From: Novosphingobium profundi
GTDB lineage: Bacteria > Pseudomonadota > Alphaproteobacteria > Sphingomonadales > Sphingomonadaceae
Assembly: GCF_020524485.1 (NCBI RefSeq)
Contig: NZ_JAIVLF010000003.1
Coordinates: 434,001 to 498,000 of the forward strand
Length of the DNA: 64,000 nucleotides
Direction: 5' to 3'
In this document: in pieces, positions 1-64,000 of the stretch
How the letters are laid out: each line of letters begins with the position of its first letter
How positions within the stretch are numbered: position 1 is the first letter of the stretch
Made by a program: the position numbers and the translations under genes
Notes under the pieces: model-generated
Databases searched by the model: none
What the model was told of the DNA's origin: nothing
The model's input: only the letters and a program-made list of their open reading frames with translations

Positions 1-498
1 CTTGCCGCGCTGGCGATCAGCGTGACGGCGGGCCGCATTCTCTCGGGCTTCCTGCTCGACCGGATCTGGGCGCCGCTGGTCTGCGCCCTGCTCGTCATCC
101 CGGCGACCTTCGCGCTCGTCCTGCTGGCCAATCCAGGACTTACCGTGCCGGTCATGGTCGCCTCGGTCGTCACGCTGGGCCTGGTGGCCGGTGCCGAGTT
201 CGATCTCGTCGCCTACATGACCGCCCGCTATTTCGGCCAGAAGCACTTCAGCGAGCTCTACGGCATCCAGTACGCCGCCTTCGGGCTTGGCGCGGGCTTC
301 GCGCCCGCCTTCTACGGCGCAATGTACGACCGGTTTGGCAGCTACCAGCCCGAGATCATCCTCTCGATCGCGCTGCTCCTGTTCTCGGTCGCGATCACCT
401 TCGCGCTCGGCCGCTACCCGACCTCGTTCAGCTCGGCTCCCGAGGCTGCGCAGTCCCAAGCCTCGGCCCACCCGGCGGGAGAACCCCGGACAGCCTGA
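1..498 (+). CDS. MFS transporter, C-terminal part (5' end outside window)
   Basis: The reading frame is open from the first base, so the gene begins upstream; 165 residues are visible. The segment is mostly hydrophobic, with about four to five membrane helices. A GRILSGFLLDR stretch resembles the conserved MFS cytoplasmic loop between paired helices, and a later RYFGQKHFSELYG stretch is typical of the oxalate/formate and monocarboxylate-like MFS branch. The protein ends in a polar Ala/Pro-rich cytoplasmic tail. From family knowledge this is a secondary carrier of the inner membrane, probably for an organic anion; the substrate cannot be read from this fragment. It is followed by a 283 bp gap before fumC. 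MFS membership is fairly secure and the sub-family tentative. Confidence 0.8.
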   Translation, partial: LAALAISVTAGRILSGFLLDRIWAPLVCALLVIPATFALVLLANPGLTVPVMVASVVTLGLVAGAEFDLVAYMTARYFGQKHFSELYGIQYAAFGLGAGFAPAFYGAMYDRFGSYQPEIILSIALLLFSVAITFALGRYPTSFSSAPEAAQSQASAHPAGEPRTA

Positions 499-553
499 GC
501 CGCTTCGCCCCGCCTCGGATGCACCCCGAGTGCCTGTCCGATTAAGGGTTAGC

Positions 554-705
554 GCGGATTTTTGTTCGCTGTGCGGATTTTTTGGAGCGCTATACTGGTT
601 AGCGATCACACCCGCCGGTAGGCCACCATCAGTTTCTGAAATTCCCTCAGACTCTGACGACCTTTTCAGCCCCTGCAGCGCCTTTGCGCCGCGGGGGCTT
701 TTTTT
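554..705 (+). ncRNA. candidate small RNA or regulated leader upstream of fumC
   Basis: A -10-like TATACT lies at 591-596, preceded by two direct repeats GCGGATTTTT (554-563 and 573-582), 19 bp apart. About 75 bp downstream of the -10 a GC-rich hairpin followed by seven T (668-705) would stop transcription 77 bp before fumC. The stretch between contains two similar short hairpin-forming units (TCAG..TCTGA). This layout (promoter-like element, about 105 nt, terminator, no reading frame) fits a free-standing small RNA or an attenuated fumC leader. I see no convincing -35 box and do not recognise the RNA family. The hairpin could instead serve only the upstream MFS gene. Confidence 0.35.
668..705 (+). 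terminator. Rho-independent terminator
   Basis: AGCCCC (668-673) pairs with GGGGCT (694-699), with further GC pairing inside, and seven T follow the stem (699-705). It ends transcription from the MFS gene or from a small RNA starting near 597. Confidence 0.75.
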
Positions 706-781
706 GGCCCCCGTGCAATCGCGCCAAGGCTCCCTACCTTGAGGGAACCCCACCCGCGCCACCACCAAGGAGCCTATCCCC

Positions 782-2164
<1,383 letters not shown>

Positions 2165-2271
2165 TCCGGCTGCATTCCCTCTCGCCTTGAGGCGCCCTTC
2201 GGGGCTAGGCTGCTGCCTCATGTGACAGGCCTACAAAGGGCCGCACGCGGGGCTAGAGGGGAGCGGCGAGG

Positions 2272-3684
2272 GTGAACAGCCGGACAATCGGACGCATCAC
2301 AGGACCGCTGCTGTTCGGCGCGGTCCTCATCGCGCCGCCGCCCAGCGGCATGGGGCAAGCCCCCTGGATCGTGGCGGGGCTCGTCGTCTGGATGGCGACC
2401 TGGTGGATGACCCAGGCCATTCCGCTCACCGCCACCGCGCTCCTGCCCTTCCTGGTGCTGCCCTTCGCCGGGATCATGAGCGCGGGCGAAACCGCCTCGG
2501 CCTATTACTCGCCTACGCTGTTCCTGATTCTGGGCGGAGCCTTCCTGGCGCTTGCCATCGAGCGCACCGGATTGCACCGGCGCCTCGCGCTCGCCCTCCT
2601 GGACCGCCTTGGCAGTGGGGGCGGGGCGCAGCGCCTGCTGCTGGCCTTCATGATTGCCGCCGCGCTCCTTTCCATGGCGATCTCGAACACCTCGACCACA
2701 CTCATCATGATGCCGATGGCCGTGGCCGTGCTGGAAGCGGGCGGCATGCGTAGCGAGGACACGCGCGGCCTGTCGGGCGCGCTGCCCATGGGGATTGCCT
2801 TTGCCGCCTCCATCGGCGGGCTGGGCACCTTGGTGGGATCGCCGACCAACGCGATTGCCGTGGGCCTCCTTGATTCGATGATCGGGGTGAAGATCAGCTT
2901 TGCGACCTGGAGCCTCATCGGCGTGCCCGCCGTGATCCTGGGCATCCCCATGGCCGCCTGGATCATCGCGCGCGTGCAAGGGGCCTCGACCGGCGCCTTT
3001 CGCATTGGCGCGGCTCGGCGCGCAATTGCCGTGGAGCCCCGATGGTCGAGCGCCGAGCGCCGCCTCCTCCCGCTTGTCGCCCTCGCCTTCACGCTGTGGA
3101 TGACGAGCCCGCTGCTGCGCCCCTTCCTGCCCGCAGGCGCGCTGACCGATGGCACCATCGCCATCGGGGTCAGCCTGCTTCTCTTCCTCCTGCCCGACGG
3201 CACCGGCCGTGCGCTCCTGAGCTGGGAGGAAGCCAACCGCGCGCCTTGGGATGTCATCATGATGTTTGGCGGGGGGCTCGCCCTCGCCGCCGGGATGGGC
3301 GCCTCCGGGCTCGACGACTGGCTGGGGCGTTCGCTCCTCCCGCTTTCGGCCGTCCCGCTTCCCCTCGTGGCCCTCGCCATCACCGCGATGGTGATCCTGA
3401 TCACCGAATTTGCCAGCAACGTCGCAACGGCAAGCGGCATCATGCCGGTCGTGGCCAGCCTCACCGTCGCGCTGGGCGCCGATCCGCTGCTCCTCGCGAT
3501 GCCTGCCGCGCTTGCGGCCAGCTGGGGCTTCATGCTGCCCTCGGGCACGGGGCCCAACGCGATTGCCTGGGCGACGGGACGGATCGCGCTTCCCAGCATG
3601 GTCAAGGCCGGCTTCTGGCTCGACCTCGCGGGCGCTCCGATGATCGTCGCCGTGGTCTGGCTGGTCCATGCGCTGCTGCGTTGA
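2272..3684 (+). CDS. SLC13/DASS-family dicarboxylate carrier
   Basis: A 470-residue integral membrane protein with about eleven hydrophobic segments. The two DASS signature regions are visible: SNTSTTLIMMP near residue 142, and GLGTLVGSPTNAI near residue 183 with its symmetry mate LPSGTGPNAIAWATG near residue 423. The family moves succinate, malate, fumarate or citrate across the inner membrane, usually with sodium. The start is a GTG at 2272, preceded by a purine-rich GAGGGGAG box. It sits 107 bp after fumC on the same strand, which supports C4-dicarboxylate use. A sulfate or arsenite carrier of the wider ion-transporter superfamily is the main alternative. Confidence 0.88.
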   Translation: MNSRTIGRITGPLLFGAVLIAPPPSGMGQAPWIVAGLVVWMATWWMTQAIPLTATALLPFLVLPFAGIMSAGETASAYYSPTLFLILGGAFLALAIERTGLHRRLALALLDRLGSGGGAQRLLLAFMIAAALLSMAISNTSTTLIMMPMAVAVLEAGGMRSEDTRGLSGALPMGIAFAASIGGLGTLVGSPTNAIAVGLLDSMIGVKISFATWSLIGVPAVILGIPMAAWIIARVQGASTGAFRIGAARRAIAVEPRWSSAERRLLPLVALAFTLWMTSPLLRPFLPAGALTDGTIAIGVSLLLFLLPDGTGRALLSWEEANRAPWDVIMMFGGGLALAAGMGASGLDDWLGRSLLPLSAVPLPLVALAITAMVILITEFASNVATASGIMPVVASLTVALGADPLLLAMPAALAASWGFMLPSGTGPNAIAWATGRIALPSMVKAGFWLDLAGAPMIVAVVWLVHALLR

Positions 3685-3752
3685 AAGGCACAGGCGCAAT
3701 ACCTAAGTCACCGGCATCCCTCCCCCTTTCCCGACAGACAGGAACGCCCCTC

Positions 3753-4463
3753 GTGACATTTTCCGCGCCGACCGAAGCGCCCGCGCGCGTGGCCGAAGCT
3801 CCCTTCCGGCCCGAGGCGATCATCTTCGACATGGATGGCACCCTGCTCGACACCGAGAGCCTGCACCGCCGCGCCCAGCGCGAAGCCGCGCGCGCGCTCG
3901 GCCATGATCTGCCCGAGGAGCTCCACCGCCAATTTGTGGGCGTCCACCGCGAGGTGAATGACCTGCACCTCCAGCGCCTGTGGGGCGAAGACGCGGACAT
4001 CGCTGCCTTCAACGCCTATGCCGACGAACTGTTCGAGGACCTGTGGCGCGCCGACCTGCCGTTACGCCCGGGCGCGCGCGAACTCCTCGAGGCTCTCACC
4101 GAGACTGGCCTGCCGCTAGGCCTGTGCACCTCGACGCGCAGCCCGCTGGCGCAAGAGAAGCTCGAAGTCGCAGGCTTCCTTGATCTGTTCGCCTCCATCG
4201 TCACCCTCAACGATGTCGAGCAGCCCAAGCCCCATGCCGAGCCCTACTTGCTCAGCGCCCGCAACCTGGGCGTCGATCCGCAGCGCTGCGTGGTCGTGGA
4301 AGATTCGCCCAACGGCCTGCGCGCAGGCGCAAGCGCGGGCATGACCGTCCTGCTCGTCCCGGATCTCCTCACGCCGACACCCGAGACGCGCGATTTGGCA
4401 CACGCCGTACTGCCCGATCTGCACGCCGTTGGCGACTGGATCGCGGGTGCTCTCTCAGTTTGA
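3753..4463 (+). CDS. HAD-superfamily phosphatase/phosphomutase, subfamily IA
   Basis: 236 residues from a GTG start at 3753, chosen because a GGAA box lies about 8 bp upstream and because the open frame extending further upstream only shadows the carrier gene. HAD motif I DMDGT is at residues 26-30 (nucleophile Asp26, acid/base Asp28), motif II is in the CTSTRSPL stretch, the motif III lysine is in QPKPHAEPY, and motif IV is VVEDSPNG. The helical cap between motifs I and II makes it the beta-phosphoglucomutase/phosphoglycolate phosphatase-like type. It acts in the cytosol on a small phosphorylated metabolite that cannot be named from sequence. It is convergent with the J-domain gene. Confidence 0.88.
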   Translation: MTFSAPTEAPARVAEAPFRPEAIIFDMDGTLLDTESLHRRAQREAARALGHDLPEELHRQFVGVHREVNDLHLQRLWGEDADIAAFNAYADELFEDLWRADLPLRPGARELLEALTETGLPLGLCTSTRSPLAQEKLEVAGFLDLFASIVTLNDVEQPKPHAEPYLLSARNLGVDPQRCVVVEDSPNGLRAGASAGMTVLLVPDLLTPTPETRDLAHAVLPDLHAVGDWIAGALSV

Positions 4464-4614
4464 GGACGCACAGGATACAAAGGGCCATCGCCCCTTGACC
4501 CCAAAATGTCTGCCTCACCTTTCCCCGCCAGGGCGGCGCGCATAAGATGAGCTCGACAATTTGGGGAGCCCGAAGGCAATGGCCCCCGGAGAATCCCTTC
4601 TACTTTCTACCTCT

Positions 4615-5148
4615 TCACCCCTGCCACTCGCGCCGCTCTTCCGCCGCGCGCAGGACCTCGTAGGCGAGCTGGTAGGTCTGGAAAGCCTTGGCGGCGTCTT
4701 CATCGCCCGGTTTCACGTCCGGGTGGACTTCCTTGGCCTTGGTGCGCCAGGCCTTGCGCACCTCCTGAAACTCCGCGTCGGGATCGAGGCCGAGGACTTC
4801 GAGCGCGCGCAATTCGTCGCGGCTGCGCGTCCCGTCGCCCGAACCTCCCCAGCCGTAGTGCGCCGATTCCTTGTAGCCAGCGGTCTCGGTCCATTCCTCG
4901 GACTCGCGCTTTTCGGCCTCTTCCTTGTCGAGCCCGGCAAAGTAGTCCCAGCCCGAATTGTATTCGGCCGCGTGCTTCTGGCAGAAATACCAGCGATCCG
5001 GGCTGTTGGGGCTCTTGGGCGCGGGGCAGTCGCCGCGTTCGGTGCAGCCGTGACGGTCGCAGATGCGCACCTGCGTCGCCTCGCGCGAGCTGCCGTAGCC
5101 GCCCCAGCGCGGGAAACCCCAGTTGTCGGATCGTTTTGCACGGGCCAT
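4615..5148 (-). CDS. J-domain protein with C-terminal DnaJ domain
   Basis: 177 residues from the ATG at 5148; a longer GTG-started frame to 5205 lacks a plausible ribosome site. The J domain is at the C-terminus (about 112-170) with the essential HPD tripeptide at 142-144, so the protein should stimulate an Hsp70/DnaK ATPase. The N-terminal half is not a classical DnaJ zinc domain but carries four cysteines (in ICDRHGC, GDCPAP and YFCQKHAAEYN) that could bind a metal. Gly/Phe-rich and substrate-binding domains of DnaJ are absent, so it is a class C co-chaperone with unknown client. Confidence 0.88.
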   Translation of the reverse strand: MARAKRSDNWGFPRWGGYGSSREATQVRICDRHGCTERGDCPAPKSPNSPDRWYFCQKHAAEYNSGWDYFAGLDKEEAEKRESEEWTETAGYKESAHYGWGGSGDGTRSRDELRALEVLGLDPDAEFQEVRKAWRTKAKEVHPDVKPGDEDAAKAFQTYQLAYEVLRAAEERREWQG

Positions 5149-5219
5149 TCCCCAGCCGTTACGCCTTCTCGCGGGCGCGATGCAAGTCTCTTGCGGCCCT
5201 GCCACCGGGCGGCGGACAC

Positions 5220-5270
5220 GAAAAAGGCCCGCCCTGCCCCGGCGTAAGCCGAAGGCCGGGCGGGCCTCTT
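5220..5270 (-). terminator. terminator after the Tol-Pal operon
   Basis: A strong GC hairpin (AGGCCCGCCC against GGGCGGGCCT with extra inner pairs) is followed on the minus strand by five T. It lies 30 bp past the pal stop and closes the tol-pal transcript. Confidence 0.85.
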
Positions 5271-5299
5271 CTCAAGACGCCTGCGCGAAGCTGGGCAGA

Positions 5300-5842
5300 T
5301 CAGTCGATGGTGACGGTCACCGCGCGGCGGTTCTGCGCCCAGGCCTGCTCATTCGAGCCCAGCGCCACCGGGCGCTCCTTACCGTAGCTGAGCGTGGTGA
5401 GGCGGCTCGCCGCAACGCCCAGGCTGATCAGATAGTTCTTGGCCGAGTTCGCGCGGCGCTCACCCAGCGCGAGGTTGTACTCGCGCGTGCCGCGTTCGTC
5501 CGCATGGCCTTCAATCGTCGCGCGCTTTTCCGGGTAGGTCATCAGCCACTGCGCCTGCTTGGCGAGCGCCTGCTGGTCCATCGCGTCGATGTCGTACTTG
5601 TCGGTGTCGAAGTAGATGGTGTCATCGCCCATCATCTGCGCGGCGAAATCGGCCTGGCTGCCGGGACGCGGGCCCAGCGCCTCACCCGAATCGGGCTGCG
5701 TGGTGGTGCGGGCCGGGCCGGGTTCGGGCGGCAGTTCCTTGGGCGCCTTCGAAGCGCAGGCGGACAGCGCCAGCGCACCTGCCACGAGAAGCAGGGTCGA
5801 ACCGCTCTTCAGGTTTCGCGACATCGAGAGGGAAGAAGGCAT
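5300..5842 (-). CDS. pal: peptidoglycan-associated lipoprotein
   Basis: 180 residues. The signal peptide ends in lipobox LSAC with the lipidated Cys at residue 29, so the protein is anchored to the inner face of the outer membrane. An OmpA-like peptidoglycan-binding domain fills residues about 70-180, with the diagnostic NLALGERRANSAKNYL helix. Pal joins the outer membrane to peptidoglycan and is the target of TolB during constriction. The start at 5842 is supported by AGGAGA 8 bp upstream. It is the last gene of the ybgC-tolQRAB-pal operon and has its own terminator. Identification is secure. Confidence 0.97.
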   Translation of the reverse strand: MPSSLSMSRNLKSGSTLLLVAGALALSACASKAPKELPPEPGPARTTTQPDSGEALGPRPGSQADFAAQMMGDDTIYFDTDKYDIDAMDQQALAKQAQWLMTYPEKRATIEGHADERGTREYNLALGERRANSAKNYLISLGVAASRLTTLSYGKERPVALGSNEQAWAQNRRAVTVTID

Positions 5843-5967
5843 TAAGGCAGTCTCCTGTGGTGCTCAGCCCATGAGCGGGCGGCGAACGAAGGTGGTGGGA
5901 TCTTATCCCGGGCGCTGTCAACCGGATTGCGTTTGCAAGGAGACAACGCCCTGGGAACAGAAAGGGT

Positions 5968-7365
5968 TCAGCGGCGGATCGGCCCCCAGGCCGGGTCGGA
6001 CGCGCCGACCGGGGTGGGCAGCTTGCGCTCGTTGCGGCCGGTGAGATCGACCTGCCAGATGGTCGCCTCGCCCGAACCGCGCTGGGTGCGGAAGAACTGG
6101 ACGATGCGCCCGTTGGGCGACCAGGTCGGGGCCTCGTCCTGCCACGAATCGGTGAGATAGCGCATGTTGCGGCCCGCAGGGCTCATCACCGCCACGCGCA
6201 GATTGCCCGCGATGTGGGTGAAGGCGATGAGATCGCCGCGCGGGCTCCACTCGGGCGTTGCCGAGCGGCCGCCGAAGAAGCTGATGCGCTTCTGGTTGGT
6301 ACCGTCCGCGTTCATCACGTAGACCTGCTGCGAGCCCGAACGGTCGCTTTCGAACACGATCTTGCTGCCATCGGGCGAGTAGCTGCCGCCGATGTTGATG
6401 CCCGGACCATTGGTCAGGCGCTCCGGCGTGCCACCACCGGCCGAGGTGATGCGGTAGATGTCGGTGCGCCCACCCTGCGACATCGAGAAGAGCACCCACT
6501 TGCCGTCGGGCGACCAGCGCGGCGCCATCGTCGGGTTGGTGGTGCGGAAGATCAGCTTCTGCGAATTGGTCGTCAGGTCATAGGCGTAGACGCTGGGCTG
6601 GCCGTTCAGGTACGAAAGATAGAGGATCTTCGAATAGTCGGGCGAATAGCGCGGGGTCAGCGCCATGGCCTGGCCGCTGGTGAGGTAGCGGTGGTTCGCC
6701 CCGTCCGAATCCATGACCGCGAGGCGCTTCATGCGGTGGTCCTTGGAGCCGGTCTCGGCGATGTAGGCAATGCGCGAATCGAAGAACGGGCTCTCCCCCG
6801 AGAGACGCGAGTAGACCATGTCCGCGCACTTGTGCCCGGCCCGGCGCCAGTCCGAGGGAGCGACCTTCCAGCCGCCCTTCTCCAACTGCTGACCAAGCGC
6901 CACGTCATAGAGGTAACACCCCACCGTCAGCGTGCCGTCATTGCCTGCATGGACATAGCCCTGCACCAGCATGTCCGCGCCATTGCCCGACCACAGGCGG
7001 TAGTTGGGCGCGCTCACTTCGCCGAAGGCCGGGCGCGGCAGGCCGTCCGGCCCGGAGGGCTTGAACAGACCGTTGTTCTTGAGGTCGCCCGCCACGACCT
7101 GCGAGATCGCGTGGCCCAGTTGCCCGGTCGTGCCCGCCGTGGTCTGCGTGGGCACGTCGGCGTCGGTCGCGAAGGTCGTGATCGCGATGCCAAGATCCTG
7201 CCAGTCGCTGTCGTCCGAGACCGTCACTTCCAAGCCGTCACTCTGCTGCGCCTCCTCCTGGGTGGGCGCGGTGATTTCCGGCGTGAACGTCCCCGAGGAC
7301 TGGGCCAGGGCCGGCCCCGAGGCGCAGAGCAGGAGGCCAAGAGCAAGAGCGGAAAGGGTCTTCAT
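5968..7365 (-). CDS. tolB: Tol-Pal system beta-propeller protein TolB
   Basis: 465 residues, close to the usual alphaproteobacterial length. It has a Sec signal peptide (cleavage after ALA, about residue 21), an N-terminal TolB domain and a C-terminal six-bladed propeller built from repeats such as PRWSPDGKWVLFS and PEWSPRGDLIAFT. TolB is periplasmic and moves between Pal at the outer membrane and TolA from the inner membrane. It starts 2 bp after the tolA stop, so translation is probably coupled. Confidence 0.97.
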   Translation of the reverse strand: MKTLSALALGLLLCASGPALAQSSGTFTPEITAPTQEEAQQSDGLEVTVSDDSDWQDLGIAITTFATDADVPTQTTAGTTGQLGHAISQVVAGDLKNNGLFKPSGPDGLPRPAFGEVSAPNYRLWSGNGADMLVQGYVHAGNDGTLTVGCYLYDVALGQQLEKGGWKVAPSDWRRAGHKCADMVYSRLSGESPFFDSRIAYIAETGSKDHRMKRLAVMDSDGANHRYLTSGQAMALTPRYSPDYSKILYLSYLNGQPSVYAYDLTTNSQKLIFRTTNPTMAPRWSPDGKWVLFSMSQGGRTDIYRITSAGGGTPERLTNGPGINIGGSYSPDGSKIVFESDRSGSQQVYVMNADGTNQKRISFFGGRSATPEWSPRGDLIAFTHIAGNLRVAVMSPAGRNMRYLTDSWQDEAPTWSPNGRIVQFFRTQRGSGEATIWQVDLTGRNERKLPTPVGASDPAWGPIRR

Positions 7366-7367
7366 GG

Positions 7368-8273
7368 CTAGAGCCTTCTGTCAAAATTGGTGGTGACGAC
7401 CTTCCACCCTTCGTACAGGTCGTCGGGAAGATTGAAAGGCGCGGCCAGCTTGACCGCGCGAATGGCCTGCTCCTGGTGGCGCGAGACCTGCGCCGCGTTC
7501 GACGCGGTCTTGCCGCTGGTGGCGACAATCTGCGGCTCGCCGTCCAGCGTACCGTCGGGCTTCAGGCGGAAGCGCACCTTGGTCACGAGCAATTCGGCAT
7601 CGGCGCCTTGCGGGGCCTGCCAATGGGGTTTGAGCTGGCGACGGATCGCCGCGCCGAGCGCCGAGACCTGCTTGGGGCCGATCGCGGCGGCAGGCGCCCC
7701 GCTCCCCGATTCCGAGGTGCCGCCCGAGATCCCGTCGAGGAAATTCGAGCTGACCCTGCTGCCGCCCGCCTTCTTGGGCTCGGACGTGGCCTTGCTGCTG
7801 GAGGCGGAAGATGACTTCGAACTCGGCTTGGAGACGATGTCGTCGATCGCGCTCGATTTGCGGCTCGAAGATGCCTTGGGCTTGGGTTCCGGCTTGGGCT
7901 CTGACTTCGGCTTGGGCTTCGCCTTGGGAGCAGGCTTGGGCGCAGGCTTGGGTTCAGGCGCGGGCGGCGTCGGACGCTGCGCCTCGGGTTCGGGGGCCGG
8001 TGCCGTCTCGGCCGGTGTCTCGGGTTCGGGCAGCGCTTCAGGCGCCGGTTCCCCCAGCGTCGGCGCCATGTCGGGCGCCGCCTGGCTGAAGGGATCGGGC
8101 GAGGTCGAGGTCATCCCCACCTCGTCGCTGATCGAGACCTCGATGCGTTCGGGGCGCGGCACGATTTCCTCGGGCGCCGGGCGCAGCAGAAGCACGGCGA
8201 GCAGCCCCGCGTGGAGGACAACCGCCACGACGAGACCAACGCCTTCATCCTTTCGCAGTGCAAGCGATGCCAT
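7368..8273 (-). CDS. tolA: TolA-like energy-transducing protein
   Basis: 301 residues. One N-terminal membrane helix (about 12-30) is followed by a long Pro/Glu/Lys-rich periplasmic stretch (about 65-150) with many KPKP/EPKP repeats, a Ser/Lys-rich linker, and a C-terminal TonB/TolA-type domain (about 205-301) with the GTLDGEPQIV segment. It links the TolQR motor to TolB-Pal. The middle is TonB-like rather than the Ala/Lys helical rod of enterobacterial TolA, as in many alphaproteobacteria. The position between tolR and tolB makes tolA the best name. Confidence 0.93.
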   Translation of the reverse strand: MASLALRKDEGVGLVVAVVLHAGLLAVLLLRPAPEEIVPRPERIEVSISDEVGMTSTSPDPFSQAAPDMAPTLGEPAPEALPEPETPAETAPAPEPEAQRPTPPAPEPKPAPKPAPKAKPKPKSEPKPEPKPKASSSRKSSAIDDIVSKPSSKSSSASSSKATSEPKKAGGSRVSSNFLDGISGGTSESGSGAPAAAIGPKQVSALGAAIRRQLKPHWQAPQGADAELLVTKVRFRLKPDGTLDGEPQIVATSGKTASNAAQVSRHQEQAIRAVKLAAPFNLPDDLYEGWKVVTTNFDRRL

Positions 8274-8289
8274 GGCGCGTGAACCTACG

Positions 8290-8745
8290 TCAGCTTCCTG
8301 AACCGCCGCTGACGTCCGTCACCAGCGAGATCGAGGTGAAGCCAGCACGGTTGAGTTCACCCATGACCCCCATGACCCGCCCGTAGTCGAGCGCCTTGTC
8401 CCCGCGCAGCGAGACGAGCGGCATCTTGCCGTCCGCGCCTGGCTGCACCGAGGCCAGGCGCTCGCCCAGTTCGCCTGCGGCCAGTTGCTGGTCCTCGTAG
8501 AAGATCGCCCCGTCGCGGCGCAGGGTAATGGTGATCTGCTGGGTTTCCTCGGCCATCGCCTTGGCGCGGCTCTGCGGCAGTTCGATCGGCACAGCGGCCT
8601 TCAGAAGCGGGGCTGCCACCATGAAGATGATGAGCAGCACCAGCATGACGTCGACCAGCGGGGTCACGTTGATCTCGGCCATGGGCGCGCGAGACCGCCC
8701 ACCCCGGCCGCGCCGTCCTCCGCCGCCGTTGAGGCCCATCGCCAT
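8290..8745 (-). CDS. tolR: ExbD/TolR family motor protein
   Basis: 151 residues from the ATG at 8745, one base after the tolQ stop. The track-longer start at 8796 lies inside tolQ and is rejected. One membrane helix near the N-terminus carries the essential aspartate in NVTPLVDVMLVL, followed by a small periplasmic domain. TolR works with TolQ as the proton-driven stator that energises TolA. A basic Gly/Arg-rich N-terminus faces the cytoplasm. Confidence 0.96.
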   Translation of the reverse strand: MAMGLNGGGGRRGRGGRSRAPMAEINVTPLVDVMLVLLIIFMVAAPLLKAAVPIELPQSRAKAMAEETQQITITLRRDGAIFYEDQQLAAGELGERLASVQPGADGKMPLVSLRGDKALDYGRVMGVMGELNRAGFTSISLVTDVSGGSGS

Positions 8746-8746
8746 C

Positions 8747-9457
8747 TCAGCGCGACTCCAGCTGGCGGGTGAGGGCTGCGTGAAGCTTGTCGGCAAAGCG
8801 CTGGAGGCGCGATTCGACCATGTTCACGCGGTGCGAAAAGCGGTTGTAGGCGATCACCGCGGGGATGGCGGCAAAGAGGCCGATGGCGGTCGCAAAGAGC
8901 GCCTCGGAAATGCCCGGTGCGACGACGGCGAGCGAGGAATTCTGCTGCTGGCCGATCTGGAAGAAGCTGTTCATGATGCCCCAGACCGTGCCGAACAGCC
9001 CCACGAACGGCGCGACCGAGCCGACCGTTGCCAGGAAGTTCAGACGGTTGGAGAGGTTCTCGGCCTCCTCACCCACAGACGAGGTCAGCGCGAGCGCGAT
9101 ACGCTGGCGCGCGCCCTCGGCATCGAGCGTGGGGACCTGCGCGTTGCGGCGCCATTCGGCCAAGCCCGAACCTGCGACCTTGCCCATCGGCACATCGGCG
9201 CGGCGGCGCTCCTTCTGGAAGGCCTCGAAGTTCTGCGCCTTCCAGAAGCCGTCCTCGTACTCGTCGCAAGTCCGGTTCACGCGGCCGATGCGCAAGGTGA
9301 AGGTGATGATGATCGTCCAGACCCAGACGCTGGCCAGGATCAGGCCCAGCATGATTGCCTGCACGACGATATCGGCATCGAGAAACAGTGTCACCGGGTT
9401 GAGCCGGTCGCTGTCACCGGCAAAATCGAGCGTGGGGGCGAGCAGGTCGAGGATCAT
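8747..9457 (-). CDS. tolQ: MotA/TolQ/ExbB proton channel protein
   Basis: 236 residues with three membrane helices (about 29-50, 130-155, 170-195). The conserved core VAPFVGLFGTVWGIMNSF and the following GISEALFATAIGLFAAIPA segment are hallmarks of TolQ/ExbB. It forms the pentameric channel around TolR. The start overlaps the ybgC stop in an ATGA, so the two are translationally coupled. Confidence 0.97.
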   Translation of the reverse strand: MILDLLAPTLDFAGDSDRLNPVTLFLDADIVVQAIMLGLILASVWVWTIIITFTLRIGRVNRTCDEYEDGFWKAQNFEAFQKERRRADVPMGKVAGSGLAEWRRNAQVPTLDAEGARQRIALALTSSVGEEAENLSNRLNFLATVGSVAPFVGLFGTVWGIMNSFFQIGQQQNSSLAVVAPGISEALFATAIGLFAAIPAVIAYNRFSHRVNMVESRLQRFADKLHAALTRQLESR

Positions 9458-9975
9458 TCGTGTCCTTCCGGAGCGGATGCGGGCGTAATGGGATGAACGG
9501 GTGAGAAGGTGGCAAAAGCCTGCTGCCAGGCCTCGGGTTGACGGCGCGGTCGTCCATCACGGCCGATGAACCCGACCTTTACAACCCCTTCGGCCAGCTT
9601 GGTTTCCCCGCGCCAGGCGGTCTGGTGCAGGGTGCAGCGCACCTTGCCGACCTGCTGCGCGGTGGTGACGATGATGACGGTATCGCCCAGCCGCGCGGGC
9701 GCGAGATAGCGCACATGGACTTCGGCCACGGTGTAGAGCCCTGAGCCATCTTCCAGGGCCGCGCTCTGGTCGATCCCCAGAACCTCGAGCAGGTCCGAAC
9801 GCGCGCGCTCGAACCAGGCGACGTAGTTGGCGTGGTAGACCACGCCGCCCGCATCGGTGTCGTCGTAGTAGACGCGCAAGGGATAGTGGTGCGAGCCGCT
9901 GGTATCCTCGTTGCCGGAAGGAACGATGGTGCCGTTGACGGGCGCAAGCGAAGTCAGGGGAGGAGGGCTGGTCAT
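9454..9975 (-). CDS. ybgC: YbgC-type acyl-CoA thioesterase
   Basis: 173 residues from the ATG at 9975. A much longer open frame reaching 10635 runs over the HIT gene and is rejected. The hotdog-fold signature YYDDTDAGGVVYHANYV (about 33-49) contains the catalytic Asp/His of the 4-hydroxybenzoyl-CoA thioesterase family. YbgC hydrolyses acyl-CoA or acyl-ACP in the cytosol and is usually the first gene of tol-pal operons, as here. The first 30 residues are a non-conserved extension, longer than typical. Confidence 0.94.
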   Translation of the reverse strand: MTSPPPLTSLAPVNGTIVPSGNEDTSGSHHYPLRVYYDDTDAGGVVYHANYVAWFERARSDLLEVLGIDQSAALEDGSGLYTVAEVHVRYLAPARLGDTVIIVTTAQQVGKVRCTLHQTAWRGETKLAEGVVKVGFIGRDGRPRRQPEAWQQAFATFSPVHPITPASAPEGHE

Positions 9976-10059
9976 CGTGCGCGGAGCAATAGCGCTCACA
10001 TGATGCCCTGCAAAGAGAAGCTGCGTGTCACACGCGGCCTGGAGGGCAGATTGTGGTTG

Positions 10060-10090
10060 AAAGGGGCTCCGGCGTCCGGCCAGGCGCCCC
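10060..10090 (-). terminator. possible terminator after the HIT gene
   Basis: GGGGC/GCCCC pairing with inner CCGG pairs is followed on the minus strand by TTT. It sits between the HIT stop and ybgC. The T run is short, so the call is weak. Confidence 0.4.
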
Positions 10091-10136
10091 CTTGCTGCGA
10101 CGATGCGTGCCGGGCCGACACGCCCTGTGGAACGCG

Positions 10137-10514
10137 TCAGTCCGCGATCATCTGGAAGAACTGACGCCCGCCGAAGATGTGGACGTGCAGATGCGGGACT
10201 TCCTGGTGGCCGGCCTGCCCCATGTTGACCATGAGACGGTAGCCCGGCGTGTCGAGTTCCAACTGGCGCGTCACGTTGCCGACCGCGCGCATGAAGGCCG
10301 CGATCTCGGCGTCGTCCGCCTTCGCGGTAAAGTCGTCCCACGAGACATAGGCGCCCTTGGGGATCACCAGCACGTGGACGGGTGCCTGCGGGCGGATGTC
10401 GTTGAAAGCGAGCGCAACCTCGTCCTCGTAGACCTTGTCGCAGGGCAGTTCGCCGCGCAGGATCTTGGCGAAGATGTTGGCGTCGTCGTAGGGCTGCTTG
10501 GGATCGATGGGCAT
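10137..10514 (-). CDS. HIT family nucleotide hydrolase (HinT-like)
   Basis: 125 residues, typical of HinT. The histidine triad is seen near the C-terminus in PHLHVHIFGG (His-x-His-x-His), and the N-terminal part has the nucleotide-binding AFNDIRPQAPVHVLVIPK stretch. The family removes AMP from phosphoramidates and aminoacyl-adenylates. It lies 41 bp after hisE on the same strand, an order common in alphaproteobacteria. Confidence 0.94.
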   Translation of the reverse strand: MPIDPKQPYDDANIFAKILRGELPCDKVYEDEVALAFNDIRPQAPVHVLVIPKGAYVSWDDFTAKADDAEIAAFMRAVGNVTRQLELDTPGYRLMVNMGQAGHQEVPHLHVHIFGGRQFFQMIAD

Positions 10515-10555
10515 GGACGTCTCCGGCGTGGAACGAACGTGAAGCGTGAAGGGGC

Positions 10556-10894
10556 TCAGTCCTTGGGGCGCGCGGCCTTCTCGGCGATGCCCGACACGCC
10601 CTCGCGGCGGTCAAGTTCGGCGAGGACATCGGCAAACGGCACGCCCTTGGCGTTGAGCAGGACCATGAGGTGGAAGATCAGATCGGCGGCCTCGCCCACC
10701 AGCGCAGGCTCGTCCTCGGCGAGCGCGGCGATCACCGTCTCGGTGCCCTCTTCGCCGACCTTCTGGGCGATCTTCTTGAGGCCCTTGGCATTGAGCTTGG
10801 CGACATAGCTCGACGAAGGGTCGGCCTGGCGACGCTGCGCGATGGTGGCTTCAAGGCGGGCCAGGGTATCGGATGGTGTATCGGGTGCGCTCAT
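10556..10894 (-). CDS. hisE: phosphoribosyl-ATP diphosphatase
   Basis: 112 residues of the all-alpha MazG-like HisE family, which removes pyrophosphate from PR-ATP in the second step of histidine synthesis. The core KIAQKVGEEGTETVIAAL (with the metal-binding Glu residues) and EAADLIFHLMVLL are both clear. HisI is not fused and is not in the window. The gene is separated from hisF by the small PEP-CTERM gene, although all are on the same strand. Confidence 0.96.
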   Translation of the reverse strand: MSAPDTPSDTLARLEATIAQRRQADPSSSYVAKLNAKGLKKIAQKVGEEGTETVIAALAEDEPALVGEAADLIFHLMVLLNAKGVPFADVLAELDRREGVSGIAEKAARPKD

Positions 10895-10951
10895 GGTGCG
10901 CCTGCCATGCGGTGCGCGGCCGCGCCGGTCAAGCCCGCTCTTGGGCCTGGC

Positions 10952-11125
10952 TCACTCCCCCTTGCGGCCTCGCGAGAAGCGACGCCCCAGCGCCACCCCG
11001 GCGATGCCCAGACCCAGCAGAAGAAGCCCGCTCGGTTCCGGCAGACTGACGCCGTCCGCCGCATGCGCCGGAAGCGCACCAAGCAAAGCTCCGACAAAGG
11101 CAACGCACACGACCTGGAACAGCAT
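10952..11125 (-). CDS. very small PEP-CTERM sorting-signal protein
   Basis: 57 residues, below usual gene-finder limits. The ATG at 11125 follows a strong GGGGAGAGG box. Residues 1-22 are a Sec signal peptide ending ALPAHA. After only five residues comes LPEPSG (28-33), then a hydrophobic helix (about 34-47) and an Arg/Lys tail (48-57): the three-part PEP-CTERM signal read by exosortases. The predicted mature chain is therefore only about ten residues before the sorting motif. It lies between hisF and hisE. A perfect TACGTA palindrome (in AATTACGTATTC) lies about 70 bp upstream of the start and may be a regulatory site. No exosortase gene is in this window. The motif is seen; its processing is inferred. 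Confidence 0.75.
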   Translation of the reverse strand: MLFQVVCVAFVGALLGALPAHAADGVSLPEPSGLLLLGLGIAGVALGRRFSRGRKGE

Positions 11126-11264
11126 CGCCCTCTCCCCAATGGCGAACATGGTGACTTTGGCCATTCCCGTAAGCGAGGCCTGTCGCAAGGGCTGAATACG
11201 TAATTGTCCTGGAATGAGCCACACCGATTCAGACCCGAGCAGCGCGGTGCGGCCCTGCCCCGCC

Positions 11265-12056
11265 TTAGCCGTGGTGAAGCGACTGCCCCCGCGCCGGGAG
11301 CCCGGCCGCGCGCAGCGCCGCGTGAGCCTCGGCAATCGAATGGGAGCCGAAGTGGAAGATCGAGGCAGCCAGAACCGCGCTCGCATGCCCCTTGGTGACA
11401 CCCTCGACGAGATGATCGAGATTGCCCACGCCCCCGCTTGCGACGACCGGGACGGACACATTGTCGGCAATCGCCCGGGTCAGGTCGAGGTCATAGCCCT
11501 TCTTGGTACCATCGCCGTCCATCGAGGTGACGAGCAGTTCGCCCGCGCCCAGGCTTGCCAGCTTCGCAGCGTGCTCCAGCGCGTCGATCCCGGTTGGGCG
11601 GCGCCCGCCGTGGGTAAAGATTTCCCAGCGCTTGGGACCGGTGCCATCGTCCACCCGGCGCGCATCGACCGAGGCGACGATGCACTGCGCGCCAAAGCGC
11701 GCGGCAATGTCTGAAACGACTTCGGGCCGGGCGACAGCGGCCGAATTCACCGCCACCTTGTCGGCGCCCGCCAGCAGCAGCGCGCGCGCGTCCTCGGCGG
11801 TGCGAACGCCCCCACCCACGGTCAGCGGCATGAAGCACACTTCGGCGGTACGGCGCACGATGTCGAGGAGCGTACCGCGCCCCTCATGGCTCGCCGAAAT
11901 GTCGAGGAAGCACAACTCGTCGGCTCCGGCGGCATCATAGGCGCGCGCCTGCTCGACCGGATCGCCTGCGTCCTTGAGGTCGACGAAGTTGACGCCCTTG
12001 ACCACGCGGCCCTCAGCCACGTCGAGGCAGGGAATGACACGGACGCGTACGGTCAT
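11265..12056 (-). CDS. hisF: imidazole glycerol phosphate synthase, cyclase subunit
   Basis: 263 residues from the ATG at 12056 (an upstream in-frame ATG at 12122 lies inside hisA). A (beta/alpha)8 barrel with the catalytic aspartate in [16 protein letters not shown] near residue 11 and the second in VASVDAR near 130. It uses ammonia from HisH to convert PRFAR to imidazole glycerol phosphate and AICAR. It starts 5 bp after the hisA stop. Confidence 0.97.
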
Positions 12057-12060
12057 GGGC

Positions 12061-12789
12061 TCAGTCCCTTTCGGCCATCTGCAGGGCCGCGGCGAGATCG
12101 AGGCGCCCATCGTAAAGCGCACGGCCGGTGATCACGCCCTCGATGCCGTCGTTCTCGTGCAGCTTGAGCATGCGGATATCGTCGAGGCCCTTCACGCCAC
12201 CGCTCGCGATCACCGGCATGTCAGTCTGGCGCGCGAGATCCACGGTCGCCTGCACATTGCAGCCCTTGAGCATGCCGTCGCGGCCAATATCGGTGAAAAG
12301 CAGCGAGGCGACGCCCGCATCCTCGAAACGGCGCGCAAGGTCCACGACCGAAACGTCGGAGACATCGGCCCAGCCCTCGGTCGCGACCATGCCATCGCGC
12401 GCGTCGACGGCGACGACAATGCCGCCCGGGTATTCGCGCGCCATGTCCTTGACGAACTGCGGGTCCTTGAGCGCGGCGGTGCCCATCACGACGCGGCTGA
12501 CGCCCAGGTTGAACCAGCCCGCGACCGCCTCGGGGGTGCGGATGCCGCCGCCCAGCTGCACATGCCCCTCGAAGGTCTCGAGAATGGCCTCGACCGCCTC
12601 ACGGTTCTCGGCCTTGCCCGCGAACGAGCCGTCGAGATCAACGACGTGCAGGAACTGCGAACCGGCCTCGGCGAAAAGCGCGGCCTGGGCCGCCGGGTTG
12701 TCCCCGTAAACGGTGGCGCGCGCCATATCGCCTTCGGCGAGACGCACGACCTGGCCTTGCTTGAGGTCGATGGCGGGAAAAACGATCAT
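12061..12789 (-). CDS. hisA: PRFAR-forming isomerase HisA
   Basis: 242 residues. The N-terminal [16 protein letters not shown] motif holds the catalytic Asp8, and the second aspartate is in the [11 protein letters not shown] strand, as expected for ProFAR isomerase. The fold is homologous to HisF. It starts 1 bp after the hisH stop codon region and is part of the tightly packed hisBHAF unit. Confidence 0.97.
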
Positions 12790-12790
12790 G

Positions 12791-13420
12791 TCAGGGCTTC
12801 CAGTCGAGGAATCGGGTCAGGAGGGCAAGGCCGTAGGCCTGGCTCTTTTCGGGATGGAACTGCACGCCCACGACGTTGTCCTGCGCGACTGCCGCAACCA
12901 GGCCGCCGCCATGGTCGGTCATCGCGGCAATCGCGTGGCCTTCATCGGGCACGAAGTGGTAGGAGTGCAGGAAGTAGGCTTCACCGGGCGCGATCAGGCC
13001 GTGGGCGGGATCGTGGCGGCCTACGCCGACATCGTTCCAGCCCATGTGCGGGACCTTGATGGCCGGGTCGTCACGCTCGATCCGGCGCACCTCGCCCGCG
13101 ATCCAGTCGAGCCCGAGCGTCGTGCCGAACTCGAGCCCGCGCGAGGCGAGCAGCTGCATGCCCACGCAAATGCCCAGGAACGGCGCCCCGCCGATCTGCA
13201 CCCGCTCGTGCAGGGCATCGACCATGCCGGGAATCGCCCAGAGCGCATCGGCGCAGGACTTGAACGCGCCCACGCCCGGCAGCACGATGCGGTCGGCCGT
13301 GCGCACGAACATCGGGTCGGCCGTGATCGTGACCTTCTCGGCACCTGCGGCTTTCAGCGCATTGGCGACCGATTGCAGGTTGCCCGCGCCGTAATCGATG
13401 AGGGCCAGCTTCTCGGCCAT
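12791..13420 (-). CDS. hisH: imidazole glycerol phosphate synthase, glutaminase subunit
   Basis: 209 residues of class I glutamine amidotransferase type. The nucleophile Cys is in FLGICVGMQLL (about residue 85) and the His/Glu pair in VGVQFHPEKSQ near residue 187-190. It delivers ammonia to HisF. Its start codon overlaps the hisB stop. Confidence 0.97.
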   Translation of the reverse strand: MAEKLALIDYGAGNLQSVANALKAAGAEKVTITADPMFVRTADRIVLPGVGAFKSCADALWAIPGMVDALHERVQIGGAPFLGICVGMQLLASRGLEFGTTLGLDWIAGEVRRIERDDPAIKVPHMGWNDVGVGRHDPAHGLIAPGEAYFLHSYHFVPDEGHAIAAMTDHGGGLVAAVAQDNVVGVQFHPEKSQAYGLALLTRFLDWKP

Positions 13421-14022
13421 CAGAGCGACTTGGCCCCGAGGATCCCCTTGGTCGAAGGGACCGCCCCGCCCTTGCGCGGATCCAGCTCGACCGCGGTGCG
13501 CATGGCGCGCGCGAAACCCTTGAAGATGCCTTCGCAGATGTGGTGGTTGTTGGTGCCGTAGAGCAGTTCGATGTGGAGCGTGATGCCGACCGCCTGCGCG
13601 ATCGAGTGGAACCAGTGCTCGACCATCTCGGTGTCGAATTCACCCAGCTTGTCCTGCGTGAAGCCCGCCTTCCAGACAAGGTAGGGGCGGCCCGAGATAT
13701 CGAGCGAGACCCGGCTGAGCGCCTCGTCCATCGGCGAATTGACGTCCCCGTAACGGCCGATGCCCGCCTTGTCGCCCAGCGCCTCGGAGATGGCCTGGCC
13801 GATGGCGATGGCGCTGTCCTCGGTCGTGTGGTGCTGGTCGACGTGCAGATCGCCCTTGATGCGACAGGTGATGTCGATCAGCGAATGGCGCGAGAACTGC
13901 TCGATCATGTGATCGAGAAAACCGATGCCGGTCGTGACATCGTAATGACCGGTGCCGTCGAGATTGACCTCCACATGGATGTCGGTCTCGTGAGTCTTGC
14001 GGGTGATCGAGGCTGTACGCAT
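13420..14022 (-). CDS. hisB: imidazoleglycerol-phosphate dehydratase
   Basis: 200 residues, monofunctional (no fused histidinol-phosphatase). The manganese-binding motifs are seen: [11 protein letters not shown] with [16 protein letters not shown]-like sequence [12 protein letters not shown] early in the chain, and [16 protein letters not shown] near the C-terminus. It opens the his block on the minus strand; the 199 bp before it separates it from divergent sspB and should hold both promoters. A perfect ATATGCATAT palindrome lies there at 14129-14138. Confidence 0.96.
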
Positions 14023-14221
14023 GAAATGGGCCTATAAACCTGTGCGAGCGGGAATCAATCGCATGCGTTGTTCGCGCCCACTTTCCGATTGCATCCGTAT
14101 GGCCGGCGGCGGCCTGATGGCTGTTACCATATGCATATTGGACGCGCGCGCGCACGAAATGGTGCAAAAATGAGTCCGTTGTGGCTTGACCCCAAGCCCA
14201 ACGATGCGCACCTAGAGCGCG

Positions 14222-14725
14222 ATGAACGATACGCCACCCGATAGCCTGATCCCTTACGATGAAATCGTGCAGGAAGCCCTGCGCGCCGTCGTGGGGCGCG
14301 TGCTGGGCCAGGTCGAAGCCACCAATGGCGTCCTGCCCGGCAATCACCATTTCTACATCACGTTCAAGACGGGCGCCCCGGGAGTTTCCATTCCCCCGGA
14401 ACTCAAGGCCCGCTTCCCGGACGAGATGACCATCGTTCTGCAGAACAAGTTCTGGGATCTTGCCGTCAGCGACGACAGCTTTACGGTCAGCCTGAGCTTC
14501 AACCAGGTGCCCTCCAAGCTCGACATTCCCTTCTCGGCGATCACCGCGTTCGTCGATCCGGCGGTCGATTTCGGCCTCCAGTTCCAGGCCATGGAAGGCG
14601 ACGAGGACTTCGACGACACGCTGCCGGCCGAGAACGATCCGATGGAACGCGACATTGCCTCGCGCGTTACCCCCAGCGAAGACGGCTCGAACGTCGTCTC
14701 TGTGGATTTCGGCAAGAAGCCGTAA
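14222..14725 (+). CDS. sspB: ClpXP adaptor SspB, alphaproteobacterial type
   Basis: 167 residues. Conserved features include DEIVQEALRAVVGRVL near residue 15 and GNHHFYITFKTGAPGVSIP near 41-59. SspB binds ssrA-tagged and other substrates and tethers them to ClpX. The acidic middle and the C-terminal VVSVDFGKKP tail fit the ClpX-binding module. Divergent from hisB. Confidence 0.93.
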   Translation: MNDTPPDSLIPYDEIVQEALRAVVGRVLGQVEATNGVLPGNHHFYITFKTGAPGVSIPPELKARFPDEMTIVLQNKFWDLAVSDDSFTVSLSFNQVPSKLDIPFSAITAFVDPAVDFGLQFQAMEGDEDFDDTLPAENDPMERDIASRVTPSEDGSNVVSVDFGKKP

Positions 14726-14795
14726 TCGGCTCTGTGGGGCCGACTGCGCTTCGTGAAGCGGCGCCGGACGCCGCGATAGGATGGAAACGCGCACG

Positions 14796-15296
14796 ATGGC
14801 AGGCAGGAAAGAGGCAGAACCGATCGCTCCGCTGACAGTGGAAGTGGATCGTCCATCACCTCTCCCCGTCGATGCGCAGCAAGCGCAGGTTACCCCGGGC
14901 CTCAGCCCGGGCCTGCGTTACGTCAAGCGCGCGGACACCAAGTTGCCCGCCGCGCGCGTTCTGGGGCCCAGCCCCAACCCCGCGACCAACCTCGCTATTG
15001 CCGACATCGCCCTGCGCGCCACATCGATGATTGCGCGTCAGGCGGTGGAGCGCGCGCTACTCGGCCGTGCCTATGCGCCGCGCAAGGCCCGCCAGATCCT
15101 TCGTGGCCGCTCGATGGCGCAGGTCCTCCTGCACCGCTCGATCGCCAAGGTCGCCATGCGCTCGATCCCCGGCGCCCTGGTGGTGGGCGGCAGCCTCATC
15201 GCCAAGACCTTGTATGACCGGCATAAAGAACACAAGGCCGCGGCCTCGGGCGCAGGCAAGCTCGCGGAAATGGCCAAGGACGGCGCGGAAGAGTAA
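14796..15296 (+). CDS. conserved hypothetical protein
   Basis: 166 residues from the second in-frame ATG (14796), which has a GGAA-containing box at about 10 bp; the first ATG at 14781 has its purine box too close. The N-terminal third is Pro-rich and polar. The C-terminal part is basic and helical (about 70-130), followed by a weakly hydrophobic helix SIPGALVVGGSLIAKTLYD (about 130-148) and a Lys/Ala tail. I do not recognise a domain. It sits between sspB and gmk on the same strand. Confidence 0.7.
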   Translation: MAGRKEAEPIAPLTVEVDRPSPLPVDAQQAQVTPGLSPGLRYVKRADTKLPAARVLGPSPNPATNLAIADIALRATSMIARQAVERALLGRAYAPRKARQILRGRSMAQVLLHRSIAKVAMRSIPGALVVGGSLIAKTLYDRHKEHKAAASGAGKLAEMAKDGAEE

Positions 15297-15396
15297 GCCT
15301 GCCTACTGCCGCCTGCACGTTCCCGAACCGTGGAGGTTTCGCCGTTTACGGGCCGGTTCCGCTTGATTTGCGCAAGGTCTGGCGGCATCGGGAGGC

Positions 15397-16083
15397 ATGC
15401 CCAGCGACATCTCCTCCACACGTTCCGCCCATGATGAAGGCAACGCGCTCGACCGGCGCGGCCTGATGCTGATCCTCTCCTCGCCCTCGGGCGCGGGCAA
15501 GACGACGATCTCGCGCATGCTGCTCGAACGCGATCCGCACATCCGCAACTCGGTCTCGTGCACCACCCGCGCGCCGCGCCCGGGAGAGGTCGACGGCAAG
15601 GACTACCACTTCGTCAGCCAGGATCAGTTCGACCGCATGGCCGAGGATGGCGAGTTCCTCGAATGGGCCCACGTCTTCGGCAAGAGCTACGGCACGCCCA
15701 AGGCGCAGGTAAAGGCCGGACTCAAGGCCGGGCAGGACTACATCTTCGACATCGACTGGCAGGGCACCCAGCAGCTTTACCAGAAGCTGGAACGCGACGT
15801 CGTGCGCGTCTTCCTGCTGCCCCCCAGCATCGAGGAGCTGCGCCGCCGCCTGACCGGGCGCGGCACCGACAGCGCCCAAGTCATCGCCGCGCGCATGGAG
15901 CGCGCCCGCTCGGAAATCAGCCACTGGGACGGCTACGATTATGTCGTGGTCAACGATGACATCGACGCCTGCTTTGCCAAGGTTAAGCAGATCCTGGCTT
16001 CCGAACGCCTGCGCCGCGCGCGCCAGACCGGCCTCATCGGCTTCGTGCGCGGCCTCATGGAACCCGACGACGAACTGGGCTGA
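15397..16083 (+). CDS. gmk: guanylate kinase
   Basis: 228 residues. The P-loop SSPSGAGKTT is at about residues 28-37, and the GMP-binding region SCTTRAPRPGEVDGKDYHF follows. It phosphorylates GMP to GDP with ATP in the cytosol. The N-terminal 20 residues are not conserved; the ATG at 15397 has a GGGAGG only one base away, so a slightly different start is possible. The acidic C-terminal extension is short. Confidence 0.96.
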   Translation: MPSDISSTRSAHDEGNALDRRGLMLILSSPSGAGKTTISRMLLERDPHIRNSVSCTTRAPRPGEVDGKDYHFVSQDQFDRMAEDGEFLEWAHVFGKSYGTPKAQVKAGLKAGQDYIFDIDWQGTQQLYQKLERDVVRVFLLPPSIEELRRRLTGRGTDSAQVIAARMERARSEISHWDGYDYVVVNDDIDACFAKVKQILASERLRRARQTGLIGFVRGLMEPDDELG

Positions 16084-16224
16084 TCCCTTGGCGGCGGAGG
16101 CGGGCGAAATATTCGAACACGCTTAGCCCCACCGCAATCCTTTTTCTTGTTCAACGCGCCCCGCCGCGATAGGCGCAGCGCCGAAACGTACCTGCAACCC
16201 CTCTTTTTCCCGGAGACACCCCAG

Positions 16225-17061
16225 ATGTCCGATATCGAAACCGCGATCGAAGCCGCCTTCGAAGACCGCGCCAACGTGACCCCTGCCAGCGAGGACGTGC
16301 GCAAGATCGTCGACGAGGCGCTCGGCCTGCTCGATTCGGGCAAGGCGCGCGTGGCCGAACCCGACGGCGAAGGCGGCTGGAAGGTCAACCAGTGGCTCAA
16401 GAAGGCGGTGCTCCTCTCGTTCCGCCTGAACGACAACGCACCGATGGAATACGGCTCGGCCGGCGCGCCCGCGTTCGACAAGGTGCCTCTGAAGTTCACC
16501 GGCTGGACCGAAGCCGATTTCAAGGACGCGGGCATCCGCGTGGTTCCGGGCGCGGTCGTGCGCCGCAGCGCGCACATCGCCAAGGGCGTGGTCTTGATGC
16601 CCTCGTTCACGAACCTGGGCGCTTTCGTGGACGAAGGCACCATGGTCGACACCTGGGCCACCGTCGGCTCGTGCGCGCAGATCGGCAAGAACGTCCACAT
16701 CTCGGGTGGCGTGGGCATCGGCGGCGTGCTCGAACCGCTCCAGGCAGGCCCTGTCATCATCGAGGACAACTGCTTCATCGGCGCGCGTTCGGAAGTGGCC
16801 GAAGGCGTACGCGTGGGTGAAGGCGCCGTGCTCTCGATGGGTGTCTACCTCGGCGCCTCGACCAAGATCGTGAACCGCGCAACCGGCGAAGTCCACGTCG
16901 GCTACGTGCCGCCCTACTCGGTCGTCGTGCCCGGCACCCTGCCCGGCAAGCCGCTCCCCGATGGCACCCCCGGCCCCTCGCTCTACTGCGCGGTGATCGT
17001 GAAGACCGTCGACGCGCAGACCCGCTCGAAGACCGGCATCAACGACCTCCTGCGCGACTGA
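16225..17061 (+). CDS. dapD: tetrahydrodipicolinate N-succinyltransferase
   Basis: 278 residues from the ATG at 16225, preceded by GGAGA; an upstream in-frame ATG at 16147 gives an unlikely extension. A left-handed parallel beta-helix of hexapeptide repeats covers about residues 105-230, with the conserved [20 protein letters not shown] and [17 protein letters not shown] stretches. It adds succinyl from succinyl-CoA to tetrahydrodipicolinate in lysine/diaminopimelate synthesis. Confidence 0.97.
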
Positions 17062-17152
17062 TCGCGTAAATCCTGCGAGCCACGCAGGAACGTATCGGCG
17101 CCATGTCGCGTTCCTTTCCGGATAAGCACAATATCTGCGGAAAGGATGCGAC

Positions 17153-17377
17153 ATGGAACGCCCCCCTACCGAAACGCACATCGACGAGGACGCCGCCCGC
17201 GGCGGCAGCACGCCCCATATCGTGCGCTACGTCCTTGGCATCAGCCTCGCCCTTGCCATCATCGGCCTCTCGCTCGCCTGGATGACCGGCGCGCTGCTCT
17301 CCGGCGAGGAAGAAGAAACCTCCGCCTCGGGCGCCAATGCCGAGAGCGTGATGCAGGCCCCTGACGAGGCCGCCTGA
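17153..17377 (+). CDS. small single-span membrane protein
   Basis: 74 residues; the ATG at 17153 follows AAGGA. A polar acidic N-terminus (1-20) precedes one membrane helix (about 24-48) and an acidic Glu/Ala/Ser tail. No family is recognised. It is 5 bp upstream of the DUF2945 gene, so the two are probably co-transcribed. Confidence 0.7.
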   Translation: MERPPTETHIDEDAARGGSTPHIVRYVLGISLALAIIGLSLAWMTGALLSGEEEETSASGANAESVMQAPDEAA

Positions 17378-17382
17378 ATCCC

Positions 17383-17601
17383 ATGGCCACCGACTTTGAC
17401 AAGGGCACCTGCGTGCGCTGGAACTGGGGTGAAGGCTCGGCAACCGGCACGGTCACCGAGCGCTTTGAGAGCCGCGTCACCCGCACCATCAAGGGCAGCG
17501 AGATCGTGCGCAACGCCAGCGCCGACAACCCCGCCTACCTGATCGAACAGGAGGACGGAGCGCAGGTCCTCAAGAGCGCCTCGGAACTGGAAAAAGCCTG
17601 A
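17383..17601 (+). CDS. DUF2945 / HVA1 tudor-like small protein
   Basis: 72 residues. The sequence fits the hypervirulence-associated TUDOR-domain family (DUF2945): FDKGTCVRWNWGEGSATGTV at the start, then the KGSEIVRNASADNPAYLIEQ core, and a C-terminal LKSASEL. These are small soluble SH3-like barrel proteins of unknown biochemical role. Confidence 0.8.
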   Translation: MATDFDKGTCVRWNWGEGSATGTVTERFESRVTRTIKGSEIVRNASADNPAYLIEQEDGAQVLKSASELEKA

Positions 17602-17672
17602 AACCCTTCCCGCCTTCCGCATCACAGCGGACACTAAAGATGCGGGAAAACCGGCGCCGCTTTGGCGCCCGC

Positions 17673-18941
17673 TCAGAACGCCGTCGGCGATTCGATGGCG
17701 GGATCGTCCGCATGCGCCTTTGCATAAGCCTCCGCGGCCTTCAGCACGCGCATCATGTTGCGGCTGGAGATCTTCTCCAGGTCGTCTTGCGCAAAGCCGC
17801 GCCGCGCCAGTTCGGTGAAAAGCGCGGGATAGGCCGAGACGTCGGGCATGCCTTCAACCCCCACCGATCCCCCGTCGAAATCGCCGCCAAGGCCGATGTA
17901 GTCGGTGCCAATGCGCTTGGCGATGTATTCGACGTGATCGGCGATCTGCGCCACAGTTGCGACCGGCTTGGGATGCGCCGAGATCCAGCTTTCCATGCCC
18001 GCCTCAGCCGTCTCGGGCGCGTTGGGATAGAGCGACTTCAATCGCGCGGCCTCACCCAGACGGCTCGCCTGCCACTGGCGCAGGTCCTCGCTGACGTAGC
18101 TGGGGTAGAAGTTCACCATCACGATCCCGCCGTTGGTCTTGATCCGATCAAGGATCGCGTCGGGCACGTTGCGCGGATGCCCGTCCACGCCTTGCGCGCC
18201 CGAGTGACTGAAGATCACCGGCGCGCGCGCGACGTCGAGCGCATCGGCCATGGTCTTGGGCGAAACATGGCTGAGATCGACCAGCATGCCGATGCGCTGC
18301 ATCTCGCGCACGAGATCCTTGCCGAAATCGGTCATCCCGTCATGCTCGGGGGCGTCGGTGGCGCTATCGGCCCAAGGGGTGTTCTTGAAGTGCGTCAGCG
18401 TGAGGTAGCGCGCGCCCAGTTCGTACATCTGGCGTACGACGCCCAGCGACGAACCGATCGAATGCCCACCCTCCATGCCGATCAGCGAGGCGATCTTGCC
18501 CGCCTTGCGCGCGGCTTCAACCTCGGCCGAGCTGGTCGCGTACATCATCTCCTCCGGGTGCGCGGCGATGATCCGCTTCATGACGTCGATCTGCTCCAGC
18601 GTTGCCTGCACCGCCTGCTGCTCGTTCAGCATGGCCGAGACGTAGACCGACCAGAACTGGGCCCCGACCTTGCCCGCGCGAAGGCGCGCCAGGTCGGTCT
18701 GCATCGGCCCCTTGCCGTTTTCCGGATCGGCCGTGTCCATCGTGTCGGCAAAGTCGAAGCCGGCAAGGATGTCCTGACGCCGCTCGCGCAGTTGCTCGGG
18801 CACGTCGTTGTGGCCGTCCCAGACCGGCGCGTTGCGCAGCGCGGCGGCCGCGACATCGGCGGGCGATGACGCCGCCTGCCCGCTCACCGGCCACGCCATG
18901 GCGGTGGCAAGAACAAGGGCGAGCAGCGAAGGGCGGGACAT
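17673..18941 (-). CDS. dipeptidase, peptidase family M19
   Basis: 422 residues from the ATG at 18941, with AAGGTG upstream and an immediate Sec signal peptide ending SGQA; the longer frame to 19016 would bury that signal. The zinc-binding WDGHNDVP (His-x-Asp) is near residue 45, and later ligands include the MEGGHSIG, DLSHVS and IFSHSGAQG stretches. Members hydrolyse dipeptides, including D-amino acid forms, in the periplasm or at the membrane. Confidence 0.93.
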   Translation of the reverse strand: MSRPSLLALVLATAMAWPVSGQAASSPADVAAAALRNAPVWDGHNDVPEQLRERRQDILAGFDFADTMDTADPENGKGPMQTDLARLRAGKVGAQFWSVYVSAMLNEQQAVQATLEQIDVMKRIIAAHPEEMMYATSSAEVEAARKAGKIASLIGMEGGHSIGSSLGVVRQMYELGARYLTLTHFKNTPWADSATDAPEHDGMTDFGKDLVREMQRIGMLVDLSHVSPKTMADALDVARAPVIFSHSGAQGVDGHPRNVPDAILDRIKTNGGIVMVNFYPSYVSEDLRQWQASRLGEAARLKSLYPNAPETAEAGMESWISAHPKPVATVAQIADHVEYIAKRIGTDYIGLGGDFDGGSVGVEGMPDVSAYPALFTELARRGFAQDDLEKISSRNMMRVLKAAEAYAKAHADDPAIESPTAF

Positions 18942-19151
18942 AGAGGAACACCTTGTGGGAATTGGGAGAGGGCCAAGGTGGCGCAGCCGCCCCGCCCCAC
19001 GCAAGAGCCAATTCACCGGAACCCAAGGTATTCCCGAGAAAAAGTCGCAGCGCCCCGGTCCGTTTGCCCACCGTCACGCGCCCGGTTGCCCTTGGCGCCC
19101 ACATCGGCGATCCTTCGCTGTCTCCCCTGCCACCCACCCGAAGGACACTGC

Positions 19152-19604
19152 ATGCTCGCGCCTCCAAGCCCCGCGGCCCTGATCGACCGCCTTGGCCTAA
19201 TTCCGCATCCTGAGGGCGGCTGGTACAAGGAAACCTGGCGCGCACCTGCCCCGGACGGAGAGCGCCCGGGCGCGACGGCTATCCATTTCCTGCTCGAAGC
19301 GCACCAGCGCTCCCACTGGCACCGGGTGCTCGATGCGGACGAGATCTGGCTGTGGCATGCGGGCAGCCCGCTCGCCCTGGCCCAGTCCGAGACCGACGCC
19401 GGACCGGTACGACAGCAGATCCTGGGCGGCGACATCCTCAATGGCGAGGCGCCGCAACTGCGCGTGCCCAAAGGCTACTGGCAGGCGGCCTGGCCGCTCG
19501 CACGCGGCGCGCCGGGCTGGACGCTGGTCAGTTGTATCGTCACCCCCGGGTTCGATTTTTCGGTGTTCGAACTGGCCGCGCCGGGGTGGACTCCGGGCGA
19601 CTGA
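19152..19604 (+). CDS. cupin-fold protein, DUF985 (Cupin_5)
   Basis: 150 residues from the ATG at 19152 behind AAGGA. The DUF985 hallmarks are LGLIPHPEGGWYKETWR (about 14-30), TAIHFLLEAHQRSHWHRV and DEIWLWHAGSPL, then KGYWQAAWPL. The family is a single-domain cupin found widely; its substrate is not known. It faces away from the M19 gene. Confidence 0.88.
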   Translation: MLAPPSPAALIDRLGLIPHPEGGWYKETWRAPAPDGERPGATAIHFLLEAHQRSHWHRVLDADEIWLWHAGSPLALAQSETDAGPVRQQILGGDILNGEAPQLRVPKGYWQAAWPLARGAPGWTLVSCIVTPGFDFSVFELAAPGWTPGD

Positions 19605-19616
19605 CGGAAGTCGGGC

Positions 19617-19664
19617 AAAAAAAATAGCAGGGCACTGCAGGTCTTGGGCCTGCTTGCGCCCTGC
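19617..19664 (-). terminator. Rho-independent terminator of a minus-strand transcript
   Basis: GCAGGGC (19627-19633) pairs with GCCCTGC (19658-19664), with an inner GCAGG/CCTGC stem. On the minus strand the hairpin is followed by eight T. No annotated minus-strand gene explains it, so it points to a short RNA or small peptide gene upstream (higher coordinates). Confidence 0.75.
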
Positions 19665-19978
19665 ACGGTCTCCCCTCCCTCGGTGTCCGTTCGTGTGTTC
19701 CTTCGCCATTCGTCAGTTCAAGGCGAGGTCCATTCGTTGTGGTCGGTCCGACTTCGTGGTCGGGTCCGTACCGGCCTGCACAGCCCAAGGCCGTGCAGCT
19801 TCTCCTCCAGCTTCACATCCCCGAGACGATCTGCCTCTTCCTCCCGGATCATCTGCCCCACGCCTTTTCTATTGGCGTGTTCTCAACGTGGGCCAGACGG
19901 TCCGTATCGGCGAAAGCGCCAGATCGTCCGCTCGGGGGTCAGGGTGGGCGCACAGGGGGTGAACAGTGCGCCCGAACT

Positions 19979-20068
19979 CTACAGATCCAGAAGCGACTCC
20001 GAACGTCCCGTCATCGACAGGGCGTATACGATCAGGCCCGCGTTAAGCATTGCCAGAAATTGCTTCAT
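19979..20068 (-). CDS. possible 29-residue hydrophobic peptide
   Basis: A 29-residue frame with an ATG at 20068 and GAAGAGGA eight bases upstream. Residues 4-19 are hydrophobic (FLAMLNAGLIVYALSM) and the tail is polar (TGRSESLLDL). It could be a small membrane peptide. Only the ribosome site and the orphan terminator support it, and an overlapping frame uses the same DNA. Confidence 0.35.
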   Translation of the reverse strand: MKQFLAMLNAGLIVYALSMTGRSESLLDL

Positions 20069-20348
20069 GACACGCATCCTCTTCCCGAAGACGTCCCGAC
20101 TTTGCCGCGAGATCATCTTCTTTTCCCGTAGACATCGTCTAGCAGAATCGGCCGCTGAAGAAAAGTAGTTTGCGCAATTTTCGATTAAAAAACAGATATT
20201 TTGCAATGCAATAGGATTTCCGAACCGGGAAGTACTGCTATTTCTCCTGCACAAACAAGGCGCGTGGCACATCGGGCCGGCGATCTGTGGTGGAACCATC
20301 TTGCCCCTGCGGCATTGAATTCGCGGAAAGGGGCAAAGGAGAAACTTC

Positions 20349-20636
20349 GTGCCGTATACCAAGCCACTGGTTCTGGCCGTGTCGGCGTCGTTCCTTCTTG
20401 GCGGCCTGACCGGCGCGGTGATGCCCACACGAATGAAAGCGCCGATCGGCCCCGACTGGCGCGACAAGTACAATGCCCCGCTTCAGGTCGACAGCCCCAG
20501 TTTCTATGTGGAACCGGGGCCGCAGGACCTCACCCCGGCGCGGGCCGAGGTTGAGGCGCCTATCGGCATCACCCCTGCCGTGGCCATGGATATTCCGGCA
20601 GAGCCGGTGGAGACAGCTCAGCTCGCATCCCGATAA
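20349..20636 (+). CDS. small hypothetical secreted or membrane-anchored protein
   Basis: 95 residues from a GTG start at 20349, fixed by AAGGAG upstream. The first 28 residues form a signal peptide or membrane anchor (LVLAVSASFLLGGLTGAVM). The rest is Pro-rich and polar. No family is recognised. Its end overlaps the end of the convergent lipoprotein gene by 19 bp. Confidence 0.65.
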   Translation: MPYTKPLVLAVSASFLLGGLTGAVMPTRMKAPIGPDWRDKYNAPLQVDSPSFYVEPGPQDLTPARAEVEAPIGITPAVAMDIPAEPVETAQLASR

Positions 20637-21067
20637 GGATTTGCCGCGCTCCAGGCGCAGCCCTGGCGTGTGGTGGCACCGTTCGCCAGGGTCGCCGTGA
20701 AGGGATAGCTGCGGTCCGACATGCCATCGCTGCACGCCCCTTGCGTGATGGCCAGCGTCCAGACCTCTCCGCCCCGCTCCCCGCTGAAGGACAGTCCTCC
20801 GCGCCCCGCAAAGCGCGTGACCGCGATCTCGCGTCCTTCCGGCAGATCGGGCGCGGTGTAGATCATCTGCCCGCTTTCCACCCGCACACTCCAGAACGGT
20901 TCGGTTCCGCTGGCCTGCACGGTCTCATCGGGCGCGATGGTGCTCCAGGGACGCGAATCATCAGCATCGCCGGGCACCGACTCGGAATTCGACTGGCATC
21001 CTGCAAGAATCAGTGCCGCAAGACCGCTCACGAAGACAGGTTCGACATACGCACGACGCATTCGCAT
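20618..21067 (-). CDS. COG3650-like lipoprotein
   Basis: 149 residues. The signal peptide ends in the lipobox ILAGC (Cys about 24). The mature part has the GTEPFWSVRV motif (about 54-63) and a conserved late GACSDGMSDRSYPF segment, both typical of the COG3650 group of small heat-shock-like membrane-associated proteins often found near copper or acid stress genes. Function is unknown. Confidence 0.78.
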   Translation of the reverse strand: MRMRRAYVEPVFVSGLAALILAGCQSNSESVPGDADDSRPWSTIAPDETVQASGTEPFWSVRVESGQMIYTAPDLPEGREIAVTRFAGRGGLSFSGERGGEVWTLAITQGACSDGMSDRSYPFTATLANGATTRQGCAWSAANPYRDAS

Positions 21068-21377
21068 TCCAGATGATCCTCCAACCCAGGTTCGTGCGCC
21101 CCCCTCTGCCTGCTCCGGCCACGAAGTGCAAAAAGGTTCGAGGGTGATTTTTTATCCGATAGGCGAATATCAATGCGCCATAGCCATCGGAGTTATGAAA
21201 GCTCGAGTGTCGTTTCGCGCTAAATCTCATGGATTTAGGGGCAATGTTGCACTTTTTGCATGATTTGGTTCCGAAATCTGCATTGCACGCAAGGGCGATT
21301 CTGCGGATGCTGCATCGCAACAAAGACAAGAGGTGCCAGGGCAAGTCCTGCAACCCCAACCACATAAGGATTTTGCC
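21068..21377. promoter_or_regulatory. 310 bp divergent promoter region
   Basis: Lies between the divergent lipoprotein gene and the secreted-protein gene at 21378. It is clearly more AT-rich than the genes and contains a 7 bp inverted repeat CTAAATC/GATTTAG (21220-21238). No longer reading frame is supported. The inverted repeat is a candidate operator for either gene. Confidence 0.4.
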
Positions 21378-21659
21378 ATGTTCAAGACGATTTTCACCGC
21401 CGCTGCCGTTGCCGCCGTTGCTCTTCCCGCCGCGGCCCAGGCCAGCGAAGCCCGCAACTTCTCGCACGAGGGTGTCGACTACGCCTACACCTCGCAGCAG
21501 AAGGGCAAGATCACGGTCATCGAAGGCAAGGCCGAAGGCCGCGTTCCCTTCCGTCTCTACGTCAAGGGTGACCGCGTGACCGGCATGTACAACAACCGTT
21601 ACGTCAGCTTCACCAAGGACGAAGTCCTGCACGACAACGTCCTCGCTGCCGCGAACTGA
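21378..21659 (+). CDS. small periplasmic protein
   Basis: 93 residues from the ATG at 21378 behind AAGGA; the longer frame to 21333 hides the signal peptide. Residues 1-22 are a Sec signal (ending AAAQA). The mature part has a repeated beta-strand look, with HEGVDYAYTSQQKGKITVIEG and LYVKGDRVTGMYN. Similar short proteins occur in sphingomonads, but I know no function. A perfect hairpin follows 70 bp later. Confidence 0.75.
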   Translation: MFKTIFTAAAVAAVALPAAAQASEARNFSHEGVDYAYTSQQKGKITVIEGKAEGRVPFRLYVKGDRVTGMYNNRYVSFTKDEVLHDNVLAAAN

Positions 21660-21727
21660 TCGCAGGCCGCGCGAACGGGACCTTTCCTCCTCTCTCCCAA
21701 CCCCGTTCGCTGCAGAGCCAGCGCGTG

Positions 21728-21757
21728 AAGGGCGCCTTCCCCACGGAAGGCGCCCTT
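21728..21757 (+). terminator. hairpin terminator
   Basis: A perfect 13 bp stem (AAGGGCGCCTTCC against GGAAGGCGCCCTT) with a four-base loop, followed by TTT. It closes the gene at 21378. A third copy of its AAGGCGCCCT arm occurs at about 21799-21808. Confidence 0.65.
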
Positions 21758-21845
21758 TGTGCGTCCGGCTCCAAACGGCTATGGCGAAGCGCGAAGGCGC
21801 CCTCGGGATGCGGGCGCACAGAAGACGACACGAGATGGATGGGCA

Positions 21846-22292
21846 ATGCGCGTACTGAGCTGGTTCCTGGCGATTGCCGGCCTCGCCTTTCTTGGTGGTG
21901 TGCTGGCCAGCAGCGACCTTGGCCACTCGCTGCAACGCTACGGCGCAGGCGAACCGGCCACCATCGGCCAGGCCCCCGGCCTCCGCGAGCCGCTCGCCGA
22001 CTTGCCTGATGCAGAGCCAGCCCCCCACGAAATCTACCAAGCCCCCAAAGGCCTGCCTGGAGATGCCCCCGATGACGAGATGAATGCCGCAGGTCCGCAC
22101 GCATTGCCGGACTGGCTGTTCCCGTCGCCCGCGGACGGCTCTGCAGCCCCGACGGCGCCCTACGCGCAGGCTCCCCGCTCCGAACAATCAGAGAGCCGCT
22201 CGGTGGCGATAAATCCTACGCTCGATGACGCCGCACGCCGCGCGCAGGAGGCCGCCCAGGCGGTCCGCGATGCCGAGAATGCGCTGAACTGA
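21846..22292 (+). CDS. hypothetical membrane-anchored protein
   Basis: 148 residues from the ATG at 21846. An N-terminal hydrophobic helix (about 3-20) acts as anchor or signal. The rest is Pro/Ala-rich and acidic, ending with an Ala-rich helix (ARRAQEAAQAVRDAENAL). No domain is recognised. The start lacks a strong ribosome site. Confidence 0.6.
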   Translation: MRVLSWFLAIAGLAFLGGVLASSDLGHSLQRYGAGEPATIGQAPGLREPLADLPDAEPAPHEIYQAPKGLPGDAPDDEMNAAGPHALPDWLFPSPADGSAAPTAPYAQAPRSEQSESRSVAINPTLDDAARRAQEAAQAVRDAENALN

Positions 22293-22323
22293 TCGCGGCC
22301 ATCCCCGGCCACGCGCTCCGGGA

Positions 22324-22725
22324 TCAGTGCTTAAAGCGAGACTCGCGGCGCCCCGGCACGATCCGGATCTGCAGTTCGCCCCCGGATGCGGCGACATCGT
22401 ACTCGGCACTGATCTCCTGCATCTTCGTGCGGATCCACGCCTCATCGGCGTCCATCGCAATAGGATAGCGCGCGATTACTATGCCATCGAGCGTGTCGAC
22501 CACGCAAAAGTGCCCGGTCCGGGACTGCTCCTGCAGGGCATCGAGATCAACACCTTCGGCCAGGTCCCATTGACCCCGGTCGCGCGAGCGGATGCGGCGG
22601 CCGCAGTGACGGCAGGTGCAGGTCACGACCCCATCGGCATCGCGGCTTCGCGCTCCGGCCGGAACGTGGCGACGCGTATACCAGCACGGTGCCAGTGTCG
22701 GGGATGCCCCACTTCGGCTCAGCAT
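22324..22725 (-). CDS. hypothetical protein with a CxCxxC cysteine cluster
   Basis: 133 residues from the ATG at 22725, preceded by a strong AGGAGG box; longer frames are rejected. A CTCRHCGRRI cluster near residues 36-45 looks like half of a zinc site. The C-terminal half has an alternating hydrophobic pattern (FCVVDTLDGIVIARYPI) and a predicted helix. No family is recognised. Convergent with the gene at 21846. Confidence 0.65.
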   Translation of the reverse strand: MLSRSGASPTLAPCWYTRRHVPAGARSRDADGVVTCTCRHCGRRIRSRDRGQWDLAEGVDLDALQEQSRTGHFCVVDTLDGIVIARYPIAMDADEAWIRTKMQEISAEYDVAASGGELQIRIVPGRRESRFKH

Positions 22726-22870
22726 CTCGGCGTCTCCTCCTTGCGTAAATTCCCTCTGTGCCAGGATAGGATCGAAACGCCTGCGAGGCGTAAACCTCCC
22801 ACTACGCAATCTCCCGAGAGGCATTGCGCAAGTGGTGCATGTCGTGGAGATCGATGGTTACGCCACAGCG

Positions 22871-23263
22871 TTAAGCGAGGGTAAGGAAGATTTCCGCCTC
22901 GATCACCCAGCCTCCCGTCCCCTCGCGCCACTTCGCCACGTAACTCCCCGAGGCCGCCGGCCCCTCGGCGCCAGCCACGGTCCCTTTCCAGGCTCCGTAC
23001 TCCATGGCGATAGGCTCGATTGCGGACACCTCGATCCGATCGGGAAGGCGCGCGTAGACCATCCGCCCCGGGCTCGCGAAGTCGCGCTTCCACACCTTCA
23101 CCTGCGCCATGCGCCCGGCAATGATCGCGCTGTCGGTGCCTGTGAGCATCACGCAGTCGCGCGCAAGAATCGGCCCGATCGCCGTGGCATCGCCTTCGCG
23201 AATCGCGGTGTTGAACGCCGCACGGCGGGCCCGGATGGCCAGTTCGGTGGAATGGTCGGTCAT
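22871..23263 (-). CDS. SnoaL-like / DUF4440 (NTF2-fold) protein
   Basis: 130 residues from the ATG at 23263, which has AAGGAG upstream; the longer frame to 23401 is rejected. The chain opens with a helix (ELAIRARRAAFNTAIREGD) and then beta strands with GPILARDCVMLTGTDS and YVAKWREGTGGWVIEAE, the pattern of NTF2-like DUF4440 proteins. Some are enzymes or toxin-immunity proteins; this one cannot be assigned. Confidence 0.75.
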   Translation of the reverse strand: MTDHSTELAIRARRAAFNTAIREGDATAIGPILARDCVMLTGTDSAIIAGRMAQVKVWKRDFASPGRMVYARLPDRIEVSAIEPIAMEYGAWKGTVAGAEGPAASGSYVAKWREGTGGWVIEAEIFLTLA

Positions 23264-23814
23264 CGGGGCGCTTTTCTCCTTGCACAGGCCGGGACTGTCT
23301 GCGTGCGCATCTAGCCCCTTTTGCCGCGGAACCAAACCGGCGAGGCGAGCGAGCAGGCACACGGCGAAACGTGCTGCGAAAGCCTGGCTAAACAGCTGCA
23401 ATCAAATTCTATTTGACCATGTGAACAATTTGCAACAACGCGCCGACCTCTTCCCTTGCGAGCCGACGCATGAGTGCTAGAGGGGCCCGGCAGCCAGCGG
23501 GATCCCTATCCAGCAGGCGGGCACCGTGAAGGGCGTTTTTTGTCGATGCGACGAGGCCCCTTACGATCTGCCCCACGGCCTTTCCCAAGAGGCCAAGAGT
23601 TTTCATGCGAGCGCGTCGAGCCTTGTCCCCTTGCGCCTCGCACGGTCCGGCGTGACCGCTCCTGCTGGCTTTCGCCTCGCAGGAGCGCGGAGCGGGGACA
23701 GGAGCGACGTGTCCCTCTCTCCTGTCCCTGCTTCGCAACCTGCGCCCCACGTTTTACGCTCCCAATTTGCCGCTCACTCTGCCATGGCCGGAACCTTGCC
23801 CGGAAGGATCCCGC
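23264..23814. other. 551 bp gap without a supported gene
   Basis: It holds an AT-rich promoter-like stretch near 23395-23430 and two inverted repeats, GCTCCTGC/GCAGGAGC (about 23660-23690) and GGGACAGGAG/CTCCTGTCCC (about 23694-23728). A minus-strand frame (23409-23606, 65 residues, MKTLGLLGKAV start) is open, but has no ribosome site and mixed base use, so I leave it uncalled. Confidence 0.5.
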
Positions 23815-24123
23815 ATGAGCGACGACGAAGACTACGTGTACGATGAAGAGAGCGGCGACTGGATGCCCGCGAGCGAACTGGCCGCCAAACGCGCGGCGCA
23901 GGACACCGTCGAGGTGCGCGACGCAGTAGGGAACCTGCTGGCCGATGGCGATGCCGTCACGCTGATCAAGGATCTTGACGTCAAGGGCGCGGGCCAGACG
24001 CTCAAGCGCGGCACGCTGATCCCCTCGATCCGCCTTACCGGCGATGCCCAGGAAATCGACTGCAAGTATCCGGGCATCAAGGGCCTGGTCCTGCGCGCCG
24101 AGTTCGTCAGGAAGCGGTCCTGA
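23815..24123 (+). CDS. PhnA-domain protein lacking the zinc ribbon (YjdM-like)
   Basis: 102 residues from the ATG at 23815, with GGAAGG upstream. Residues about 33-99 match the PhnA/YjdM C-terminal domain: VRDAVGNLLADGDAVTLIKDL, then DVKGAGQTLKRGT and EIDCKYPGIKGLVLRAEFV. The usual N-terminal zinc ribbon with CxxC pairs is absent and is replaced by an acidic leader. PhnA is not the phosphonoacetate hydrolase despite the name; its role is unknown. Its end overlaps the next minus-strand gene by 17 bp. Confidence 0.8.
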   Translation: MSDDEDYVYDEESGDWMPASELAAKRAAQDTVEVRDAVGNLLADGDAVTLIKDLDVKGAGQTLKRGTLIPSIRLTGDAQEIDCKYPGIKGLVLRAEFVRKRS

Positions 24124-24460
24124 CGCGCCCATGACCCCGCTGCAGGCGCCGCGTCAGGCGTCTGCGGTTGGCCGCCACGCGCGGCGAATAGACCGCCAGC
24201 ATCGTCTGCATCACCTGTTCCGGCGCCATGGGTCCTGCGCGCGCGAGGCGCTGCGACAGGCTGAAGGCGGCCGCCAGCTTTTCAATCACCATCCGCTCCG
24301 CCTCGCGCCCGTGCCCCGGCCGCTCGAACGCGATGAGCGCAGTGCGCATGGCAATGACGCTGGAGGCCTCCGCCCACATCCACCAGGCCTCACCGGCCAG
24401 TTGCAGCCAGTGCAGCGCCGCGGTGGGCGGCGCATTCGAAGTGGGTGTGGCAGCGGGCAT
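24107..24460 (-). CDS. helical hypothetical protein
   Basis: 117 residues from the ATG at 24460, preceded by AAGGAG. It is mostly alpha-helical, with long amphipathic helices (LQLAGEAWWMWAEASSVIAMRTALIAF and EAERMVIEKLAAAFSLSQ as shorter units) and a basic C-terminus. The pattern is phasin-like, but I cannot confirm it. Convergent with the PhnA-domain gene. Confidence 0.6.
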   Translation of the reverse strand: MPAATPTSNAPPTAALHWLQLAGEAWWMWAEASSVIAMRTALIAFERPGHGREAERMVIEKLAAAFSLSQRLARAGPMAPEQVMQTMLAVYSPRVAANRRRLTRRLQRGHGRVRTAS

Positions 24461-24609
24461 CGGGACGACTCCTTGGTGGGCAGGGGAGTATCCTCCCAAA
24501 CGATGCTGCAGTGCAACAAGTTCCGTGCCCGAATCCACCATTCGGGGAACTACGCGCGGCCCTCACGCGCTTGGGAAGCACCACCCCAGCAAAGGAAGGA
24601 ATGCCCCAG

Positions 24610-25035
24610 ATGAGCGTCAATACCGCCACCGCCCGCTACGAAGGTCTTGGCAAGGACGGCAAGGGCCATGTCGCCACGAAGTCCGGTGCGCTCGACGCGC
24701 CCTATGGTTTCCAGACCCGCTTCGAAGATGCCCCCGGCACCAACCCGGAAGAGCAGATCGCCGCGGCCCATGCATCCTGCTTCACGATGGCCACCAGCTT
24801 CGCCCTGGCCGGCGAAGGCTATACCGACGGCAGCCTGGAAACGACCTGCGAAGTCACGCTCGAAAAGGATGGCGACGGGTTCAAGGTGTCCAAGAGCGCG
24901 CTTTCCCTGAGCGCGAAGGTCCCCGGGCTCGATAAGGCAAAGTTCGAGGAGATCGCCGCCGGGGCCAAGGCGAATTGCCCGATTTCAAAGCTCCTGACGT
25001 GCGAGATCACACTCGAGACGACGTTCGCCTCATAA
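24610..25035 (+). CDS. OsmC/Ohr-family peroxiredoxin
   Basis: 141 residues. The reactive cysteine is in AAHASCFTMA (about residue 58) and the second in AKANCPISKLL (about 124), the arrangement of OsmC. The family reduces organic hydroperoxides. The start ATG at 24610 is favoured over 24601 because the AAGGA box lies 10 bp away instead of touching the codon. Confidence 0.93.
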   Translation: MSVNTATARYEGLGKDGKGHVATKSGALDAPYGFQTRFEDAPGTNPEEQIAAAHASCFTMATSFALAGEGYTDGSLETTCEVTLEKDGDGFKVSKSALSLSAKVPGLDKAKFEEIAAGAKANCPISKLLTCEITLETTFAS

Positions 25036-25057
25036 CTCCGGACCGGACCCGATCTGT

Positions 25058-25104
25058 GCCGGAGGCCGTGCCGTCATATCGGACATGACGGCACGGCCTC
25101 CGGC
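25058..25104. terminator. bidirectional hairpin between osmC-type gene and thiC
   Basis: A perfect 19 bp stem (GCCGGAGGCCGTGCCGTCA and its complement) with a nine-base loop. Neither side has a long T run, but the location between convergent genes suggests termination for both. Confidence 0.6.
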
Positions 25105-25125
25105 GTACCTGGGCTAACCGAAAGC

Positions 25126-27178
<2,053 letters not shown>

Positions 27179-27248
27179 GCGTGGGATGGTAGAGACGCTT
27201 TGCAGATGCGTCCAGAGGGGCCGCGACATAGCGCCCGTACGAAAAGGC

Positions 27249-27449
27249 TCAGGCCTCGTCGCGTGCGCTGGCGGCGGCTTCTTCGCGCCGACGGCGGCTT
27301 TCTTCGGTCTTGAGGGCCTGTGAGGCCATTGTGCGCCAGGCGGTTTCGGACCGCAGCGCGCGCTCGCGGACATTGCCAAGAACCGCCTCGTCAGCGGCCT
27401 TCGCGGCCGCATCGGCCTGCTCGGTGGCGAACTTGTAGCTTACACTCAT
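27249..27449 (-). CDS. small helical hypothetical protein
   Basis: 66 residues from the ATG at 27449 behind GAGGAA. Ala/Glu/Arg-rich and entirely helical (ADAAAKAADEAVLGN, then RRRREEAAASARDEA). No family. It lies between the thiC riboswitch and the cold-shock gene on the same strand. Confidence 0.5.
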   Translation of the reverse strand: MSVSYKFATEQADAAAKAADEAVLGNVRERALRSETAWRTMASQALKTEESRRRREEAAASARDEA

Positions 27450-27534
27450 GCTCCGGGTTTCCTCGGGTTGGAATGGCAGGTCGGAGCGAAAACCGGACCG
27501 GCGCAAAGGCCGGTCCGGGATACGTGCAAGCCGA

Positions 27535-27741
27535 TCAGGCGAGCGCGAGGTTCACCGCGGCCTTCTTGCCGTTACGGCCGGTCTCGACCTCGTAGGAAAC
27601 GCGCTGTTCCTGCTCGAGCGACGCCAGGCCCGAAGCCTGCACCGCGCTGATGTGCACGAAGCTGTCCTCGCCGCCGTTTTCCGGAGCGATGAAGCCGTAA
27701 CCCTTTTCGGTGTTGAAGAATTTGACAGTGCCGATGGGCAT
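27535..27741 (-). CDS. cold-shock domain protein (CspA family)
   Basis: 68 residues from the ATG at 27741; the upstream in-frame ATG at 27792 is rejected. Both RNA-binding motifs are present: KGYGFIAP (RNP1) near residues 13-20 and DSFVHISAV (RNP2) near 26-34. A single cold-shock domain, binding single-stranded nucleic acid. Confidence 0.94.
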   Translation of the reverse strand: MPIGTVKFFNTEKGYGFIAPENGGEDSFVHISAVQASGLASLEQEQRVSYEVETGRNGKKAAVNLALA

Positions 27742-28011
27742 GGTGATGTCCTTAAATGCAATAGCTATGGGCTCCCGCCGTGCCACATGCACGCGGGAGG
27801 GTGCGTCTGTTCATCTTTCGAATGGAGATCGTCGCCCAAAGTGCGCCATGGCCTTGCCCGTGCAAATACGCACGGGCCCGGGGTCGGGCGCCTATCAACC
27901 GGCAAAGTCCGTCACAAAATTCGACGTCGCGCCGATGCTCTACCACACAACGCCCCATTCACCTAACGCAGCGTTGCACGCCGCGCCTTGACCCGTGCGC
28001 GGGAAGGGACG

Positions 28012-28683
28012 ATGCGCGCGAAGACCATGACGATGCTCTACCGCCTCGATGCCCCCGCCGCCGCCGTGGGCCGCACTTTCGAGACCGACACGCGCGAGGA
28101 CCCTTGGGCGGCAGGCCATGTCGGCCCCGGCCAGTTCGCGCCCGTTCTCACCGCCGGGCGTGAGGAAATCGCGGGGCCGGTACCCCAAACGCGTCAGCCG
28201 CGCCGGATGATCCCGCGCCTGTGGGGCGTCATGCCCCCACGTTCGGCGACGGACACCCGCCCGCACGGCATCCTGACCGCCCGTAATCTGGAGAGCCCCT
28301 TCTGGACGGGGAACCTGCGCAACCCGGAATTTCGCTGCCTGGTGCCCGCGACCGCCTTCATGGAGTGGGGGCGCCCCTCGCCCGTCGATGGCACGCGGCG
28401 CCAGCTCTGGCTCTCCTGCGCCGACCAGCCGATCTTCGCCTTTGCCGGGGTCTGGAAGGACAGCGAGGTGCCCGCCTTCGCCCTCCTGACCTGCGCGGCC
28501 AACGCCGCACTGCGCGCCGAGGGGCGTGAGACGATGCCGGTGATCCTGCCGCCCGATCCCAAGGCGCACGAGACCTGGCTGCGCGCCGGGTGGGACCGCG
28601 CGCAGGCGCTGATACAGCCCTATTCGTCCTCGCTGCTCAGCTGCTCGGAAACACACCGAAGTGGAACAACCCTGCCGCGATAA
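28012..28683 (+). CDS. divergent SRAP (YedK/HMCES-like) protein
   Basis: 223 residues from the ATG at 28012, preceded by GGGAAGGG. The SRAP fold is recognisable: RLWGVMPPR (about 69-77), ILTARNLESPFW with the conserved Asn92, FRCLVPATAFMEWG with Glu118, FAFAGVWKDSEVPAFALLT, and TMPVILPP. SRAP proteins normally crosslink abasic sites through Cys2 in an MCGR start; here the start reads MLYR, so the cysteine is missing. The usual His before RMPVIL is replaced by Arg172. It may be catalytically dead or altered. It overlaps the next gene by 47 bp, tail to tail. Confidence 0.75.
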   Translation: MRAKTMTMLYRLDAPAAAVGRTFETDTREDPWAAGHVGPGQFAPVLTAGREEIAGPVPQTRQPRRMIPRLWGVMPPRSATDTRPHGILTARNLESPFWTGNLRNPEFRCLVPATAFMEWGRPSPVDGTRRQLWLSCADQPIFAFAGVWKDSEVPAFALLTCAANAALRAEGRETMPVILPPDPKAHETWLRAGWDRAQALIQPYSSSLLSCSETHRSGTTLPR

Positions 28684-29053
28684 ACGCGAGACCCAGGATG
28701 ATCGAGCAGGTGCACCACAGGCGCGAAAGCGGCCCGAAACGGCGCAGCCAGAAGGCCATGTAGACGTCCGAGAAGGCGAGAACCATCAGCGCCTCGATGC
28801 ACATGAGCCCACCGACAACGCTCAGCGCGCTCGACAGCCAATCGGGCGAGGCCCAGGGGTTCGCAAGGTAGATCACCGCGCCCAGGAACAGTTCCAAAAG
28901 GCCCGTCACCATCTGCAGCGCGGGCGAGCCGACAATCTCGCCGATCAGCTTGTGCCAATGGCCGGGCTGGCGCAGCTCACCGATCCCGGCAAAGAGCGCG
29001 AAGAGCCCCAAGAAAATCGCCGTCCAAGCCGGCGCGAGTGCAAGATCTGGCAT
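28637..29053 (-). CDS. four-helix membrane protein
   Basis: 138 residues with about four membrane helices (about 8-25, 44-66, 78-96, 111-133). No charged catalytic motif or known family is evident. Similar short membrane proteins are common in sphingomonads. Convergent with the SRAP-like gene. Confidence 0.7.
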   Translation of the reverse strand: MPDLALAPAWTAIFLGLFALFAGIGELRQPGHWHKLIGEIVGSPALQMVTGLLELFLGAVIYLANPWASPDWLSSALSVVGGLMCIEALMVLAFSDVYMAFWLRRFGPLSRLWCTCSIILGLAFIAAGLFHFGVFPSS

Positions 29054-29125
29054 CGTGTGCGCATCTCCCCCTTTGTCTTATGGCAGGGAGACTGAGCCAA
29101 GCGCGCGCGCCTGTCCAGAGCTGGA

Positions 29126-29169
29126 GCATTTTCCAATCAGATGGGATCATCTGATGGTTCAGAAAATGC
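29126..29169. repeat. palindromic dispersed repeat, copy 1
   Basis: Outer arms GCATTTTC (29126-29133) and GAAAATGC (29162-29169) enclose a second palindrome ATCAGATG/CATCTGAT (29136-29155). A related sequence lies at 59859-59903. It sits between two genes, 12 bp past the crtB stop, and could also act as a terminator. Confidence 0.65.
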
Positions 29170-29180
29170 GCCGAACCGCT

Positions 29181-30179
29181 CTAGTCCGCGCGGGCAAGCT
29201 CCATCAGGTCGCGCCGGCCAAGTCCGGGACGTTCGAGCACCGGGGCGATGCCGCCGCGCGCCTCGTGCCAGGCGGCCGCAAGATATTCCGCCTTGCGCAG
29301 CCTGGAAGTCGAGACGCGGTGGTCCCAGGCATGGGCGCCCAGCCGCTCCACCTCGCGCCCGATCCCGCCGTAGATGTTGGCGGCGGCCAGGATCGCCCAA
29401 CGCTGTCGGAAGGGCAGACGCATCGCCCCGGCGCGCGAGGATTCCTCGTAGCCCCGCGCCAGCGCGCAGGCCCGAGCGACGATGGTGACAAGCCGCGCGC
29501 GGTAGTGCGGCTTGGTGTGTTCACCGGGTGGAATATCGGCCTCGACCAGCCATTCGACAGGCAGGTAGCAGCGCCCATTGGCATCATCCTCCCAGACATC
29601 GCGCACGATGTTGGAGAGCTGGAAGGCCAGGCCCAGATCACAGGCCCTGTCGAGCGTGTCCGCCGCTTCCGGATCGTTCTCGTCGCACGACACGCCCATG
29701 ACCGCCGCCATCAGCACGCCGACCGCACCGGCCACGTGGTAGCAATAGCGCAGCATGTCGCTTTCCGAGCGGGGCCGCCATTCGCGCGCGTCGAGTTCGA
29801 ACCCGGCGATCACGTCCTCGAGCATGACCTGGGGGATCGGCACTTCGCACAGGAGCTGGCCCAGCGCGTCGAAGGCCCGCGATCCGGTCTGTTCGCCCGC
29901 GATGGCGAGTTCGGTCAGCGTGCGGATCGTGGCAAGGCGCGATTCGGGATCGAGCCCGGCATGTCCACCGTCCGCACTGCGCGTGCGGCCCCGCCCGTGG
30001 TCCTGGTCATCGGCGATATCGTCGCAAGCCCGGCACCAGGCGTAGAGCAGCCAGACCCTCTCCCGCGTCTCGCGGTCGAACAGGCGGCTGGCGGCGGAAA
30101 AGCTCTTCGAGCCCTTGCGGATCGACTGGTGGGCAAAGCGCACGAGCGCCACGCGGTCGTAAGGCGAAGGGCGGGTCAT
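29181..30179 (-). CDS. crtB: phytoene synthase
   Basis: 332 residues from the ATG at 30179; a longer frame to 30290 runs into the LOG gene. The first Asp-rich motif is DDIAD (53-57) and the second is in DVWEDDANGRCYLP. It condenses two geranylgeranyl diphosphates to phytoene. It is the last gene of the carotenoid operon, 34 bp after the LOG gene. Confidence 0.95.
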   Translation of the reverse strand: MTRPSPYDRVALVRFAHQSIRKGSKSFSAASRLFDRETRERVWLLYAWCRACDDIADDQDHGRGRTRSADGGHAGLDPESRLATIRTLTELAIAGEQTGSRAFDALGQLLCEVPIPQVMLEDVIAGFELDAREWRPRSESDMLRYCYHVAGAVGVLMAAVMGVSCDENDPEAADTLDRACDLGLAFQLSNIVRDVWEDDANGRCYLPVEWLVEADIPPGEHTKPHYRARLVTIVARACALARGYEESSRAGAMRLPFRQRWAILAAANIYGGIGREVERLGAHAWDHRVSTSRLRKAEYLAAAWHEARGGIAPVLERPGLGRRDLMELARAD

Positions 30180-30213
30180 GCCGGGGTCATGGTCCTGCAA
30201 CGGATAAGGGGTC

Positions 30214-30810
30214 TCACAGCGTGCCCGGATCCATCCGTACGATCGGCACGATCGGCTCGTGCGCGCGCATGCGTTCGAGCAACAGGTCAAGCTCGGTCTC
30301 GGCCAGGATTATGCCCTGGTGGGCGGGGCGCACGAAGCCGACTTCGGCCATGTGGCGGTTGAAGGCGAGGAGACCATCGTAAAAGCCGAAGGCGTTGAGC
30401 ACGCCGACCGGCTTGTCGTGGTAGCCCAGCTGCGACCAGCTGACCGCCTCCCACAACTCGTCCATGGTACCGACCCCGCCGGGCAGGACGATGAAGCCGT
30501 CCGACAGGCGCGTGAAGGCGGCCTTGCGCTCATGCATGTCCTTGACGATGTGAAGCTCGGTGCAGTCGTGGTTGGCGACCTCGCCGCCGCGCCCGTTGGT
30601 GGCCGTCAGCGCCTCGGGGATCACGCCGATGACTTCGCCGCCCGCTTCCAGCGCGCCCGCCGCGACCGCGCCCATGAGGCCGAGGCGCCCACCGCCATAG
30701 ACCGTGCCGATGCCAAGCCCGGCCAGCGTGCGCCCGACGTCGCGGGCCAGTTCCATGTAGCGCGGGTCCTGGGGCGTTGCCGAGCCACAGTAGACAGCAA
30801 GACGTTTCAT
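30214..30810 (-). CDS. LOG-family nucleotide phosphoribohydrolase
   Basis: 198 residues. The family signature PGGVGTMDELWE is near residue 103-114, and GGGRLGLMGAVA forms the phosphate loop. LOG proteins, once annotated as lysine decarboxylases, release bases from nucleoside monophosphates, including cytokinin ribotides. It starts one base after the preceding Tdi1-like gene and shares the carotenoid operon. Confidence 0.9.
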   Translation of the reverse strand: MKRLAVYCGSATPQDPRYMELARDVGRTLAGLGIGTVYGGGRLGLMGAVAAGALEAGGEVIGVIPEALTATNGRGGEVANHDCTELHIVKDMHERKAAFTRLSDGFIVLPGGVGTMDELWEAVSWSQLGYHDKPVGVLNAFGFYDGLLAFNRHMAEVGFVRPAHQGIILAETELDLLLERMRAHEPIVPIVRMDPGTL

Positions 30811-30811
30811 T

Positions 30812-31252
30812 TCAGTCGGTCACCTTGATGCGGACATGCGCCCCTTCGGGCAGGTCCTTGATCTGGTCGGCAAGATCGCCGGTCATGCGAATGTAGGCGG
30901 CGAGCTCGACGCACACCATGTTTTCCGGCGCGTAGTCCCCGGCGACGAGCGCCTGCGGGGTGAAGCCATAGACCTCGCCCACGCGCGGAGCGCCCAGGCG
31001 CTTGTCGGCGGCCTCGACGTGCGCGTCGGCGCGCCAGATCGCCTGCGTCTCGCCCAGTTCCATGTGCAGCTTCGCCGCGGCCTCGTCGCCCAAGGTACGC
31101 AGCGCAAGAATATCGGGATCGACATAGTGGAACGTGCCGACACGGTCCGTGACGAGGAGGTGCCCGAAGAGCGAGTTGGCAACGATCTCGGCGAACTCGA
31201 TCCCGGTCCAGCCCCAGCCCTGGCGAAGAGCGGCCAGTTCGCGTGCGCTCAC
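30812..31252 (-). CDS. Tdi1/DUF1851-like domain protein
   Basis: 146 residues. FGHLLVTDRVGTFHYVDPDI and the later VYGFTPQALVAGDY match the DUF1851 family, of which Tdi1, the T6SS immunity protein, is a member. It starts in an ATGA overlap with crtI and is followed one base later by the LOG gene, so it is co-translated with the carotenoid genes. No T6SS gene or effector lies nearby, so an immunity role is unproven. Confidence 0.65.
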   Translation of the reverse strand: MSARELAALRQGWGWTGIEFAEIVANSLFGHLLVTDRVGTFHYVDPDILALRTLGDEAAAKLHMELGETQAIWRADAHVEAADKRLGAPRVGEVYGFTPQALVAGDYAPENMVCVELAAYIRMTGDLADQIKDLPEGAHVRIKVTD

Positions 31253-32727
31253 AGCAGGTTTTCCAGCATCAGTTTCGCCGTAGCCTTGGCGCTGCCGACG
31301 ACCCCCGGGATCCCCGCGCCGGGATGGGTGCCCGCGCCCACGAGGTAGAAGTTGCGCAGCGTGTCGTCGCGGTTGTGGCCACGGAACCAGGCGCTTTGCG
31401 TCAGGATCGGCTCGAGACTGAAGGCGCTGCCCTTGTAGGCGGCGAGGTCTGTCTCGAAGTCGGTCGGCGCGTAGTGGAAGCTGGTGATGAGGCGGTCCTC
31501 GATGTCGGGCACCAGGCGGCGGCCGACTTCGGCGAGGATGCGCTTTTCCAGCACCGGGCCGACCTCGTCCCAGTCGATCGGCAGCTTGCCCATGTGCGCG
31601 ACGGGAACGAGCGCGTAGAACGTGCTCTTGCCTTCGGGCGCCATCGAGGGATCGGTGACGGTCGGGTGGTGGAGGTAGATCGAGAAATCACGCGGCAGGA
31701 CGCCGTGCTCGTAGATGTCGTCGAGCAGGCCCTTGTAGCGCGGCCCGAACAGGATCGTGTGGTGCGGGATGCCCGGCCACGTGCCCTCCAGCGCGAAGTG
31801 GACGACAAAGAGGCTGGGCGAGAAACGCTTGGCTGAAAGCTGCTTGGCCACCTTCTTGCCGCGCGGATTATCGGAGAGGAGATCGCGGTAGGTGTGCATG
31901 ATGTCGCCGTTGCTGGCGACCGCATCAAACCGCTCGCGCCAGCCGCTCGCGCACTCGACCTCGGTGGCCATGTCGCCCACGGTATGGACCTGCGTCACCT
32001 TGTCGCCCAGACGAACGCTCCCCCCGATGCGTTCAAACAGCGCGACCATCCCGGCGACCAGACGGTTGGTGCCGCCCTTGGCCCACCACACGCCGCCGTC
32101 CTTCTCCAGCTTATGGATGAGCGCGTAGATCGCACTTGTCTTCATCGGATTGCCGCCCACCAGCAGCGTGTGGAACGAGAGCGCCTGGCGCAAGTGCTCG
32201 TCCTTCACGAAGCTGGAGACCATCGAATAGACCGAGCGCCAGGCCTGATAGCGCGCCAGCGCGGGCGCGGCCTTGATCATCTTCGAGAAGTCGAGGAAGG
32301 CCTCATGGCCCAGCTTGACATAGCCTTCCTGCCAGACGCCCGCCGCGTAGCGCTGGAATTCGTCATAGCCAGCCAGGTCCTGCGGCGCGATGCGCGCAAT
32401 CTCGCGGTGGAGCGCGGGCTCATCGTTCGAATAGTCGAAGCTGACGCCGTCGGGCCAGTTGAGCCGGTAGAAGGGCATGACCGGCATCAGCGTGACGTCG
32501 TCGGCCATGTCCTGTCCCGCGCCGATCCACAGCTCGCGCAGGCAATCGGGATCGGTGATAACGGTAGGCCCGGCATCGAAGGTGAACCCCTCCTTCTCCC
32601 AGTAATAGGCGCGCCCGCCCGGCTTGTCGCGCGCTTCGACCAATGTCGTCTGGACACCGGCGGACTGAAGGCGGATCGCCAGGGCAAGGCCGCCGAAGCC
32701 CGCCCCGATCACGCAGGCGCGGTTCAT
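31249..32727 (-). CDS. crtI: phytoene desaturase
   Basis: 492 residues. The Rossmann FAD-binding motif VIGAGFGGLALAIRL begins at residue 6, and the C-terminal GAGTHPGAGIPGVVGSAK motif is that of CrtI-type desaturases. It introduces double bases into phytoene to make lycopene. It overlaps crtY by four bases at its start and the Tdi1-like gene at its end. Confidence 0.96.
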   Translation of the reverse strand: MNRACVIGAGFGGLALAIRLQSAGVQTTLVEARDKPGGRAYYWEKEGFTFDAGPTVITDPDCLRELWIGAGQDMADDVTLMPVMPFYRLNWPDGVSFDYSNDEPALHREIARIAPQDLAGYDEFQRYAAGVWQEGYVKLGHEAFLDFSKMIKAAPALARYQAWRSVYSMVSSFVKDEHLRQALSFHTLLVGGNPMKTSAIYALIHKLEKDGGVWWAKGGTNRLVAGMVALFERIGGSVRLGDKVTQVHTVGDMATEVECASGWRERFDAVASNGDIMHTYRDLLSDNPRGKKVAKQLSAKRFSPSLFVVHFALEGTWPGIPHHTILFGPRYKGLLDDIYEHGVLPRDFSIYLHHPTVTDPSMAPEGKSTFYALVPVAHMGKLPIDWDEVGPVLEKRILAEVGRRLVPDIEDRLITSFHYAPTDFETDLAAYKGSAFSLEPILTQSAWFRGHNRDDTLRNFYLVGAGTHPGAGIPGVVGSAKATAKLMLENLL

Positions 32728-33923
32728 GCGCGCTCTCCCGATGGGCTGAGGTCCGCGAGCGGGCGCCCCTGTCCCGCAAGAGCGGCCATGGCCGCGCCGA
32801 CCGGCACCGGCGGCTTTCCGGCCAGCACCCGCGCCATGTCGGCCAGCCGCGACTGCCCGGCGTAGAAACGCTCGATCAGCGGCTCGGGAAGCCGGTAGAA
32901 ACGGGCGAGCATACGCCAGCGGTCTTCGGGCGCGCCTGCGCCAAACAGCATCGTCGTCAGCATTCGGTAGAAGCGCCCCTCGCGCCAGTGATGTGCGGCC
33001 CAGTCATGACAGATCCTTCCTAGGGCCTCCCCGCCGATGTTGTCGAGGCCGGCGAGATGAACGGCAAATCGTACAGCATCGGGAAGGGAGTACGATGTCA
33101 AAGGATGCACGAGCGCGGCCCTTGTTCCTGCGCGAGCGGGAACACCCTCAGGATCGGCGTTCCAGAAGGCGGAAAAATCGCCCTTGGCGATCACGGGAAG
33201 TGCGCCGGTTTCCTCGTAGAGGACCTCGGCGATTTGCCAGCCCTGCCCAGCGGCATAGCGTGCAATCCGCGCCCGCAGTGCCTCGCGCTCGATTGCGGGG
33301 GTGTCGGCGTAATAGGTATCCTCGATGAAGAGCTGGGAGGGGCCGAAGGGCAGGACATAGACGAAGCGATAGCCGTTCACCTGCTCCACGGTCGCATCCA
33401 TGACGATGGGACGGGTCAGGCCATGGGGCTGCGTGGTCGTGACCATCTGCCCCAGGAACGTCTGCCAGCCTCCCGCCATATGCGGCAAACCCTTTGCGCC
33501 GCGCGCATCGAGGACCGCACCTGCCGTGATCGTGGTGCCGTCCTCCAGCTCCACCCGCTGCGCTGCTGTGCGGGTCACACGCGCACCGCACAGCAACGCC
33601 TCTTCGGGCAGGGCTTCGCGCAGGCGCGCATCGAGCCGGTCGCTTGTGATGCTGGCATAGCGGGTCGAAAGATCGCGGGCATATCCTGGAAAGCGCACCG
33701 CATACCCCTCCCAGCGCGCCGCGATCAGGGGATCGAGGAGCGCACGCGCCGCCGGATCGACGTCGGTATCAAAGAACGACCAGACGTGGTCCCCGCCGAA
33801 ACGCGCGCCCTGTTCGACAAGGCACAGACGCAGATCGGGACGCGTGCGCGCAAAGGCCAGCGCAGTCAGCCCCCCGGCCAGTCCGCCCCCCAGAATTGCC
33901 AGATCACACGTGCGGTCAGCCAT
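32724..33923 (-). CDS. crtY: lycopene beta-cyclase
   Basis: 399 residues of CrtY type. The NAD(P)/FAD-binding N-terminus is DLAILGGGLAGGLTALAF, and VDARGA-like sequence AVLDARGAKGLP follows in the middle. It closes the beta-ionone rings of lycopene. It is the first gene of the operon; no crtE or crtZ is seen in the window. Confidence 0.94.
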   Translation of the reverse strand: MADRTCDLAILGGGLAGGLTALAFARTRPDLRLCLVEQGARFGGDHVWSFFDTDVDPAARALLDPLIAARWEGYAVRFPGYARDLSTRYASITSDRLDARLREALPEEALLCGARVTRTAAQRVELEDGTTITAGAVLDARGAKGLPHMAGGWQTFLGQMVTTTQPHGLTRPIVMDATVEQVNGYRFVYVLPFGPSQLFIEDTYYADTPAIEREALRARIARYAAGQGWQIAEVLYEETGALPVIAKGDFSAFWNADPEGVPARAGTRAALVHPLTSYSLPDAVRFAVHLAGLDNIGGEALGRICHDWAAHHWREGRFYRMLTTMLFGAGAPEDRWRMLARFYRLPEPLIERFYAGQSRLADMARVLAGKPPVPVGAAMAALAGQGRPLADLSPSGERA

Positions 33924-33997
33924 TTATAAAGCGCCCAGTACTAGGAGACATACAGTACAACTTGGCAAAGTTGCGACCTTGCGGCATTGTAACACCG

Positions 33998-34549
33998 ATG
34001 ACAAATGACGAACTGACAGTCGAGGAGGCCTCCGCAAAGGATGCCCAATCGATCACCGAGATCTTTTCGCATTACGTGCTGAAAAGCACCGCGACATTCG
34101 AAACCGAGCCGCCAGGCTGCGACGCGGTTCGTCAACGCATCGCCGACCTGACCCAGTCCGGTTATCCTTATCTGGTTTCGCGCGACGCGAACGGCAAGGT
34201 CCTCGGCTTTGGTTATGCCCAGCGCTATGGCCCCCGCGTGGGCTATCGTTACAGCGTGGAAACAACGGTCTACGTCCGCGCGGACTGTGTCCGGCGCGGC
34301 ATCGGCTCGGCCCTTGTCAAGGCCCTCATCGACGAGTGCGAGGCTCGCGGGTTCCGCCAGGCCTTCGCGGTCATCGCCTCTTCTGAACCCGCCTCGGTGA
34401 TCCTGCACGCGCGCGCGGGATACCGGCCGGTGGGGACGCTCGAGGGTGCGGGCTGGAAGCACGAACAGTGGATCGACGTCTTCCTCATGCAGCGCAAGCT
34501 GGGTGAAGGAAACGACACGCTGCCCGAGCCCCTCATCCCCCGCAACTGA
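33998..34549 (+). CDS. GNAT acetyltransferase, phosphinothricin-type
   Basis: 183 residues from the ATG at 33998. The conserved VRADCVRRGIGSALVKALIDE loop binds acetyl-CoA, and the SITEIFSHYVLKSTATFETEP start is typical of the PAT/bar group. Such proteins acetylate amino groups of small compounds, for example methionine sulfoximine or phosphinothricin. Divergent from crtY. Confidence 0.88.
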   Translation: MTNDELTVEEASAKDAQSITEIFSHYVLKSTATFETEPPGCDAVRQRIADLTQSGYPYLVSRDANGKVLGFGYAQRYGPRVGYRYSVETTVYVRADCVRRGIGSALVKALIDECEARGFRQAFAVIASSEPASVILHARAGYRPVGTLEGAGWKHEQWIDVFLMQRKLGEGNDTLPEPLIPRN

Positions 34550-34661
34550 CGACAAGGCAGGCCCTTGCGGCACGCTGGCCTCCCCGGACCGGAGCAAACC
34601 TTCGGAAACGTTTGGGCTTCTCGCACGTTGGGCCCGGTACGCATTTCAATCGGGGAGCCCC

Positions 34662-35534
34662 ATGCACAAGACGATACAGGCCGCGTTGCTGGCCGCCAGC
34701 ACGCTGGCCGCCGCCACGGCCAGCCCGGCCGCCTTCGCCCAGGACACTTCCACGCAGTTGGATGAGCCCGGCCGCAACGTGTTCGAGGGCGATTCCTTCA
34801 CGATCGGCGCCGGGGTTGTTGCCACGCCGGACTACAGCGGCTCCGATGACTACGTGATTGCCCCCATTCCGGCGATCCGCGGACGCATCAAGGGCGTAAC
34901 CATCAACACCCGCGCTGGTGGTGCCGCGATTGACTTCATCCCGGACAAACGGGGCGCCAAGATCGACCTTGCGCTCGGCCCCGTCGCCACGGTGTCCTTC
35001 AACCGCACCCGCAAGGTGAAGGACCCGGTGGTGGCCGCAGCGGGAAGGCTCAAGATGCCCGTCGAGGTGGGCGTGAGCGCCGGGTTCACCGTCAATCGCG
35101 TGCTACATGACTATGACTGGATGACCTTCAACACCGACGTCAAATGGGACGTTGCCGGCGCCCATGACGGCATGACCGTGTCCCCCTCTGTCAGCTACAA
35201 CACCCCTCTCAGCAAGAGCCTGCTGGTCACGGTGCTGGCCTACGCCCGCCACGTGGACGACAATTTCGGTGACTACAACTATTCGGTCTCCCCAGTTCAG
35301 AGCGAGGCAAGCGGCCTGCCCCAGTACACCGGCAAGGGCGGCTGGGACCGGGCAGGCGTGGGCACACTGGTCGCCTGGGACCTTTCCGGAGACCTGCGCG
35401 ACGGCGGCGTCTCGCTCATCGGCGTCGCCACCTACACCCGCCTGCTCGGCGATGGAAAGGACACGCCCTATACCTCACTGCGCGGGTCGGCCGACCAGTT
35501 CATGGGCGGCGTCGGGATCGCCTACACCTTCTGA
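34662..35534 (+). CDS. MipA/OmpV family outer-membrane protein
   Basis: 290 residues from the ATG at 34662, with GGGGAG upstream. A Sec signal peptide (ending FAQ, about residue 26) is followed by a beta-rich chain with FTIGAGVVATPDYSGSDDY and the final aromatic YTF. The family contains MltA-interacting and V-type outer-membrane proteins. It overlaps the UDG gene by 13 bp. Confidence 0.9.
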   Translation: MHKTIQAALLAASTLAAATASPAAFAQDTSTQLDEPGRNVFEGDSFTIGAGVVATPDYSGSDDYVIAPIPAIRGRIKGVTINTRAGGAAIDFIPDKRGAKIDLALGPVATVSFNRTRKVKDPVVAAAGRLKMPVEVGVSAGFTVNRVLHDYDWMTFNTDVKWDVAGAHDGMTVSPSVSYNTPLSKSLLVTVLAYARHVDDNFGDYNYSVSPVQSEASGLPQYTGKGGWDRAGVGTLVAWDLSGDLRDGGVSLIGVATYTRLLGDGKDTPYTSLRGSADQFMGGVGIAYTF

Positions 35535-36142
35535 TCCAGCGCGGCCCCTATCCGACCGCGTAGATCGGGCAGGAGCTCGGCCGCGAACCAGGGGTTGCGG
35601 CCCATCCATAGGCGACTGCGCCAGGCGGGATGCGGCAAAGGCAGCAATCCTGGCGGAGCCTCGCGCCAGCGCGCGACGGCCTGCGTCATGGTCGGAGCAA
35701 AGCCACGGGGAAGATAGCGCTTCTGCGCGTGGAGCCCCACCAGCAAGGTGAGGCGCACCTGCGGCAGCTCGGCCCGCAAGGCGTCATGCCACAAGGGGGC
35801 GCACTCAGGCCGGGGCGGAAGGTCACCACCCTCGCCTTTGCCCGGGTAGCAGAAGCCGCTGGGCATGTGCGCAACGCGTTCGGGATCGTAGAAATCCTCG
35901 GCGCAAAGCCCGGTCCAGTCGCGCAGACGATCTCCGCTGTCATCATCCCAAGCCCGCCCGCTGGCGTGAACCTTGCTCCCGGGCGCCTGGCCGATGACGA
36001 GGATCCGCGCCGAGCGCCCGGCCTGGACAACCGGGCGCGGCTCATGGGGCAGAGCGTCCGCACAGGCCCGGCACGCCGCGATGCGCGCGAGAAGTTCCTC
36101 GAGCCCCTTGGACCTGCGGGTTCTATCGTTCGCCGTGCTCAT
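35522..36142 (-). CDS. uracil-DNA-glycosylase superfamily protein
   Basis: 206 residues. The UDG-fold signature is VIGQAPGSKVHASGRAWDDD (motif 1, about 49-68) and LLPLPHPAWRSR (motif 2, about 169-180). These position the base and the sugar for cleavage in the UDG family. Members of this group are not all proven glycosylases, so uracil removal is inferred. Confidence 0.88.
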   Translation of the reverse strand: MSTANDRTRRSKGLEELLARIAACRACADALPHEPRPVVQAGRSARILVIGQAPGSKVHASGRAWDDDSGDRLRDWTGLCAEDFYDPERVAHMPSGFCYPGKGEGGDLPPRPECAPLWHDALRAELPQVRLTLLVGLHAQKRYLPRGFAPTMTQAVARWREAPPGLLPLPHPAWRSRLWMGRNPWFAAELLPDLRGRIGAALDQKV

Positions 36143-36219
36143 GCGGGCCCGAGGTGGCGTCCTTGCGCCTGCGGGACAAGAGGCATCGCCGCAGCCCTTG
36201 CGCCATCTGCACTGCGCAG

Positions 36220-36244
36220 GGAGCCCCGCGCCGGTTCATGCGTT
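36220..36244 (+). promoter_or_regulatory. EcfG-like promoter element
   Basis: GGAGC (36220-36224) and CGTT (36241-36244) with 16 bases between match the spacing of alphaproteobacterial general-stress promoters, with one change from GGAAC. It lies 35 bp before the lmo0937-type gene. Confidence 0.35.
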
Positions 36245-36278
36245 GGAAAAGCAAAGCCTCTTCAAGGAGTTTTGCTCG

Positions 36279-36434
36279 ATGCTCAAATACATCATCCTGA
36301 TCCTGCTCGCGCTCTGGCTGCTGGGCTTTGTCGTCTTCAAGGTCGCTGGCGCGCTGATCCACGTGCTGCTGTTCGTGGCCATCGTGATCGGCCTCTACCA
36401 GCTCTTCTTCGCCAAGCGCGGCGGCGGGGTCTAG
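36279..36434 (+). CDS. lmo0937-type small membrane protein
   Basis: 51 residues from the ATG at 36279 with AAGGAG nine bases upstream. It is almost entirely hydrophobic with a short Lys/Arg-Gly tail and ends FFAKRGGGV. Small proteins of this type are often annotated as lmo0937 family and tend to be stress-induced. The longer open frame that contains it is a shadow. Confidence 0.8.
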   Translation: MLKYIILILLALWLLGFVVFKVAGALIHVLLFVAIVIGLYQLFFAKRGGGV

Positions 36435-36459
36435 CCCCACCGACCAGCCGGGCCTCCCC

Positions 36460-37740
36460 TCAGCCGCCGTGCGGCGGCTGCTTGGGGGGCTGGTTGCGCA
36501 GGTAATATTCCGGCGGATTGACGCGGCGGAACAAGCGGCCGCCTTCGGAATAGAGGATCAGCACCAGCGAGATGCTGCCCATGATCGCCATGCCCGCCGT
36601 GATCGGCACCGCACTTCCATCAAAGGCCAAACCAATCGCCGCACCGATCACCGAGCCCAGCACCATGCGCACGAACGACATGACCGAGGCCGCAGCGCCA
36701 GCAATGCGGCCGAAGGGCTGAAGCGAGATCGCCTGGAAGTTCGCCGCGATGAAGCTGAGCATGCACATCGAGACGGTCATCAACGGCACGAAGGTCCACA
36801 GGTCCTCCTCACCGCGCAGCGCAACCAGCATGTGGATCGCGCCTGTCACGATGAAGACGATAAGCGCCGTGTGCGACACGCGGCGCGCGCCGAAAGCGAC
36901 GACGATGCGCGCGTTGATGAAGTTGGTGCCCGCCATGATCATCGCCATCATGCCGAACAGGATGGGGAACATCTCGCCCGCACCCAGCGTCTCGCCCACG
37001 AGCTGCTGCGCGCTATTGAGATAGCCGAAGAGCCCTGCCTGGACGAGCGCGCCGCCCAGGAAATAGCCGATGGCGGCACGCTCGGTAAGCGCCAGGCGCA
37101 TGTTGCCCGCGATCACGCGCGGGCGGATTTCCTGGCGATTTTCCGGCTCCAGCGTCTCGGGCAGGCGTAGGCTTGCCCAGATGAAGACGACCACGCCCAT
37201 CGCGCAGGTCACCCCGAAGATCCAGCGCCAGCTCGCCACCAGCATGATCGCCTGCCCGACCATCGGTGCCACCATCGGCACCACCATGAAGGTCGTGGCG
37301 ATCAGCGACTGGGTGCGCGCCATGGCATCGCCTTCGAAGCGGTCGCGCAGGATCGTCATGGGCATGACCATCATCGCTGAGGTCAGGAGCCCCGCAATAC
37401 CCCGCGCGATCAGCAGCAGCTCGAAGCTACCCGCAACCGCGCACACGAAGGTCATCAGGAAATTGCCTGCAATTGCAAAAAGGGCAACGCGGCGGCGCCC
37501 GAACCGGTCCGCCAAGGCGCCGGGAAACAGCGATCCGATCCCTGCGCAGGTCATGAACACCCCAATGATCAGCTGGCGCTGATTCGGGTCGGGCACGCCC
37601 AGATCCTCCGAAATCAGCCCCAGCGCCGGCAACATGATGTCGATCGAGAGCGCCATGAGCGCCTGCATCGAGGCCATCAGGCCGACGAATTCGGCCTGCC
37701 CCATGGGGAAGGAATCCTTGGAAGTGTGAGCACCGGTCAT
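36460..37740 (-). CDS. Bcr/CflA-type multidrug efflux MFS transporter
   Basis: 426 residues with about 12 membrane helices. The loop motif GALADRFGRRRVALF after helix 2 and the Bcr-type MALSIDIMLPALGLI stretch are present. The family expels bicyclomycin, sulfonamides or similar drugs by proton antiport. Confidence 0.88.
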   Translation of the reverse strand: MTGAHTSKDSFPMGQAEFVGLMASMQALMALSIDIMLPALGLISEDLGVPDPNQRQLIIGVFMTCAGIGSLFPGALADRFGRRRVALFAIAGNFLMTFVCAVAGSFELLLIARGIAGLLTSAMMVMPMTILRDRFEGDAMARTQSLIATTFMVVPMVAPMVGQAIMLVASWRWIFGVTCAMGVVVFIWASLRLPETLEPENRQEIRPRVIAGNMRLALTERAAIGYFLGGALVQAGLFGYLNSAQQLVGETLGAGEMFPILFGMMAMIMAGTNFINARIVVAFGARRVSHTALIVFIVTGAIHMLVALRGEEDLWTFVPLMTVSMCMLSFIAANFQAISLQPFGRIAGAAASVMSFVRMVLGSVIGAAIGLAFDGSAVPITAGMAIMGSISLVLILYSEGGRLFRRVNPPEYYLRNQPPKQPPHGG

Positions 37741-37820
37741 GCCGCGCGCATGCCGCAGTTGCGAAATTTAGGCCAGCAGATTCGCATCCGACCCGCTACA
37801 TTTCACAAGGAGATGCCTAT

Positions 37821-38951
37821 ATGTGGCGGATGGTTTCGCCAGGCGAGCACGACGAAGATGAGGCCGATGGTCTGCGCAAGATCATCCATGTCGACATGGA
37901 TGCCTTCTTCGCCAGCGTCGAGCAGCGCGATGATCCCGAGATCCGCGGGAAACCGGTGGCCGTGGGTGGTTCGTCGGGACGCGGCGTGGTGGCCGCGGCC
38001 AGCTACGAGGCGCGCACCTTCGGGGTGCGCTCGGCTATGCCCTCCTCGCGCGCGGTGCGGCTGTGCCCGGACCTCATCTTCCGCAAGGCCCGCTTCGATG
38101 TCTACCGCGCGGTCAGCCAGCAGATCCGGGCGATCTTCCTCGACTACACCCCCCACGTCGAGCCGCTCTCGCTTGACGAGGCCTATCTCGACGTCACCGA
38201 GGACCGCAAAGGACTAGGCTCGGCCACGCGCATCGCCGAGCAGATCCGCGCCCGGATCAAGGCCGACACTGGCCTCACCGCCAGCGCCGGGGTGTCCTAC
38301 AACAAGTTCCTCGCCAAGCTGGCCAGCGACCAGAACAAGCCCGATGGCCTGTGCGTGATCCGCCCGGGACAGGGCGCGGCCTTCGTCGCCTCGCTGCCGG
38401 TTCGCCGTTTCCACGGCGTGGGCCCGCGCGGCGCGGAGAAGATGGCCAGGCTCGGCATCGAGACCGGCGCGGACCTGGCCGCCAAGGACCTTGCCTTCCT
38501 GCGCGCGCATTTCGGCAGCTTTGCCGAATACCTCTTTCGTGCCGCGCGCGGCGTGGACCTGCGCCAGGTTCGTGCCGACCGTCCGCGCAAATCGGTGGGC
38601 GGGGAGCGTACATTTGCAGAGAACATCGAAAATGCGGCCGCCTTGCGCGAGACACTGGACGCCATCATCGAGACGGTGTGGGAGCGGATCGAGCGCGCCC
38701 AGACACGCGGGCGCACGGTGACACTGAAGCTGCGCTATGCCGATTTCACGACGCTGACCCGCGCCCGCTCAGTCCACCACTGGGTTGCCGACAAGGCCGA
38801 ATTCGCCGCGCTCGGCCATGCGCTCCTCGCCGAACTTCTGCCCCTGCCGCAGCCGATCCGGCTGATGGGCCTCACCCTCTCCGCGCTCGAACAGGATGAG
38901 AAGACGGTGAAAGCCAAGGCCGAGAAGGACGGGCAGCTATCCCTTCTGTGA
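37821..38951 (+). CDS. dinB: DNA polymerase IV
   Basis: 376 residues of Y-family polymerase. Catalytic motifs are [17 protein letters not shown] (about 21-37) and [10 protein letters not shown] (about 117-126). The C-terminal GQLSLL fits a beta-clamp-binding motif. AAGGAG precedes the ATG. It carries out translesion synthesis. Confidence 0.96.
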
Positions 38952-39968
38952 CACGCCCTGCGGCGCGTATTCTTCCAGGTACCACTGGGTAAACGCGGCA
39001 ACGCCCTTCGCCAGGTCCGTCTGCGGCACATACCCCGTCAGCGCGTCCAGCAAGGCTGGATCGGCATAGGTCTGCGGCACGTCTCCGGGCTGCATGTCCA
39101 TCATGTTGAGCTTGGCCTCGCGCCCCAGACAGCGCTCGATGGTCGAGATGAAATCCATAAGCGCAATCGGCTGGCCACCGCCCACGTTGACCACCCGATA
39201 AGGGCCGATGGGCGAGAGCGTATCGACGAGGCCTGCCCGTTCAACCGGCTCTCCAGCCACGGGCGGCACCTCGGAAAGGCGCACGATGCCCTCGACCAGA
39301 TCGTCGATATAGGTGAAGTCGCGGGCCATCTTGCCCTGACCGTAGACGTCAATGGGCGTATCCTGCAGCATCGCGCGCACGAACTTGAAGAGCGCCATGT
39401 CCGGGCGCCCCCAGGGTCCGTAGACCGTGAAGAAGCGAAACGCCGTCGTCGGAATCCCGTAAAGGTGGGCATAGCTGTGCGCCATGGCCTCCATGCCCTT
39501 CTTGGTCGCCGCGTAGAGGCTGACCGGCTCGTCCGCCTTGTCTGCTTCGCGAAAGGGGATCGCCTCGTTGGCCCCGTAGACCGACGAGGTCGAGGCCAGC
39601 ATGAGGTGCTGCGGGCGCTGGCGGCGGCACATCTCCAGGATCGACCAGGATCCCTTGAGGTTGCTGTCGATATAGGTTTCAGGCGCCTCGATCGAATAGC
39701 GCACGCCCGCCTGCGCGGCGAGGTGGATGACTACATCGGGCGCCGCTTCGGCAAAGGCCGCCTCGACCGCGGCGAAGTCCTCGAGCCGCCCCTTGATGAA
39801 CCGGAAATTCTCAGCTCGCTCCAGAAGCGCGGTGCGCCGCTCCTTGAGCGTGACGTCGTAGTAGTCGGTCATGGCGTCGAAGCCGGTGACGACGTGCCCT
39901 TCGCCCAGCAGGCGCTGCGCCAGATGGTATCCGATAAAACCTGCCGTGCCGGTAATCAGGAAACGCAT
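38937..39968 (-). CDS. nucleotide-sugar epimerase, probable UDP-glucuronate 4-epimerase
   Basis: 343 residues from the ATG at 39968; the frame to 40004 is an extension. [14 protein letters not shown] is the Rossmann NAD-binding motif near residue 7, and [20 protein letters not shown] carries the Tyr-Lys pair. The overall layout fits the LpsL/UDP-glucuronate 4-epimerase group. It would supply UDP-galacturonate for LPS or EPS. It overlaps dinB by 15 bp, tail to tail. Confidence 0.85.
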
Positions 39969-40069
39969 ATTCACCCCCAGAGCCACGCGCATGTCGGGTC
40001 CCATGCACGAGAGTATCCTTACCCTTCCACATGGGGAGATTTCATCCAGAATACACGCTTACTACTTTT

Positions 40070-40564
40070 TTACCCGCGCTCATCCTCCTGCGCCCAGCAA
40101 CGTATCCGCGTGGCCAGGCCCCGGGGCATGGCCTCGGGAAGCCGGTCCAGGCCAAAGAAGCGCGTCTCCACAATCTCGCGTTCGTCGGGCACCGGATGAT
40201 CGCTGGTCGTGCCCAGAACGATGTGTACCCGGTTGGTCGCGCCATGCAGGTTCTCTTGCGTGACGACATGATGGCGCGCCGCCTCCAGGCGGCACCCCGT
40301 CTCTTCGTGCAGCTCACGGCGGGCGGCCTCCAGCACGTCTTCCCCCGGCGTCACGCCCCCACCCGGCGGCATCCATGCATCCGAGCCATAGCTGTGCCGA
40401 ACCAGCAGGACCGCACCGGCCGGATCAAAGGCAAGCACCCGCACGCCCTCGACAACCGGGCGTCGTACCTTCCAGATCAGGCGGCGCACCGCATGCGCCC
40501 CGCGCAGCCCCAACCGGTGGAGCGGGGCGGGCAGCGCCTGTGCCAGCGATGTCAGCAGAAGCAT
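40070..40564 (-). CDS. NUDIX hydrolase
   Basis: 164 residues. The Nudix box GGGVTPGEDVLEAARRELHEETG is complete, read as two short units: GGGVTPGEDVLEAARRE and LHEETGC. Substrate unknown, a nucleotide diphosphate derivative. It overlaps the pgl stop by 13 bp. Confidence 0.92.
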   Translation of the reverse strand: MLLLTSLAQALPAPLHRLGLRGAHAVRRLIWKVRRPVVEGVRVLAFDPAGAVLLVRHSYGSDAWMPPGGGVTPGEDVLEAARRELHEETGCRLEAARHHVVTQENLHGATNRVHIVLGTTSDHPVPDEREIVETRFFGLDRLPEAMPRGLATRIRCWAQEDERG

Positions 40565-41169
40565 GTCACCCGGCGCGGGAACGCCGAGAGGAAGCGCGCC
40601 ACGGGCAGATCGTTCTCGCCCGCACGGGCGGCATCGAAGACAAGACGCTTGTCCGCGCCGCGGATCACGAACATCACCTCGTCCGAAGCCACGAGCGAGG
40701 GAATGGTCAGGCTCACCCGGTCGAACGGCGCTTCGGGCGGCAGCGGATCGGGGGTGAGGCGGCGCACCGGCGAAGGATCGTCCACCTGCGGATCGGTGTT
40801 GGGAAAGAGCGAGGCGATGTGCCCGTCGCCGCCCATGCCCAGCCAGGCCAGCGCGAAATGCGGAGGACGCGCGGTCTCCGTCAGCGGTACAATCTTCGCG
40901 CCGGCAGGCTCCAGCAGCGCGCGGATCTTGCCCACGTTGCTGGCGGCATGGTCCTCGGCCACGATGCGATCATCGCCCGGCCACACACTGATACGCGACC
41001 AGGGCAGGTCCGACTGGGCCAGGATCTCGAAGATCGGGAACGGCGTCGAACCACCCGGAACCGTGATCGCGACCTCGGCCGAAATGGCCAGCGCGGCATG
41101 GAGACGTTCCGCCACGAAGGCGGCAATCGCGCCGTTTTCGGCGCCGGCGATGATTTCGATCTGCGACAT
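40552..41169 (-). CDS. pgl: 6-phosphogluconolactonase
   Basis: 205 residues from the ATG at 41169; the frame to 41316 is rejected. ITVPGGSTPFPIFEIL and GMGGDGHIASLFPNT are the DevB/Pgl hallmarks. It hydrolyses 6-phosphogluconolactone in the oxidative pentose phosphate or Entner-Doudoroff pathway. A 13 bp overlap with the NUDIX gene suggests co-translation. Confidence 0.93.
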   Translation of the reverse strand: MSQIEIIAGAENGAIAAFVAERLHAALAISAEVAITVPGGSTPFPIFEILAQSDLPWSRISVWPGDDRIVAEDHAASNVGKIRALLEPAGAKIVPLTETARPPHFALAWLGMGGDGHIASLFPNTDPQVDDPSPVRRLTPDPLPPEAPFDRVSLTIPSLVASDEVMFVIRGADKRLVFDAARAGENDLPVARFLSAFPRRVTCFC

Positions 41170-41232
41170 GGACGAGGGTCTATCACCTGGCGTTCGTGCT
41201 GCAAGACCAATGTGTGCCCAGGACACAGAACG

Positions 41233-41273
41233 CACAGGGCCCGGAAAACACCACGTGCTTTCCGGGCCCTGTG
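41233..41273. terminator. bidirectional hairpin between dps and pgl
   Basis: A perfect 15 bp stem (CACAGGGCCCGGAAA and its complement) lies between the dps stop and the pgl start. Most likely the dps terminator, though it lacks a T run. Confidence 0.6.
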
Positions 41274-41321
41274 ACATCGCCGCGAGGCGCCTTAGGCAAC
41301 CTGCGCGGTATTCCAATAGGT

Positions 41322-41780
41322 TCAGGCGAGGATCTCGCGCAGGAACCAGGCGCGTTCCTCGGCCTGATCGGTCCAGTCATCGACGATGCCATCGGTGGCG
41401 TTGTCGCCCGCTTCGCCAGCCGCCGCCTTCACCTCGCGCAGACGCGCAACGTAGGAGAGGTTGTCCTCCATCAGCTCCTTGACCATCGCCATGGCGTCGA
41501 TCGAAGTGGCGTCCTGCGGGGCGATCTTGGTCTTCGCGACGATCGAATCCGGGCTCGTCAGCGTGGTGCCGCCCTGCTTGCGCACGCGCTCAGCGATGTC
41601 GTCGATGAGAGCCTGGACCTGGCCGGCCTGCTCGTCGAACAGCAGGTGAAGGTCGCGGAACTGCGGGCCCTTGACGTGCCAGTGGAAGTTCTTGGTCTTG
41701 ATGTAGAGCGCAAACGTGTCCGCGAGAAGCCCGTTCAGGCTGTCGATCAGCGCACCGTGTGCATTGTCGTTACTTGCCAT
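41322..41780 (-). CDS. dps: Dps-family DNA-binding / ferritin-like protein
   Basis: 152 residues. The ferroxidase pattern FHWHVKGPQFRDLHLLFDEQ is intact and the length is typical. It forms a 12-mer that stores iron and protects DNA under oxidative stress. AGGAGG lies before the ATG, and a TATAAT-like -10 is seen at about 41847-41852 on the minus strand. Confidence 0.95.
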   Translation of the reverse strand: MASNDNAHGALIDSLNGLLADTFALYIKTKNFHWHVKGPQFRDLHLLFDEQAGQVQALIDDIAERVRKQGGTTLTSPDSIVAKTKIAPQDATSIDAMAMVKELMEDNLSYVARLREVKAAAGEAGDNATDGIVDDWTDQAEERAWFLREILA

Positions 41781-41878
41781 TGAAAAACCCTCCTAACTGT
41801 CATGCTGCCATCGTCCGGCAGCTTCGATATATGATAGGAAACTCAGATTATAAGGGTTTGTTCAATCGGAATTGGCGA

Positions 41879-42436
41879 TTACAGAATACGCATTTGCACA
41901 ATAAGCAGATAGAGCGCGACAAGCAGCAGCCCCCCGCCCGCGCCTCGCCGCACGAGGCGCCAGCGGGGCCGCGATGCCTCCTGCGGAAACGCCCAGGCAA
42001 AACCGAGCAGGACCGCTCCGCCGAGGAAGCCTGCCAGCCCCGATGCCAGTGGCGCGGCCATGCCCACGCCCAGGCCGAAGATCACGAAACGCGCCGCATC
42101 ACCGATCTGGTGCGCCAGCAGCACCAGCCCCAGCGCGCCCAGCGAATGGGTCGGCTCCTTCCAGGCCCGCACAGGCCCGAGAAGAAGCGACTCCGCGCCC
42201 GCCAGCCCCAGAGCGATCCCTGCGAAGATCATCCGCGCAGGTGCGGGCAGGCTCTCCAGCAGGGTGTGCGCGGCATAGGCCGCGACGGCGGCGCAGACCA
42301 GCGCGGTCGCCAGTGCAATGACCAGAATCGCCGGTCGCCGTTGCTGACGCGCCGAGAGCATGGCGACCACGCCCTGATCACGCGCACCGATGCCCGACAG
42401 GAGGACCGCCAGCAGGGTCAGGTAGAAGGCGGGCAC
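41879..42436 (-). CDS. GDT1/TMEM165-like membrane protein with altered motifs
   Basis: 185 residues with about six membrane helices in two halves, as in the UPF0016/GDT1 cation-exchanger family. The family motif E-x-G-D-(K/R)-(S/T) appears degenerate: GIGARDQG in the first half and HQIGDAARF in the second, so the acidic first residue is missing in both. Transport of Mn or Ca is thus doubtful. Confidence 0.5.
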   Translation of the reverse strand: MPAFYLTLLAVLLSGIGARDQGVVAMLSARQQRRPAILVIALATALVCAAVAAYAAHTLLESLPAPARMIFAGIALGLAGAESLLLGPVRAWKEPTHSLGALGLVLLAHQIGDAARFVIFGLGVGMAAPLASGLAGFLGGAVLLGFAWAFPQEASRPRWRLVRRGAGGGLLLVALYLLIVQMRIL

Positions 42437-42482
42437 GTCACTCGGCTCCCGCGCACCTGCCCACCTGCCCTCGCATGCACGC

Positions 42483-43235
42483 TCAGGCCGACTTCTGGCA
42501 GGCGATGATCGCGGTCACCACATTGATGGTGTCGGCCGGATCGCGCACGCATACGGTGTCGAGGCCCATGGCCTTGGCCGGGTAGTCGTTGCCACCCGGA
42601 AAGATCGCGTCGCCGATGAAGAGCATCTTGTCCTCGGCCACCCCCGAATGTTCCGCGAGGCGCTTGAGGCCCCAGGCCTTGTCGACACCGGGCTGCGTAA
42701 TGTCGACCGAGGTCGCCCCGCCCAGATTCACCGATACGCCCGGCAGGCGCTTTACCAGATCGGCCTGGATCACCTTGCGCTTGGCGAAGTCGGGGTCCCA
42801 CACTTCCTTGGCCTCGAGCGGGGCCTGCTGGCCGAGCGCGGAGAAGGTGATCTGACTGCCCCGGTCCTCGATCCGCTCCCCCCAGGTCTGTTCGGGCACG
42901 AAGCCGGTGGCCTCGAGCGCAGCGTCGAAGGCGTCCAGTATCTCGGTCTTCTGCGCATCTGTGAAGAGTTCTGCGTAAACCGGGGTCCACGTACCGTCGC
43001 GGTGGACGAAGAGCTTCGCGCCGCTGGTCGGCATCATCCACAGGCGCGAAAGGTCCGCGTGCGCGGGCATGCGCGAGGCCACCTGCTTCTCGAACTGCGG
43101 CCAGTCCCCTCCTGAAATCACCGCCACTTGCGTGACCTCCAGGAGGCCAGCGAGAAGTTCGGCCATCTCGTCAGTCAGAGGCTGCTTGCTCAGCGCCAGC
43201 GTACCATCGAGATCGAACGCAACTATTTCCTTCAT
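42483..43235 (-). CDS. HAD phosphomannomutase-like protein (eukaryotic PMM type)
   Basis: 250 residues from the ATG at 43235. HAD motif I is FDLDGTLALS (Asp8 and Asp10). The C-terminal FIGDAIFPGGNDYPAKAMG (206-224) closely matches the GGND motif of eukaryotic-type alpha-phosphomannomutases, and a type C2b cap lies between. Next come manA and manC on the same strand, so the expected job is mannose-6-P to mannose-1-P. A plain HAD-IIB phosphatase is the alternative. Confidence 0.8.
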   Translation of the reverse strand: MKEIVAFDLDGTLALSKQPLTDEMAELLAGLLEVTQVAVISGGDWPQFEKQVASRMPAHADLSRLWMMPTSGAKLFVHRDGTWTPVYAELFTDAQKTEILDAFDAALEATGFVPEQTWGERIEDRGSQITFSALGQQAPLEAKEVWDPDFAKRKVIQADLVKRLPGVSVNLGGATSVDITQPGVDKAWGLKRLAEHSGVAEDKMLFIGDAIFPGGNDYPAKAMGLDTVCVRDPADTINVVTAIIACQKSA

Positions 43236-43381
43236 TCCGAGCCTCTCGCCTTCCCTCACCATGCCATATCGGCATGCCCCGCTCAGACGCGACGGGCCTG
43301 CAGCGGGTACACATACACACACTTCCGGCCCTCACGCTCCTTGCACATCGCGTACCCGAAAACGTGAACGGCCCTTTTCCC

Positions 43382-44203
43382 TCAGCACCCACGTGCCAGA
43401 AGGCAAACTGTCCTATCTTTGAAAACAACTTCATCAAGGCTGCGCGCAAGGGCGCATTGCCCCGGCTCTATAATCTCACCCCGCACCTGCACCGACCCTT
43501 CGCGCGGTATCACCAGCAGTTCCGCCGGGTACAGAACAGATACGGCCTTGGCCGGCTTGCCGCAAACCTGGTCGAGACGGAACAGAGGGCCATCGACAAG
43601 CGTCTGCGCCGCGTCGTCAGGCACTTTCGAGGACCAACGTGCGAGGTCGTAGACTTCCCCATCGGCCACGGCCACTCCCTCGTCGAGATGGAGTTCGCGC
43701 GGGCGACCATAGTCGAACAGACGGTAGGTGATATCGCTGTTCTGCTGTACCTCGACCAGGCTCACCCCGGCCCCAATCGCATGTACGGTGTTGGCCGGAA
43801 TATAGAAGAAATCTCCGGCCGAAACCGGATACCAGGTCATCAGATCCTCGATCGAACCATCGAGCGCGGCCGCGCGCATCTCGGCACTATCCAGCGGCGC
43901 ATCAAAGCCAATTCCGAGCCGCGCCCCAGGTTCAGCATCGACCACCAGCCAGCACTCCTCCTTGCCCTGCCGACCGAGCCCTTCCGCCTCGGTCTGCGCA
44001 TCGGACGGATGGACCTGCACGGAAAGTTTATCGCATGCAAAAATATACTTCACGAGCAACTCAGGAAGTTGCGCAGGAGGCTCAAACCAGATCTCTCCGA
44101 TCCGTTTCCCTTCGGGGGCGACGAACGGCGCCGGAAGCCTGTCGCAGCCCCACGGCTTCTCGACCTGGCGCATGGGCAGAGCTGCGCGCATTTCCTGTTC
44201 CAA
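43382..44203 (-). CDS. manA: mannose-6-phosphate isomerase, class I-like
   Basis: 273 residues. Metal ligands lie in KLSVQVHPSDAQTEAEGLG and in EECWLVVDAEPGA, and IPANTVHAIGAGVSLVEVQQ is the cupin signature. The chain is shorter than E. coli ManA, as in the small alphaproteobacterial group. It interconverts fructose-6-P and mannose-6-P. It starts 26 bp after the manC stop. Confidence 0.93.
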   Translation of the reverse strand: MEQEMRAALPMRQVEKPWGCDRLPAPFVAPEGKRIGEIWFEPPAQLPELLVKYIFACDKLSVQVHPSDAQTEAEGLGRQGKEECWLVVDAEPGARLGIGFDAPLDSAEMRAAALDGSIEDLMTWYPVSAGDFFYIPANTVHAIGAGVSLVEVQQNSDITYRLFDYGRPRELHLDEGVAVADGEVYDLARWSSKVPDDAAQTLVDGPLFRLDQVCGKPAKAVSVLYPAELLVIPREGSVQVRGEIIEPGQCALARSLDEVVFKDRTVCLLARGC

Positions 44204-44229
44204 GATGATGGTGTCTCCTCTTGGCCTGG

Positions 44230-45285
44230 CTACTGGTTCTTTGCTCCGGCCAGAGCCCCCACCTTCTGGGTTCCGGCCACGCTGGTCACCATGATATCGT
44301 TGCCATCGACAACCACAACGACATCCTCGAGACCAATGACGGAGACACGGGGGCCGTCGCTGTCTACGAAGACATTGCGGCAGTCGACCAATTCGACTTC
44401 GCCCATCGCCCGCTTGGTATTTCCCGCCTCGTCGTGTTCGAGTGCTTCATGAAGGGCACGCCAGTTACCGATGTCCGACCACTGCATCGCGACCGGAACC
44501 ATGGCGGCGCGCGTCGTATTCTCCATGACGGCGTAGTCGACGGAATCACTCGGCGCCGACGCGAAGAGGTCGCGGTCGGGATGGAAGCGCACGCCATCGT
44601 ACGTCCCGTTGGCCACAGCAGCCCGGACAGCCCGGGCGATCTGGGGACGGTGGCGCTCCAGTTCCTCACGATAATCGCGCACGCGAAAGGCGAAGATGCC
44701 GCCATTCCAGCTATATCCACCATCGGCGAGGAAGGCACCCGCTCGCTCCAAGTCGGGTTTTTCAACGAATTGCGCGGTGCGGTAGCCAAGAATCACACCA
44801 TCCTGCTCGATTGCATCCCCGCGCTTCAGATACCCAAAGCCCGTCTCGGGCGAGGTTGCCTCGATACCGAAAGAGACCATCCAGCCCTCAGCCGCCAGCG
44901 CGGCCGCCGAGTGCGCGGCCTGCACGAACGCCTCGGGACGGCCGATGTGATGATCGCTTGGGCACACCAACATAATCGCGTCTTCGGAAAGGCTATAGGC
45001 AGCCAAGGCGATCGCCGCAGCCGTGTTCCTGGCGGCCGGCTCCACCACGATGCGCGCCTTGTCTGCCACCTTGAGTTGCGCCTCGACATGCTCAAGATGC
45101 AGATGACCGGTCACGATCATCGGGCGCGCGAAGCCAGCCGATGCCGGACAGCGCGCGACCGCCTGCTCGAACAGAGTCTGGCTGCCGATCAAGGGAAGAA
45201 ATGGCTTGGGCTTCGAGGCGCGGCTACGCGGCCAAAGCCTCGTTCCACTTCCACCACACAATATCACAGGCACAATTTCTGTCAT
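44230..45285 (-). CDS. manC: mannose-1-phosphate guanylyltransferase
   Basis: 351 residues from the ATG at 45285, with GGAA six bases before it; a TTG at 45297 is the longer option. The N-terminal ILCGGSGTRLWPRSR is the nucleotide-transfer signature. It makes GDP-mannose from M1P and GTP. It lacks the C-terminal isomerase domain of bifunctional ManC, and manA is separate here. Confidence 0.95.
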   Translation of the reverse strand: MTEIVPVILCGGSGTRLWPRSRASKPKPFLPLIGSQTLFEQAVARCPASAGFARPMIVTGHLHLEHVEAQLKVADKARIVVEPAARNTAAAIALAAYSLSEDAIMLVCPSDHHIGRPEAFVQAAHSAAALAAEGWMVSFGIEATSPETGFGYLKRGDAIEQDGVILGYRTAQFVEKPDLERAGAFLADGGYSWNGGIFAFRVRDYREELERHRPQIARAVRAAVANGTYDGVRFHPDRDLFASAPSDSVDYAVMENTTRAAMVPVAMQWSDIGNWRALHEALEHDEAGNTKRAMGEVELVDCRNVFVDSDGPRVSVIGLEDVVVVVDGNDIMVTSVAGTQKVGALAGAKNQ

Positions 45286-45481
45286 ATCAAGTTCCAAAGC
45301 GAATAATGCACTATTAATAAATATAGAATAATAATTGATCTAATTGATCGACAACTTGCGCAGAATACTTAATCGGCAATTTTACTCAATAGTAAATAAA
45401 TTCATTTCCGATGTATCTCGCGCATCAAGGCGAACTGCCGTCCGAGTGCCCCAGATCGCCTGTTTCACGGGCCTCAAAGGA

Positions 45482-46756
45482 TCACTCCCCACCGGCCGTT
45501 GGTCTTGGCCCACCGAGCGATTGCGTCAGATCGGCGCCGCTTGGAAACTGGAAGAGACGCAGCCCGAACTTCGGCAGGATTGCCAGAAGGTGGTCGAAAA
45601 TGTCGCCCTGAATGGCCTCGTACTGCTCCCACTCGGTCGTGGTTGTAAAACAGTAGATCTCGAGAGGAAGCCCCTTCTCGGTGGGATCGAGCTGACGCAC
45701 GAGCAGTGTCCCACGCTGGGCCACCTTGGGGTGAGCCTCGAGATAGGCGAGCACGTAAGCCCGGAACGTCCCGATGTTAGTCGGCTGACGTCTATTGACC
45801 TGCGCCTGCCCCCCCTCATCGAAAGAGTGCCGTGCATTCCAGGTCTGCAGCTCCGTCTCCTTCGCCTCCATGTAGGGCCGCAGGATGGCAAAGTCCCGCA
45901 ACGCATCCCATTGCGAGGTTGAGAGGAAGTCCACCGTCGTCTGGTCGATCAGCAAGGCGCGCTTGATCCGCCGTCCGCCCCATTCGCGCATGTGCCGCCA
46001 GTTGCGGAAAGATTCGGTGATGAGCTTGGCCGTCGGGACCGAAGTCACGGTCTTGTCGAAGTTCTGCACTTTTATGGTGTGCAGCGCGATATCGATCACG
46101 TCGCCGTCGGCGTTGAGCTGGGGCATCTCGATCCAGTCACCGACGCGCACCATGTCGTTCGAACGCAGCTGCACCGAAGCAACGAGCGAGAGGATCGTGT
46201 CGCGAAAGACCAGCATGAGGACCGCCGCCGCCGCACCAAGACCCGAGAGCAGGATGACCGGGGACTGGCCGATCAGGATCGCGACGATGAGCAGCGCCGC
46301 GGCCGCAAAAACGGCAATCTTGCCGATCTGGACATAGCCCTTGATCGGACGGCTCGCCGCCTCGGGTTTCAATTCATAGGCATCGTTGCCCAACTCGAGC
46401 AGGTCACCCAGTGCCCGCGCGAGCGTCAGAACGATGAAGGCACGGGCAATTGCCTGCACCACGGTCACCAGTTCGCCGGGCAGATGGGCGATTACCGCAA
46501 TGCCCTGGAGCACGATGACCGCAGGCACGACGTTCGAGAGATGGCGCACCAGCGCCTTCACATCGCCCGCCTCGTTGCGCAGCGGCGTGCGCGCGATCAG
46601 CCGCTCGACCGGATGCACCGTCAGGCGCTTGGTCAGCCAGTTGGCCGCGCCCGCGAGCAGAAACAGGCCGATCAGGGTGGCGAGCGCCTCGACCCAGGCC
46701 TCATCGAAAATGCCCAGCTCCGCCACGGCAACACCCCATCGATCCACTACTGACAT
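45482..46756 (-). CDS. mechanosensitive channel of MscS type
   Basis: 424 residues from the ATG at 46756, preceded by AGGAGA; a longer frame to 46912 is rejected. About five membrane helices lead to the MscS pore and beta domain, with LSLVASVQLRSNDMVRVGDW and VQNFDKTVTSVPTAKLI. The long C-terminal cytoplasmic part fits the YbdG/MscM group. Osmotic-downshift release of solutes. Confidence 0.92.
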   Translation of the reverse strand: MSVVDRWGVAVAELGIFDEAWVEALATLIGLFLLAGAANWLTKRLTVHPVERLIARTPLRNEAGDVKALVRHLSNVVPAVIVLQGIAVIAHLPGELVTVVQAIARAFIVLTLARALGDLLELGNDAYELKPEAASRPIKGYVQIGKIAVFAAAALLIVAILIGQSPVILLSGLGAAAAVLMLVFRDTILSLVASVQLRSNDMVRVGDWIEMPQLNADGDVIDIALHTIKVQNFDKTVTSVPTAKLITESFRNWRHMREWGGRRIKRALLIDQTTVDFLSTSQWDALRDFAILRPYMEAKETELQTWNARHSFDEGGQAQVNRRQPTNIGTFRAYVLAYLEAHPKVAQRGTLLVRQLDPTEKGLPLEIYCFTTTTEWEQYEAIQGDIFDHLLAILPKFGLRLFQFPSGADLTQSLGGPRPTAGGE

Positions 46757-46811
46757 GCCGGTCTCCTGTAGCCCGCCGCCTATTTCAAGTTCCCCTCTGT
46801 GGTCAACGCCC

Positions 46812-46836
46812 GGAACCCTGCCCTGCGCCGATTGTT
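46812..46836 (+). promoter_or_regulatory. EcfG-type general-stress promoter
   Basis: GGAAC (46812-46816) and TGTT/GTT (46833-46836) with 16-17 bases between match the alphaproteobacterial stress consensus GGAAC-N16-17-cGTT. It lies 136 bp before otsB. Confidence 0.5.
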
Positions 46837-46971
46837 CTGCATAACGCACGCCGCGATCATGCCCTGCCCGGGACCTGCGCAAGGACCGTACAGGCGGATC
46901 GCGCCCCGCCACGCTTCTGTGCCTACCTTAGGGCTGGCCTAATCCCATTCGATGGTGCAAGACTGAACACA

Positions 46972-47781
46972 ATGACCGATCCAAGCGACAGTCTTTCGCT
47001 GGCGGAACAGGGCTCTGGCCCCACTGATCTTCCGCCGCCCGCCCCGCTGCGCATCGCCCCGCAGACGGCACTTTTCCTCGATTTCGACGGAACGCTGGTT
47101 GAAATCGCCGACCATCCCGACGATGTCATCGTGCCCGACACCCTGCCCGAAGTCATCGCCTCGCTGGCCCAGGCCCTGGAAGGACGCCTGGCCCTTGTTA
47201 GCGGGCGCTCGATCGCCGCGCTCGAAGCCATGCTCGGCCCGCTCGATGTCGCGATTGCAGGCTCCCACGGCGGTGAATTCCGACCTGCCGGAACCGACAC
47301 GGTGGCCCCACTCGCCGAACCACTGCCCGACCGTGTCGTGGCGCACCTCAGCGACTTTGCCAGCGCCAACGGCAATATGTTGGTAGAGCCCAAGCCCTAC
47401 AGTGTGGCCGTGCACTACCGCCGCCACCCCGAAGCCCTGAAGGCCCTCCTCACAAAGGCGGAAGCACTTGCGCATGAGGAAAACCTCAAGCTCAAGCACG
47501 GCAAGCAGGTGGTCGAACTGGTCATGCCCGGGTCCGACAAGGGGGCCGCACTGACCGCCTTCATGGAGCGGGCCGAGTTTGCGGGCACCCAACCGCTGTT
47601 TCTGGGCGACGACGTCACCGACGAAGACGCCTTCCGCGTCCTCGAGGGGCTCGGCGGGCACGGCGTTCTCGTGGGCCCCATGCGCCCCACCGCCGCACAC
47701 CGGCGCCTGCCCGACGTTGCCGCCGTCCACGACTGGCTGTCCGCTGCGCTTCGCACACACGATCAATCCGAGGGAAATTGA
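46972..47781 (+). CDS. otsB: trehalose-6-phosphate phosphatase
   Basis: 269 residues. HAD motif I is FLDFDGTLVEIADHPDDV (about 24-41), and LVSGRSIAALEAMLGPLDVAIAGSHGGEFR and FLGDDVTDEDAF are the TPP family hallmarks. It dephosphorylates trehalose-6-P. It is 7 bp upstream of the GH15 gene. Confidence 0.95.
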   Translation: MTDPSDSLSLAEQGSGPTDLPPPAPLRIAPQTALFLDFDGTLVEIADHPDDVIVPDTLPEVIASLAQALEGRLALVSGRSIAALEAMLGPLDVAIAGSHGGEFRPAGTDTVAPLAEPLPDRVVAHLSDFASANGNMLVEPKPYSVAVHYRRHPEALKALLTKAEALAHEENLKLKHGKQVVELVMPGSDKGAALTAFMERAEFAGTQPLFLGDDVTDEDAFRVLEGLGGHGVLVGPMRPTAAHRRLPDVAAVHDWLSAALRTHDQSEGN

Positions 47782-47788
47782 AACAGGC

Positions 47789-49696
47789 ATGACTGCGACT
47801 GGATCGACCACGCCCGACACCTCCGAGCCGCCCCTGCGCTCACCCAAGGACGAGAACGAAGCCCCCCCAACGTCCGCGCGGCAAAGTTCGCTCGAGCTCT
47901 GGCCGATCGGCAATTGCCAGGTAAACGGCCTCATCGACGAAAACGCCGCACTGGTCTGGGGCTGCGTACCCCGTGTCGACGGCGACCCGGCCTTCTGTGC
48001 GCTGATGCGCGGCGATGAAGGGCAGGACGCGGGCACCTGGCGCTTCGAGCTGGAAAACCAGGTCTCGGTCACGCAGCGCTACGTGCGCAATACCCCGATT
48101 CTCGTCTCGCGGCTGGAAGACAACAACGGCAGCGCGGTCGAGGTGATCGACTTCTGCCCCCGCTTCGAGCGCTCGGGGCGCATGTACCGCCCGGTTGCCT
48201 ACGCGCGCATCGTGCGCCCCGTAAAGGGCAGCCCGCGCATCCGCTGCGTGCTTACGCCGATGAGCGGCTACGGCGCGCAGTTGGCCCCCATCACGCGCGG
48301 CTCCAACCACATCCGCTACCTGGTCGAGAGGAACGCGCTGCGCCTCACCACCGATGCGCCGGTGGGCTACATCCTCGACGAGCGCTACTTCCGGCTGGAA
48401 AGCCCGATGCACTTCTTCCTCGGCCCCGACGAGCCGTTCAACGGCAATGTCGAGCACGAACTGGAGATGATGCACCAGCTGACCGACGCCTACTGGGGCA
48501 ACTGGGTGCGCAGCCTTGCCACCCCGCTCGACTGGCAGGAGGCGGTGATCCGCGCCGCGATCACGCTCAAGCTGTGCCAGCACGAGGAAACCGGCGCGAT
48601 TGTCGCCGCGCTCACCACCTCGATCCCCGAAGCGCCCCATTCGCAGCGCAACTGGGACTACCGCTACTGCTGGATCCGGGATGCCTACTATACTGTCCAG
48701 GCGCTCAACCACCTGGGCGCGCTCGACGTCCTAGAGAAGTACCTCGGGTACCTGCGCAACATCATCGACGATGCCGAGGGCGGTTTCATCCAGCCGCTCT
48801 ACGCCGTCAGCGGCGCCAAGGAGATCATCGAGTGGGTGGCCGATGACCTCGTCGGCTATCGCGGCATGGGCCCGGTGCGTGTGGGCAATGCGGCCTACTA
48901 TCAGGTCCAGAACGACTGCTATGGCCAGATCGTCCTGCCCGCGATCCAGGCCTTCTCCGACATGCGCCTCATCCGCATGGCCAACCACGACGATTTCGAA
49001 AGCCTCGAGAAAGTCGGCGAAATGGCCTGGAAGACCCACGACCAGCCCGATGCCGGCCTGTGGGAGCTGCGCACGCGCACGGCCGTCCACACGTATTCGA
49101 GCGTGATGAACTGGGCTGCTTGCGACCGCCTGGCGAATGCCGCCGAATACCTCGGGCTTTCCGACCGTCAGACCTACTGGCGCGAACGCGCGGACGCGAT
49201 CCGGTCAACCATCGAAGAGCAGGCCTGGCACAAGATCGAAGGGCCCGACTTCGACGACGGCGGCGCAGGCGGGCACTATGCGGCAAGTTTCGGCGGTGAC
49301 CAGCTCGATGCCAGCCTGCTCCAGATGGTCGAATTGCGCTTCGTGGAAGCGAGCGACCCGCGCTTCCAGGCCACCCTCGCGGCCGTGCAGAAAACTTTGC
49401 GGCGCGGCGAGCACATGCTGCGCTACGCCAACGAGGACGACTTCGGCCTGCCCGAGACGGCCTTCAACATCTGCACCTTCTGGCTGATCGAAGCCCTGCA
49501 CCGCTCCGGCCAGGACGAGGAGGCCCGTCGCCTGTTCGAAGCGATGCTTGCCCACCGTACGGAATCGGGCCTGCTTTCGGAGGACATGGACTTCGAGACG
49601 AGCGAGCTGTGGGGGAACTTTCCGCAGACCTATTCGCTTGTCGGGATAATCAACTGCGCCGGGCAACTGTCGCGTTCCTGGCGCGACTGGCGATAA
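47789..49696 (+). CDS. glycoside hydrolase family 15 protein
   Basis: 635 residues from the ATG at 47789; an upstream frame is a shadow of otsB. The family 15 motif NWDYRYCWIRDAYYTVQAL is near residue 287, and EDMDFETSELWGNFPQTYS near the C-terminus carries the second catalytic Glu region. GH15 contains glucoamylases and trehalases. The location between otsB and otsA suggests trehalose hydrolysis or recycling. No signal peptide, so cytosolic. Confidence 0.92.
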   Translation: MTATGSTTPDTSEPPLRSPKDENEAPPTSARQSSLELWPIGNCQVNGLIDENAALVWGCVPRVDGDPAFCALMRGDEGQDAGTWRFELENQVSVTQRYVRNTPILVSRLEDNNGSAVEVIDFCPRFERSGRMYRPVAYARIVRPVKGSPRIRCVLTPMSGYGAQLAPITRGSNHIRYLVERNALRLTTDAPVGYILDERYFRLESPMHFFLGPDEPFNGNVEHELEMMHQLTDAYWGNWVRSLATPLDWQEAVIRAAITLKLCQHEETGAIVAALTTSIPEAPHSQRNWDYRYCWIRDAYYTVQALNHLGALDVLEKYLGYLRNIIDDAEGGFIQPLYAVSGAKEIIEWVADDLVGYRGMGPVRVGNAAYYQVQNDCYGQIVLPAIQAFSDMRLIRMANHDDFESLEKVGEMAWKTHDQPDAGLWELRTRTAVHTYSSVMNWAACDRLANAAEYLGLSDRQTYWRERADAIRSTIEEQAWHKIEGPDFDDGGAGGHYAASFGGDQLDASLLQMVELRFVEASDPRFQATLAAVQKTLRRGEHMLRYANEDDFGLPETAFNICTFWLIEALHRSGQDEEARRLFEAMLAHRTESGLLSEDMDFETSELWGNFPQTYSLVGIINCAGQLSRSWRDWR

Positions 49697-49736
49697 GATT
49701 TTCAGGCGTTTTCAAACGCCTTACAGGGGAATTGAG

Positions 49737-51158
49737 ATGAGCCGACTGATTGTGATTTCCAACCGCGTCTCGGTGCCCAAGGCCGCCGGGGCTGCGGGCG
49801 CACAAGGAGGTCTTGCCGTCGCGCTCAACTCGGCCCTGCGCGAAAACCGCGGGATCTGGTTCGGCTGGTCGGGGCAGGAAACCGAAGAGTTCACTGGTCA
49901 CCTCGACATGCAGCGCAACGACGGAGTGACCACCGCCACGATCGACCTCGAGCCCCAGGACATCGAAGAATACTACAACGGCTATGCCAACCGGACGCTC
50001 TGGCCACTGTTCCATTACCGCATCGATCTCACCGAATACGACCGCAACTTCGGCGAGGGCTATGAGCGTGTAAACCGCCGCTTCGCCGATTCGCTACGCC
50101 CGCTGATCGACCAGGACGACCTGGTCTGGGTCCACGACTACCACCTCCTGCCGCTCGGCTCGATGCTGCGCACGCAAGGGGTGAAAAACCGCATAGGGCT
50201 GTTCCTTCACACGCCCTGGCCGCCCACGCGCCTGCTGGTCTCGCTCCCTTTCCACGAGCGTTTGGTGGAATCGATGCTCGCCTACGACGTGATCGGCTTC
50301 CAGACCGAGGAGTGGCTGGGCAGCTTCCTGCATTACCTCGAAAAGGAAATGGGGCTGGAAATCGGCGCGGACGGTTGCGTGGAATACCAGGGGCGCCGCA
50401 TCATCGCGCAGGCTTTCCCCATCGGTATCGACTTTGCAGAGTTCACCGAAGGGGCGTCCAGCGACGAAGCGCGCGAAGCCCATGACAAGCTGAAAGCCAG
50501 TGTGCGCGGCCGCAAGATTCTTATCGGCGTGGATCGGCTTGACTATTCCAAGGGCCTGGGCGAACGCTTCGAGAGCTTCAGCCGCTTCCTGGCCGACAAT
50601 CCGGACCAGTCGTCCCAATCCGTCCTGCTTCAGATTGCCCCCCCCTCGCGCGGCGACGTTGAAAGCTACCAACAGATCCGCGAAGATCTGGAACGCAAGA
50701 CCGGGCACATCAACGGAGCACATGCTGACGTTGCCTTTGTGCCGATACGCTATGTCAACAGAGGGTATCCGCGCCGCCAGTTGGCCGGGTTCTATCGTGC
50801 AGCCGACGTCGGACTGGTCACGCCTTTGCGCGACGGGATGAACCTCGTTGCGAAGGAGTACGTAGCCGCACAAGATGAAGCCGATCCTGGTGTGTTGATC
50901 CTGTCCCAGTTCGCCGGAGCCGCCTTGCAACTGGATGATGCCCTGCTCGTCAACCCACACTCACTCGAAGACGTGAGCGAGGCCATCAAACGCGCACTCG
51001 TCATGCCTCTGGAGGAGCGGCGCTCGCGCCATTCCAAATTGCTCGCTTCAGTGAGAGACGCGGATGTGGACTTCTGGCGAGAGCAATTCGTGAAGGTTCT
51101 TTTCGGCGCCCCCTGCATGGAAGCGCAAGATCTATCCGCGCAAGACGCCTCCAACTGA
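49737..51158 (+). CDS. otsA: alpha,alpha-trehalose-phosphate synthase
   Basis: 473 residues, family GT20. VWVHDYHLLPLGSMLR and IGVDRLDYSKGLGER are the UDP-glucose and glucose-6-P-binding signatures. It makes trehalose-6-P. It lies 40 bp after the GH15 gene, completing otsB-GH15-otsA. Confidence 0.96.
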   Translation: MSRLIVISNRVSVPKAAGAAGAQGGLAVALNSALRENRGIWFGWSGQETEEFTGHLDMQRNDGVTTATIDLEPQDIEEYYNGYANRTLWPLFHYRIDLTEYDRNFGEGYERVNRRFADSLRPLIDQDDLVWVHDYHLLPLGSMLRTQGVKNRIGLFLHTPWPPTRLLVSLPFHERLVESMLAYDVIGFQTEEWLGSFLHYLEKEMGLEIGADGCVEYQGRRIIAQAFPIGIDFAEFTEGASSDEAREAHDKLKASVRGRKILIGVDRLDYSKGLGERFESFSRFLADNPDQSSQSVLLQIAPPSRGDVESYQQIREDLERKTGHINGAHADVAFVPIRYVNRGYPRRQLAGFYRAADVGLVTPLRDGMNLVAKEYVAAQDEADPGVLILSQFAGAALQLDDALLVNPHSLEDVSEAIKRALVMPLEERRSRHSKLLASVRDADVDFWREQFVKVLFGAPCMEAQDLSAQDASN

Positions 51159-51511
51159 GCTGGGCCGTCTGGGGAAGCTCCTTTAAGATACGGCCTCGAA
51201 CTTTGACCAAGGCGTGGGTTCCATGACTTCAAGGCGAGCTCGCGCGGGCGCAGCTTGGGGATTGCCCCATGCAGGCACGCCCGGCACGCGGCTCGCCCGC
51301 ATCACCGCAAGGCTGCTGCCGGATAGCGTAGAGGGGCCCGGGCCAGCTCCAGACCATATCCCCTCAAGAGAAGGTCCAGATACCTAGCGACCCTTCCAAA
51401 TGCTGCATTGCGATATCGCAAAGGACGCCTCATATAGCCTTGCGACTTGGATAGGGCGAGGTGGATATTGACGACACCAGCCAATATCACTGAACAATGG
51501 ACCTCATAGAT
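51159..51511. promoter_or_regulatory. 353 bp region upstream of galE
   Basis: No gene is seen. It holds a perfect 14-base palindrome TTGCGATATCGCAA at 51408-51421, inside GCATTGCGATATCGCAA, about 90 bp before the galE start. Together with a similar GCAATGCGATATC at 54399-54411 it is a candidate operator for EPS genes. Confidence 0.4.
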
Positions 51512-52513
51512 ATGAAAAGTACTACTACCGTTCTCGTAACAGGTGGCGCTGGATATATCGGCAGCCATGCCGTGCTCGCTCTTCGCGACGCCGGGTTGGC
51601 CGTTTGCGTGATTGACAACCTTACGACTGGCTTCCGGTTCGTCGTCCCCGACGATGTCCCCTTCTATGAAGGCGATATTTCGGACGCCAATCTGATTGCA
51701 CGCATTTGCAAGGAGCAAGGGGTTGGCGCCATCATGCACTTTGCCGGCTCGATCATCGTACCCGAATCCATCGAAAACCCGCTCAAGTATTACCACAACA
51801 ATACTGCAAAGAGCTGCGCGCTGATCGAAGCGGCCCTTGCGGCCGGCGTTGCGCACTTCATCTTCAGTTCGACCGCAGCAGTCTACGGAACCCCCGAGAC
51901 CTCCCCCATAGCCGAAGACACTACGAAGAAACCGATCAACCCCTACGGCATGTCCAAATTGATGACGGAGACCATGCTGGCTGACGTGGCCCGCGTAAAG
52001 CCGTTCAACTACGGCGTGCTGCGCTACTTCAACGTCGCGGGCGCCGACCCGCAGCAAAGAGCGGGCCAAGCCACCATCGGCGCCACCCACCTTATCAAGG
52101 TTGCCGTGGAGGCCGCCCTTGGCAAGCGCGAGCACGTTGCCGTTTTCGGAACCGACTTCGACACCCCGGATGGCACGGGCGTTCGCGACTACATCCACGT
52201 CTCCGACCTCGCCCAGGCGCACGTCCTCGCCCTCCAGGCATTGCTGGAAAATCCCGAAGAATCAATGACCATGAACTGCGGCTATGGCCGCGGCTTCTCC
52301 GTTCTCGAAGTGCTCGACGCCGTTGACGAGGTCACCGGCATGAAGATCGATCGGCATCTCGAAGGTCGCCGGGCAGGCGACCCGGCTGCACTGGTATCGG
52401 ACAATTCGCGGATCATGCGAACCCTGGACTGGACGCCGAAATACGCCGACCTGAATACCATCGTCGAGCATGCGCTTGCATGGGAACAGAAGCTAACCAC
52501 GTTGCGCCCGTAA
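51512..52513 (+). CDS. galE: UDP-glucose 4-epimerase
   Basis: 333 residues from the ATG at 51512; the ATG at 51497 would add five residues. VLVTGGAGYIGSHAVLAL is the NAD motif, and NPYGMSKLMTETML carries the Tyr-Lys pair. It makes UDP-galactose, probably for the EPS locus. Confidence 0.94.
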   Translation: MKSTTTVLVTGGAGYIGSHAVLALRDAGLAVCVIDNLTTGFRFVVPDDVPFYEGDISDANLIARICKEQGVGAIMHFAGSIIVPESIENPLKYYHNNTAKSCALIEAALAAGVAHFIFSSTAAVYGTPETSPIAEDTTKKPINPYGMSKLMTETMLADVARVKPFNYGVLRYFNVAGADPQQRAGQATIGATHLIKVAVEAALGKREHVAVFGTDFDTPDGTGVRDYIHVSDLAQAHVLALQALLENPEESMTMNCGYGRGFSVLEVLDAVDEVTGMKIDRHLEGRRAGDPAALVSDNSRIMRTLDWTPKYADLNTIVEHALAWEQKLTTLRP

Positions 52514-52528
52514 CGGTCTCTGGGACCA

Positions 52529-52553
52529 AGGCCCGCCCCTCCCGGGCGGGCCT
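52529..52553. terminator. hairpin after galE
   Basis: AGGCCCGCCC (52529-52538) pairs with GGGCGGGCCT (52544-52553). Short loop and no long T run; likely terminates galE and may also serve the convergent gene. Confidence 0.6.
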
Positions 52554-52574
52554 GTCTGCGCTGCAGCGTAGAGA

Positions 52575-52609
52575 AAACGCAAAGGTTGGGAGGGGCCCCT
52601 GGCCCAACC
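52575..52609 (-). terminator. terminator of the export lipoprotein gene
   Basis: GGTTGGG/CCCAACC with an inner AGGGGCCCCT, followed on the minus strand by TTTGCGTTTT. It lies 25 bp past the wza-type gene stop. Confidence 0.6.
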
Positions 52610-52633
52610 AGGAACCGGCCCCGATGCGAGAAC

Positions 52634-53332
52634 TCAGTAACGCGACCAAGCGTTAAACAACGGTGCAGCCTTAAGAATATCTTCCAGAAGGCCACGCGGT
52701 ATCGAGAAGCCAACCATGATCACATCGCCATCGATAATGTGCGGATCAGGGCTAACGCCGGTACGGATGTCCTTGAGATTGAAACGCGCCACGAGATGCT
52801 CATCACCAATGCTGCGCAGGACGACAATTTCATCAAGCTTGGCCGTGCTTGTGGGGCTTTCTGCCCGGGCAATCGTGGAAAGAAGGCTCGCATCAGCGTT
52901 AATTTCGTACACGCCCGGCTTCTCGACCTCGCCTTCGACGGACGCGTAGCGCGGCGCAATTTTCGTCACCGACACAGTCACTTGCGGGTCAACCAGGTAC
53001 TTTGCAGCAAGACGCTGGGCGAGCACATCCGAGATCTGCCCCACTTCCATGCCCTCGACCTTCAGTGCCCCCGCGAGCGGGAACTGAATACTTCCCGTTT
53101 CGCTGACAAAAACCTCCTCAAGGGTAAGATCAGGCTCGCCAAATACGGTTACGGAAAGCACATCGAGAGGACGTACGAGGTACTCGGAAGGCTCCACAAC
53201 GGTTTCAGGAATCGCGCGATAGGCTGCTTCTCCGACAGGCAGATTGGGGTTTGAGGTGGTGTGACTGCAGCCGGTCAGAGCCAAACCCGAAAGCATGAGG
53301 GCAACGGGAAAAAGTGTCTTAGTCTTTTGCAC
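52634..53332 (-). CDS. polysaccharide export lipoprotein, GumB/Wza type
   Basis: 232 residues from a GTG at 53332 (GGAGA ten bases upstream); the ATG-started frame to 53434 would bury the signal peptide. The lipobox is ALTGC with Cys22. A Poly_export domain (about 45-120) has YLVRPLDVLSVTVFGEPDL, and an SLBB-like domain follows with YASVEGEVEKPGVYEI. It forms the periplasmic/outer-membrane channel. The short form is seen in GumB and PEP-CTERM-associated systems. Confidence 0.92.
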   Translation of the reverse strand: MQKTKTLFPVALMLSGLALTGCSHTTSNPNLPVGEAAYRAIPETVVEPSEYLVRPLDVLSVTVFGEPDLTLEEVFVSETGSIQFPLAGALKVEGMEVGQISDVLAQRLAAKYLVDPQVTVSVTKIAPRYASVEGEVEKPGVYEINADASLLSTIARAESPTSTAKLDEIVVLRSIGDEHLVARFNLKDIRTGVSPDPHIIDGDVIMVGFSIPRGLLEDILKAAPLFNAWSRY

Positions 53333-53423
53333 TGCCCGAACGTCTCCAAGGCCTGTTTCAATTACACCGATGCTTAATCGCGCAGTGCAGCATAAGCAAG
53401 CACAGCCAGCCACGCCCCCCATC

Positions 53424-54395
53424 TCAATTTGCACGGCCGACCCGACTCACTTGCGCAGATGGCGGACAAAGCAGATGGCTCCCCTCGGCGCGCATCCGCC
53501 GCACTCGTGACTTGCGCGACCGGTGCGTCGGATCACGAAACCAGCGCAGCCAATCCCCGGCATCCCGGCGCAACCAGTACTGCAAGCCCTGCTCCAGATC
53601 ATACCCCGCGCAATGCGACAAGCGCACACCAAGGATATCGGCCCGATCTTCCATCCAGCGCCGCTCGGAAAGACTGCGCGCATCCCCGTCTTCCACCACC
53701 AGATGGCCAAGTTCATGCCCCACTACGAGCGCCAGCTCGTCATCGTTCCTGGTGAATTCAATCAGGCCAGAAGATACCGCGACACCCTTCCCGTCCGTGT
53801 AAGCCGAGACCCCTGAATCCGTCTTGATAACCACATTGGCCCGACACACAGGAACGGTCACGACAGCCACCATACTGCGCCGTCCATCTCGCGAGATCTG
53901 GAGCATAATAGGCGTATCCCGTGCCTGATCAGCCAGGTAGCCAGCGAGAAAATCAGCGAAAAGCGCGGCATCCTTCTGCTCCGCAAGCAACTCCAAGACC
54001 GGCTTGCCATTGACGGCGACCACGTCATCGCCAGGCATGAGCCCAGCCTTCTCTCCCGGACTGCCCTCCACAACAGCCGCTATCTGCGGCAACTGCGACA
54101 TGCCCAAAAGGGCCGAAACCGCAGGACGATCCTTCTCCTGATAGGCCCCGATGAAATCGAGAACGATGCCAGTGCCTGAGGCCTGCTCCCGACAGAGGGG
54201 AGCCGCCGCCCGCTGAAGACGAAAGCCAACCTCTGCAAGGCGCTCCATTTGACCTCGAAGCTGAAGAGGCCAAGGCCTTCCCTCTTCAGCTCCCGCTTTG
54301 CCGGGCACCGCGCCAAGAACGAATGCACCCACCAGTGCAAAGCCAAGCGCAGCTACAAGAGAACGCGCGCGAACATAAAAATCTTTGCATTGCAT
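53424..54395 (-). CDS. PDZ and M48 metalloprotease
   Basis: 323 residues. Signal peptide or anchor (about 10-36), PDZ domain (about 100-180, with VVEGSPGEKAGLMPGDDVVAVNG) and M48 zinc protease motif HELGH at 227-231, third ligand Glu249 in MEDRADILG. It is 91 bp upstream of the wza-type gene on the same strand. The start has no clear ribosome site. It is a periplasmic protease of unknown substrate, perhaps EPS machinery or the divergent small protein. Confidence 0.88.
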   Translation of the reverse strand: MQCKDFYVRARSLVAALGFALVGAFVLGAVPGKAGAEEGRPWPLQLRGQMERLAEVGFRLQRAAAPLCREQASGTGIVLDFIGAYQEKDRPAVSALLGMSQLPQIAAVVEGSPGEKAGLMPGDDVVAVNGKPVLELLAEQKDAALFADFLAGYLADQARDTPIMLQISRDGRRSMVAVVTVPVCRANVVIKTDSGVSAYTDGKGVAVSSGLIEFTRNDDELALVVGHELGHLVVEDGDARSLSERRWMEDRADILGVRLSHCAGYDLEQGLQYWLRRDAGDWLRWFRDPTHRSRKSRVRRMRAEGSHLLCPPSAQVSRVGRAN

Positions 54396-54404
54396 TGTGC
54401 AATG
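54388..54404. promoter_or_regulatory. inverted repeat at divergent EPS promoters
   Basis: CATTGCA-TTG-TGCAATG at 54388-54404 forms a 7 bp inverted repeat over the start of the protease gene and upstream of the small-protein gene. Candidate operator. Confidence 0.35.
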
Positions 54405-54459
54405 CGATATCCGACATTAAGAGCCGTAGTCTAGTCTATTCCCCAAAGGAGGAATGAAT

Positions 54460-54726
54460 ATGAATCTGAAAACCGCTCTTATTGCTGCGAGCATCAGTTC
54501 GGCTGCTCTGGCCCCGGCCGTCGCCCAGGCCAACACCACTGCCGCCGAATCTGCCGGCAAGATTGCAAGCCTGTCCGGTGTCGGCACGCGTGCATCGACC
54601 CCGGTCGCGAAGAAGCAGAAGGCCGAAGCCGGCATCATCGTCCTTGGCGTCGTTGCTGCTGGTGCTGCCACCTATGGCATCATCGAAGCCACGGACAGCG
54701 ACGACAACACGTCGAGCGGCAGCTAA
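54460..54726 (+). CDS. small secreted protein of the EPS locus
   Basis: 88 residues from the ATG at 54460, seven bases after AAAGGAGG; the ATG at 54454 is too close to the box. Residues 1-24 are a Sec signal (ending AVAQA), then a Ser/Ala linker, a hydrophobic helix (EAGIIVLGVVAAGAATYGII) and an acidic Ser-rich tail. No family; proteins of this kind recur in sphingomonad EPS loci. It has its own terminator. Confidence 0.7.
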   Translation: MNLKTALIAASISSAALAPAVAQANTTAAESAGKIASLSGVGTRASTPVAKKQKAEAGIIVLGVVAAGAATYGIIEATDSDDNTSSGS

Positions 54727-54747
54727 GACTGACCGACGTTAAAAAGA

Positions 54748-54784
54748 TGGTCCTGCCGCGGGGCAACCGCGGCAGGGCCATTTT
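54748..54784 (+). terminator. Rho-independent terminator
   Basis: TGGTCCTGCCGCGG pairs with CCGCGGCAGGGCCA with one mismatch, then TTTT. It ends the small secreted-protein gene. Confidence 0.85.
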
Positions 54785-54858
54785 AATGTCGATGACAGCC
54801 TGTCTTCTGAAAGTTCAAATTATTAATTTGGGGGGCTCGTCTGTCTAGTTCGCTGACG

Positions 54859-56223
54859 ATGAGAGAGGGCATGAGTTCACTCATGCACCCGAAGAACAAG
54901 ACCTTCCAAGTTTGCCTTCTGCTAATTGCAGCGCTCGCTTTCGGAGGCGGCGGTTCGGGCACTGGCCTTGCCAACCTCTGCGTGCAGCTTGCAGCTCTCA
55001 CGCTCGCGGCGCTCAATCTCGATGCATTCATAGACTTCTTCCGCACAGCTCCGCGCCTTTTGACGAGCCTCGTCGGAATCAGCCTGCTACTCCCACTCCT
55101 GCAAAGCTTGCCGCTCCCTCCCTTTGTGTGGCAGTCCCTGCCGGGACGCGAGTTGGCCGTCCAGTCGCTGAAACTGGTCGACGCCAGCGAGGATTGGCGT
55201 CCGCTGTCTCTTGAAGTGCATCGCACCCTCATCGCCTTCCTGTCGCTTATCCCTGCCGCTACCGCCCTGGTGCTGAGCTGGTCCATGACGAGCCGAGAGA
55301 AGCAGATGGTCATGGCGGGCCTCGCGCTTTCCGGTGGCGCGCTGGTCCTGGCCGGCATTCCTCAGCTCGCATCGGGAAACCATCGTTTCGTTTTCTACGC
55401 CGAAGCCTTGGGCTCGGACGATCTTCATGGATTCTTCGCCAACCGCAATACCGCCGGCCTGTTCCTCGACATGGCCCTTTGCGCCCTCATCGGAAGCATT
55501 CCCAGCCAACGCCCCGCCCCCAAATGGATAGCGGCCTCGGCAAGCCTGGCCTTACTCCTGATCCTGGGCCTAGTCCTGACACGCTCGCGCTCTTCGATGG
55601 CGTTAGCCGTCATTCCCTTCGTCTTTGCCAGCTACAGAATTCTGAGAGCCCGGAAAGGGGCAGGCATTTCCGCGTCGCGCAAGCAACGGTTCGCGATACT
55701 CGGGGCCTGCGTACTCCTAGCCGGCACCGCAACCGCGGCCGGACTGATGAACGACCGGCTTCAGGCAAGCTTCACCCGCTTCGAGAATTTGGACGATCGC
55801 CGCCCCGAGATCTGGAAAGATAGCCTCGGCGCAATCCAGCGGTTCTGGCCGGTAGGCAGTGGCATTGGGACCTTCGACGAGGTGTTTCAACTCGACGAAT
55901 CGCTCGAGTTTCTCGGCCCAGGCCGTGCGGCACGCGCGCACAACGACTACCTCGAAGTTGCCCTTGAATCCGGAGCGATAGGAATCGCCTTGCTCAGCGC
56001 CTGGGTTGTATACCTCGCACTTCTGGCCATCAGAGCACTGCAACGGGGCCCCGCCACACAAGCGGCTCTCGCCATTCTGATTTTGATTACTTTTCAGTCC
56101 ATTTCGGACTACCCTATGCGCAATCAGACGATATTGTGCATTGCGGGCTTCATTTTGGCTGCCCTAGCCCAAACGCCGCGCCTCAGATCACGAAATTCCC
56201 CCACCCAAGAAACTGCGGATTAA
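54859..56223 (+). CDS. O-antigen ligase / Wzy-type polymerase
   Basis: 454 residues with about ten to twelve membrane helices. The Wzy_C domain is seen with PVGSGIGTFDEVFQL and RAHNDYLEVALE, the large periplasmic loop of O-antigen ligase-like proteins. It would join or transfer EPS repeats at the outer face of the inner membrane. The start is uncertain (54859, 54871 or 54883). Confidence 0.88.
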   Translation: MREGMSSLMHPKNKTFQVCLLLIAALAFGGGGSGTGLANLCVQLAALTLAALNLDAFIDFFRTAPRLLTSLVGISLLLPLLQSLPLPPFVWQSLPGRELAVQSLKLVDASEDWRPLSLEVHRTLIAFLSLIPAATALVLSWSMTSREKQMVMAGLALSGGALVLAGIPQLASGNHRFVFYAEALGSDDLHGFFANRNTAGLFLDMALCALIGSIPSQRPAPKWIAASASLALLLILGLVLTRSRSSMALAVIPFVFASYRILRARKGAGISASRKQRFAILGACVLLAGTATAAGLMNDRLQASFTRFENLDDRRPEIWKDSLGAIQRFWPVGSGIGTFDEVFQLDESLEFLGPGRAARAHNDYLEVALESGAIGIALLSAWVVYLALLAIRALQRGPATQAALAILILITFQSISDYPMRNQTILCIAGFILAALAQTPRLRSRNSPTQETAD

Positions 56224-56377
56224 GGGCGATAAGACGGGGACATTTCTTCCTGGAACGAATATGCATTGGAACTGAGCGCATCTTGAGCAGACACCGCCCT
56301 CTTCGATGAAAGTTTAAATTTTGCAGATCCGCGCAAACGGAACGCAATAAGATGGCAGAAACGACTTGACAGACACC

Positions 56378-58552
56378 ATGCTCCCCCCGCCAAATCAGGA
56401 CGAATACCCTGAGAATGATGGCTTCGAAGTCGATATTTCAGACCTCGTCAAGAAGCTCATCAGCATAGTCCGGCAGAATATTCTTCTCATTGCGGGGATC
56501 GTTCTTGGCGCCATAGTCGTGGGCGGCATCCTGACCTTGCTCATCACGCCCAAGTATCAGGCGAGTTCCCATATTCTGATCGAGAATCAGGCCGATCAGA
56601 TTATCGAGGGTGGCGATCTGCAGGAAGCGATCACCAGCAACGAGGTCGAGCGCTTTCTCCAGACCCAATTGGGGATCATCAAGAGCCGCGCCCTGACCGC
56701 TACGGTCATCGAAAGCGCTAAGCTCGACACCGATCCCAGCTTTTTCGAAGCCTTCGGCAGCGAGATGCCGGTCGAAGTCGAAGAGCCGGGGCAGAAGCTT
56801 GACGTCGTGCGCAAAAACGCCGCGATCGATTTGCTCTTGGAAAACTTGTACGTGGCGATCCCAACCGACAGCCGCATCGCCTCGGTCACGGTTACCAGCC
56901 GTAATCCTGAGCTTTCGGCCAAGCTTGCGAACGTCTACGCCGAACGCTTCATTGAGTACAATCTCAATCAGAAGTACGACAGCTCCAGCTACGCCCGAAA
57001 ATTCCTCGGCGACCAGCTCCAGGAAGCACGCAACAAGCTGACCCAGTCGGAAGAGGAACTCAACCGCTATGCCCGCTTTGCCGGCCTCATCCGGATCACC
57101 GATGACGAGAAGAACGGCGGCGGCCAGTCAACGGTTTCGGTGACAAACAGCCAACTGATGCAGGTGAACGCGGCGGCCGCGCAAGCCACAGCCGAGCGCA
57201 TCGCCGCCCAGGATCGCTGGAGGACCATAGCCAACCAGCCTCCGCTCACGCTCGGCGTCGTTAATTCCAACAACGCGATCATGCAGTTGCTTGCTCAGAA
57301 GGCCACGGCCGAAAGTGAACTGGCCGATGAGCGTTCGCGTCACCAGGATGGCTTCACGACGGTCAAGGCAAAGCGCGCCAAGATCGCGGAACTCGATCGC
57401 CGCATCGACAGCATCGCCAACTCGATCAAGCAATCCGCCAAGCTCAGCTACGAAGCCGCAGTCAAGCAGGAAGAAACGCTGGGCCAGCGGGTCGAGGAAC
57501 TTCGTGAGGAGGCTCTTAAGGAGCAGGACCGCGGCGTCCAGTATTCGGTCCTCAAGCGCATCGCAGACACCAACCGCACGCTCTATGAGAGTCTGCTGTC
57601 GCGCTACAACCAGTTGAACGCTTCGGCTGGCGCGTCGTCCAACAACATCACCATCGTCGACCGGGCAGTTGTCCCCCTCAAGCCGAGTTCCCCGAACCTT
57701 CTGCTCAACTTGTTCCTTGCCCTCGTGGCGGGTCTCGGTCTTGCCGCCGCGATCGTGACACTGCGTGAACTTCTCGATGACGCGATTCACTCACCGACGG
57801 ACGTCGAAAAGAAGCTTGGCCTGCCGCTTCTGGGTCTCATTCCCAAGAGCTCGCAGAATCAGATTGAGACCGAGTTGGCCAACAGCCGCTCGAGCCTGAG
57901 CGAGGCGTTCCGCTCGTTGGTCACGAACCTCGGCTACTCGACGGCCAATGGCTTGCCCGAAGTGCTGATGATTACGAGCTCCGGTGAGGGCGAAGGCAAG
58001 TCGACAACGGCTTCCAGCATTGCCATGGACATCGCTCGCCTTGGCAAGCGGACCCTTCTTGTCGACGCCGACATGCGCCGCCCCACGCTGCATCGCATCA
58101 TGGACGACAGGTCGCAATCAGGCCTGACCGACATCCTGACTGGCCAGAAGACACTCAGCGAAGTCGTCCACGGCTCGAAGAGCATCGACACCCTCGACTA
58201 CGTCAGCGCTCTGCCGATCCCCCCCAACCCCTCGATCATCCTGGCGGGGGACAACCTCACCCGCTTCATTCAGGAAGCGCGCAGCAAATACGATGTCGTG
58301 GTCCTCGACTGCCCCCCGCTCCTGGGCCTGTCGGACGTGCCCTTGGTCGTAAAGCACGTCGACGGCGTGCTCTTCGTGATCGATGCGTCGAGCTTCCATC
58401 GCGGAGCGGTCAAGTCCGCCATGCGCCGCCTTTCCATGTCCAACGCGAACATGCTCGGCGTCGTCCTCAACCGCTTCGCCCCGAAGTCCGGTTCGGATGA
58501 AGATGCGTACTATGGCTATAAGTACTACAACTATGGGCATGACCAGGGCTGA
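56378..58552 (+). CDS. Wzc/ExoP-type polysaccharide co-polymerase and tyrosine autokinase
   Basis: 724 residues from the ATG at 56378 (a TTG at 56366 is the longer option). Wzz domain with two membrane helices (about 35-60 and 440-460), long coiled coil between, then a BY-kinase with P-loop SSGEGEGKSTT (534-544), Walker A' LLVDADMRRP and Walker B VVLDCPPLL. The C-terminal tail DAYYGYKYYNYG has six tyrosines for autophosphorylation. It controls EPS chain length and export with the Wza-type protein. Confidence 0.95.
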   Translation: MLPPPNQDEYPENDGFEVDISDLVKKLISIVRQNILLIAGIVLGAIVVGGILTLLITPKYQASSHILIENQADQIIEGGDLQEAITSNEVERFLQTQLGIIKSRALTATVIESAKLDTDPSFFEAFGSEMPVEVEEPGQKLDVVRKNAAIDLLLENLYVAIPTDSRIASVTVTSRNPELSAKLANVYAERFIEYNLNQKYDSSSYARKFLGDQLQEARNKLTQSEEELNRYARFAGLIRITDDEKNGGGQSTVSVTNSQLMQVNAAAAQATAERIAAQDRWRTIANQPPLTLGVVNSNNAIMQLLAQKATAESELADERSRHQDGFTTVKAKRAKIAELDRRIDSIANSIKQSAKLSYEAAVKQEETLGQRVEELREEALKEQDRGVQYSVLKRIADTNRTLYESLLSRYNQLNASAGASSNNITIVDRAVVPLKPSSPNLLLNLFLALVAGLGLAAAIVTLRELLDDAIHSPTDVEKKLGLPLLGLIPKSSQNQIETELANSRSSLSEAFRSLVTNLGYSTANGLPEVLMITSSGEGEGKSTTASSIAMDIARLGKRTLLVDADMRRPTLHRIMDDRSQSGLTDILTGQKTLSEVVHGSKSIDTLDYVSALPIPPNPSIILAGDNLTRFIQEARSKYDVVVLDCPPLLGLSDVPLVVKHVDGVLFVIDASSFHRGAVKSAMRRLSMSNANMLGVVLNRFAPKSGSDEDAYYGYKYYNYGHDQG

Positions 58553-58555
58553 CCC

Positions 58556-59734
58556 ATGCGCCGGCGAGCCACTTCTAGGGTAATGCGTGTAGTCTGGGCC
58601 ATGGCAGCCATGGCTACGGCGGTGGCTGCAACGGGCTTGCAGCTGGACCGAGAGGCCCGCAAGAATCCAGCAGTCGCGCCCTGGGTGCCCTCGGCATTTC
58701 AAGCCTATGCCGCAGCCCCACTGGCCCGTGAAGCTTACGCACGTGGCGAATTCGAGGACGGCGCGGCCTACGCGCGCACCTATGTGCGCCGCCGCCCAAT
58801 TCCTGCCGAGGGGCTCTCGCTCCTGACCATGAACCTGCTTGGTGAAGACAAGGAGCGCGAGGCCCTCCCCGCGCTCCTCCTCGCCAGCCAGAGAGGATGG
58901 CGCGACACGTACACCCAGTTGCTGATTACCAGTTCAGCCGAGCAGGTTGGCGAAAGCGAAGTGGCGAGCCAGCGCCTGCTCGCGCTGTGGCGCCTACAAC
59001 ATCGCGAGGGACCGACGCAGGACCTTACCGCCAACCTACTTTCCATGCCCGGCGGCCCTCAAGCATTCGCCAACGGCTTGGACAAGGCCGACCTGTGGAT
59101 CACTCCCTTCCTGACATGGGCCATTACCCAAAACGTGCCCTCCACGAGTCTCGAGACAATTGCCGACGCGATCGCGGAGAAGAGCGTGCCGGTGGACTGT
59201 TCGTTGATTTCCGGCCCGCTCCGAACCATGGCGCGGCGCGGCGCCGGTGAGGCGGCCCAAACTGTTTGGAGTCGGTCTTGTCCCGACGACAACGCACGTG
59301 CCGAAGTCGGCGAATTCGCCTTCCGCAAGTCCTCTGCCCCACCAGGACCCAGCGACTGGGCCTTCCCTCGCCATGCAGGCCTTACCACCTCGCTCGTCAG
59401 TGGGCCTGCAGGGATTGGCCTCGACTACAGAAACACCGAGCACATGCGAGTTTCCGTGGCCCAGCGGATCACGGCCTTGAAGCCAGGCGAATACGTGCTG
59501 AGCCTCGACTATTTGTCGGGCGATGCGATGAATAAGCAACCGATCGTCCTCAAACTGACGTGCTACACGCAGGATGGACAGAACGGTCCTGCGGCACGCC
59601 TATGGATGAAGGACGAAGCCCAGGTCATCAGGATACCCGACGAGGGATGTAACGGGCAGGAATTTGCGCTATTGGTCGCGCATGGCAGCGGGACAATTGG
59701 CCAATTCAATCTGGAGCCAGCATCCGCAAACTGA
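58556..59734 (+). CDS. EPS-locus accessory protein, uncharacterised
   Basis: 392 residues, starting 3 bp after the kinase stop, so in the same operon. An N-terminal membrane helix (about 9-26) is followed by a helical, repeat-like part (about 50-230; ALAREAY-type and LALWRL-type helices) that looks TPR-like, and then a beta-rich C-terminal domain. No named family. Confidence 0.7.
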   Translation: MRRRATSRVMRVVWAMAAMATAVAATGLQLDREARKNPAVAPWVPSAFQAYAAAPLAREAYARGEFEDGAAYARTYVRRRPIPAEGLSLLTMNLLGEDKEREALPALLLASQRGWRDTYTQLLITSSAEQVGESEVASQRLLALWRLQHREGPTQDLTANLLSMPGGPQAFANGLDKADLWITPFLTWAITQNVPSTSLETIADAIAEKSVPVDCSLISGPLRTMARRGAGEAAQTVWSRSCPDDNARAEVGEFAFRKSSAPPGPSDWAFPRHAGLTTSLVSGPAGIGLDYRNTEHMRVSVAQRITALKPGEYVLSLDYLSGDAMNKQPIVLKLTCYTQDGQNGPAARLWMKDEAQVIRIPDEGCNGQEFALLVAHGSGTIGQFNLEPASAN

Positions 59735-59858
59735 TGGAAGCCGCAAGTTGCGGCAGAAGCAAATGACGCCTCGGCGCTTTGGCACCTGCCAGGCTCGTAC
59801 CCAGCTAGTGCAGCAGAGCCAGATCGTGCTTCATGGTTGAGACATTCAGCCCAGCCTA

Positions 59859-59903
59859 GAGTATTCTGCATCAAATGGCGTCATCTGATGGCTCAGAAGA
59901 CGT
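59859..59903. repeat. palindromic dispersed repeat, copy 2
   Basis: This copy is diverged but aligns to 29126-29169: TAGAGTATTCTG...TCATCTGATGGCTCAGAAGAC. The core CATCTGATGG is identical. It lies between the accessory gene and the lyase. Confidence 0.5.
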
Positions 59904-59986
59904 CGCAAACCCACGAGCAGGAGCCATTGCTCCGATGGAATCCGATCGCAACCCGCTCTTGCCCCGAACTTGCTGAAAGGATTGGC

Positions 59987-60793
59987 ATGCCCCGGTTCGC
60001 GCTTCCCACGATCTTTCGCGGAACCACTGCACTTTCCATCATCGGAATGGCTACGCTTGTCAGCCATGCGAGCCATGCAGAACCCGACGCCGCCCTATCG
60101 ACCCTGGAGCGAACACGCATTTTCGGCCTTCCCAGCGCGGTTCTGATCCCTCGCGGAGGCGATGAGAGCGGCCCTCCACTTCAATACGATGGAGGCGTCA
60201 TCACCCTGACCGCTGCGACTCATGATTATGTGTATTCAAATGATCGCACCAAGAACAAGGCAAGAGCCGAAGTCCAGGTGATGGCACCGATCCGACCAAC
60301 CGATCAGGTCAACGCTTCGCTGGATCTGCGGCTGCCTACCCTTGAGGCCAAGACATGGACAATCGTTCAGCAATGGCATGCGGGCGGACCGACCGCGAAG
60401 GCTCCGGGAGAACCCCCGATCTCGCTCCAGATACCGGCCAAAAATCCGGGCGAACTGCATGTCATCCTGAACCAGCAGACAGAACCCGGGAGCCCCGAGG
60501 TACGGTTTATCGACCTGGGTAAACTGCCCGTGACACCCGGAAGCTGGCATCACATTGACGAAGCGATCACCTGGGGTAAGGGTCAGCAAGGCTCCCTGAA
60601 AATCTGGGTCGATGGCGCCCTTTGCATCGACTACGTCGGCAGTCTGGGCTACGATCGCGACAACGGCATCACGTTCAAATTCGGCGTGTACCGAGCTGAA
60701 AGCGCGGCTGAGAAGAAAGGGATCTTGGACGCCTTCACAGCCGAATATCGCGACGTACGTCTGGCCGTACGGAAGCACTCTTCCCAAGATTGA
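59987..60793 (+). CDS. heparin-lyase-I-type polysaccharide lyase
   Basis: 268 residues from the ATG at 59987, with AAAGGA six bases upstream; the longer frame from 59837 is rejected. A signal peptide (ending ASHA) is followed by a jelly-roll with KARAEVQVMAP, TWTIVQQWHAGG and LKIWVDGALCIDYVG, the pattern of the heparin lyase I / PL_20-like family. It should cut uronic-acid-containing polysaccharide in the periplasm or outside. Confidence 0.87.
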   Translation: MPRFALPTIFRGTTALSIIGMATLVSHASHAEPDAALSTLERTRIFGLPSAVLIPRGGDESGPPLQYDGGVITLTAATHDYVYSNDRTKNKARAEVQVMAPIRPTDQVNASLDLRLPTLEAKTWTIVQQWHAGGPTAKAPGEPPISLQIPAKNPGELHVILNQQTEPGSPEVRFIDLGKLPVTPGSWHHIDEAITWGKGQQGSLKIWVDGALCIDYVGSLGYDRDNGITFKFGVYRAESAAEKKGILDAFTAEYRDVRLAVRKHSSQD

Positions 60794-61333
60794 CCCATCC
60801 CCGACATGCTAGGCGATAACGGACCGCGCGCGCCAACTCAGGGGAACGAGAACGTCCGGAACCTCCCCGTAGGAAGCGTGACACCGCGCCCTTTAGGCTC
60901 GCCAGGTGCGCCCTCACGCAGCTTGAATGCAAGAGTTTCGCCTTGAGGGACGACCCACCGGCTCCCTCGTAGCGGATCTATTGCCGCCAGCGAGCACGAC
61001 GCCGCCCCGCGTCTTCGCGGGGCACCTTTGCACAAAACACTTTCCTACAGGCTCAGGTCTGTCGTATCCTGCGCGCATTGTGAAGACGCCGGCATGCCCG
61101 TGCGCATCCTTCACCCAATGCAATCCCTTTACCAAGCGCCCTACCGCCTTTCGTCGCGCCCATGCACGCGCCGGAAATGCACTGTGGCCGCCTGTGCCAA
61201 TGGCGCCTGGCGTTCGTGCATCTGCACGCCATGGCCGAAAGCGCCCCTTCGTGGCGCGGGCTGTCTGTAAGCCCTTCGTCCCCCAGCACGCGCCAGGCAC
61301 GATTTCTCTCACCAAAGAGCGACTGGAGGCAAG
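60794..61333. other. 540 bp gap, no supported gene
   Basis: A hairpin GCCCCGCG/CGCGGGGC at 61004-61023 is the only clear structure. The open frame 60927-61337 has base use unlike genes here and no ribosome site, so it is rejected. The promoter of the phage-tail-like pair is expected near the right end. Confidence 0.5.
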
Positions 61334-61747
61334 ATGACACCCAGCATAAACTTGACGAGTTACCGTCACGCCGACTGGGGCGGCAGTGACGGGTCCGAGA
61401 TCGTCGCCTTTCTCGGCGAGGACCTTACACAGGCACACTTCGCATGGTCGTTTGCAGATCGCGCAGGAGGCAACGTCCTCCTCACGCTCGAGGCAACGAC
61501 GGAAGGGCTTCAGGGCCTCGTCGCCCGCTACGAGCCGGACTACGTCCACCCTGTCAGCGGCGCCGTCGTCGGAGCCACACTGCTCATCCCCCAGATTGAC
61601 CGCGAAACCCTGCTCGCTCTCGACACGCCAGGCGAGACAGGCGCCGACATCGTCCTCTTCCACACACTCTACCTGACCCGCGACAGCGGCCTCAAGCATG
61701 CCGAATTCGCCGGAAATTTCAGGATCATGCAGGGAGCTCCCAACTGA
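61334..61747 (+). CDS. phage-tail-like small protein upstream of tailspike-like gene
   Basis: 137 residues. The sequence has the form of the short proteins that precede tail-fibre genes in prophages: SINLTSYRHADWGGSDGSE, then FLGEDLTQAHFAWSFADRAGG. A small beta-rich protein, perhaps an adaptor. Its stop shares a base with the next start (TGATG), so the two are translationally coupled. Confidence 0.6.
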   Translation: MTPSINLTSYRHADWGGSDGSEIVAFLGEDLTQAHFAWSFADRAGGNVLLTLEATTEGLQGLVARYEPDYVHPVSGAVVGATLLIPQIDRETLLALDTPGETGADIVLFHTLYLTRDSGLKHAEFAGNFRIMQGAPN

Positions 61748-63456
61748 TGACCATCCATGTTGAACGCGGCCCGCGAAATATTGTCGTCACGCAAGGAAAC
61801 AACGCGCTGGAAGCTCGCCGGCAGGCCCTCGTCGCTGGCGCGCACGAACTCCGGACAAGGACCCTGGCCGACCAGGCTTCGACTGCTGCAGTCGCGGCCC
61901 TTGCTGCAGCGAACTACTTCGATACGCTCGAACGGGCGCTGGCCTCCACGCCCGAAGGCGCCAGTTTCACGACGACCGATCCTGCGGTAGCCTTGAACGA
62001 GGGCGAAGCGAATACCTCCGAAACCCTGCGTAGCTGTATCCGGACGAACGAAGCGCCCTACTATCGCTGGCTGGGCCCGGCTGCAGACCCGGCCAGCCGC
62101 GCCGACGTCGAACGCGCCGATGCCAAGGCCGCGTTTGCCGTCGGCAAGACTTCGATGACGATCCGGCCGGACGATCTGAACCTCGACTTCACGCTTCAAG
62201 ACGCCCTCGACAACGCCGACCTCGTAGTCCTTCATGACCCTCAAGGCAGCGGCTTCGCGCTTGATGTGGGACTTCAACTGCCCGTGTCCCGCCCGATCAC
62301 GCTGATGAGCCATCCGCGCGGCCGCGCCAGCATTCGTGCCACGGCGCAAATGGACGCGCTCATCACCCAAGCGGATACAAATCTCATCATTGGCACCGGG
62401 CTCCAGGGGCTTCACCTCGACTGCAACGACTTCGCCGCGCACGGCCTCGTCATCCAGCGCGGCAAGGCCTGGATCATCGATGACATCGACGTCACCGGCT
62501 TCCTTGATACCGGAATGATCCTGGGCAAGGACGGCGCTTCGGGTGCCTATTGCTACGAACACCAGATCAGCCGCCTCACCATCGATGGCGGAATTGCGAA
62601 GGCCCAGGCAGGCACGCATCCCAAGCGCGGAATAGGCTTCCTCGACGGAGCCACAGACAACAAGCTCTGGGCACCGGTGGTATCCTATGTCTCGGACTAC
62701 GGCATCGACAACAGCAGTGGCGGGAACAACTGCATCGCGTCCGCCCACGTTTATGGCCCCTGCGACTATTCGTTCGTGGCAGGTGGCGAATGCGAGTTCA
62801 TCGGCTGCTTTGCCGACACGCCAAGAATTGCCGGCTACCTGATCACAGGCGAACGAACGCAGATCATCGGAGGCAAGGTCTTCGCCAACATCGGCGCACT
62901 GGGGTACACCCCGGAAGCGGAAGCCTTCCGCTTCGACATGCCCCACCAGATCACCATCATCGGCGTACGCCTGCGCAACCTCGGCTACGACTTCAACGCA
63001 ATTGCCCCCTCGGACACCTCCACCGTCTTCGGGCTCGCTTACAGCGCGGTGACGACAGTCTCGTCCCGGCGCAACTGGGCGGGCCAGAGCATCCGTACGA
63101 GCGGGGCCTACGGAGCCGAGTTCCGCGCAGGATCGCCCGCTGGCCAGCGCGCCAGCATGATCCTCCATGACGAGAACGACAAGTCGCTCTGGCGCCTCGG
63201 CAAGGACAACTCCTCCGTGTCCGGGAACAACTCCGGAGCGGACTTCGATTTCGACAGCTACGACGACACCGGCGCTTTCCTGGCCACACCGCTCAGCATG
63301 ACCCGCACGGGAACAGTCCAGGTGATGGGCACCTATTCCGCGCCATTCCGCCTTGGCGCGCTGCGCATGTGGAACAACAGCGGCGTCATCTACGTGAAGC
63401 AGGGAAGCAATCCCACCTCCGCCGTCGACGGAACGGCATTGGGCCCGACGACCTGA
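61747..63456 (+). CDS. tailspike-like beta-helix protein
   Basis: 569 residues. The first 130 resemble phage tail-fibre N-termini, with helical ARRQALVAGAHELR and ANYFDTLERALASTPEGASF. Residues about 150-430 have the repeated strands of a right-handed beta-helix (for example GLHLDCNDFAAHGLVIQRG and CIASAHVYGPCDYSFVAGG). A C-terminal domain with MWNNSGVIYVKQGS resembles trimerisation or receptor-binding tails. No signal peptide is seen. Tailspikes often cut capsular polysaccharide; here that is inferred. Confidence 0.75.
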   Translation: MTIHVERGPRNIVVTQGNNALEARRQALVAGAHELRTRTLADQASTAAVAALAAANYFDTLERALASTPEGASFTTTDPAVALNEGEANTSETLRSCIRTNEAPYYRWLGPAADPASRADVERADAKAAFAVGKTSMTIRPDDLNLDFTLQDALDNADLVVLHDPQGSGFALDVGLQLPVSRPITLMSHPRGRASIRATAQMDALITQADTNLIIGTGLQGLHLDCNDFAAHGLVIQRGKAWIIDDIDVTGFLDTGMILGKDGASGAYCYEHQISRLTIDGGIAKAQAGTHPKRGIGFLDGATDNKLWAPVVSYVSDYGIDNSSGGNNCIASAHVYGPCDYSFVAGGECEFIGCFADTPRIAGYLITGERTQIIGGKVFANIGALGYTPEAEAFRFDMPHQITIIGVRLRNLGYDFNAIAPSDTSTVFGLAYSAVTTVSSRRNWAGQSIRTSGAYGAEFRAGSPAGQRASMILHDENDKSLWRLGKDNSSVSGNNSGADFDFDSYDDTGAFLATPLSMTRTGTVQVMGTYSAPFRLGALRMWNNSGVIYVKQGSNPTSAVDGTALGPTT

Positions 63457-63475
63457 CCGGGCGGCGGCCTGTCAG

Positions 63476-63515
63476 GCGAAGCCCCCCGTGCGAGCCCTCG
63501 CACGGGGGGCTTCGC
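63476..63515. terminator. bidirectional terminator
   Basis: A perfect 18 bp stem (GCGAAGCCCCCCGTGCGA and its complement) lies between the tailspike-like gene and the convergent glycosyltransferase. Confidence 0.75.
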
Positions 63516-63519
63516 GTGT

Positions 63520-64000
63520 TCAGCGTCCGCGCATGGCCACGTAGGCGTTCACCGCCCGGCGGTAGGTGCTGCGTGGCACGAAGCTCCGGGCGACCTGGCG
63601 CAGGCAGATGCCCATCGGCACCCCCGCCCGCAAACGCCCATCGACGATGTAGCCGAGCGCGCGCATCGGCTTCGCCCCGGCGAGGTAATAGGCCAGAACC
63701 GTCGCACGATATCCGCGAAACGCCTTGGGTGACAGGATCGGTTGCGCCTTCTCCAACCAGGCCGTCGGCGCTTCCCAGCCGCGATGGCGCGAGGTGCGGT
63801 TGTCTTCCGAGATGTCGATCCAGACCGTCAACGGCTCGGGAAGCATCCGGAAGCGCACGCCGCCCGCCTGCAGGCGCACGCAAAGGTCGAGGTCCTGCCC
63901 CTTGCGCAAGGTCGGATCGAAGGGAATGCGCCGCGCCGTCTCGGTCTTGAGAACCAGGGTCGAGGTCTGGATGAACTGGTTCGAGACGAAGAGATATTCC
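63520..64000 (-). CDS. family 2 glycosyltransferase, C-terminal part (5' end outside window)
   Basis: 160 residues are visible; the frame is open to the right edge. QTSTLVLKTETARR and FDPTLRKGQDLDLCVRL are the GT2 region around the base of the catalytic domain, with the metal/catalytic Asp expected in the QDLDLC segment. The rest is the C-terminal helical part. It would add a sugar to the EPS lipid-linked repeat. Confidence 0.85.
   Translation of the reverse strand, partial: EYLFVSNQFIQTSTLVLKTETARRIPFDPTLRKGQDLDLCVRLQAGGVRFRMLPEPLTVWIDISEDNRTSRHRGWEAPTAWLEKAQPILSPKAFRGYRATVLAYYLAGAKPMRALGYIVDGRLRAGVPMGICLRQVARSFVPRSTYRRAVNAYVAMRGR

Follow-up and report, generated by a model that had tools for sequence, protein, structure and literature searches.

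Genes and features of the locus

The window, i.e., the whole 64,000-nt stretch of Novosphingobium profundi DNA that was analysed, carries a lyase gene and a collar/spike gene pair inside an exopolysaccharide (EPS) locus. The features considered are listed below by window position.

25033..25128, no strand, empty site between an OsmC-like gene and thiC, where genomes G572 and G597 carry the pair and G622 a decayed one
59987..60793, + strand, polysaccharide lyase (Polysacc_lyase, PF14099, E 9.6e-19; start judged by eye), a gene of the EPS locus and not of a phage
61040..61050, + strand, CTTTCCTACAG, with a second copy approximately 240 nt before the collar gene of N. silvae
61334..61747, + strand, side-tail-fibre collar/adaptor-like protein, 137 aa (from the structure model, PDB fold matches and tail-cluster homologues)
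61747..63456, + strand, tailspike-like protein, 569 aa, the start of which overlaps the collar stop
61747..62112, + strand, spike residues 1-122, tail-docking anchor and linker, similar to the N. organovorum spike and a G572 fibre
62113..63456, + strand, spike residues 123-569, tip, with no close relative found and a C-terminus weakly like phage tail proteins
63473..63518, no strand, inverted repeat with 22-nt arms, between the spike and a convergent GT2 gene

The Pfam match agrees with the heparin-lyase-like enzyme named in the preliminary description. The lyase ORF extends over 59837-60793 (+), and its in-frame ATG at 59987 begins an N-terminus that resembles a signal peptide by eye. A relative at E ≤ 1e-6 was found in one other of the 195 genus genomes (G622), where it lies approximately 50 kb away from the decayed collar/spike pair; the lyase is a matter separate from the pair.

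EPS genes were present on both sides of the pair: Wza, Wzy and Wzc on the left, and GT2, sulfotransferase, flippase, sulfotransferase, Wzy, GT4, WecG/CpsF and UDP-glucose dehydrogenase on the right, up to 12 kb past the window. The statement that no other phage genes are near was thereby upheld, and a prophage reaching rightward was rejected because the EPS genes go on there. In the interval between the lyase and the collar, no traces of other phage genes were detected, as there was no significant match past the lyase's own end. The repeat search revealed no recognisable insertion signature at the locus, and nothing exceeded the Rfam threshold at 58000-64000. A comparison of base composition with the flanks had also been proposed; the two main 1-kb bins of the pair had a G+C of 0.62-0.63, compared with 0.54-0.67 across the bins between 56 and 64 kb. 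The codon usage of the collar and the spike (ranks 17 and 26 among the 65 window genes) was ordinary for the host, and hence neither gene looks foreign.

The collar and spike proteins

The two genes are translationally coupled, as first read from the sequence, since the TGA stop of the collar and the ATG of the spike overlap by one base. The structure model of the collar had a pLDDT of 88, and its best matches in the PDB were the tail tips of DT57C (Z 10.5; 112 residues, 3.0 Å) and T5 (Z 10.2; 112 residues, 2.9 Å), whereas immunoglobulin-type entries reached a Z of about 7. The matched T5 chain is probably p132, judging by its length and the associated paper. The modelled 137-aa protein thus has the beta-sandwich fold of the T5 p132/LtfC collar type, which in T5 (and in its DT57C equivalent) goes with the L-shaped side tail fibres. 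There, as here, the collar gene accompanies the gene for the fibre or spike that is held, and the first ~50 residues of the T5 fibre are probably interlaced with the collar, according to PMC10038345. The window's collar had no significant sequence match to those proteins, and its locus has no tail genes. The collar matched no NCBIfam family and, with hits considered up to E 1, no Pfam family; remote relatives would escape these searches.

The collar gene lies directly 5' of the spike gene, and the order was identical in the relatives. In phage tail clusters, including those of sphingomonad prophages and of Synechococcus phage Yong-M3-232, its homologues come right before a gene for a spike or a fibre. 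Hub and tape-measure genes precede the pair in the latter two, whereas the window's pair stands alone among EPS genes.

The start of the spike could be aligned with prophage spikes. Residues 1-122 are common to another collar-linked spike, that of N. organovorum (45% identical over 122 residues), and residues 56-122 were 42% identical to a fibre from a prophage-like cluster in G572, which indicates a tail-docking N-terminal anchor. Near the other end, residues 462-565 had weak PHROG matches, namely 4013 (unknown function, E 2.8e-4), 29706 (tail spike, 0.005) and 17312 (tail, 0.007). Five weak matches at E 0.002-0.01, together with G636 (E 0.005) and G680 (0.0015), were left out of the spike evidence. 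No Pfam or NCBIfam family matched the window's spike; a related thiC-site spike of G572 had a Beta_helix match slightly below the cut-off. Relatives of the spike were found neither by tblastn against phages and plasmids nor by pattern scans of genome contigs and viral contigs, and a PDB sequence search gave no match for the spike or for the signal-bearing neighbour of the pair in N. organovorum. AlphaFold2 on the single spike sequence reached a pLDDT of 32, and this model was not used. The N-terminus, MTIHVERGPRNIVV, has no signal peptide by eye.

The tail-cluster homologues of the collar and, more weakly, the PHROG matches of the spike C-terminus bear out the phage-tail-type nature that had been assigned to the pair. 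Because the modelled collar fold is like the T5 and DT57C tail tips, its relatives lie in tail clusters and the locus showed no further phage gene, the pair is a collar and a spike of phage origin without the phage.

Distribution and the remnant explanation

The collar was found in 12 of the 195 genus genomes: in six tail clusters, in three EPS loci and at three sites between the OsmC-like gene and thiC. The search for the pair in other EPS loci, suggested at the outset, yielded kin in two further species, N. organovorum and N. silvae. The N. organovorum pair was visible from one side only because the contig ends there. Related pairs therefore occur outside prophages, in EPS loci and at a second chromosomal site, and phage genes do not adjoin the window's pair on the right, so that neither objection foreseen in the preliminary description (a prophage, or no conservation outside prophages) applied.

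The collar was explored further in two genome sets. In the first, 14 of 298 genomes (own genome included) had matches, and 12 of the other 13 contexts were examined (G274 being the exception). Six were tail clusters (G008, G032, G073, G061, G246 and G234), one (G036) had the pair and a lysin with no clear tail genes, and five matches with no pair present (G005, G110, G143, G221 and G258) were judged to be due to chance. In the second, 10 of 396 genomes (own genome included) had matches, among them a tail cluster with a weak match (G442) and a match judged to be chance (G474). The designation of tail cluster was based on gene-family matches for G008 and G246, on tape-measure or hub-type Pfam domains for G008, G246 and G628, on relatedness by BLAST of the hub or tape-measure proteins for most of the remaining genomes, and on a visual reading of the gene order for G552 and G566. 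The search of phages with the window's own collar sequence found none; phage collars were found with its relatives as queries.

A serious rival explanation, to which we give about one chance in three, is that phages with the EPS as their receptor left the collar and spike behind through recombination or prophage decay, and that the pair has no host function. Such a passive remnant is consistent with the rarity of the EPS arrangement (3/195 genomes) and with damage in two of the six pairs outside phages: the N. silvae spike has an apparent frameshift, and the G622 pair is fragmented. Moreover, a phage contig carried a collar 58% identical to that of N. profundi, indicating that phages of this kind circulate. 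However, at both classes of site it is always just the collar and the spike that are left, and the lyase-collar interval holds no detected leftovers of other phage genes. Both intact thiC-site pairs, furthermore, have their own promoters with an upstream SOS box, which in the sampled own genome was also present at an error-prone DNA polymerase gene; no SOS box was found upstream of the window's pair.

The clade of EPS-locus collars also weighs against a remnant. In the second collar tree (16 rows), the EPS-locus collars formed one clade (99/99) with no phage member among the rows used. The first tree had 20 rows, and a single branch (90/92) carried the non-phage collars together with the G622 fragment. 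For the second tree, two phage rows were added and six rows were dropped, namely the decayed fragment of G622 and the rows of G472, G213, G188, G552 and G566; there, the single non-phage branch fell to 69/0. The weaker result was adopted, and the collar sequences do not support a single origin for all non-phage collars.

Sequence constraint and possible exchange of tips

The amino-acid identity was 51% for the collar and 45% for the anchor, compared with at most 42% and 34%, respectively, in 2000 neutral runs, and codons differed most at their third positions. By this comparison, the collar and anchor show protein-level constraint, which could date from their time in phages.

Behind the conserved anchor, the tips were wholly different between loci. 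This arrangement might be expected if the EPS locus were a site at which phages and the host recombine polymer-recognising tips, with the resident pair mainly a by-product or donor. The N. organovorum spike tip also fits such exchange, being 61.6% identical (437 columns) to the adjacent signal-bearing protein, and a part of this neighbour resembles proteins of Rhizobium phages. On the other hand, no phage with an EPS-type collar was found, the single match being nearer the thiC-site type, and we consider such an exchange site improbable.

Proposed role of the pair

The preliminary description left open whether the phage part was recruited for trimming the cell's own polymer or left by a phage. 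Retention with the EPS locus is favoured, since no phage genes lie rightward and related pairs occur outside prophages. Recruitment for trimming is less certain, given that the spike has no signal peptide by eye, that the tail-docking parts are conserved and that damage affects two of the six pairs found outside phages; a conserved docking collar and anchor would be odd in a free enzyme.

The best reading, with a probability of roughly 40%, is that the pair is a phage-derived, EPS-recognising receptor-binding module kept in the EPS locus with the polymer on which it acts. The Novosphingobium lineage would have retained a p132-type side-fibre collar and a tailspike inside this locus without the other phage parts. 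The tail-docking parts would be preserved in the collar and in about the first 120 residues of the spike, and the remaining spike would be an exchangeable tip that fits the polymer of its own locus. Once freed by lysis, the spike would most likely bind, and probably cut, the cell's own EPS, either mounted on phage-like tails encoded elsewhere or acting as free trimers. The observed basis is the phage-type collar homologues, the lack of further phage genes nearby, the presence of such pairs in the EPS loci of three species, the single clade of EPS-locus collars, the differing tips and the constraint; the enzymatic activity, the target polymer, the release and the mounting on tails are inferred.

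A bolder extension, which we regard as unlikely, is an interchangeable cassette of two tail-tip genes at fixed chromosomal sites, with the tip matched to the cell's EPS in one class of site and SOS control in the other, that would re-arm phage-like tails of the same cell (or be co-released with them) to dock on and dissolve kin EPS, being host-owned, acting in trans and evolving with the EPS locus. The searches for tail genes weigh against the best reading as well. The hub of the most closely related prophage type, a potential partner of the pair, was matched in 4 of 22 genomes, namely G597, G577 (weakly), G008 and G032, the last two being positive controls of the hub search and themselves rows of its model. 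It was found in none of G000, G588, G602, G572 and G622, i.e., five of the six pair-bearing genomes. Of 24 other tail query proteins, none matched in 84 own-genome pieces except for the window's spike linker, a weak negative given a sample of 1.64 Mb (8 kb counted twice), or about 35% of 4.64 Mb.

Comparison with known systems

The RcGTA tailspike TspA (rcc02623) is likewise a phage-type tailspike gene apart from a phage cluster, and a preprint (PMC13420450) shows it to act on polysaccharide of the producer's kin. By analogy, the window's spike may be aimed at kin polysaccharide. TspA is described as having its own N-terminal beta-sandwich, whereas the window has a separate collar gene and no GTA marker. 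That RcGTA has unlinked receptor-binding protein loci, and that TspA degrades biofilm polysaccharide (both from that text), would fit the pair being such a locus of an RcGTA-type gene transfer agent. We consider this very improbable and largely refuted: the GTA_TIM hub domain (megatron; PF13547) was absent from 20 of 20 genomes, including pair-bearing genomes and the own genome, with a positive Caulobacter vibrioides control, although a divergent agent without the domain could remain. The preprint also reports no TspA homologue with a GTA marker outside Rhodobacterales.

Secreted EPS-locus lyases, here the PF14099 gene, are encoded amid EPS genes like the spike and are expected to act on the polymer of their locus; the spike differs in having no evident signal peptide (by eye) and in being accompanied by a collar.

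The tailspikes of phages are commonly regarded as opponents of the EPS loci of bacteria. The kin of the pair in slime loci suggest that a bacterium can retain phage tips directed at the coat of its own cells. This would carry the idea of cells keeping phage tips for kin biofilm to another bacterial group, without a gene transfer agent. Among the titles and abstract openings listed by searches of the open-access literature, none described such a tailspike pair within the EPS locus of a Novosphingobium. A recurring tailspike and docking collar with differing tips offers a testbed for the phage-host trade of polymer-recognising domains, and the EPS-locus spikes are a source of candidate depolymerases, the substrate of which should be the polymer of the adjoining genes.

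Candidate regulatory elements

The inverted repeat just past the spike gene is possibly a two-way terminator; it was not listed in the T-run terminator scan. The promoter/terminator scan gave one promoter-like site within the spike gene and one terminator-like site, neither above shuffles. The element CTTTCCTACAG was present in just two places among 89 loci (same-place copies aside), with one more exact match in the own-genome sample (L157), and it is a possible promoter element.

Gene order of the EPS locus

The genome comprises 4.64 Mb in 15 contigs, and the window occupies C3:434001-498000. The polysaccharide lyase named in the preliminary description was confirmed at 59987-60793 (PF14099, E = 9.6e-19, Pfam) and was separated by a gap of 540 nt from the 137-aa gene (61334-61747, the collar). 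The start of the 569-aa tailspike-like gene (61747-63456, the spike) overlapped the collar stop by one base, which is the coupling proposed for the pair. Wza, Wzy, a Wzc-type kinase and a 392-aa protein without a known family were encoded to the left, and GT2, sulfotransferase, flippase, sulfotransferase, Wzy, GT4, WecG/CpsF and UDP-glucose dehydrogenase genes followed convergently on the right. The genes on both sides constitute one EPS locus, the product of which is perhaps a sulfated, uronate-containing polymer. Beyond the pair, no phage genes were seen in this locus, in agreement with the earlier statement that none were near. The codon usage of the pair was ordinary for the window (collar and spike ranked 17 and 26 of 65 genes).

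Two Novosphingobium genomes had sulfotransferase genes in their EPS loci (L003:8419-9573 and L003:10790-12499, to the right of the window; L062:1006-2031, N. organovorum), and these polymers are possibly sulfated. A PDZ plus M48-type peptidase gene was located within the EPS loci of the window (53424-54395), N. silvae (L081:13637-14620) and genome G622 (L065:7311-8330), as assigned by Pfam for the first two and by a 50% identical match for the third. A homologue of the 392-aa protein after Wzc (58556-59734) lay next to Wzc in G622 (L065:2036-3253, 36% identity).

Phage origin of the pair

The pair is phage-derived. The spike by itself gave weak tail matches only; the collar was more telling, because its homologues precede spike or fibre genes in tail clusters. 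Collar matches were found in 14 of 298 genomes of the family sample, own genome counted. Of the other contexts, 12 were retrieved, and six of these were tail clusters with the homologue directly 5' of a long spike or fibre gene. Order-level and genus-level searches yielded further homologues. In Synechococcus phage Yong-M3-232, a collar homologue is followed by a gene annotated as tailspike protein, and the order on an IMG/VR contig was hub, spacer gene, collar, spike. The AlphaFold2 model of the collar, built from six sequences, was good (pLDDT 88). Its four best PDB matches were the tail tips of T5 (Z = 10.2) and DT57C (Z = 10.5), versus about 7 for immunoglobulin-type rows. We infer the identity of the matched T5 chain as p132 from its length and PMC10038345. 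According to this paper, p132 is the collar that carries the T5 side fibres, and the first ~50 residues of these fibres probably interlace with the collar.

Recurrence in other genomes

The collar occurred in 12 of 195 genomes of the genus, one copy each (E <= 0.001), and all 12 contexts were read. Six were tail clusters (G440, G552, G566, G611, G628 and G680). The EPS setting described for the pair recurred, accounting for three contexts: the window, N. organovorum and N. silvae. The N. organovorum locus contained sulfotransferase, GT4, GT2, Wzy and flippase genes, with one side visible only, the pair being at a contig end; that of N. silvae contained UDP-glucose dehydrogenase, glycosyltransferases, Wza and Wzc. 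The remaining three pairs lay between an OsmC-like gene and thiC (G572, G597 of N. profundi and G622). The same thiC neighbourhood was present in the window, without a pair, 36 kb from the window's own pair.

A host role is weakened by this distribution, since the EPS arrangement was present in only 3 of 195 genomes, mere pieces of the pair were left in G622, and clear collar cases outside the genus sat in tail clusters, G036 excepted. It is further weakened by the N. silvae spike (L081:6608-8692), which by eye looks frameshifted near its 3' end: the last ~90 residues lose coding character and another frame continues. The frameshift may be real or an assembly error. In G036 (L032:7927-11727), a distant collar was accompanied by RBP-like and lysin-like genes near an EPSP-synthase-like gene, and clear tail genes were not seen upstream (gene names assigned by eye).

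We give roughly four chances in ten to the reading that the pair is a phage-derived tail tip, retained alongside the EPS locus, that putatively recognises EPS. The pair would stay with the locus whose polymer its tip would recognise, would be released by lysis, and would then act free or mounted on tails encoded elsewhere. No partner tail was found in the window's genome, about one third of which was searched for other hub types. In function, the nearest parallel is TspA, the tailspike of RcGTA: its gene is unlinked, and the protein degrades polysaccharide of biofilms (PMC13420450); the pair likewise lies apart from a phage cluster. The pair was not classed as a GTA locus because the GTA marker is missing here. 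The parts are known; for their arrangement, no report appeared in the open-access literature searched.

Collar tree and sequence constraint

The EPS-locus collars formed one clade (support 99/99), and the two intact thiC-site collars formed a separate one (95/93); a single branch for all five non-phage collars received 69/0. The window collar and that of N. organovorum differed most at third codon positions (0.55 versus 0.36 and 0.30). Amino-acid identity was 51% for the collar and 45% for the anchor, versus at most 42% and 34%, respectively, in 2000 neutral runs. Stop-free reading frames alone are weak evidence of constraint, because 4 to 6% of neutral runs also lacked any stop. The main rival, that the pair is a passive remnant, is only somewhat less probable than retention with the EPS locus. 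The constraint on collar and anchor may also date from their time in phages.

Possible upstream control

SOS boxes at promoter-like sequences were located ~260 nt 5' of the G572 thiC-site collar (GAAC-N7-GAAC) and ~310 nt 5' of that of G597 (GTTC-N7-GTTC). Two genes in the sampled part of the own genome carried the same box at their 5' ends, one for an error-prone DNA polymerase (fragment match) and one for a PA0069-family radical SAM protein. With 33 boxes in 1.62 Mb of this genome, the probability per pair of a chance box within ~310 nt is below 1%. The window had zero boxes (1.5 expected), and none was found in 700 nt upstream of the N. silvae pair; the stretch readable upstream of the N. 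organovorum pair was 249 nt. The window and N. silvae pairs had CTTTCCTACAG in common some 240-295 nt upstream, the meaning of which is weakened by one more exact match elsewhere in own genome.

Exchange of spike tips

Sequence comparison suggests that spike tips are exchanged between loci. The window and N. organovorum spikes had residues 1-122 (anchor and linker) in common at 45%, and nothing significant beyond. Residues 135-568 of the N. organovorum spike were 61.6% identical to residues 114-549 of a neighbouring gene product:

L062:6010-7680, N. organovorum EPS locus: protein with a signal-like start, a phage-tail-fibre-like stretch and a beta-helix shared with the adjoining spike

It begins with a putative twin-arginine-like signal (by eye). 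Residues 47-130 matched the tail fiber protein of Rhizobium phage 16-3 (43%, E = 1e-6), and residues 42-130 matched a hypothetical protein of phage RHph_X2_24 (E = 2e-10); a few Sinorhizobium/Ensifer plasmid places matched the same stretch. The neighbour is perhaps a former spike, putatively turned exported enzyme, in which an export signal replaced the tail anchor; the adjoining spike would then be its sister, with collar and anchor retained. This direction of change is only putative. In G572, the fibre of a prophage-like cluster (L063:7224-10106, podovirus type by eye) had the linker of the window spike (42% over 76 columns), and the two proteins have this linker in common and different docking parts.
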